From Aquila chrysaetos chrysaetos (lineage: Eukaryota; Chordata; Aves; Accipitriformes; Accipitridae): a stretch of DNA of 64,000 nt. Below the pieces are notes generated by a model. The model was given only the letters and a program-made list of their open reading frames with translations. It did not search any database and had not been told where the DNA came from. How positions within the stretch are numbered: position 1 is the stretch's first letter; the number at the start of each line of letters is the position of its first letter. The stretch lies in the NCBI RefSeq assembly GCF_900496995.4, contig NC_044012.1, forward strand, positions 24,776,759 to 24,840,758. The letters run 5' to 3'. The translations under genes were made by a program, and so were the position numbers. Of the stretch, positions 1 to 64,000 are shown one piece after another.

Positions 1-194
1 TTGCACTTGTTCCTGCGTTCCTTTGTGCACGCCCAGCATGTGAGGTGCTTGTAGTCCTTCTAACTCCTGATGACCCTGATGCATCTCTGTGTTTTGCACT
101 CTGGCCCTGCGGAAGTGTTGACATGGGGAAACAGCTGAGGCTTCTGGCCTGTTGGTAACTTCATCTTCCTCCTCTCCTCCCTGGCCTTTTGCAG

Positions 195-10413
<10,219 letters not shown>

Positions 10414-10990
10414 AATAAGCCCGGGGGGAAGCAAATTATAGCTATATATAATACCCATGTGTAAAGGAAAACACCTAAGTCTTTTTTTCAAAGACTGCTG
10501 AACTTTCTAAACACTTCCTACCTTCTGGAAGCAAAACTCTGCCCGACAGCCTGGAGGATGGGTGGCCGTGCAGGAGGAAGATGTTGTGATTTTGGGCACC
10601 TCCTCTGTGTGGTGCTGGCAGTGGGGGACACTTCGCCCGGAGGCTTCAGGACTTGAGTGCTGCGAGAGCAGCCGCACTCATTGACCGAAGGCCCCACATT
10701 TCCAGAGCCGCTCGCGAGTGGTTTTCGTTCTGCACGCTGGGTTGGTCGGAGGGATTCCTGCCTGGATTACAGACAGCCCCTCCAAACTCATAAGGTGGCT
10801 TTTACTGTTTTTATTTCAATCTTCTATACCGTGACTCTTTTTCTATAAACACAAAGTATTGTAACTTTTTAAATATTGGAAGTAACTCTTCCAAGCGTTA
10901 ACCCTGTATAACGCAATTCTGGAGGATGCTTGCCTAAGAATCCTTGTCGTAAGCTGGCTTTCTTCTTGGAGGAAGCTTGGCTGTCTTTGG
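10414..10990 (+). other. Probable ARNT 3' untranslated region
   Basis: AT-richer sequence directly after the ARNT stop, with no open frame that looks coding. A segment around 10800-10890 (TATAAACACAAAG, then a T-rich run) looks like conserved 3' UTR. I found no convincing AATAAA downstream; the one at 10409-10414 overlaps the stop codon and cannot be the signal. The true 3' end is therefore not fixed. Confidence 0.4.
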
Positions 10991-13900
10991 AGGGTTGTTA
11001 ACTGCATCTCCAGTCTGGGGTGCTTTATTTAGAGATTCCCATGTTGGCAGGCACATTGGTGTTTGTTTGGATGCCGTCTCTCTTCTGTGAACTGTGCAAT
11101 GAATATGGGCCTCTGTAGTCAGTGTGACCTGTAAACTCCCTCGGGGCCCAGTCATTCGTGTGAATGACACAATAGTTACGAGCCATAAAAATATTACCTA
11201 TGTAGCTTTGTTCTCGATGCATCAGTTTTGCAGCTGATGGTTTCTGTGCTGCCATGAACCAGTGTTTCAACAGGCTTTTTGTCAGCTTTGGGGGGGGGGA
11301 GAAACTGCTCTGCACTGTCCATGCAATTTTACCATGTCTAGATTGAGTTCCTTGTCTTTGTTTTGGACCTGGACATCTGGTTCCCCGCACAGAGAGGCCC
11401 TGGATTTGTTCAGGGCCTTGCTGAGGAGTTGCATTTTCACTACATGCTCTGAATGGCAGTATTTGCTTTTATACTCACCGTCTCCTTAAAGAAAAATTCA
11501 TGCCATATGATGACCCTGTTGCCAAATCACAAAATGGAGGAGAGCAGGGGAAGATGGGGAACAGAAGTTTTTTGGTTTTGTGGGGGTTTTTTTTGTTTTT
11601 TTTTTTTTTAATTTTAAACCTTGACTTTGAATCTTCTGGCTGCTTCAGTGGAAAAAACATGCGGCAAATCTTGCTCTCCTCAGAGTGTGTGGGGGCTGGA
11701 AGAACGGTTTGATTCCCCCTGTGATGGCAAGCCTTGCTTCAATTTCAACAGGAAAATTTGTTCATTGCAGAGTTTGACTTGGAAGGAAACTTGGCACAAC
11801 TGCAACGGGGGAAGAATATGAAGCTTTCCTGGAAGGCTGGTTTTGTTTTGGATGAAATCTGGGCATTTCTCCCTCCTCCTTGTGTCTTGGTGGGGCTGCT
11901 CAAGACCCCCGGGCTGGCTGCGAATGTCCTCTCTGCTGGTGTGGGGCAAGGCAGGGATGTGTTTGGAGTTGCAGGTCTTGGTGCTGCAATGGTGGGGAAG
12001 ACTCTCCAAAGAGCAGATTTTGGAGACGTACCTAGCAGACAACGTCCATGTAGGGAAGGCCTTCAAACATTTAGGTTACTGACTGTCAGGTTTCAGTGCT
12101 TGCAGAGACCCAGAGAGGTTTCTCTTGGTAGTGAAGCAGAAAGCTTTCAGGCTTTTTTTCGCTCCTGCCTTTGTTGGAAAATTAAGATTGGAAGGTTTTT
12201 TTTTTCCTCACTTCAAACACCACTTTCAAATTTATCTGTGGAAAGGTGGGAACCTCCCATTAGGGACTTTGGAAACATTCTGTGATCCACCCCTGTCCTT
12301 TTACCCAGGGAAAATGTTACCAGCAATAACCATGATGGGCCCCTCTTCGTCCGCAGCAGCCTGTTGCATCCCATGCTGTCCCCCTTGCCAGGCTGTGGAG
12401 TTTTCTCAGGCTTAGAGGAGATCTATTTTGTAAAGTAGCAAGGTGTTGACCATCCCAGGTGTTCATACTCAGGCTCACACCACCTGCTCACAGGGTGAAG
12501 GGGGCATGTGAAGGACCAGCACTGAGCTGCACCCTGTCCTCCAGCGTCAGAGCTGTGCCGACCTGATCTGATGGAGGATGGAGCAGTGCTCAACTGCCCA
12601 AGGAGGAGGAAAAGTCCAATTTTTTTATAGAAATCAAGCCCTGGGGAACTTGACCTTTGTGAAGCTACAGCTCTGATGCTTTCTGGAGTGATGTCCTTCA
12701 GCTGTTGAGCTTTGTCCCGGGGCAGCAGTGGGAGCTGGATTTGCCTGTGGTGCTTCGAACCCCCACCCCTACCCCGAGCACAGCAGGACCCAGGGACTCC
12801 ATGGACAAAAAGCAATGACTTCCAGGTCTGTGTGTCCCCAGGCCCAGAGCCCATCTCTCCCTGAGCCGTCGTGGGTGATGCTGCTGTAGCCCCTTGATTT
12901 CAGGTCCTGCCATGGACGATTCAAGCTGCTGAGGAAAAGAAACCAGCTGGAGCAGCCAGCAAACGCTGAACCTGTTGGGAAACGCTGGCCTGGCTTTGGC
13001 GCTGGCAGCAGCAGAGGACAAGGACTGGTGAGGGACTGGTGGGGTCTTGGCATCTGCCACTCCCCCCACTGCAGGGTCCCTGGGCTCGTCCTGTGGGCTG
13101 TTGGAGGGGCGGGCTGTTGGAGGGGCCGGCGCTTGGTGTCCTTGCAGAGCAGTGGGGCAGTGGCTAGTCCCCTTCACATCCCCTTTTGATAATTGTATTA
13201 TTTTTCAATGGAGGGGGGGGGAGGTATTTTATCGTACAATCGCTTGGGGTGGGGGGTGGGGGCCTTGGTTTGGGCCCAGGGCTCCCTCTTGTTGCAGATG
13301 ATTATATGTAGCAGAGACTTTACAACAAGATATTTTCCCTTTTTCAAAGCTTTGTCTCATTTCTGGCTCCCCTGTACTATGGCTCTGGTCACAACAGTGT
13401 TGCCCTGAATCCCTGTCTGTGCCCTTGCAGTGATGCTGGGGCAGCAGAGGGGGGATGGACACCTGGGTGCTGCCTTTCCCCCAGGCTCCCTCCCTTCTTC
13501 CCCCTCTTAATCACTTGCAGTCGTGGTCTGGAGTGTGTTAGCAAGCCCTTGTGATCTCTGGGTTTGTGGATCATCATGTTCTCCCCAAGCCCTGCAGCTG
13601 GAGAGGGGATACAGCCTGGTGCCCCTAATCCAGCCTCACCTCTCCCCTGCCTCTGATCTCTCTCTGGCCTTATCCCTAAGGAGTGTGACCCCCTAAAATA
13701 CTTGGCTCCCCACGGTTTGGTCCCTGTGTGGGTGGCCTTGCCATTTGGTCATGCGCAGCCGAGTCAGGGCCCCGTGCTCAGGGTGATGAGTCCGTGCCAG
13801 AGCCCTGGGCTGACTCAGCCACCCCCTTTCTCAGCAGCCAGGGAGGGTGAGCTCATGTGTGGGTCCCTCACCCCAGGGACCCCTGCAGTGACGGGGTGAC

Positions 13901-14580
13901 ATGGGTGTAGTTTTTAGAGGTGGCTCTAGCCTGATCTGTGCCTTGGGGCTGCTCCCATCCCCTTAACTCTGCCCCTTGCTCCCTGGGGCAGCCCATCCTC
14001 ATACCCGTGGCTGGATGATGATCTCCCCAGCATGGTCTGCCTGGGAAAAGGGACTAATGCCACTGGGTTATACCGGGACCTTCCAGGCAGTGAACAAGGT
14101 TTTCTGACTCGTTGCGGCAGGAGCCGCGTGACGAGGGGCCAGTCACTGCAGAAAGCACCGTCTGATGCTGCTTTCCCGTGGTGTTGCTGCTTGGGGTTGG
14201 GGATAAGTCTGGTCCCCCTGGGCTGTACCTGTGCCCCCCAGAACTGGGCACACAGGGTGGCAGGGGAAGCAGTCCTGGGTGGGGGACATTGGGGGCAGAG
14301 ATGAGGTCCTGTCCTCTGCTCTAGATGTCACAAAATGAACCTGAGGCACTGGGGATAGTCTAATCCTGCCTCTCTTGAAGCAAGTGGGTGCTCAGCCCTC
14401 CCTGGGGTGCTGGGGAGGATCGGGGGTGCACAAACAGCTCCTTTATCATGGGGCAGGAAGGTGACCCTGGGGCACAACTCTGGGACAAGGAAGATGTCCC
14501 CAGGGTGTGGTGCTGGGGCAAGAGGACATCCCTGGGGCAGGAGGATGTCCCCAGGGCAGGATCCAGATCCGCTGGCCCCT
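10991..14580. other. ARNT-CTSK spacer, no gene recognised
   Basis: About 3.6 kb with only short, unconserved open frames on both strands. It contains a T-rich run near 11590-11610, G runs near 13210 and 13250, and from about 14450 a degenerate tandem of a GGGGCAGGAGGATGTCCCC-like unit. Some of its left part may still be ARNT 3' UTR. Nothing recognisable as a gene or RNA. Confidence 0.5.
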
Positions 14581-14590
14581 GAGCCAGGGC

Positions 14591-14749
14591 TGACTCAGCT
14601 CTGCCCCACAGCATCACGTGAAGCCGGGAGGGAGCCACTGCTGCATCCCCCCTCCCTGTCTCCTCTTTCTCTCCAACCCTGTACGAACCCAGGCGACTGC
14701 CAAAATTTTCCAGCTGCCTCTTAACTTCCTCAATCCAGCGCCATAAAAG
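14591..14749 (+). promoter_or_regulatory. CTSK proximal promoter: AP-1, MITF/TFE-type E-box, TATA-like box
   Basis: TGACTCA (AP-1 consensus) at 14591-14597, the palindrome TCACGTGA (MITF/TFE M-box/CLEAR type) at 14614-14621, and CATAAAAG (TATA-like) at 14742-14749. They precede a short first exon that ends at a GGGTAAGC donor (14821). In mammals CTSK is a known osteoclast target of MITF/TFE3 and of Fos/Jun, so this arrangement fits that control. Factor binding is inferred from motifs only. Confidence 0.6.
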
Positions 14750-14987
14750 AGCTGCAGACGCGGCACCCGCATCCCCTGGTCCCAGGCTGCACCGTCCTCC
14801 CACCAACAGCACGATGCTGGGGTAAGCGGCCTGGGAGAGGGTCCTGTGGGTGGATGGGAGACCCAACGAGGTGTTGCTGGGGCAGTCAGGTGGCTTTTTC
14901 CCTGGGGAAATGGACCCCGGTGGGAGCGGAAGGTGAAATAAGGTCCTATGTGGCAGTATTAGGACCCTTAGTGTTAGAGGTGCAAAA

Positions 14988-15007
14988 GGGGAAACTGAGG
15001 CACAGAG
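14988..15007 (-). repeat. MIR/CORE-SINE-like fragment
   Basis: GGGGAAACTGAGGCACAGAG, the reverse complement of the MIR core phrase CTCTGTGCCTCAGTTTCCCC. One of more than a dozen such fragments in the window; too short to assign to a subfamily. Confidence 0.4.
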
Positions 15008-15289
15008 CATCGAGCGGGGCTGTGGGCTGCAGGGTTGGGCTGGTGGCCCCATTCCTGCTCTGCCCCAGGGGTCTGGAGAGAAAGTGGATGCCGGGGGCAA
15101 GTGGGTAAAGCAAGGGAGGGACGGGATGCCTGGGTCCCCCCCCCACCTGCACCCCTTGCTCCATGTGCCCCCAAAATTCAGTTTCCCCATGGCCTGGGGC
15201 TGTAGGAAAGGCGGCAGTGGTGCAGTAATGGGAACCAGCTGTCCAGCTCACGTGATGCCTGTGCTGGCCAGCACTGCCTGCCCTGGGGT

Positions 15290-15550
15290 CCCGGCCCCAA
15301 AACAGGGTGGGCAGGGGGTCCTAGCCCAAAACCGGGGTTGGCAGGGGGTGCTGGTTCCCATGGGCTGTTAATGGGGTGGGTACGGGGTTCTGGTCTCTGC
15401 CAGGATGGGTGTGGGGTCTCAGTCCCTCATGGCTCAATAATGGGGTGGGCACAGGGTCCCCTATGGCCTGGAAATTGGATGGATAGGGGGTCCTGGCCCC
15501 TATACGCCAGCACTGGGGTGGGTATGCGGTCCCAGTCCCCTATAGCACAA
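15290..15550. repeat. Degenerate G-rich tandem repeat in CTSK intron 1
   Basis: About five or six imperfect units of 45-60 bp built on the phrase GGGGTGGGTACGGGGTCCTGG followed by CCCCTATGGC-like text. The units differ in length and sequence, so the array is old or unconstrained. It lies between CTSK exon 1 and the first main coding exon. Confidence 0.6.
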
Positions 15551-15619
15551 CATGGTTGTGGATGGATCCCATCCCCCGTCCAGCCCTCCCAGGCTCAGTC
15601 TTTGTCCCTGCTCCCCAGG

Positions 15620-17274
<1,655 letters not shown>

Positions 17275-17753
17275 GCGTTCCCAGCGCATTCCCTTCCTGC
17301 GTCATATCCAGCCACCCTCCTGCTTCCTTGTTTTCAAACTTGGCCTTTTCACTCTCAGTCTCTGAAGCTGATGTCACTGCAGGGGGGATCTCTGCCTCTC
17401 CATGAGAAATCTCCCTCAGAAGAGGGGCGAGACCCCCCGGCTGCAGGTGAACAGTGCAATGAACTCCTCTCAGCTCTTTTCCTGGGACTCCTTTGCTGTG
17501 CGGGCACTGTGTGTGACGAGTTCTGCCTTCTCGCAGCCGCAGACACTCGGGCTGGGCTTCGCCGGCTCCAGAGAGTCTGATTCATCCAGAGATGCTTGTG
17601 CAAACAGATCCGGTGTCGGCCTCTGCCTCCAGCAATGCAGACGCACGGGGAAATCCCACGCGGGTGCAATACCCCCATGGAGAGTGTGGATCTGTCTCCC
17701 TCCACGTTGCATCCCAGTGGGGGCTGCAGAGAATGATATGACTTTATTTTTAA

Positions 17754-17775
17754 AATAAACAGTGTTGGGAATAAA
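17754..17775 (+). promoter_or_regulatory. CTSK polyadenylation signals
   Basis: Two AATAAA hexamers, at 17754-17759 and 17770-17775, about 480 bp after the CTSK stop codon. The sequence between is unconserved 3' UTR. Confidence 0.7.
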
Positions 17776-17779
17776 TGCT

Positions 17780-18390
17780 GGGGCTGGCTTGTTCTGTGCT
17801 GTCCTGACCCCGTGGCGGGATGGGACTGCAGTTGTGGAAAAGTCCTTCCCTTTCCTAAGAGGGCAGGACCAGATGGCAAAACACAGCTGACTCTAGGGCA
17901 AAGCAGGGAGAAAAGATGCTGCTGTGGTCTTTTTGCAAAATCCCAGCTGGTTTTGCAGGACCCCTGAAACAGGTTGAAGAAATATGGGGGGGTTAAGGAG
18001 GAAGAAAGCAGGGCAATAAATAAACAACTGGTGTGGGCTGCAGTGCTGTGGCTTTGGGGCAAACGGTTGTGCCAGGGCTGGGTGGTGTTTTGCAGCCAAA
18101 ACCCCGTGTCTCCCCAAAAACCCAAATCCAAGTGTTCCTTTTAATGAAACAAATTGAAAAATGACAGCAGCAAAGCTCAAGGCAAGCCATAACAGGAAAG
18201 GAAGACTTAAAAATTCATCCAAAAAAAAAAGTTTAGATGCTTAAAAACATGTTTCCTTTTCCCACTCACTCCCGTGCACTAAGACATGGGAGGTGAATGG
18301 CCTGGCTGGCTGATGGAGAGGACAAGGGGTGCTGGTTAACTCATCCGGGCCTGTCAGGATGCACCATCAGGGTTGTGTGAAACCAGAACG
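17780..18390. other. CTSK-CTSS copy 1 spacer
   Basis: About 600 bp with no gene. A short A run lies near 18220. No repeat or promoter motif recognised before the IRF-type element that follows. Confidence 0.4.
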
Positions 18391-18397
18391 ACGCTGT

Positions 18398-18429
18398 GAA
18401 AAGAAAGTGAAATCAGAGCATTTCCTCAT
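18398..18429 (+). promoter_or_regulatory. IRF/ISRE-type element upstream of CTSS copy 1
   Basis: GAAAAGAAAGTGAAATC at 18398-18414 holds direct GAAA repeats as in interferon regulatory factor sites. It is followed by TTTCCTCATT, whose complement is an ETS/PU.1-like GAGGAAA. A related pair occurs upstream of copy 2. Mammalian CTSS is known to be interferon-inducible and expressed in antigen-presenting cells. A likely noncoding first exon ends near 18545 (GCAG before GTGAGA); exon 2 starts near 18955. Confidence 0.5.
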
Positions 18430-18963
18430 TCACCAGCTCCCAGCTGCAGCAAGCGGAGGGATCTCCGTGCTGTCCCAGGTCCCTTGCGCCCATCCTGAGG
18501 CTGAGCCGGGCTCTGTGGGAAGCTGCACCGTGGCCAGGCAGGCAGGTGAGATGTCTCCCTGGGGTAACTTTTGGCTGGAGAACATGGTCCCTTTGCACTC
18601 ACCTGGTGGACAGAGTTCCTCTCTACCTCCTCAGTGTGTCCCCCTTGACTGCTACTTTTCCTCGAGAGCTGCTGCAGTGGTGGAGATGGAAAGTAGGCAG
18701 GGGAAATACTTGGGGAAACGTGAAGCTTCCTTAGAAGAGGCTTTCTTGGTGGGGTCAGAGTGGCACTGCAGGTGAGCGTATGGGAGGGGTATGGCTCTGT
18801 GTCATGGTTGCACTGGGGCTGCAGAGCATCACTGTGTGACCAGAGAGAGCTCCTAGTCAAGGAAGAAGGCACTAAGGGAATGGGGGTAGGTTTAGGAATC
18901 AGTGAGGAAGTAAAATGCCCAGGTTGGGGTCTGGCACTGCCTCTCTGGTCCCAGCTGAGCAGG

Positions 18964-21998
<3,035 letters not shown>

Positions 21999-22666
21999 AG
22001 GGGTTCCCTGCTTTTGGGAGAAGCTCTTGAGATGCTGCCACTCACCCTGCTGATCTCAAGTGTGCCTGGCTTTACTCCAGCCTTTCTTTCTTGAGGAATC
22101 CCATTGCATTTCTACAGATAAGTAGCAGAAATTAGGAGTGATTGCAGTTGGCTTGTTCAAGCATCCCATCAAGCATGACCATCTCACTCACCCTGCCCAG
22201 GAACTTTTCCACTAATAAGGGATAATCTGTTGGGAATTATTTCAATTATTTAGGTGGAAGGCTCTCTGTTGTCATTGCGAACTCTTGCAGTCTCCAGCAG
22301 CTTTTTAGAAAATGACTCAGCTGCATCTTCAAAGCTCTTTAGACACTGTTTTGCTTCCTTCTCCTCTCTTAGAAGATGGTTTTTTTGCAGCCATTTTATG
22401 TCCAATGGTGCTAAGTAGTGATGAGAAATGCACCCTCCTGCCTGGTTGTCCTTCGTGGGAACCCAGATGATGCCCTGAAAGAGGCTGGAGCATGATTTCC
22501 AGGCAGCTGGAGATTTTGCTGACTGCATTTTCAGCCTGCCTGCAATGTAATGTGCATTAAATTTGTCTCCTGCTGTCCATCCAGCGCTGAGGCTGGTCAG
22601 ATCAGCTCCATCCCATGACTGTATTTAAAGTGCATCTTCTCCTCTGTGCTGCCCCATGGAAAAGTC

Positions 22667-22672
22667 AATAAA
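22667..22672 (+). promoter_or_regulatory. CTSS copy 1 polyadenylation signal
   Basis: AATAAA about 670 bp after the stop of copy 1, followed by a T-rich stretch. The 3' UTR between has no recognised element. Confidence 0.6.
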
Positions 22673-23019
22673 TGTGATTTTTCTTCCAAGAGCTGGCTTT
22701 GGTCTGGTTGGTACACCGCTGCAGTGAGATGGGAGCTTAGGTCTACCCAGTTCAAACCAGTAGCAAGGCTCTGTACTTGACCTCATCCTGTCTCTTAGCA
22801 CCAAGTCATAAAAATGCTAAAATCATATCAGAGGAGTGTGACCCCTGCTCCTGCCTGCTAGCCCCATAAGCCACATAAACCACCATGAGAGCCTTGCCAT
22901 TAACTTTGGGGTGCTGGAAAAAGGAAAATTTCTCATCTGCAATCATTTTCTGATGGTATTGAGGATCCAGCTTCAAATAACCTCGTGACTGTGGCACTGC
23001 AAGCCCAGTTCCCAGCTAA

Positions 23020-23049
23020 GTGAAAATGAAATCAGAGCACTTCCTCATT
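23020..23049 (+). promoter_or_regulatory. IRF-type element upstream of CTSS copy 2
   Basis: GTGAAAATGAAATC at 23020-23033 followed by AGAGCAC and TTCCTCATT. This is the counterpart of 18398-18429: the phrase GAAATCAGAGCA(T/C)TTCCTCATT is shared by both. The promoter core was therefore duplicated with the gene and then drifted more than exons 1-2. A possible noncoding exon ends near 23218 (TTTTCAG before GTACGT); exon 2 begins near 23929. Confidence 0.5.
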
Positions 23050-23937
23050 TCCTGACTCGTGATTTGTCTGACGAGTTGCAGCTGCCGTGTGCCAGAGGTC
23101 CTGGGTGTCCTGGCAGTGGGGACGCACTGGATTTGTCCCCAGCATCTTCCCTACCCCAAACACGTGTACTGCTGGGGAGCTGAAGATTGGTACCCACCAC
23201 AAGAAGAAGCCTTTTCAGGTACGTTGGGTGCTTTTGTATTTTAGCACTGCTCTGGCAGGACTGAGCTTTGAGGAAGTAAAACTGAAGGAACAGTATTTTT
23301 ATGTTGACTCTGACTCCATCCTGTCTCTGATCTCCTCTAAGCTGTCTCTGGGTAGTTGAATTGTACGTAGTAGCCCATCCTCAGGAGCTGGTGGACATCA
23401 GTTGGGTAAAAATAGGAATTTTTTTTTATTTTGCCTTTCAAGGTGCTGGAAAACACAGGTTTGTCAAAACAGTTGCTTGACCAGGCAATGTGCAAACCTC
23501 CTTCGGGGAGGGTTTCTCAGGCAGGGTGGAACCACGAGATGAGGCGAGTGTCTGTATGTGTCCCTGCGTGTCAGTGTCCGCACAGGCAGGGGTTGGGTCC
23601 AGTGGACTTCTCCCCCCAAGGGAAGTTTGAGTCCTGGACGGGATTTTTCTTCCCATCTCACCGTGGTTGGGGGTACACAGCAGGCAAGCGGGGCAGGCAG
23701 TGCTGCTGCGGGGTGCTTGTGTGGGCAGGCAGGACAGAAGCTGTTGGCATCACCCAGTGTAAAAACCCCATGAAGGGCATGCCAGGGAGTCCAGGTCAGG
23801 GATGTCATCACCATTCTGCCTCCCTTACCAAACCGGATTTGTCACTAAGGGGTCAAGCACGGCTCCGGCTCTGAGCCCTTGGCTCCTGGCGTGTGTGCCA
23901 CCGTGTCACTCCAACTCCTTGGACCCAGCTGAGCGGG

Positions 23938-27604
<3,667 letters not shown>

Positions 27605-27852
27605 ACAGACCCTGTGCTTCAGAGAGGACTTCTAAGGCTTCAGTTAAACCACTGGTGCTATGCTTGCGTGGATCTACTGACTTCAAGAATAACTTTCTGG
27701 CTCTGTGGGCAACATCCTTCTGTTAGATCAGCCTGTATTACAGGCTGGGAGGGAGTCCTTTGCATGGGAGGATTTTGGAATACGATTTACAGGCACCTAG
27801 TGATTTCTTTTTGAGGAAAAAAGTTGGGTTTTTTTCAGAGTAAAATTGCAAT

Positions 27853-27896
27853 ACCTACAGTTATAACAGAGATCACCTACAGTTATAACAGAGATC
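27853..27896 (+). repeat. 22-bp direct duplication in CTSS copy 2 3' UTR
   Basis: ACCTACAGTTATAACAGAG plus ATC occurs twice in tandem at 27853 and 27875 with no visible difference, so it is a recent local duplication. Confidence 0.9.
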
Positions 27897-27997
27897 ATGT
27901 TTTCCTCTCTCCAGTTTAGCATTGAGTACTGCTACAATGACACGGATATCATTTTATCTCTGTGTGCTATTGATGAAATTGCAGATATTCTTTGAAA

Positions 27998-28003
27998 AAT
28001 AAA
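27998..28003 (+). promoter_or_regulatory. CTSS copy 2 polyadenylation signal
   Basis: AATAAA about 395 bp past the stop of copy 2, at a distance usual for this gene. Confidence 0.55.
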
Positions 28004-28929
28004 AGATGAGTTTCACTGTCCAAAAATCCAATATTTGGTCTCTGGAGGCAGGAATGGGTGGGTGGCAGAGGGCATTCCAGCTGGTACTTTCTCATCTGGC
28101 ACTGCTTCCCCATGTAAGAACTTCTCACAAAACCTCTCCACAAATGATGTTTCTCTCCAAACAACGTATATGATTTGGGGATGGAGGATATGGACCATTG
28201 GACCGCTGCTGAAAGCGTGGAGAGAATGTAGCTGATATCCGTGGTTTCACGTTGATGTAGGTTCTCATGATGACGATATTGAAACATAAATGCTATCACT
28301 GGCACTTCAGCTGCTATCGCACCCACGCAACACAACCCATCAAACACAGCACTTGTTTCCAACAGGGGTGGCAAAACCAGTTCTGAAGGAAAAAGGTTTT
28401 CATGTTAAACCTTTGGGCTGAGACTGCAAATTCACCAGCCCCTTTTTTTTTAAATGTATGTATTTACTATAGGCTTTAAAACAAAATGCCTTATAGTTTG
28501 TTGCAGCAGAAAAACTTCCGCTGAGAATCACTTTTATATTTAGTTGGGCACTGTGCTGGCCTGAGGTGCCACTGCCACCTTGGGGGAGGTGGAGGAATTG
28601 AACAAGTCTCCATCTGCAAGGTGACATTTGAGAATGTTCACATTACCTATCAAAAGGTTATTAACCTATCAAGGTTATTGTGTTGGGGTTTTTTAACGCT
28701 TTTGGCAAAGCGTTGCTCACTCTTAAAACCCTATCAACTGAAGACATCTCCTTTCCAAGCATGGAGATCTCTGTAGACCACTGAGCACCTACAGCTCCAG
28801 CTCTGTCCTTGGAAGGGGCTCAAAACCCATCGTGTCTTCAGCAAAAACATCAACTGGCAAAGAGCTGGTGGGCCAACACCCTCATGCAAAGAAGTAAAAA
28901 AAAAATATTTTGTCTTAAAGTAAAAATAC
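28004..28929. other. Spacer downstream of CTSS copy 2
   Basis: About 0.9 kb of moderately AT-rich sequence with only short unconserved open frames. No gene or repeat recognised. Confidence 0.4.
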
Positions 28930-29460
28930 AAACTGGGGGGCTCTGGGAGGGTAGTGGGAGTGTGGGGAGGGTTCTTGTAGGTACTGGGTGGGTCTTGAGT
29001 GGCTCTTGGGGGTCCTGAAGAGCTTTAGGGTGTACTTGGGTGCTCAGCAGGGTTACTGGGAGGTTCTGGGGTAGACTTGGGAGCTCTGGGGTGTTCTGGA
29101 AGCTTCGGGGAGGGCTTGGGGGTGCATATGGGGAGCACTTGGGAGAGTCCTTGGGGGCTTTGGAGGTTACAGCGGGGGGGGGGGGGGAACTGGGAGTGTA
29201 TTGAGGATATTGAGAGGGCCTTGGGGGCTCTGGTGGGTACTGGGAGGCTCTGAGAGGGTCTTGGAGGATACTGAGGGGCTCTGGGAGGGTCCGGGGGGGG
29301 GGGGGGCAGCTCTGATGAGGGTGCTAGAGAAAGTTGGAGGGTCCTGGGTGGCTCTGTGATATACTAGGGGCTCTGGGAGGGTATTGGGGGGACTTTTTAG
29401 GGTAGTGGGGATCTGGGAAGGTACTGGGGGCACTAGAAGGGTCCTGGGGGTTTGGGTGGG
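28930..29460. repeat. Degenerate G-rich minisatellite
   Basis: About 530 bp made of variants of GGCTCTGGGAGGGTACTGGG and GGGTCTTGGGGGCTC, with G runs of 9-14 near 29175 and 29290. The + strand is nearly C-free, giving strong strand asymmetry. Unit length drifts between about 20 and 35 bp. The G runs could form quadruplexes. Confidence 0.75.
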
Positions 29461-30119
29461 TACTGGATGGAGCTGGGTGGGTCCCTCCTCAAACTGTCTT
29501 TGTATCTCAGAGGACTCTTTTTGTTCTCTGTGCTAATTAGGATGTCTCTATGCAGTCCCTCACCCTCTAAGAACTCATGTCCTCTGCTCAGATCCCATCT
29601 CACACTCCTCATTTCCTCCCCAAGCTTTTTTTTGTCTTTGTAGTGGCTTTGGGACCCTTTCAGTTCCCTCACAACTCATTCTCTGGCTTTCCCTGTGCCC
29701 CAGAGGACTCTGTGTGCCTTTTATTCTGTCCGGGACCCCCGTTTTGGTCTTTGAGCCCCTCTAGAACTTTTAACCCCAGTCCAAAACAGAGTCAGGACCA
29801 ACACCAACACCCAGCTATGGCTCCCGCACAAGCATGGCTGGGACTGAAAGCTTTTTGCAGCAGTCAACTTTCCTTGGCAAACCCCTTCTCAGCTGCCAAA
29901 CACTGTGGCTCTCCGCTTTCTCTCCCCAAAACCCCTCACCCCAAACCTAACCCTAACCATTCGAAAGGCCACAGCAAAGCCCGGCAAAGATCCCGGGGCT
30001 CTCCGGAGGGCAGCAGGGCCCCTTATGGGCCCCAAAAGAGTACTATATTTTTTAATTAAAGGTGCTGATTGCAGACACCTCTCCTGCAGGTAAACCCCTC
30101 TAGCCCCTCAGCGAAGGCC

Positions 30120-30300
30120 CAGGGCGGGAAGGAGGGGAGGGGCGGGGTCGGGCTCTGCGCATGCGCGGAGTTCCTCGGCAGGCGGCGAAGAACTACGTTT
30201 CCCAGAGGGCCGCGGGAGGGGCCCGTGCCGCAGCGATGACCACTTCCGGTGGCCGTGCCCTTGACTCGGTGTTCCGCTGAGTGTTGCCGGGCAACGGGGG
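30120..30300. promoter_or_regulatory. CpG-rich housekeeping-type promoter upstream of the SSR2 pseudogene
   Basis: Within 150 bp lie a palindromic NRF1 site (TGCGCATGCGC, 30156-30166), a ZNF143/Staf-like site (ACTACGTTTCCCAGAGGGC from 30192), an ETS/GABPA site (ACTTCCGG, 30242-30249) and an RFX X-box-like palindrome (GTTGCCGGGCAAC, 30283-30295). GC boxes lie near 30140. This set is typical of TATA-less promoters of essential genes and can be bidirectional. The nearest + strand gene is SSR2, whose first coding exon is about 1.2 kb downstream. I recognise no gene on the - strand within the 2 kb to the left. Confidence 0.7.
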
Positions 30301-31449
30301 AGCGAGGCGGCGGGCAGGGCAGGCCTGCGGCGGGGTCTTGGGGTGATGTGGGCCATGGGGGTCCATAGGGAGGGGAGTGGGGTCTGTGCGGCGAGGGAGG
30401 GCCCGTGGAAGGGGGGGGACTGGGGGGGTCTGTGGGGCAGGGGAGGGCTGTGATGGGTCTGAGGTGGGGGGGGTCTGGAATAGTGGAGAATTTGGCGGGG
30501 GGAGAGGGGAGCCCTGTGAGGGGTCTGTGGGGGTCAGAGAGGTCCCTGGGGCAGGCGGTCTCTTGGGAGTGGGCCTTTTGGGGATGAGGGGGACCAGGCA
30601 GGATCTGCTGCTGGAGCTCGGGGAGGTCACTGAGCTGGGGGCAGTGCTGGTGTCTGGGTCCTGGGTCTCCTGCAGGCAGCAGTCAGTGAAGCTGGGAGGG
30701 GTTCTCTGGTTTGGAGGGAGCCCGCTGGGCTGCGTGGGTGTGCAGGAACAGCCTGGGGTGGAAATGCTGGCGTGAAGCCTGTGGCAGGGGAATATTGAGG
30801 GGAAGGAAGGGTCCCCTGCCATAGAGAGCGGGGGCTCCAACACTTCAGTGTATATAGGTAGCCTATATAATGAGAGTGGGGTCTCTTTGTCCTCTCTGTG
30901 AGGCAGTTCCAGAGATGCTGGACTCAGGAAAATGGGGACATGGCCTGAAGCAGGGAGTTCTGGGGAGAGAAAGACCACTGGCGAGAGTTGGTAGTACCTT
31001 GGTGGCTGGGAATAAGAGCTAGTGCTTTCTGAGAAGAACAGGGAATTTGATGGGGAGAAGAACCAGGTTCATTTTGTCAGAGGTGGCACAGGTGGCGGTG
31101 GAAAGCTGCCATCCTTCACCATGCCACTTCAGTGATAGGAGAGATACCTGTTGGGGCTTTGAAAAGGGAGACAGCCATCTTCTGTTCTGCCATGCCTGCC
31201 AACCTAAGCCATTGCCATGCTGTTACCTGCACACTTTCCAGCAAGAACGTAAGTATCTGAGGGGCAGCTGCAGAGCTGTGTTGTGCCAGGGCCATTTCTC
31301 CTGCTGGGATATCCCTTACCAATATTGCTGCAAAGTACATAGCTGTTCATTTCTTGCTGCACGTGAAGGCCTGAATTGTCTCATTTAGTTGTCCCACTCA
31401 CATCCTCTTTGCAATAAGGACATCAAATCCATTTTCTTTTTGCTTCTAG

Positions 31450-33322
31450 ATGAGGCTCCTGATTCTTGCTGTTTGCCCTATTCTACATGGCCCACTGTGA
31501 AGAAGGGGCCAGGCTCCTGGCCTCCAAATCACTATTAAACGGATATGCTGTGGAGGACTGGACTCTGCAGTACATCATCTACACTGCTGACTCCAGGTAA
31601 GGCTTGTCTCATACTTACCAGGAGCAAATCTTGATGTGTGTGTGTCTGCAGGGTTTGAGACTGTTTCTAGGCTCCATGGTGTGCTGTTATCTTTGCTCCC
31701 CCTAAGTCTGGGCTTTCCACCAGTGCTTGAAGGTCTGACCCAGCAATTTGGCTGTTCCTTCCTGTTGCATTGTCCCTGCTTTTGCTGTTTCCTGCTTTCA
31801 CCTCATGGCTGCCCTAGCTGTCCGTCCAGCATGGTGCAGTTCCTCGTGTTTCATCTTGTGACGTTGCCCTCCCTGTGCACACAGACGCTCTTTCTTAGCT
31901 TTGTGAGCTTTTCCGACATCCAGTTTGTCTTTTTTGCAGCTTCTCTCAGCTTTGCCTTCCTCTTCCTGCAATCTCCTTGTAATACACCTTGACTCTCCTC
32001 CCCATCTTGGTCCCTTTTCGTGTTTCAAAAATCAGTTCTTCCAGCTGTTAAATCTGTGACACAGTCCCCCAGTAAGTAGAACACTGAAGTTGAGACTTTC
32101 CTCCTATCCCTTTCTTTATTGCGCTTAGTGCTGCCTTAGATATGGAGCTGTCGGATGATTCTTTCCACCCCCCACCCCCCTCCGGCCCAAGGATTTTGGC
32201 ACTGTCTTTGTGATGTTCGATGTCAAGTGGCTCCAGATTGCTCGGTATCTTCTCATGTTTTGAAATTTCTCCCCTCCCAGCGCTCGTTCTTACCCCTAAG
32301 TGTCCTGTCACTCTGCTGTCCTCGTTCATTGTCACTGAGATTCCAGTATGCCAGACCTTGGGTGGGGTGTTGTGGGGAAGGAGGAGTGGCTGGATCCAGC
32401 TTGGATGGGTCTGGATATCTGTAACTACAGAGGCTGGGATCTGTTGACAGGACTGACTTTGCTACCTGGTTCAATTCTCTTCTTTACCCACCTTCTTGCT
32501 TTCCTTTGATGAAATGCAACTATTTTCCTTAAGTTTCAGATCTCGGAGTGAGTAATGTGTCCCACACTGTGGTTCTGCAGCCTCTTGAAGCTGCTTACTT
32601 CACCTCTGCCACCATTGCATACCTGGCACAGGAGGGTGGAGAGGTGATTGTGAGTGATTTGATTTGACTTTTTATGCAGTTATAGCCCACGTTGGACAAC
32701 AGGTATACCTGACTGTGCTCTTTGAGCTTGTTAAGGGATGATGCATGTCCCTGAACTCTTACACTGCACATGCTCTGTTGCAAGAAGGAAAGGTGGCAAA
32801 TACTATCCTTCTCCTTTCCTTTTTTACGTTGGGTTCATGAGTGCTCCTGGGCAGGGAGGGATCCTGGCTCAGCGTGAGTTTGATGGGAGGTTCTCGCCTC
32901 ACTTTATAAGCATCTTTCAATTAATAATTGAAATTACACTGCAGTGATCATGCAAACCAGCACAGTGCCTGTTTGTGGTGTGTTGGGTTTGCACTAGAGT
33001 CACCTGAAAAACTCCAGTGTGGATTGTAGTTAACCTGTGTCTGTTGTCTGGAAGAAAATATCACAGAAATAGTGGTTTCCATTCCAGCTACCTCTGTGAA
33101 GGAGCTGGCACTGTGGGATTTGGTGCCAGAAGCTTTGCGGGTGGAAGATCTGATGGTTATAACTCAACTGTGTGTGATTTGTTCTGAATTGTGTCTAATA
33201 ATTTCTCCTTCTAGCTGGACTGGGCGGCTTTTGGCGTGATGACCCTGCCCTCCATCGGGATGGTGCTGCTGTGATACTTGAGCAAGAGAAAGTATGACAC
33301 CCCTGAGACCAAAAGGAAGTGA
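31450..33322 (+). pseudogene. SSR2: SSR2 (TRAP-beta / signal sequence receptor beta), decayed spliced gene
   Basis: SSR2 encodes a single-pass ER membrane subunit of the translocon-associated protein complex. Exon remnants: 31450-31596 (signal peptide, then [14 protein letters not shown]), 32129-32244 (SAALDMELSDDSF...KDFG...VKW), 32540-32649 (SNVSHTVVL...YLAQEGGE), 32828-32905 ([22 protein letters not shown]), 33215-33322 (LDWAAFGVMTLPSIG, then SKRKYDTPETKRK). Damage: a frame slip in the signal peptide leading to TGA at 31498; loss of two codons after YAVE; a C-rich insertion near 32170 that shifts frame; about seven extra bases before SNVSH; loss of two codons in YFNFTSA; exon 5 flanked by AC instead of AG and by AT instead of GT; and TGA at 33272 replacing the Trp of the membrane helix. 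Introns are kept, so it is not a processed copy. It could still be transcribed. Position beside ARHGEF2 matches human synteny. Confidence 0.88.
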
Positions 33323-33962
33323 GCAAAGCCAAATGCTACCAGCACCCCAGAGCTCAGGAGAGAGCAAACATTAACCCACCCAGAACTGCAGGTGTGTTTG
33401 GATCAGCAACAGTCTGCAAAAGCACTGCCTGGGCTGTGCTTCAGCCCTGTCACTTCAACGGTAGTGGTGTGTTGCCTTCTCCCTTAAAAAAAAAGAAGAA
33501 AAAACACTGAAAAGCCTGCAACCAAACCCCCTCGTCTGCGTATTCAGAGCAGAGTCTCCTCACTGTTGCAGATAAGTGCTGGTGAAGCTGTGACACGAAC
33601 ATGTTAACACCCAGCAGAGCTTATTTGTGGGGGTGCAGCTCTGCAGCATTTCTGGCATCTGTGCTGCCTCCCAGACTCCGTTCAGCCAAGTGGACCTCTG
33701 TCTGCTGCAGTCTTCTCAAACCCTGTAAATCTTGGGGGCCCCCCTCCTCCAGGTGCTGCCCATCTTGCTGAAACACCTGTGGGAAGGAGTTTTACTGAGT
33801 GCTGATAACAGACCTCCTTTTGATAGAGGCTTGTTAGAGCTCTTTCTTTGCTAGGTGGGGTATGGGAAGCCCCGTTGTATTTCAGTGAGCAGTTAATTGC
33901 TGTGTGTCTGGTTGTTTGGGTTTGGTTTTTTTTTCTCCCTGGTTGCTCTGTTGAGGCTTTGT

Positions 33963-33968
33963 AATAAA
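33963..33968 (+). promoter_or_regulatory. Polyadenylation signal of the SSR2 locus
   Basis: AATAAA about 640 bp after the last SSR2 codon, following a T-rich stretch. The 33323-33962 segment is probably former 3' UTR. Confidence 0.45.
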
Positions 33969-36317
33969 ACAAACACCACAAAAGAAGCCTGCTTCTCTTT
34001 TACCAGGAGGTCCTGGAGGCACCTGGCTGCCTCCAGAAGCAGCTAAAGGGCATACAGTCAGGAAAATAAATCCATACATTACTCCATCAGTAAAATAAAT
34101 GGAAGAATGAAAGCATAGGGAACATGTGGGGAGCAGAAATCGCTTTACTGGGTTCATTCATCTGTTCTCCGAAGGGCTGGTACCTCACAGTGGCTTTCCT
34201 GACAGCCCCAAGCACTAGTATAAGGTTTCTTCTCACCACTGTAAATAAATCATAGTGCAGCTGCCTGTTGGGCATGAATTTGTGCTTTTTCTCTGAAGGA
34301 GGTAGTGGCACAGCGATGACTTGGCTCAGGGGACCCACACATGGTGAGAGATGGTTGATTTTTGCTCTGGGATTTGGGCAGGGGCTCTGTGGTGGCTCCT
34401 GGCTCTGGCTGGGCTGGGCTCCTCTGGCACTGTATGTCTGGCCGGACGTTGGACCCCGCTCACCAGCACGGTGGTGGCAGCCGAGAATTTTGTGTTGGTG
34501 GATAGAAATCCTGGGCCATGCCAGAGCGAACACTGTGCCTTTGTTACTAGAACAATGTTTCCAAGCTGGGATTCCTCACCCCCTCGCCCCAACCTTGGCT
34601 GCCACCGGTTGCACCCTTTGTTTTGCCTGGCGAGTGTCACAACCGGCAGGATTAGGGGGACAGTCACTGTTTGATGCTCAAGAAACTCTCTCTGAAGCGT
34701 GCAGGGGCTTTGTGCTAGCAGGTCAGACTCGTGCAGCCCACTTGGATGTGCCCGGCAGCGGAGATTCCTCGCCAGGCTGAGAGGTAAGGCTGTTCCCCCT
34801 GCAAAACGATTCCTGCCTGTTTTGGCAGCAGCCCCGGCTGCGCCCTCAGGATCTGCAGGCAGAAAAGGGTGAAGGTAACTAATGCCTGTTACCAGCAGCG
34901 CTCCGGTTTGGGCTTTTCAGGGTAGGCTGGGGAGGTGTTGATGGGAGACTGGTGTAAAGAGGAGTTGTCTGTGTTGAATCCCTAATAGTAGTGCCCTTCT
35001 TTGAGCCTTGAATTGTGCTAGCATTGGAAATACTGGCCACGGAGTTACATGATGTTGACAGAGCTTCAGAGCTGGAGCTGTGAACAAGCCCCACAGTATT
35101 AGCCAGGATGAGAGCCCTGAGGACACTTGTGCCTGGTCCTCCTGCACCCCGCACCCTGGTGAAGAGGGGCCAGTTCCAGAAAACCCTTGGGAATATTTAC
35201 AGCATTTTGCATTTTGGTGTCTCAGGTGCCTCCTTGCCTGCAGAGCCTCAGGTGCTTGAAAACCAGGAGCTGAAATGGCTGCTGAGCTTCTGGACAGCCC
35301 CCAAACCAGTGCATGAGCTGGGAAAAGGCTTGTTCCCTGATCCCAAGCCCAGGATAGTAATCCAACTAAAATCCTGATGGTTTCAGAAAAAAATTTGGAG
35401 CTTGTTCTGCAGCCTGGCCACTGCAGTTTCTCTCTCTGTGGGGCAGGGCAGGACACAACCGAGCTGTGCCAGATCTGGACCTGGGTGCTCCAGGTAGGCA
35501 TCACCTCCTGGCACCACTCTCCCGAAAGCTGCACAAAGGTCCCCGGTGCCACCTGTTTATTTAAAACAAACATGTTCCTCGCAGGCTAAATCTTTAGCCT
35601 GAGGAATGTCAAGCAGAGAGCCGGTGCCAAGGGGCAGGCTGGCTCCAGGGTGGGGGACCGGGGACACAGCCTAGCCCATGCGCGGTGAGAGGACATTTAT
35701 TTATTTTCCTTATTTTCTGTTGAACGGATGCTTCATGTGACAGTGGCGCCAGGACACCTCCAACAAAGGGTGCCAGAGCTTTTCAAAACCTCCAGGCCAC
35801 TGCTGGCAGATGGGGATTAAACGCACTGGGGTGTTTATCGCTCGCAGGTGCCTCTCGCACAGGAACGGTTTGCTCTGTCTGTGGCTGCTTCATTTCATGG
35901 TGGCTTTTCCCAGGAAATGAAATCCCTCCTGCATCCGGATGTGCTGGGTTTGTCCAAGGTGCGTAATCCTTCCGGCATCTCTTGGTGGCTCGCTGCACCC
36001 GGAGTCCTGTGCGAAGGGTTAACGTGGAGCTGGTGTGGACGGGGTTCAGCCCCATGGCGGTGGGGAGCGGACGGGGTTCAGCCCCACGACAGCCAGTGCT
36101 GTGTGGGCAGCGTGACGCTGCAGTGAGCCTGAGTCACCTCCGCTTGCCCTGCCCTTATCGCAGCTTGTGGGCGCCCTGCTCTGCCCCCTGACCAGCTCTC
36201 TGCACCCGTATCAGTTGCTTAGATCTTAGCCCTGAGCCGGCAGCAAGTTGCGTGGGGTTAGAAAAGTGCGACTGCACTGTGCCAAAGCTACCTGGGGGAA
36301 AGAAATCCCCACCTTTG

Positions 36318-36362
36318 GGAGATGGGGAAACTGAGGCACAGAGTAATGCTTCTTGCCCTATG
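36318..36362 (-). repeat. MIR/CORE-SINE-like fragment
   Basis: GATGGGGAAACTGAGGCACAG followed within ten bases by TTCTTGCCC, matching the MIR order (reverse strand) of the CTCAGTTTCCCCATC core and the GGGCAAG motif at the right distance. Confidence 0.55.
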
Positions 36363-37160
36363 GTGCCTTGGGCTTTCCCAGATCCTGTCTGTTGCTACAA
36401 CCGGTGATGGATTATCTATAACTCCCACCGGCTGCTGCGGGAAGGACTCCCAGGAGTCAGGAAGGGGCAATTCAGACCCTGAGGGGGACCCTAAGGCTGT
36501 TCTTGGACCCTAAAAACTGACAGAGTGGGAAATAAGAGGGCTGCTCTGTGCTGAGGGTACCCACAGCCCAGCGTGGAGCTGCAGCTGATGGGTAAGGGAG
36601 GAGACAAATGGGGAGCAAGGCTGAATTTGGGGTGCCCCATGACAATGGGGGTATGTGTCCATCTGTCCGCTGGCGAGGATGGTGCGGCATATCTGTGTTG
36701 ATGCAGGGCAAAGGGTTAACAGGGAAAAGGATCTGATTTGCCAAGTGGTTCCTGGTTTATTTTGTGTGTGAAAGAGGCAGGGACGGAGGGGGAGGAGGAG
36801 AGCACCCAGCTGGGGAGCTGGAGCAGGGCTGGTACCCAGCAGGCATAGGGCATCGCTGCCAGGACCGGGGTCCCATGGGGCCCACCCGCCCCATCACCAA
36901 CAGGTATGTCCCTTGCAGCCCTGGGGTGACCTGGGGGGTGACCTGACCCACTCAGCAGCCACCGTCCCCTCTCATGGGTGCTGTAGCACCCGTCTCGCCC
37001 ACTGCAACCCCTTTGTTTCGTCCCCTCCCTAGCCACTCACCAGCATCTTCCCTGCCCTTTGCCCTGGGCTATGGCTGCTCCTGTGGGACTGCAGGGACAG
37101 GAGGCCTGGGTCCCACCTTCTGCGCTCCCTCCGGGGTGCTGACAGGGTTTGACCCAAAGG

Positions 37161-37222
37161 TCGCTGTTGTGACCCTTGAGCCAGTCCCTCATCCCTGTGG
37201 TCCTCAGTTTCCCCATCCAGCA
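37161..37222 (+). repeat. MIR/CORE-SINE-like fragment
   Basis: GCTGTTGTGACCCTTGAGCC, then CAGTCCCTCATCCCTGTGG, then TCCTCAGTTTCCCCATC. This follows the MIR phrase GCTGTGTGACCTTGGGCAAG...CTGTGCCTCAGTTTCC over about 60 bp, one of the clearest copies here. Confidence 0.6.
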
Positions 37223-39985
37223 GTGGTGGCCGGCACAAGCACCCTCCAGCTGCCTAGAAAACTGGTGGCCGGCAGTTAATGCTCGCCAGTGCTGGGGAAT
37301 CCAGCTCTGCCTGGAAAGAAATTGGGGGCAACGTGCTTACACCCGTGTACTGCCTGGTGCAGGGATGGGTTTGCCCTCTACCTGCTCCTGTGGGTCCTCA
37401 GCAGAGGACAGACCCCTCCATGGCATCAGGTTGGAATGGCTTTTAGGAGGAAGACCTTGCTTCTTGCTTCTTTCCCTGGGAGCCATGACTCCAGTCTGGC
37501 ACTTCCTGCTCCGGCTGGTTCCAAAGTGCTGGCAGAGCTGTCTGGAAGTGCAGGCTGGGTGCACTGTGGCACTCATTCCCCTCCAGTCTGCCTGGCACCC
37601 AGGGTGACTGGGGACATGTCCCCAGGACCTGGTGCTGGCCTGGAACAGGCGGTGGGGCTGGAGGAGCCTGGTGCAGTCCCAACTCCTGTCCATGCACTCC
37701 AGTGATGAATGTTGGCCGTTCTCAGCCTGGAGCAGAGGGGCTGGGTGGGGGTATCTCCCCCAAGTCCCTCTTCCCTGGCTGGGCTGAGCTATCATGCCAC
37801 GGTCACCCGAAGCCCATGGAGCTGAGCACAGCCCTCAGGTAACACGATCCCCAGCCTCCTAGCTGCTGCTCTCCAGCTAGTGCTCACCGACGTTTTGGGG
37901 GGAGTTGAAATACAAACACGGACCTTAAGGCCAGCTTGGTGCCCGGCTTCTAGCACTGCGGGGAGTTAGTGACTCCTGGCCAGAGGAGCCCATCTCTCAC
38001 CGATGCATCTGGGCACCCAGCAGGGTAATGCCATGGTGCTCTGCCTGGGAGAGCCGTACTGGTGGGAAGCTGCTGCCGGTGTCCCAGCACCAATGGGTAG
38101 TAAATGGGGTTGATTTGACTTGTTGGGGGTGGAGGGGTGCACCCTGGGGCACTGGAGTAGACTGGAGGGGGGCAAGCGATGGCAGGGAGTGCTGAGACTG
38201 GAGGGTTGCCCGCAGGGTCGGGATTTGATTTGGGGGATGCTGCTCTGCTGTGATGCTGCTTCAGGATCCCATCCCTTGTCCTGCCAGCTCCCTGTTCAGG
38301 AGGTTGGGTTTACACCCCAAGATCCCCAGCTGTTTTCCGGCACTAAACCAGGAAGCTCCTGGGCATCCAGATTGCTTTTCTGGGCACCAACACCTGTATG
38401 AGTCTGGGAGCCCATAAATCACCAGGTTGCCTTGTGTGCTTTCAGGGAGAGCCGTGCTTATCAGTGGCGGAAGTGCCACCGAGCAATGGACACTATCTTT
38501 GCTATTTATTTATTCTTCTGTATTTACGGCAAAGCTGCTCACTTGTTCTGGTCTGGTCCTGGGCAGATCGAAGGGCAGATGATGGGCAGACGTGGAGGAA
38601 AGTGGGTTTTTTTAATCAGCTGACTGGTCTGGGAATGTAAAAACAGGAAAGCAGCTGAGCTCATCCCATTTCCCTCCCTGTCCCAACCGGGGCTGGCCGT
38701 GGGGGGGAGAGCTGCCCATGGGGCTCAGGCGCAGCAGGGTGAGTCGGGGCTGGGCAGTGCCAGGGGAGGATGTGCCGGCCCTGGGACATGACTCGGGCAC
38801 CAGCATGGCCATTGGTGTCAGGATTTTGGGATTATGGGCAGGTGTGGGCAGCGTGGACCGGAGCAGTGGGCTGGATCACAGGGACTAGGGGGGCTCCGCT
38901 GTGGTTTGCAGCCCTGGCTTCATCTCGCTAACAGCAGCAGGAGAAGGGTTTTTTGCTTAATAGAGGCATAATGTGGTCCAGACAGGGCTAGCAACACTGT
39001 ACTGATACTGCTGCGAGATGGAGGGACCAGGCATGATGGGGAGCTGGGTTTGGGGGTGGGGTAAAAGTTGCACCCCACATCAGTCTTTTTTTAAGAGCTT
39101 TTGTAGCTGCTTGGTGCGGGCAGCCCGGGCATCTCGGGGCGTTGGGATGCTCAGGGGGTGTCGGGATGCTCGGGGGCTTCCCCAGCCTGGTGTGGCCTTT
39201 TGCGGGGGGGGGCACAGCCAGGCTAAAACCTCGCCAGGTCCCATCCTGAAACTTCCTCAGGTCCCATCCTGCTGCCACGCTGGGACCAGCACATGCAGGG
39301 GCCAGATGCCACCAGACTAAATCCAGGTCCCTGAGCGACTGCAAAGCAACTTGAACATCCTCCCCCAAGGGATGGCTACTGCAGGGGAGTTGTATCACCC
39401 CAGGGAGGTGGAAATTTGGGGGTTTTGTGCCCAGGCGGACTGGCTGCATCCTTGCAGGATCATCCTGGGGTGGTGGGACCCCATCACTGCTCAGGCCCCC
39501 CTGGCCAAGCTGGCAAGGAGCCACTCTCATCCCAGCCAAATTCCTGGGCGCTTAATGAGTAACCGGCAGCGAGGTGCGGGGCTGTGCTCGGCCTCGAGTG
39601 GGTGTTTCTGTGTGTTCCTGCCAGCCGCAGCCCGCCGGCTGTGTTTGTGCAGGGCTGGGGGCCAGGGGGGCCGGCAACCCTCTCCATCTAGGCGCCACCG
39701 CTGCAGGGTCGGGGGACCCCGCGCAGTGCATGGGGCTCAGCAAGGTCAGTGCCAGGGTTGGGGGGACTCGGCCAGGAAGGGCAGCTCGTCTTTATGGCCA
39801 TCATAAGCTTTACTGGCTGTTTAAAGCTTCAAAAGTGGCCGTAAAAGCAATCTGGGGGAGCTGGGGGGGTCTGCAGAGCTCAGCTGAGACCCCCCTAACT
39901 CGTTTCAAGCCCTGCGCCAAGGCTGGGCTGGCCACCCCCGACGCCTCCGCTCCTCTCTCCTGCAGCATCCGGCCCTGAGCACAGC

Positions 39986-42751
39986 ATGGATGGTCCCGAC
40001 ATCTTCCTGGGTCCCTGCGAAGGCGCCCTCTGCGGGGTCCCGGGTCAGAAGCGACGCTGCATGTCGGCCCTGGAGCCCGTCACCGCACCCAGCGCCAGCA
40101 CCGAGGTTGGCTGGGAAGAGGAGGATGAGGATGAAGACCACTTTCGGGGGGTGCCACTGTGGCGATCCTGTGCCCTCCGGACCTCCATCCGCTCCCGGGA
40201 CCCCTTCCGCCGGCACAGCTGGGAGCCGGGCAAGGAGCTGCGTGGGGTCCCCGGCTACGACCAGCTCAGGTAACGGTGACCTGCCCTGTGTCCCCATCCC
40301 AGCCCTGCAGCCGTCCCCTCTTCTGTGACCTCGCACTGCTGCTCCCGAGCCCCCCTGATCCAGGGGTCGGGGTCCTCCATGCAGCATCCCTGGGTGCCCC
40401 CCAGGGATGAGCATCCCTTGCCCCGACCCGGTGGGGGATGCCCTGAAAGCCGGGTGCTAGAGCAAGGCTCACGCCATGGGGATGGGAGTCCCGGTTTGGT
40501 GGTGTGTCCCCCCTCAGCTCAGGGTCCCCCCTGTCCCCATCGCAGCGTGAGTCTCAAAGGGCTGAGCCCTGTCGACATCGACTCCAGCACGGAGCAGCTG
40601 GATGGGCTGGGGCGGCACCAGCGGGACCCCCGGCGAACCCCCCTCATCCACAGCAATGACGACCTGGAGTCCCTGCTCTCCCAGGACGAGGAGGATGAGG
40701 CCGACGTGCAGCAGGCGCAGGTAGGAGCCCCCTCCTCCTCCTCATCCTCTTCTTCTTGCCATCCCCGGGTGTCCTGTCACCCAGCACCCACCTGCAGCTG
40801 GGGGATGGACTCAGGGGCTGAGCCTGGGTGAGGGCAGGGGAACCCAGGAGAGGGGATCACGATGGGTCCCCAGGAAAGCCCCAGCCTAGGTGGCTTTGCC
40901 ATCATCCTGAGACCAGGATGCTCCTGCCCAAGCTGTGTTATCCTCTGGGAGCAGCTTCATTTTGGGGATCAGTGGTGGGGAGGGGAAAACAGATGGGCCA
41001 CAAGCCCGGGGACCCTCCAGCACCGGTATGAGCCTGGGTGTGCCATCCTGGGGACCAGCAGCTGCCCTGTGCCACCCGCTGGGCCCTGCTAAAAGGCAGG
41101 TAGAGGGTCGCAGTGACAGGAGCCAGTGGCCCTGGTGCCAACCCTGTCACTGCTGGCAGGAGGATGCACGGAGGCTGCCAGCATGCTGGGCCAGGCAGAA
41201 CGCCGGCGGCTGTGCCCTCTCCAAATCAGCATCGCTCAGCGTCATCGACAGCTTCCCCGACGCAGATGGTGAGTAGCAGCACCCACGTCCCCCTGGGCAG
41301 GACTGGGGTGATGGCCCCCACGTCGCACCCCCCCGGCGCTGCATCCCCATGCCTGCTCAAACCTCCCTAATAACAACCTAAAATCGATGGCACTGCCGCC
41401 AAAGTTAATTATTTCTCATCTCCCCGCCTCCATGGCAGCCCCGGACCACGGCAGACGCTTCACCAACCAAAAGAGCTGGCTTCTCTCGCTGTGCTTCAGC
41501 CCCTCTTTTAATTCATCTTTCTTTTGCTGTTGCAGAAATTTCCCCTTTCGCCTCCCAGCAGAGCCTGGTCAATGGGTGAGTCGGGGTGGGGGGGACACGG
41601 CCACGGGGCTGGGGGTGCACGTTGTACCCCTGTGCCGGGGTGTGAATAAGGCAGCTCAGGGACCAGAGAGCCCCGAGGGGAGATTTAGAGATGAAAATAT
41701 TGGCCCAAGTAGGGATTTTTTTTTTTTTTTTTTGCTTGTGGCTGCAGAGAGGGAACGGGGCAGCTACATGCAACGGGGTCAGGCTGAGACCTGACACACT
41801 TCACTCACTCCCAGCATCGGGGTCAGCAGGAGCAAACCCCCAGGGACTAACCGGCTGGAGGGGATGGTGTCCCCCTCCCCGTCCCCAGGGTGCCAGGCCC
41901 TCCTCCTGGCACGGCATTGTGCCGGCAGCACGGGCCCCCCTCTGTCCCCGGCGCCTGTCACAGCCCATTCCCATCTTCATTAGGGCGGTTGTTCCTGGGC
42001 ATCATCGTGCCCAGGGCTGGCTGGGAGCCCCACAGGGGACGAGCGAGGACAGGGACAGGGACAGGGACAAGGATAGGGACAAGCTGGCCCTGAACCACTT
42101 TGCCAAAAAGGATGGTGCTGCATGGCCCGTGCACCCTGCAGCCACCCCCCCTGCCCGTGCCCCCAGGGACAGGTTGGGAGCAGGGCTTGTGCCCCACTGA
42201 GGGTGGCTTGTCACCCACCGAGGGTGTCCCCAAGGAACCAGGGCCAGTCCTGAGCAGGATCACCCAGGAAAGTGGGGGGTCCCTGCCTGTAGCACCCCAC
42301 AACCTTGGGGTTGCACCCACAGCTGCAACCATACAAACCGGGACCACCACCCTGCTCCCCAAATTATGGGACAGGTGACACGGTATTGGGGGGGGTGGTC
42401 ACCAAGGAGGGGACATAGCCACCAGCCTGGGTGGGGGTGGGGGGTGTCATCTCCGCACCCCACGGGCCTTGGGGCGAACAGAAAGGGCTCTGTGCTCGTC
42501 CCAGCTGGGAGTGGAGCAGCCACCCCGGAGAAGCCGGGGGGCCGGGGCGGCTGAGCTCGCTCCTCCCTATTTCCCGGCCCCGCAGAGGCCAGGGACAGAG
42601 AGGGATTGTCCAGGCTGGATCCTCCGTCTCCTGCAGCTTCAGTGCCGGGAGCTGCGGGCAGCTGGCGGGGGAGGCGGGGAGCCAGAGCTGGGAAGAGACC
42701 CCCCTGGGCCGGACCCTCAGCTTCATCAAGAGGATGACAGGGAAGACGAAG
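39986..42751 (+). CDS. ARHGEF2: Alternative N-terminal coding exons of ARHGEF2 (long isoform)
   Basis: Five exons form one open frame: 39986-40269, 40546-40720, 41160-41268, 41536-41575, 42586-42751, total 774 nt or 258 residues. Every junction is GT/AG and phases agree throughout. The last exon ends in phase 0, exactly what the common exon at 52731 needs (RMTGKTK then SKEKEKM). Visible: start MDGPDIFLGPCEG, an acidic run (WEEEDEDEDHF), FRRHSWEPGKEL, LIHSNDDLESLLSQDEEDE, SLSVIDSFPDAD, and LGRTLSFIKRMTGKTK next to the C1 domain, a phrase type known in the ARHGEF2/ARHGEF18/AKAP13 group. The extension is low-complexity and probably disordered. Known: RhoA GEFs of this family use alternative N-termini. 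Inferred: this is a long ARHGEF2 form from its own promoter. A separate small gene is less likely because there is no stop before the last donor. Confidence 0.8.
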
Positions 42752-43449
42752 GTAGGGAGGGGGGGAGCAGAGGGGGGTGACAGGGCGATTCCCTCCCCGA
42801 AACGTGACGATGGGGTTGGGGTGGGGGGGGGGGGCAGTTCGTTTGATGCTCTGCCCTTTGGGGAAGCTGCGCCTCAGTTTCCCCTCTCCTGCCTGGCACC
42901 GTCCGTCATTAGTTTTCATACTTTGGGATCTAAAGAGGGGGAAAACCCCCCAAAAATCTTGGGGAAGGAGACCGAGGAAGGAGGCACTTGCCCAGCAGGT
43001 ACTGGATCCTGCCCAGGCACTGGTGATGCGGTTTCGGTGGCGCTGCCATTGCCCCCCTGTCCCTGTCCCCATGTTCACACCATTACGGTACATGCGGAGC
43101 CCCTGGGGAGAGCGCCGGATGGCGAGTGCCAACAGTGTGCCCAGGATGGCGGTGGGCACCAGTGGCAAAGCTGCTCTCCCCCGGCAGCGAGGTGGGGGGC
43201 CATATGGGGACCCCTGCCCACTGCGGGGTGGGGGACGGTCCTCGCCGGGGCTCGCTGGGCTCGGCCCTCGCCACGGTCGAGGAAATTAGGCTTTTCCTGG
43301 CGGCAGGCGCGCTTGTTTGTGTGCTGAGCTCACTGACCGCATGCCCTCCCCCAGGCCCCTCCGCTCCATCTCAGCGGCTTCCTGGAGCAATTCCTTCACT
43401 TAGGATATTTTTCTCCAGCTCCTTCCCAGCTCAGAAGGTGGCAGGACCC

Positions 43450-43530
43450 TGCTGAGCCCTCCTGTGCCTCAGTTTCCCTACTTCTCATTGGGAGGTGATG
43501 CCTGCTCGTAGGGTGCCAGAATGCTTTGGT
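43450..43530 (+). repeat. MIR/CORE-SINE-like fragment
   Basis: CTGTGCCTCAGTTTCCCTAC, then ATTGGGAGGTGATGCCTGC, then TCGTAGGG. This parallels the MIR order of CTCAGTTTCC, AAATGGGAATAATG, CCTACCTC and GTAGGG. Confidence 0.6.
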
Positions 43531-44577
43531 TGACTCTGGGTGGCCATGGGGCAGCGAGGGGGCATGGGGGGGGGGGTCCTCCCCAGCCACCACTGCTCCC
43601 TCCCATGGTACCAGGAGCTTAAGGCGAAACTGAGGCACAGCAGTGCTCGCAGCATCTTGGGGACACAGGGGCCACCGATGGCTTTATGTCCTCGTGGCCT
43701 TGTCGTCCACCCCCTGCTACCCACTTCTCGGGGGCGAAGCCCACCTCCCCCCCCCCCGAGACGGCCCCCCAAGGTTGTGATTTACCGCCATGCGAAGCCA
43801 TTAATCCGCCCCAGCCCCTGATCTCATCCTGCCTCCTCCCTGCCGGGCAGCGGCCAGCCGGATTAGCGGCCAGCTGTTAACATCATCACAGGGCCACGCT
43901 CCCCCCCCCCCCCCCAGTGCTGCAGCTGATGGGCCAAAACCCACCCCGGGATAGCAGCACAGTCCGGACCCCGTGGTCAGGACGGCTCCGTCCTCGTCCC
44001 ACCCTGCTGGGTGCTGAACTGGGGCTGCACATGGTTTTAAATCCAGGATTTATTATTATTATTTTTTTTGTTTAGCAGGAGGAAAACGCTGCTCAAGGCC
44101 AGGCTCTTGCCAAGTCTCGGCTTAGCAAAGTTTGTCCTATAAAATCTCTGGGAAGGGAGAAGGGTCTTTGAAGGCTGGGAGCACTGGTGGTGGTCCGGAT
44201 CCATGGGTGGATGGATGGGGAAAGGGGGTTGATCCTGGCTGAGGCAGTGGGACATCGAGCCATGCATGTGGCGATTGCATCAGGCAGATAGGGGGGATTG
44301 GGGTGTGGGGGGCTGTGGGGCACCCATCCCAGCATCGCTGCAGGGGGGTACACAGCAGAGGCACCCCAACATGGTCTCTACGGTGCTGGTGGCACGGGGA
44401 TGGTACCGGCCAAGGCAGCGCCATCCCCATGGCGGGGGGGGAACAGGTCCTGAGTCATGTGGGTGCTCGTAGCTTGGGGGGGTCCCAAGCAGAGGCTGCG
44501 GCAGGGATGGGTCCCTGGGGTCCTGGGGCACTGCAGGAGGGAGGCACTGGGGCTCGATTGGCAATGTCGGTTGGGGG

Positions 44578-44640
44578 TGGCCCCGATAGAGGAGACCCCA
44601 ACAGAGGGGACCCCGATAGAGGGGACCCCGAGAGGTCTGC
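44578..44640. repeat. Short tandem repeat, about 17-18 bp unit
   Basis: Variants of CCCCGATAGAGGGGACC repeated about three and a half times. Each unit is a near-inverted repeat (CCCC...GGGG) and could form small hairpins. Confidence 0.7.
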
Positions 44641-47164
44641 GGGCAGCAGAGAGCACCCAGTGCCACTTTGAGGTGGGACAAGCTGGAGCCATGTGGGGGT
44701 TTTGGAGCGCTGGGCACTGGCCGGGAAGCGGCTGTGGGGAGCGGGGAGGCCGCGGAGGGGAGGGACTGTGCTATTTCAGGAAGAAATAATAATCCCAGCC
44801 GCCAAGGCCGAGTTCGCCGCTGCCTCGGGTACTCGGCACGGTCCCTTCCCTGGGGAGCCCCAGCCATGTACGGCCATCCTGGGCCCAGGGTGAGTCATGG
44901 GAACGACTCAGGCACGGGGGTCCCGCGGGGGTCCCGGGGCATCGTTGTTGTTGCGGGTCTCGCCCCAGCACCTGACGCCACTGGCTCGGCTCCTGCCCTC
45001 GCCGGGGATGGACTGGGTGATTTTGGGGGCCTGCGGGGCACGGCGAGAGGGGGGACCCCAGGAACAGGCACCTGCGATGCTGTGGGGTGGTCGCGTCCCT
45101 GCGGCGATGCCCGTCGGTGGTTTTGGCGAGGGGCTGGTGCTGGCGTGAGTCCAGCCTTGTGGCCGGGGAACCACGTGGCTTCGCCCCCTCCCAGGGGCTG
45201 CGAGGGTGCCCTCTGCAACCGGAGCACCCCCATCTCTTCGCTTCCTGACTTTTTATGGCTGAATCGCTGCCGCTTCCCCCTTCGCCCTTTCCCCCCACGT
45301 GATGCTTGCAGCACCGCGGGGCTTTCCAGTGCTTGGATCCGGCCCTGCCACGCGGGGAGAGGCACCAGCCCCCTCCCCCCAAAAGCACCAGACCCTGCCA
45401 TGGGTGCCAGCAGAGCCTCCCCGCCATCCACATCCTGTGCTGGGGTGGCCGGGTGCCTGTTTGGGGTTTCCTTCCGTCGGTTTTGGGGCTGTTTTAGGGT
45501 TACAGCCAGGGAGGGGGAAGCAGAAGCAAACCCCGGCCGGAGGAGTTTGTACCCAGGGAGGAAATAAGAAACTAGGAATTAGGCTCTGGGTCAAAGGAGG
45601 AGCACGACCACGTCTCCCCCCCGTCCCAATGCTCGGGGTTGCCTCGCAAAGGTTTGCTTCTGCTTTTGGGACCGCAATTTAATTAAAACCCGGCCTTGGC
45701 AGCAGGGCCCCTGCCCAGGAACAAGCCTGCACTGGGTTAACGGCCGCGGCTGCCCTTCAATAAACTGTTCCGGCTGGAGCTGCCGCCTGCTTTGGGGTCG
45801 TTGGCTGTATTTTCCTGATGGCTCCGCTCCAGCTCCCAACTTTTCTTCTGCCCGCGTGGGTGCATCCCACCCTGCGTGGGTACATCCCACCCATTTCCCG
45901 CGGGGTTTGGCAGGGCCGGATTCGGCACCGCCATGCCGTTTCCTTTGCCGCTGGCAATGATTTCTGCATGGAAGTCGAGGCAGCTCATAGAGAGCAGTGT
46001 CACCTCTCGGCAACATTGGTAGCTTTTCATGGTTATTCATTAAGCTGAAAGCCGCCGGCATCTCTCCTGGTTGCCCACGTGGCTTTGTCCGCATCCCGTT
46101 GGTAAGCATCAAATGCAGCCAGGCTCGGAAGCAGGGCGAAAAAGGGACATTTATTTGCTTAAGTTGTTTGCACCCATGGGACCCGGCAGCGGAGTGGGTG
46201 GCTTTGCCCCAGGGCTCGCCAGGTGATGCTTGGGGGACAGGGTCCCCGAAAAGCCTCCCCTTGGCCGCAGCCCTGCACTCTGCCGGGACTTGGAGCCGTC
46301 TCGGTGCCTTGGTTCTCCTGGCAACTTTGGTAGTGTTATCTCTGGCAGTGAATGGGATAAATCTGATAAATCCTGGCTTCTCCCAGCCAGCGAGTTGGTG
46401 TTTAGCCAGGTTGAGTTTAGCCCAGCTCCTGGTGCTGGGGTTCTCTCTGAAGCTGGTGTTTTAAGGGAAAAAAGCAAAATTTTTCTGAAATATTGCCTTC
46501 AGCCCAACTTTCTGTCGCTGGGGATCTAGATGGGAAAGTGGCTTTTTCTGTCCCCCCCATCCCAAAAGCTGGCGGGAAGTGTCAGCACCACCAGAGCACC
46601 TTGCCAGGGGCAGGATCTGGCATCGATTTGCTCCATTTGGGAGATAAAAGCCCCAAAATGGAGGAAAAAGGTTGCACCAGGCCCACGACTAGGGACAGGA
46701 TTCGCGCTTCACCCCAAAACTGCGCTTTAGGGGTGTTTGGGGTTCTGGGGGGGGGGTTGGGGAGTCCCATGGTGGCCGGGTGATGGGGGATTGGAATCCC
46801 ATGGGATTTTCTTCTTCTTTTGGGGCTTCCAGCCCTGGTGTCGCCCCAGGAAGGCTGCGGGCACTGGATGGGTCCTGCTCCCCAAAGGCGTGGGAAGGGG
46901 AAACTGAGGCAGGAGAGCAAGGGCTGGACGTTGGGACACTGATCCAGGGATGCTCCGGTGTGATCCAGAGCAGCTCCAACGGGCCGGCTCCAGAGCAATG
47001 CTGGGTTTGCCCGTTCCCAGCAGCTGTGACCGGATCCGGAGTGACTCCGGAGTGACCCTTCCCAGGCTGCCGGTCTCCGCCCAGGGCCCGATCCTGAGGG
47101 TAACTGGTCCCGTTTCGAACAAAGGCCCGCGGGCAGCACGAGGCCGGGACCGGCAGCGCGACCC

Positions 47165-47244
47165 GCCCCCCCGGGGGGGGGGCGGAGCCCAGCTGCAGGC
47201 AGGAGCGGGCAGGAGCGGGCAGGAGCGGAGCGGCTCCGCGGATT
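47165..47244 (+). promoter_or_regulatory. Short-form ARHGEF2 promoter/5' UTR with 10-bp tandem repeat
   Basis: A GC box (GGGGGGGCGGAGCC, near 47174) precedes three tandem copies of the 10-mer GCAGGAGCGG that run into the start codon region. The sequence is CpG-rich and has no TATA box. It lies directly before the MSRIESL exon, so it is the probable promoter and leader of the short isoform. Confidence 0.55.
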
Positions 47245-50200
47245 ATGTCCCGCATCGAGTCCCTGGCCCGGGCGAGGAGCGATCGTGCCAAGGTGGGTCC
47301 CGGCGGGCGGTGCAGCCCCCCCCGGGGTGGGGGGTCCCCCCCAGCCCCTCTCCCTTGGGGGGGGGGCATTTCTCTTCCCTGCTTCTGCTGGGGTGGGAAC
47401 ACCCCCATCTAACACAGAGGGGTTCAACCCACCCCCCGGGGGGGCCTTCGCGGAGGTCGCTGCCCCCCCATCCCCCCAAATTGGGGGGGGGGGGGCTCTG
47501 CCCTTCCCCACCCAGCTTGGGTTGGGGGGAGCAGTTTTTGGGGTCCTGCCAGGGGGAAGGGAGTGCTGGAGGGGGGTCGTGGAGATGGGGCGATCGCTCA
47601 GACTGGCGCTCATAGGAAGGGGAGGGGGGGATTTATGTACCTTGGGGGGGGGGGTCCGTAGCAAAGGGAGGGGGGGGGACGCAGGGAGGTGGGCGAGGAT
47701 CCTCCACAAGCCTCAGCGCAGCCGCTCCCCATTGTGCAGTGGGGTCTCCTGGGAAGACAATAATAACCTTCCTGCCTGCACCGCTGCCTGCACTCCTGCC
47801 TGCCACCCTCGCCCCGCTGCCCCGCCGCCGGGCAGGGACCACCGCGACCCCCCCGAACATCCCACCAGCAACTTCTTCGGCGAAGCAACCGCCAAACTTC
47901 CTCCATCGCTCTCGCCCGTCAGCCTTGTTTCTGTCGAAGCCAAAGGCCTTTTGGTGGCGTGGAAACCCTCCAGCTCCGGCCCGGCGGGTGAGGAAGTCGC
48001 CTTCTCCTCCTGCCGAGGGGGTGGGAGCGAGGTGGGAACCCCCCCCCCTGCTTTTATTGTCCACAGCCCGGTAGAGACAAAAGGCCTGCAGTCATTTGGA
48101 TGATGGGGAAACTGAGGCACGGAGAGCTGGGGTGCTCTCATCCCGTGGGAGCGTTTCCCCGTTGCCCGTGACTTGACGAGGGTGCGAGGAAGGAGCTGAG
48201 AGGGGGGACACCCGGGTGCCGTCGTGCCGCCCAGGGCATGTGGCAATCGCCGGCGTGGCGAAACGATGGGGGGCGGGGGGGTCAAGGCGGCAGGGGGGGG
48301 GAGCCCAGCTGGTGCCGGGCGCTGCCTGCGCTTGGCAGGGCTTTGTGTTCCCGCTGCCGGCTGCTGCGGGCGTGCAAGGCGGGCGTGCAAGGCAGGTGGG
48401 TGTGCAAGGCAGGCGTGCAAAGCTCCACTCCTTCTCCCTGCCTCAGTTTACCCCAAACTGGGGATTTTCGGTGGCGGGGGAGGGGGGAACCCAACGCCGG
48501 CACTCCCCCGGCTCACGTGGCGTGTACTGGTTTTGCATGCACCGAGTTTGTCAGGTCTGAGCTGGCTGGGGAGCAGTTGGAGGTTTGGGGGGGGGTGTTC
48601 AGCCCCGAGGTCTGGGTTTTGGGGGGGCCGGTAGAGGTGGTGGTGGGGCGGGGTGGGGGGGTGGGAAGTGGTTGTTGGTTCCTGTGCCGGCCGGAGCGGG
48701 GGAAATGGCGGTTTTTGTTTAAAGAAAGTTTCATCAAATCCCGTTTTGCCCCACCCACGGCCGTGCCCTGGGCCGGGGGGGGGGGGGCTGGTGGTGTTTG
48801 TGTCCCCCCCCCAAGGAGAGGCCGGCTACCAGGCACTTGGAGAGCAGCCACCATCCCCGCTGCCAGCTGTCACCGCTTTAGAAATGCCCCCCCCCCATCA
48901 AAGGCAGCGGGGACACACACACACACAGAGCCGTGGGCCCCCCCCCCCCCGGGCTGGGATGTGCTGGTGGCATATGGGCTGTGCGGGACCCCCCCCTCGC
49001 CATCTCGCCACGGCTTTACAACTGTGGGGACTCTGTATCCTGTAGCGGGACCTACTTTTGGGGGGACTCCTGGCAGGGCAGGACACCCCCCCCATTGCTG
49101 TCTACCTTGGAGCCCCCCAAAACAGTGGAGGGGGGGGACCCTGCTGCTCCCACACTGCACCCCCCCGGCTGAACCCCCCCCCCCCCCAAGCCCGCAGCCT
49201 TGCTCCTCCGGCAGCTTGAAACCTCAGAGGGGGCAAATCTGGGGCCAAAATGGGACTTTTGTGTGCTGGGGGGGGGCACCCCCTTTTTTCGTGGGGGGAA
49301 AGGCATCCCTGTGCGGTTTCGGTCCTGGCGCAGCGGCATCTTTTGTTGCCACGCGCGGCGCTGGCTTTGTTCAACACCGGGGTGGCAGGCGGGGGGACAC
49401 ACACCGTCCCCAGTGAGGCGGGGGGACTGTCGCCAACAAGGAGGGGACCGATGCAGCTCCGTGGCGCTGTTTCAGGGATCGGATCCGTCACCCAGGTCAG
49501 ACCTTTGCTTTTTCAGGGGGCTGTCCCCCCTCCCGGCTCTTTGCACTGGGCACGGAGGCAGTGATGGTGCAGGTGGCTTTTTTTGGGGGGGACAGGACAC
49601 GACCATGGGGCAGCTGGGGTTGTCATCACCCCAAAATCACTCCCCCTGGGGCTGGCCAGACTTTTTTGGCTCCGGAGGTTGGTGCGGGTGTGTTCTCACG
49701 CAGGAAAAGAAATCGGCTATCTTGGGCGAAGTCGTGTTGGTGCCAGCAGAAATACACCCGCCGTAGGCGTCGCACCGCGGTGCCGGAAAAAAAAAAAAAC
49801 CACCCTAAACCAAAAAAAACCCACCCCAATTTCTATTTAAAGTGGAGAAACTTTCTGCTCCCCGTTAGCGCCAGGGAGGTCAGATGCAGGGGCACCCTCC
49901 GAAACCCCCAGCCCAGGGAAGCCACGGTGCCCCGTGTTCGGGATTTGGCTCAACAACCCGTTTTTGTGCCGGCGGGGTTGGCCGAGGTTGGGGGTTTGGT
50001 GTCGGCTGCTGCTGGGTTTGGGGGTGATGCTGGGGGTTGTTTGCATTGGGGTATCCACTGCTGGGTGGGGGGACCCCCAGCCACCCTGTGTGTTTTGGGG
50101 GGCGCGGGGATGGCGGTGGTGGCACGGCTGCTTGTTTCCCCCCCCAGGGTATTTATAGCCACGTGGTGGTGGTGGCTCGTGTCCTGCCACCTCCGACGTC

Positions 50201-53200
50201 CCCCCCCTGCCCCAGCCATGGGGTGCAGCTTGACACCCCCAAACCCACTGTCAGATCCAGGTGTCTGGGCTGGGTGGGGGTCACCATCCCCCCCCGGTCA
50301 CCCCTTGCCATGCCAGGCCATGTCCTCGGTGTCCCACTGGCAGCAGGGACCCTATGTGGCCCCCCCTGCTGGGCACAGGGGGGGCCTTTGTCCCCCACCA
50401 GGCTGGATTTGGGACTGCCATCGGAGGGTCCCAGTCTGCAATGCCCCCCACTCCTATCCCCGGTGGGCAGCTGGACCCCTGAGGGGCTCCAAGCCCCCAA
50501 AGCCCCCCCTCCAACCCCCATGCACCCTCCCTTCCCTATACGGGCAAGGGGCTGCATGTGCCCCCCCCAAATACTTCCAGGGCATCCAGGGGCGATGCTG
50601 AAGCCTTGTGTGGTTTTATGGCACCGTCACCGGTTGTACTCGTCGTTCCCCCCCAGCGTGGCCTTTGTGGGGTGGGGGGGACCCAGGCGTGCTGCAGGGT
50701 GGGGGTCCGGGTGGGGGGAGACCCAGGCGTGCTGCAGGGTGGGGGTATGGGTGGGGTCGAGTTGGGGGTACTTAGGCAGGGTGGGGGTCCGGGGCGGGTG
50801 GGACCCGGTGTGGGGGAGCAAATCCAGGCGGGCTGCTGGTGGGGGGGGGCCGCGGCTGCAGGAAGAGGAATCGCCTCCCGCCTTTGTCTGGCGGCGGTTC
50901 GGTTTCCTGCGGCCGGGGCCGGAGGAACGGCGGGGCCGGGGTCCCTCCGGGGCGGAGGCGGGGAGGCAAAACCAAGACAGAAGGAAGAAAAAAGCAAAAT
51001 TAGAAAAAGGAAAGAGAAAAATAAAGAAAGCGGAGGAAAAGGGAAAGAAAGCAGGAAAAAAGGAAAGAAAAGGGGAGGAAAGGGAAAGAAAAGCGGAGGA
51101 AACAAAAGCAAAAAAAAAGGGGGGGGAAGGCAAAAACAAAAAAGAAAGAAGAGGAAAGCAGGGAAAAAAGGTCGAAAAAAAGGAAAGCAAAGAAAAAAAA
51201 GAAAAAAAAGAAAAAGGGAAAGAAAAAAGACAAAAAGAGGAAAGGAAAAAAAGGAAAGAAAAAAGGAATGAAAAAAAGAAAAAAAGGAAAAAAGAAAGGG
51301 AAGCAAAAAAAAAGGCCAAAAAAGTTAAAAAAAAACCCAACAAAACAAACCAGAAAAAAATAGAAAAAAGCAGAAGGGGGGGCGAAACGCGGCAAAGCAA
51401 AGAAAAAAGCAAAGCAAAAAAAAAAGGCCCGGGAACAATCACGGCGCGGAGCAGGGCAGATGTTGTGGCTGGAGGCTCGGCAGGCACTGCTCCCTCCCAG
51501 CCGGGCTAGGGGCTGAGGCCGGGGGGGCCGGGGGGCCAGGATGTGCTGCTGCTCCTGCGCCCCGTTCCCGGCGGATGGGGAGGTGGAGAGACCCCTCTGC
51601 GGAAAGCGGGTGAGCGCCCAATATCCCCCTCTGGCTCCAGATTGAACCCTGTTGTGTCCCCCCCAGTGCAGAGCAGGGACAGTGGCTGTGTGTCCCCCAC
51701 CAGGGTCTCCTCTCCCTGGGGACCATGGGGTGGTGGGATGCTCTGCTTAGCCCCACTGGTGTCCCATTGGCTCCCATGGTCTTCCTCACTTTCTTCCCCA
51801 CCTGCCTGGCTCCTCCTGGGGAGGCCCTCGGCCTCTCACCCACCTTCCTGGGGGGGTTCGGGAGCTGGGACGGAAACCAGGACCCCCTTTGGCATCACTG
51901 AGCTGTGGGAAGGGGGATTGGGGACCCAAAGCGCCATCATTTTGGGGGGGCTGGCGTGGAGAGGGTCTGTTTGGCGCGTGCCCCGGTGCCAGGCACGGCT
52001 GGGTGCCATGGCCGGGGGGGGGGGACAGGACAAAGGCTGCTGTGTGCCGGTCAGGGCACGGGGCGGGGGGGGGGGGGGAGTGTCCGAGGCAGGAGCGGCC
52101 ACCCTTGAGATGCTCGGGATAACGCCGGCTCGCTCCTCTTTTCTGGGAGGGGAAAACCATGGCGAGCCACCAGCAGCACTGGGGACCCCAAAACCATCCC
52201 CATGGGGGGCAGCTGGCCTCCAAACCCCTGTTTTGGGGGAAACAGGGTGAAAATATCCACTTTGGATAAAAAAAGGAGGTGGGAAGGTGCAGAGCTGCTG
52301 GCTGCGATGCTCTGGTGATGCCCCCAGCCCCCATGGGTGCTGGGGAGCATCGTCACCTCCCCCCCACTGCAGCCCCCGCATCTTGTCCCCATTGGGGCTG
52401 GCGGCTGCGGTGCTGGGGGGGGGACATGTGCTGGGGCGGGGGGGATTTCTCCCGCAGCCACCCGGTTGTCATGGTTATGGGATGATGGGAAGCACGGGCG
52501 AGCGGAGCGATCGGGGTGGCTTCTCCCCAGCCGCTCGGCTCCCCATCCTCCCCACCCCAGGGTGGCAGGACCCCCCGAGCATCGCCAGGGACCGGGTGGT
52601 CCCATGTCACCCCCGGCTTCCCACAACCATGAGCCGCATCCCGAAGCAAGCAGGAGCCGTGCCGGGTGGTGCTGCTGGGCGCCCACCGTGCCACAGCCCC
52701 ATCAGGCGCCCGTCGCATCTCTCTGGGCAGAGCAAGGAGAAGGAGAAGATGAAGGAGGGTAAGGAGAAGGACGCCCGCTACACCAACGGCCACCTCTTCA
52801 CCACCATCACTGTCTCCGGCATGACCATGTGCTTCGCCTGCAACAAGAGCATCACGGCCAAGGAGGCTCTTATCTGCCCCAGTGAGTAGCCAAAATGGGT
52901 GCAGCGGCTTTGCCGGGGTGGCTTTGCCAGGGCGGCTTTGCCGGGTGGGCATGGCAATCCCATTGCAAAAGGCTGGTTGCTCCCGGTTTGGCTTGCGCGG
53001 ATTCGTGCCGTGGAGCAGGAGGGATGCTCACGGAGATGATTTCTCCGAGGCATCCTGGCAAATGCCGGCGTGCCACCCTGGCACGTCCCAGCAAGGCAGC
53101 CGACACTGCCAGCTTCTTCCAGCTCCCCCGGTGCAGGCGATGCTGCAGTGCTGGATGGAGCCAGTGTGCCTTTGGCACCGGGCTGGTGCAGAGTGTTGTG

Positions 53201-56200
53201 TCCTCCAGGGTTGGGGGGGATCTCAGTAGCACCATGGCAGCTCAGCTGCTCCCTGGCAGCTGCAGCTCCGGCAGCGCCTGGTGTAATCTGCATCCGCCTG
53301 GATTCCCCCAGCATCTGCTCCTGTCGCTCTGGCACTGGCTGCTCCCCTGGGATGGGGGTGGCGGGAGGGTCCCCCGATGTCTCCGGGGGTGGCCGTGCCG
53401 TCACCTCTCCCTGTCTCCGTCCACCCCCCTCCAGCCTGCAACGTCACCATCCACAACCGCTGCAAGGACACGCTGCCCAACTGCACTAAGGTGAAGCAGA
53501 AGGTAAGCACCCGCCCGGCTGTGACAAGTGACATGAGCTGGCCAGTCTCAGCCGCTCCAGATTTTTTTTTGGGGTGGGGGAGGAGGGAACACGGGGATGG
53601 TGACACCCGCCATGATGCCTGCGCTCCCTCCCCCAGCAACAGAAAGCCGCGCTGCTGAAGAACAGCTCGGCGTTGCAGTCGGTCTCGTTGCGCAATAAAA
53701 GTGAGTGGGGTGCGATGTGTCGGGGGGTGGGGGAGGATGGGCCCCCCCCCTCCATGCTGCCTGTCACCAAGGTGTCGGGGTAGGGCTGGGTCCCTCTCCC
53801 GGCTCTCGGGACATCCCCCGGGAGGGCTGGGGGACGTGTCCCTGTGGGGGGGATGCTGTATCAGGGTGTCCCCCGTGGGTGGTGGGGACGCCGTGCGCAG
53901 CCTGAGGGGTGACGGGGGGGTCATGGCATTGACCCCCCAGTGTCCCCCCCACCTCAGCTGCCATCCGGGAGCGCCCCAATTCGGCTATCTACCCCTCGGA
54001 GAGCTTCCGCCAGACACTGCTGGGTCCCCGCCGTGGCCGACCCTCCCTCTCCCTCTCCAAGAGCGTCTCCACCACCAACATCGCAGGGTAAGCTGGGGTG
54101 GGGGCGGAATGGGGGGTGTGTCTGGGGGCATCCTCAGAGTGTCACCATCATGTCCCACCCCTCCAGGACATTCAATGATGAGTCTCCCCTGGGGATTCGG
54201 CGGATCCTGTCCCAGTCCACAGATTCCCTCAACATGCGCAACCGCACGCTGTCTGTGGAGTCGCTCATCGACGAAGGTGGGGACCCACTGGGGTGGGGGA
54301 CACGGGGCTGGGGGGGGATGATACAGGGCCCAGGGCCAGCCCCCGGCTCCCACCGCCCTCCCGCGCAGGCCCCGATGTCATCCTCAACCAGCTGATGAGT
54401 GACTTCGAGACGGACGGGAAGGACTTTGAGGCGGATTCCTGGAGCTTGGCCGTAGACAACAGCTACCTGCAGCAGCACAAGATGGACGTCATGAAGCGCC
54501 AGGATGTCATCTACGGTGAGCGGCCGTGTGGGGATGGCCTGGGCCGGTGGGACACGGGGGGACGGGGTACAACGGTGAGTTGTGAGGGACAGGTTAGGGG
54601 GTGCAGGGATGGGTCAGGGCTGCAGGCATGGGGATGCAGACATGGAGGACATGGGGGTGGCGTAGGGGACACAGGGGTGGGTCAGAGATGCAGGGACAGA
54701 GATGAAGAGATCGGGTCACGGGGACAGGGAAGGGAACAAAGACACGTCAGAGGTGCAGGGAGGGGAATGCAGAGATGGGGACATGGGGACACAGGGACAG
54801 GTCAGAGATGCAGAGGTGGGGTACACAAGGACAGGGGAAGGGACACAGTGATGTGTCAGTGACACAGAGATGGGGATGCAGGGATGGGGGACATGGGGAC
54901 AGGGGTGGGGACGCAGGGATGGGTCTGAGATGCAGGGGTAGGGGACACAGGGTCAGGGTAGGGGACACAGAGATAGGGATGCAGGGATGGGGGACATGGG
55001 GACAGGGATGGTGATGAAGAGATGAGGGACACCCGGAGGCAATGGGGACAGGGCGAGGTGCTGTCCCCCCAGCGCAGAGCCAGGCTGGGACCTGCTGTGG
55101 TGGCTGGCCCCCCTCACCCATTCCACCCCACTGCAGAGCTGATCCAGACAGAGATGCACCACGTCCGCACCCTGAAGATCATGGCCAACATGTTCCGCAA
55201 GGCCATGCTGGAGGATCTGCAGGTGGATCCGGCCACGGTGCAGAAGATCTTCCCCTGCGTGGACGAGCTGAGCCAGATCCACGAGCGGTTCCTGGCGCAG
55301 CTCCTGGAGCGTCGCAGGGAGTCCCTGGCCCACGACAGCAACAAGAACTTCGTCATCAACCGGCTGGGGGACATCCTTGTCAACCAGGTGGGGACGGCGT
55401 GGGGCCACCAGAGCCAGGGGGTGCTGTACTCCCCCACTGTACGGGCTCGCTGACGTCCCCTTGTCTCCCCCTGCCAAGTTTTCGGGTGCCAGTGCGGAGC
55501 AGCTGAAGAAAGCCTACTCCGAGTTCTGCAGCAAGCACACCAAAGCCGTGAAGGAGTACAAGGACCTGCTCGCCCGCGACAAGCGCTTCCAGCAGTTCAT
55601 CCGGGTGAGCGCCCATCCCCGCACGGCTCCAGAGGCACGCCCAGGATGGGTGTCAGGGTCTCCCTGCAGGCTCTGGGCTTCGTGCCCTGCTGAAAGACTC
55701 TTCTGTCAACTCTGTGCCTCAGTTTCCCCAACTGTGTGTCTCCCTAATGCCTCTTAGCATGGTTATGAGCCTGGGGGGGGGGCAGCCGCTGCTAATGGGG
55801 CGTCCTGTGCTTCCTTCCCTCCTTCCTCCCTCCCTCTGGCCGGCCAGAGGATGACGCGATCCCCGCTGCTCCGACGTCATGGGGTGCCTGAGTGCATCTT
55901 GCTGGTGACACAGAGGATCACCAAGTACCCGGTGCTCATCGAGCGCATCCTGAAGAACTCCAAAGGTAACAGGGCTGGGGGCAAGGGGGTAACATGGGGC
56001 GGGGCTGCCTGTGCTGGTGGCAGGAGGGAGGTTTCCAGCCCTGACCATGTCCCCCCAACCCTTCATCCCAGACAACGAGGGTGACTCTGTGGACTTGTCG
56101 CGAGCACTGAAGCTGGTGAAGGAGCTGATCTCCTCCATCAACGAGGAGGTGCACACGTGCGAGATGAACGCACGGCTGTGGGATGTCTACAGGCGTGTGG

Positions 56201-59200
56201 ATGGCCGTGCCAAAGTGCAGCTGCCATGGGAGAGTCGCGCCGGCGTTTTCGGCAAGGATGAGCTCTTGCGGCGTAAGCTGGTGCACAGCGGCTGCATGCT
56301 CTGGAAGACGGCGGCTGGGCGCTTCAAAGGTGGGGACCAGGGTGCTGGGGGGGACCAGGATGCTGGGGATGGAGATGCCAGGGATGGGGATACTGGGAGA
56401 CCAGGGTGCCAAGGAATGGGGTACCTCGGACTGGGGATGCCCAGGGACCAGGGTGCTATGGGATGGAGATACTGGAGCACAGGGTTACTGGGGGACCAGG
56501 GTGCTATGGGATGGGGATACTGGGGCATGGGGATAGTGGGGGACCATGGTGCTATGGGATGGGGGGTACCAGGGCATGGGGATGCCCAGGGACCAGGGTG
56601 CCAGGGAATGGGAATGCTAGGGCATGGGGAACCAGGGCATGGGGATGCTCGGGGAGGAGGGTGCCAGGAGGTGGGGGTACCAGGGGATTGGAGGTACCTG
56701 AGGATGGGACTGCGAGGGACCACAGTGCCAAGGGATGGAAGATGGCAGAGGATGAGGGTACCTGCGTTTGGGGATGCTGGGGGACTGGGGTGCCAGGGGA
56801 TGAGGGTACCTGGGTATAACAATGACAGGGTATCAGGTGCCAGGAGATGGGGGAACCAAGGGATTGGAGGTACCTGGGGATGGAGATGCCAGGGACCAGG
56901 GTGACAGGGGCTTGAGGTACTAGGGTATGGGGGTGTCTGTGGAGCAGGGTGCCAGGGCACAGGGGTGCCAGGAGGCCCTCACCCTCCATGGACAAATTTG
57001 GGAGCAGCTCAGGGACGATGGGGGCCCTGGGGCTCTGTGGGGTGGGACACGCCACTGCCTTGCACCCACCCCAGCATCTCACATCCCTGCGCTCCCTCCC
57101 AGATGTCCTGGTGCTGCTGATGACAGATGTCCTCATCTTCCTGCAAGAGAAGGACCAGAAATACACCTTCCCCATGCTGGTGAGCTGATGCCGCCCCCCC
57201 CCCCCGCCACATCCTGGCCCCCCACCACAGCTGGGACGGCTGCAGCAGCACCGGGACAGTGTTCCGACCCCGTCACCTATCCTGCAGGACAAGCCAGCTG
57301 TCATCTCCCTGCAAAACCTCATTGTGCGGGATATTGCCAACCAGGAGAAGGGGATGTTCCTGATCAGCGCGGCACCGCCAGAGATGTACGAGGTCCACAC
57401 CGCCTCCCGCGACGACCGCAACAACTGGATGAAGGTCATCCAGCAGACGGTCAGCCTGTGAGTGTCAGCCCTGGGGATGGGGGGGGGAGGACAGATTTTT
57501 GGGGGGGTCCTTATGGCCGCGGGGTGGGTGATGGGGAGAGGGAAGGTGGGCGCAGCTCTGGGTTGGGTCCCCTGAGCCGTGGCAGAATGCGGGTGGTGGG
57601 AAGGGTGGACGTGGTGTGATGGGGTTGGGGGGTCCCGGCTCTGACCATGCCCCCCCCATCCCTTCCAGCTGCCCCAGCCGCCAGGACTTTCCCCTGATCG
57701 AGACAGAGATCGAAGCATCCTTACGCAAGCTGAAAGGTGGGTGCTGCTGCCACAGGAGTCCCCATCACCCCCATCCCTGCTTGTCCCCCCCCATCTCTGC
57801 TCATCCTCTCCCTGCTCCGCAGACCGTATCCTGCAACATGATCGGAAGATCACGGCTCTGCTGGAGGAGAAGGTGGGGCTCTTCGCCGACATGCTGGCCC
57901 TGGCCAGTGGCTGCGAGGAGCCCTCGCCCACCCTGGCCCCCCGTACCCTCTTCCACTCTGACTCAGTTGAGGGTTCCCGAGGGGAAAAGCTGATGCACGA
58001 CGCCATCCGGGAAGGTACGGTTGCTCCGGGATGGCGATGCTCCAGATGGGGAAACTGAGGCACGGGGCTGGTCTGTGGTCCCCCCAGCAGCGTGGGGCTC
58101 ATCCTGCACTTCCCCACAGTGGAGTGCCTGAAGGAGATATTCACGGGTGCTGGACGTGACCGGGACCAGAATAACCTCGCCGAGGCCGAGAGCTGCCCCA
58201 GCCCTGGCGCCAGCAGTAAGATGGGGGACAGGGGACGCGTGCTGGCCAGGGAAGGGGGCTGCGCCTGGCTTGGGGTCCCCTGAGACCACGGTGGGGCTCA
58301 CCCCCTGCTTCTCCCTGCAGACGGCGACACTGGCAGCTTCAACGGCTCCCTGGAGTTTTGCAGGGTGGATTCAGATGCCGGGCAGCGGGTGAGTGCGGTG
58401 CGGGGGCACACGGGTGGGACACCCCCACCCTGTGCCGGGGCCACTGTGGTGTCACTGTTCTCTCTCTGTAGGATGGGAATGGCAACCAGCTCCTGCAGAG
58501 GGTACCCCAGGAGGTAAGGGGGGATGGGATGGGGGAGAGACCTGGCTCCCTCCCTGCAGTGCCAGTGTGCCTCAGTTTCCCCACCCTGGTTCACCAGGGG
58601 TTCACCATCCCGTTCTCTCCTCCCCAGGAGATCAACCAGCGGCTGGTGAACCTCTACACCCTCCTGCACGGGCTCCAGGTTGGTGGCACCATGCTGCGGG
58701 GAGGAGGAGGACGGGGATGGGGGGGGACAAGCCGGCATCCTCCCTGCCCGCACCTCCCTGCCTGCATCCTTCCTGCTTACATCCCCCTCCCTGCACTCTC
58801 CTGCCTACATCCCCCTGCCTGCACCCCCGTGCCTGCACCTCCCTGCCTGCATTCCCCCTGCCTACATCCCCTCCCTGCACGCCCCTGCCTACATCGCCCT
58901 GCCTGCAGCCCTCTGCCTACGTACATCCCCTGCCTACGTACATCCTATATCCTCCTGCCTACGTACAACCCCCTGCCCACACCCCTGCCCGCCTCCCCGC
59001 AGGCGGTGGTGAGCCAGCAGGACACGCTGCTGGAGCTGCAGCTGCAGGAGGGTCCAGAGAAGCCATCCCGCCGCTGTTCCCAACCGGCCCCGGCCGAGCC
59101 GGCGGCACGAACGGGCGAGAAACCGGGTACCACGGAGCTGGCACTGCTGCAGCGGCAACACGGGCTGCTGCAGGAGGAGCTGGGCCGCTGCCGGCAGCTC

Positions 59201-60491
59201 TGCCAGGAGCGGGCGCAGGAAGCGGCAGCCCTAGAGACAAGGCTGCGGGACAGCGAGCAGGAGCGTGCCCGGCTGGAGCGTGAGCTGGACGAGGCCCGGC
59301 GGCAGTTGGGTGTCCTGCGGCAGGAGGGTGGCATGCGGGGACGTCGCGGGGCCGATCCACGGCGGAGGAGTCTGCCGGCTGGAGATGCACTCTATCTCAG
59401 CTTCACACCGCCCCAGGTAGTAAGGAGGATGGGCTCACACGTGGCACAAGTGTGTCCGGCCTCAGCCCACCCAGGTTGGGGGCCTGGGAAGGCAGGGGAT
59501 GAAGGATGTGCTCATGCATGGCATGAGTGCGTCTGGCCTCAGCCCGTCTGGTTAGAGGTGCAGGGAGGGGGTAGTAGGGGAAAAAAAGATGTGCTCGTGC
59601 GTGGCACGAGTGCATCTGGCCTCAGCTCATCCAGCTTTGGGGTCTGGGGAGGCAGGGAAGGGGGGAAGATGTACTCATGCATGACATGAGGGCATCCGGC
59701 CTCAGCCTACCTGGGTTTGGGGTCCAGGGAGCCAGCAGTGGTGGGGGTTAAAGATGTGTTCATGCATGGCATGAGTGCATCCAGCCTCAGCCCACCTGGG
59801 TTTGGGGCCTGGGGTAGGGAGCAGATGTACTCATGCATGACACGAGTGTGTTCAGCCTCAGCTGATCCGGCCTTGGGGCCTCAGAAGGTGGTGGTGGGGG
59901 ATGGATGCACTCATGCATGACAGGAGTGGGTCCAACCTCAGTGCACCTGTGTTTGGTGTGACGGGAGGCAGTGGGCGGGGGTGTGTGTGGGTGTGTGGGT
60001 GTGTGTAAGATGCACTCATGCATGACACGAGTGTGTTCAGCCTCAGCACCCGCATGTTGCTGGGGGGGGGGAACGACACGGGGGCTCAGACCTCACCACC
60101 CCCCCACACCTCCCTCTCAGCAGCTGAGCCACGGCCCCCACCCCGCCAGCCTCTCCTACCACCACCCTGCCTTCGCCCCCTGCCCCCGGGAGGAGCTGGA
60201 TTACCGGGGGGGCGATCCCGACCGGCTGCGGGAAGGCGAGGATGCCCTGGATGCGCTCCTGGAGGATGAGGGTTTGGGGAGCCGCCACTCCCCCCCCCGC
60301 CAGCCCCCGAGGTGGGTCCCTGGGATTGGGGAGGGGGTGCAGGAGCTGGTCCTGGGCACCCGCTGTTCCTGGGGAGGGGGGGTTTAACCTGGTGTTTTCC
60401 CATAGATTTCCTGAGGATGCAGGATATTCCCGAGGAGGTGGAGAGCAGCCAGGAGCTGAAGGAGGGCGATGGGGGCTCCTTGGACAGTTAG
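47245..60491 (+). CDS. ARHGEF2: ARHGEF2 (GEF-H1/Lfc), short isoform and common body
   Basis: Microtubule-bound RhoA exchange factor. Exons: 47245-47292, 52731-52881, 53435-53502, 53637-53700, 53958-54087, 54167-54276, 54369-54515, 55137-55387, 55479-55604, 55848-55965, 56072-56329, 57103-57179, 57288-57457, 57669-57736, 57823-58014, 58120-58215, 58321-58388, 58472-58513, 58628-58678, 59003-59416, 60121-60311, 60406-60491. Start [16 protein letters not shown] matches the mammalian short form. C1 zinc finger at about residues 37-86 ([14 protein letters not shown]...CNVTIHNRC), DH domain from about 235 to 430 ([17 protein letters not shown]), PH domain about 470-573 ([20 protein letters not shown]), coiled coil about 780-850, and the PAK/14-3-3 site RRRSLPAGD. 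Oddity: the exons sum to 2926 nt, one too many. The conserved C-terminus (RMQDIPEE, stop at 60489) is +1 relative to the preceding exon, whose end has C runs of eight and five. Confidence 0.96.
48104..48130 (-). repeat. MIR/CORE-SINE-like fragment
   Basis: GATGGGGAAACTGAGGCACG followed by GAGAGC, the reverse complement of the MIR core phrase with its CATC extension. Confidence 0.45.
48370..48421. repeat. Short tandem repeat GCGTGCAAGGCAG-like
   Basis: Four imperfect copies of a 12-14 bp unit (GGGCGTGCAAGGC, AGGTGGGTGTGCAAGGC and so on). Contains CpG and is purely intronic. Confidence 0.75.
50672..50811. repeat. 40-bp tandem repeat in ARHGEF2 intron 1
   Basis: Two closely matching 40-bp units beginning ACCCAGGCGTGCTGCAGGGT at 50681 and 50721, then a third, degenerate one. 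All are G-rich on the + strand. Confidence 0.8.
50971..51425. repeat. Homopurine (A/G) tract of about 455 bp
   Basis: Nearly uninterrupted purine on the + strand: GAAAGG, AAAAAGG and AGGAAAG words with a small number of scattered C or T. All three + frames read as Lys/Glu/Arg/Gly and the - strand as Phe/Leu/Ser, so the open frames across it have no coding meaning. Such homopurine-homopyrimidine DNA can form triplex (H-DNA). It is intronic. Confidence 0.9.
54555..55060. repeat. Degenerate G/A-rich minisatellite in ARHGEF2 intron
   Basis: Variants of GGTCAGAGATGCAGGG and GGGGACACAGGGAT alternate for about 500 bp between the exon ending 54515 and the exon starting 55137. Units are about 28-60 bp and poorly matched. 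Confidence 0.75.
55700..55775 (+). repeat. MIR/CORE-SINE-like fragment in ARHGEF2 intron
   Basis: CTGTGCCTCAGTTTCCCCAA, then TCCCTAATGCCTCTTAGCAT, then GGTTATGAG. This parallels MIR text CTCAGTTTCCCC, ATAATGCCTACCTCA, GGGTTGTGAG, in order and spacing. Confidence 0.6.
56330..56960. repeat. About 48-bp minisatellite in ARHGEF2 intron
   Basis: The phrase ACCAGGGTGCTATGGGATGG recurs at 56400, 56448, 56495, 56543 and 56592, a spacing of 47-49 bp. Inner sub-repeats of GGGGATACTGG type occur, and more degenerate units lie on both sides. Confidence 0.85.
58735..59000. repeat. C-rich tandem repeat, CCTGCCTACATCCC-like unit
   Basis: About 15 imperfect 13-18 bp units (CCTGCCTGCACCCC, CCTGCCTACATCCCC), with a TACGTACATCC variant near 58920-58965. 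Occupies most of the intron before the exon at 59003. Confidence 0.85.
59429..60060. repeat. About 80-bp minisatellite with internal inverted repeat
   Basis: Eight units, starting near 59429, 59505, 59588, 59668, 59754, 59824, 59903 and 60009, share GATGTACTCATGCATGACA, then GAGTGCATCCGGCCTCAGCC. The CTCATG...CATGAG part is an inverted repeat inside each unit. Fills the intron between ARHGEF2 exons ending 59416 and starting 60121. Confidence 0.88.
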
Positions 60492-61037
60492 GGAATGGCT
60501 CCAGCCCCTCCCGGCCCCCCCAGCACCCCATAACTCTGCCCCCTCCCAAAGGAGATGCTGGGGGCAGGATCCGGCTGTGGGGGGGTTGGGGACAGCGAGA
60601 TGGGGGGCACCTGGGGGTGGTGTGGGGAGCTGCTATTCCCATGGGAGCCTTATGGGGCTGGGTGGGTCTGGTTGCTCCCTCCCCTCCTCCAAGCTGGTGG
60701 GGTGGGGTGGGCAGTGGTTTGGGACTGATGTTCCCCCCACTCTCTGCCTGGATTTATTTATTTATTTTGTTGTCTTGGGGTGGGAGGAGGCAGCTGGGGC
60801 AGGGGGTCCTGGTCTGTCCCAGGGCTGGGCAGTGTGCAGCCCCCTGAGACAGCAGTGATGTCCCCAGTGGGGGTGAGCCTGTCTCTACCAAAGCTCGCCC
60901 CCCCACCCCAGCTTTGGGGGGCTGCCCAGGGAGGGGGCTGGGACAGTTTTAATCTGTTGGTTGGTTCCCCTCGGTTTAACTGTAAAAAAAAAGAAGGAAA
61001 AAAAAAAAAAAGGAAAAGAAAAAAAAATTGGAAAATA

Positions 61038-61043
61038 ATTAAA
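61038..61043 (+). promoter_or_regulatory. Probable ARHGEF2 polyadenylation signal (ATTAAA)
   Basis: ATTAAA within AATAATTAAAAAG, about 550 bp after the stop. It follows an A-rich stretch (60985-61030) in the 3' UTR. Confidence 0.45.
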
Positions 61044-61049
61044 AAGACC

Positions 61050-61689
61050 AGTTTGGACCCAAAGTGTGTAGGTGGGGGGCTGGGGGGTTCAGGGGGCAGA
61101 GCCTAGAGGGGAGGAGGTGGGCTGCGGGCAGGGCCGGATCCAGGCACCTGACGTGGGGACAGCAGGGACATGAAGCGAGAGGCCGGAGTGCTGCGGTCAT
61201 GGCGTGCAGTGAGTGCATGGGGTCTTAGCCGTGCAGCGAGTGCGTCAGGTCTCAAGCCCACACCTGCATTCATCAGTGTCCCCCTGCCCCGCGGTGGGAG
61301 AACAGTGGCGGGTGTCTGTCCCCCAGCCTGTCCCTGTGTTGTCCCCTCGGGGTGAGCTGACCGTGTCCGTTGTCAGCCGGCTGCTCTTTGCACGGTGCCT
61401 GACGCCAGGGTGATGGGCGCTCACGACTGGGGTGCCTGGGGCTGAGGAAGGGGGTGGTGGGGACGGGTTTCACGGCTCTCACGGGGAAGACGGCGAGCAG
61501 GAGGTCCCCGGGGAGGTGACGGGACAAGCCCGGGCTGGGCGCGAGCCAGCCCCGGGCGTGGGGAGGCGACGGGGCGGAGGACGCGCACCCAAGGCGCCCG
61601 CACCCACACGCCTCTGACGCTCCAGCACCCGCACCCGCCCTGGCCTGGCAGGGGGTAGGGGGTCCTGGGGAGTCCTCCCCCCTGCCACC
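61050..61689. other. ARHGEF2-ANKRD35 spacer
   Basis: About 640 bp, GC-rich, no gene recognised. The right part must hold the ANKRD35 promoter and leader; the start is preceded by a good Kozak context (GCCACCATGA). Confidence 0.4.
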
Positions 61690-63756
61690 ATGAAGCGGAT
61701 GTTCTCCTGCTCCAGCTCGCAGGTGGCGGTGAGTCCTGGCCTCCCCCCATGGCGGGGGGGGACCCCAGCCTGTCCCAGGGTTGGGGACACCCTTCCCACC
61801 CCTGTGGATGGGGGTAACACCCAGCCTTGGTGCCCTGCAAGCACCCACGGGTGCTGCCATGGTGCCCGGGTGGGTCTGGGTGGGGGCTGCAGCCACATTT
61901 GGGGTGAGGGGATGCTGCAGGCCCCCCTGCTGCCAGCCAGCCCCGCGTGCCCGGTCCCAAACCCCATCCAGCCATGGTGCTCAGTGCCAGTCCTGCTCCG
62001 ATGCCAGCTGCAATCCCAACCCCAGTCCCAACCTTGATGCCGGCTGCAATCCCGACCCTGATGCCGGCTGCAAACCTGACCCCAATCCCAACCCCAGTCT
62101 CGTCTCCGATGCCGTCCCAGATGCCGTCTGCAATCCTGACCACGATGCCGGCTGCAGTCCTGTCCCCAATCCCAACCCCGATTCCGGCTGCAATCCCAAC
62201 CCCAATCCCGACCCCAATCCCGACCCCGATGCTGGCTGCAATCCCAACCCCAGTCTCGGCTCTGACGCTGTCCCAGATGCTGGCTGCAATCCCGACCCCA
62301 ATCCCAACCCCGATGCCGGCTGCAATCCCAACCCCAATCCCGACCCCAATCCCGACCCCGATGCTGGCTGCAATCCCAACCCCAGTCTCGGCTCTGACGC
62401 TGTCCCAGATGCTGGCTGCAATCCCGACCCCAATCCCAACCCCGATGCCGGCTGCAATCCCAACCCCAATCCCAACCCCAATCCCGACCCCGATGCTGGC
62501 TGCAATCCCAACCCCAGTCTCGGCTCTGACGCTGTCCCAGATGCTGGCTGCAATCCCGACCCCAATCCCAACCCCGATGCCGGCTGCAATCCCAACCCCA
62601 GTCTCGGCTCTGACGCTGTCCCAGATGCTGGCTGCAATCCCGACCCCAATCCCAACCCCGATGCCGGCTGCAATCCCAACCCCAATCCCGACCCCAATCC
62701 CGACCCCGATGCTGGCTGCAATCCCAACCCCAGTCTCGGCTCTGACGCTGTCCCAGATGCTGGCTGCAATCCCGACCCCAATCCCAACCCCGATGCTGGC
62801 TGCAATCCCAACCCCAATCCCGACCCCAATGCTGGCTGCAATCCCAACCCCAATCCCAACCCCAGTCTCGGCTCCGATGGCGGCTGCAATCCCAGCCCTG
62901 ATGCCCTGACGCTCAGCTGCGATCCTGGTCCCAGTGCTTACCCCCAGACCTGGCCCTGCTGCGGGTCCCGACACCCAGCCCGGGCCCTGGTCCTGGTCCC
63001 AGTGCTTGGTTCCAGTGCTTGGTCCCGGTGCCCACCCACGCCCCGCACCGTGGTGGAGCCCGGCACGGCGGCAGCCCGACAAACCAGCCAGGCAGGCACA
63101 GGCAGGTACACGCTCACCTGCCTTGCCTCACCTTCCCCAGCTGGTGACCAGGGTCGGGCTCTGTGAGGATTTGGGGTCCCCAGCGCCCCATCCCTGATGG
63201 AGCACTCCAACAAGTGGGGAAACTGAGGCACGGCTCCGCACCGTTGCAGGGGGAGGCACTTGGTGCAGGGGCACATCCCAAAAGAGGGGTCAGCCCCAAA
63301 GCGCAGCCTCTGCCGTGGCCCTTCTGCCTGGAGAACCTGTGCCTCAGTTTCCCCTTGCCGCTCGGTGGGTCAGGGCGGGGGGTCCCATCCCTGCAGCCTC
63401 CCCCCAGAGCTGCTTGCCCCCCCCCCCCGCGCCCCAGGTTGAGAGCTGGAACAAGCAGGACCAGAAGCTTTTGGAAGCGGTGGAGAAGGGCGACGTGGGC
63501 AGGGTGTCCGCCCTCGCCTCCCGCAAAACAGCCCGGCCCGCCAAGCTCAACGCCGTGGGGCAATCTGCGTATGTCAACCCCGGGTGGGGGGGGACACATG
63601 GGCATCCCCGGGGTGGTGGGGTGGCGGATGGGGACCTCAGTGGCAGCCACCTCTCGCCCTCGTCCAGCTTCCACCTGGCTGCATCCAAGGGTCTCACCGA
63701 GTGCCTGACGCTGCTGCTGGCCCACGGGGCCCCCATTAACGAGAAAAATGATGACG
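61690..63756 (+). CDS. ANKRD35: ANKRD35, first three coding exons (gene continues past the window)
   Basis: Ankyrin-repeat plus coiled-coil protein of the RAI14/UACA/ANKRD35 group; cellular role poorly known. Exons: 61690-61728 ([13 protein letters not shown]), 63438-63568 ([19 protein letters not shown], then [20 protein letters not shown]) and 63668-63756 ([20 protein letters not shown], then PINEKNDD), all GT/AG and in phase. This matches remembered mammalian ANKRD35 closely from the first residue (MKRIFSCSSTQVAVERWN...). The third exon carries the first ankyrin repeat. The start is fixed by this match and the Kozak context. The open donor at 63757 shows that the rest lies to the right of the window. 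Intron 1 carries a large minisatellite. In human, ANKRD35 lies several Mb from ARHGEF2. Confidence 0.93.
61980..62890. repeat. Minisatellite with 132-bp higher-order unit in ANKRD35 intron 1
   Basis: Built from 6/12-bp words (AATCCCAACCCC, GATGCTGGCTGC). The phrase TCTGACGCTGTCCCAGATGC recurs at 62261, 62393, 62525, 62609 and 62741: spacings 132, 132, 84 and 132 bp. The 84-bp unit lacks 48 bp of the 132-bp unit. All lengths are multiples of 12, so several frames on both strands stay open (for example [10 protein letters not shown] and IPTPIPTP peptides). Flanking splice sites and the ANKRD35 frame show it is intronic. Confidence 0.93.
63217..63237 (-). repeat. MIR/CORE-SINE-like fragment in ANKRD35 intron 1
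   Basis: GTGGGGAAACTGAGGCACGG, reverse complement of the MIR core phrase. A second fragment in the opposite orientation (CTGTGCCTCAGTTTCCCC) lies near 63339. Confidence 0.4.
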
Positions 63757-64000
63757 GTAAGTGGCGGACACCATGGGGACACCTCCTGGCGTGCGGGAGG
63801 GGGGACACAGCCAAGTCTGAGCCAGGACAGGGTCCGGTCCCTGTGTCCCCTCCGGGTGATGGCAAAGGGCTGAGCATAGACCCGCACCCCAAGGCACCGA
63901 GCCCCAGGGCAACAGCCTGTCCTGCCATGCCGGGGCAAGATGTCCCCAAGGTGAGATGTCCCCTGGGAGGGGGGGTGTCCCTGCTGGCCGGGTCCCCGGT

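Follow-up and report, generated by a model that had tools for sequence, protein, structure and literature searches.

The SSR2 (TRAP-beta) sequence in the window (the whole 64,000-nucleotide stretch analysed here, C9:24776759-24840758) is almost certainly a duplicated, unprocessed pseudogene. Its intact counterpart is found 2.02 Mb further right along the same contig, in the same orientation. Five SSR2 exons are present at 31450-33322 on the plus strand, with introns retained and with damage in every exon. These and the associated features are as follows, with exon lesions given relative to the intact copy:

30110..30340, plus strand: CpG island, putative relic SSR2 promoter and non-coding exon 1; up to 25 CpG per 200 bp
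31450..31596, plus strand: SSR2 pseudogene exon 2; deletions of 2 bases and of 6 bases, TGA at codon 17
32129..32244, plus strand: exon 3; 17-base insertion inside a C-rich run
32547..32649, plus strand: exon 4; acceptor AG replaced by GG (32545-32546), 6-base deletion
32828..32905, plus strand: exon 5; frame open, acceptor AC, donor AT
33215..33322, plus strand: exon 6; 3-base deletion, TGG changed to TGA at 33272-33274, normal stop retained
33323..34633, plus strand: 3' flank of the duplicated segment; matches run up to 34371 (L005:9360) and resume at 34504-34633 (L010:603-732)

Identification of the damaged SSR2 copy

Human SSR2 was compared with the window by tblastn and gave matches to exons 2-6 in the correct order and all on the plus strand: 31463-31594 (54.3 bits), 32118-32171 with 32186-32242 (exon 3 in two pieces, 28.9 with 26.6 bits), 32551-32652 (52.8 bits), 32828-32908 (50.8 bits) and 33215-33319 (56.6 bits). 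Shuffling the window 20 times in two-base blocks gave no score above 25.4 bits, and there was no further SSR2-like match in the window among the tblastn matches listed. When the window pieces were joined, with X at the breaks, they matched all three distinct TRAP-beta sequences found in PDB (E values 3.3e-73 to 3e-72), and the similarity extends over the whole protein (query 1-160 of 161 at E 3.3e-73). Exons 2, 4, 5 and 6 were submitted to Pfam, which assigned all four to TRAP_beta, and its curated cut-off was passed only by exon 6 with the TGA read as W. The window copy thus resembles SSR2/TRAP-beta (Pfam PF05753; PDB 8bf9, 8b5l, 8b6l) in that all coding exons are recognisable, but it differs in having no usable frame and in the loss of three splice-site dinucleotides. 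These results bear out the initial annotation, which had described a decayed SSR2 with five ordered exon remnants. No SSR2 relatives were confirmed in genome_contigs or viral_contigs.

An intact SSR2 gene on the same contig

The genome searched comprises 1,233,704,830 bases in 144 contigs, and it contains an intact SSR2 gene at C9:26827306-26829342 on the plus strand (exon 2 starts at 26827306, compared with 24808208 for the window copy). This gene has 183 codons and no stop, with exons 2-6 of 155, 99, 109, 78 and 111 bases and AG/GT at four of four introns, it is identical to human SSR2 at 169 of 183 residues, and it is presumably expressed. A TRAP_beta family search of the genome gave four matches, all over the cut-off and all within C9:26827321-26829327, and the stops inside them fall where the matches extend into introns; at a limit of E 0.001 this search missed the window copy. 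A search with the intact protein, taken to E <= 0.1, listed nine matches, of which five belong to the intact locus and four to the window copy, and no further SSR2 locus elsewhere in the genome among the ten best candidates scored; as the search scores the best candidates only, a weak third copy could escape it. The presence of an intact paralogue in the same genome is as expected of a duplicated pseudogene and not of a unitary one.

The initial annotation had offered two explanations, that a working SSR2 copy sits elsewhere or that the species changed its TRAP complex, and had proposed a genome-wide protein search. The genome searches bear out the first, as a second, intact gene is present, and there is no call for a changed TRAP complex. 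The related reading that TRAP-beta was lost in this species and that the window copy is its only SSR2 could draw on the dead state of that copy and on its position beside ARHGEF2, but given the intact gene 2.02 Mb away it is virtually inconceivable, and we reject TRAP-beta loss at the gene level.

Lesions and decay of the window copy

Alignment of the two copies reveals nine lesions in the window copy: along with a stop and a single insertion, it has four deletions and has lost the dinucleotides at three splice sites. The deletions of 6 bases in exon 2, 6 in exon 4 and 3 in exon 6 keep the frame; the other six lesions are disabling. An open frame of about 183 codons is not present, as the unmended spliced reading of the window ends at codon 17, and where AG, AG and GT would be expected, the exon 4 acceptor reads GG and the exon 5 acceptor and donor read AC and AT. 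The frame slips, codon losses, AC/AT around exon 5 and membrane-helix TGA previously noted are all found in the alignment, and loss of the exon 4 acceptor is additional; a frame break considered at the start of exon 4 was rejected, the alignment showing a lost acceptor instead.

Could these lesions reflect errors of assembly or base calling over a second intact gene? Runs rich in C or G do occur close to the locus, but the nine lesions and the 36 differences in 173 codons, the divergence of about 20% spread over the introns, and the clean sequence of the tested neighbours make such an artefact extremely unlikely. The tested ARNT and ARHGEF2 exons have no internal break: one ARNT exon is equal at 72 of 76 positions, with three of the four differences in the last three residues, beyond the likely donor; one ARHGEF2 exon gives 86 columns without gap or stop against PDB; and 11 ARHGEF2 match rows contain three stops, each of which faces a gap in the query and so falls in an intron. 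The earlier argument that poor sequence is not the cause therefore holds, and its statement that neighbouring genes are clean across dozens of exons stands for one exon of each gene and these 11 match rows.

Between the copies, 173 of 183 codons are gap-free, with 36 amino-acid differences (counting the stop). At these 36 positions the human residue is shared with the intact copy in 32 cases and with the window copy in one, and differs from both in three, which places the amino-acid decay on the window branch, as expected of a duplicated pseudogene. The mean BLOSUM62 score of the changes is -0.31, compared with -0.49 (sd 0.28) for random change, a weak test whose outcome is in keeping with drift of the window copy. 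A dN/dS comparison had also been suggested; as the preceding counts show, the changes do fall on the window branch, but the pairwise ratio of 0.32 (dN 0.104, dS 0.322) is below the value of about 0.5 expected if one branch was unconstrained since the duplication. One explanation is a period of constraint on the window copy, which may then have remained functional for some while after the duplication; the other is an inflated dS. Judged by intron distance the shortfall appears weaker, about 0.09 on the window branch compared with 0.12 per branch.

Extent and age of the duplication

DNA similarity between the window and the intact locus spans window positions 30557-34371 (L005) and 34504-34633 (L010), covering promoter-side sequence, introns and 3' flank. 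Together with a CpG island that matches in place, this indicates that the gene, its introns and its flanks were copied; ARHGEF2 has no match near the intact copy (L005-L013, E 1e-3) and therefore was not. Four introns can be aligned with those of the intact copy, confirming the earlier view that introns are kept, and for this reason a retrocopy was rejected. The copies differ at 242 of 1196 aligned sites in introns 2-5 (distance 0.236), 72 of 534 in exons, 274 of 937 in intron 1 and 231 of 964 in the 3' flank. Bird substitution rates are about 2e-9 per site and year, and at this rate the intron distance would put the duplication, very roughly, at 60 million years ago.

A segment of about 4.5 kb with the whole SSR2 gene, promoter and 3' flank is present twice in the genome. 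The copy 2.02 Mb away kept its frame, and we propose that the window copy, then redundant, drifted. Drift would have cost it the signal-peptide frame, the frame of one exon, three splice sites and the membrane-helix tryptophan codon. Such a history matches that of duplicated (unprocessed) vertebrate pseudogenes in that introns are kept, an intact paralogue is present in the genome and all coding exons carry lesions; we see no essential difference, the SSR2 copies now being 2.02 Mb apart.

Gene neighbourhoods of the two copies

Gene order in the window, with approximate extents, is ARNT, cathepsin K-like, two cathepsin S-like genes, the SSR2 pseudogene, ARHGEF2 and ANKRD35-like. At the intact copy, CCT3 lies about 10 kb to the left on the opposite strand (L009:5851-6708), and a UBQLN4-like gene lies 185 kb to the left (C9:26642049-26642213, the top one among four genomic ubiquilin matches, with UBQLN4 as the reference); UBQLN, LAMTOR2 and RAB25 pieces gave no match in L005-L013 at E <= 1e-3. 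In human 1q22, UBQLN4, SSR2, ARHGEF2 and CCT3 are all neighbours, with SSR2 and ARHGEF2 in the order and orientation seen at the window copy. Each SSR2 copy thus keeps part of the old neighbourhood, and the simplest account is that the gene was duplicated and that a later rearrangement parted the two copies.

The initial annotation regarded the window site as the apparent ancestral locus. In favour of this, ARHGEF2 adjoins it, as in human, but the left flank is ARNT-CTSK-CTSS-CTSS and the intact copy is the one nearer CCT3 and the UBQLN4-like gene. The same evidence bears on a variant of the duplicated-pseudogene reading, strict relocation, in which the ARHGEF2 site is original and a daughter near CCT3 took over the function: the SSR2-ARHGEF2 arrangement speaks for it, while the left flank of the window copy and the nearness of the intact copy to two other genes of the human neighbourhood speak against it, and we give this variant about an even chance. 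The likeliest course would be duplication and then rearrangement, after which ARHGEF2 remained beside one copy while CCT3 and UBQLN4 were near the other, although the order of duplication, decay and rearrangement is our reconstruction.

Several other features of these regions were observed. The tandem cathepsin S-like copies, of which the second was compared with PDB, share 516 bp at 99.2% identity (18946-19461 and 23920-24435) and 476 bp at 93.1% (19667-20139 and 24977-25452), which could reflect either recent duplication or gene conversion. A long G+C-rich minisatellite with periods of 24 to 216 occupies 61955-62898, between two ANKRD35-like exon matches, and is probably intronic, and an A-rich purine tract lies at 51020-51430 within an otherwise G+C-rich region. 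AATAAA occurs 48 times over both strands of the window, compared with 10.9 expected from whole-window shuffles, part of which uneven base composition may explain. To the right of the intact SSR2, L010:4729-5499 contains a LINE-like reverse transcriptase frame (Pfam RVT_1), and the sequence there looks rich in mobile elements; a CR1 tail sought in the window gave no match.

A CpG island upstream of the dead copy

The island at 30110-30340 ties for the highest CpG count in the window, and it is the sole stretch before 44.8 kb with at least 18 CpG in 200 bp. The intact copy has a CpG island in the corresponding position (L005, approximately 4901-5300), and in both islands the order of related sites is NRF1-like GCGCAKGCGC, ZNF143-like ACTACRTTTCCCAG and ETS-like TTCCGG. 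Observed/expected ratios reach 0.94 at the dead copy and 0.87 at the intact copy. Minus-strand frames, some of them long as judged by eye, run across the island.

The CpG richness kept at the window island could reflect remaining promoter activity. If so, the dead copy might still be transcribed from its old promoter into an RNA with a role, a suggestion that the retained island and shared sites would favour, but the alignment of the islands is poor (80 of 203 columns differ) and a scan of the window gave no Rfam match at gathering scores, so that we consider it very unlikely. A tRNA scan of the window was likewise negative. A combined scenario, in which SSR2 function moved from the ARHGEF2 side to the daughter and the working SSR2 is influenced by a pseudogene RNA still made from the old promoter, is highly improbable.

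Implications

No report of an SSR2 pseudogene or of SSR2 loss was apparent from the titles of the literature matches listed. In the passages of PMC12876923 that mention it, SSR2 appears only as one of the housekeeping genes excluded because of a link to cancer, and SSR2, ARHGEF2 and UBQLN4 gave no hit in the main text of PMC4290089.

The SSR2 sequence in the window was correctly observed and is an ordinary duplicated pseudogene, and with this falls the suspicion that TRAP-beta is missing from this animal. It also gives cause for caution, as gene order alone can steer annotation to the dead SSR2 copy. The SSR2 pair provides an example of whole-gene duplication, dated by divergence, in which the copy beside ARHGEF2 is the one that died.
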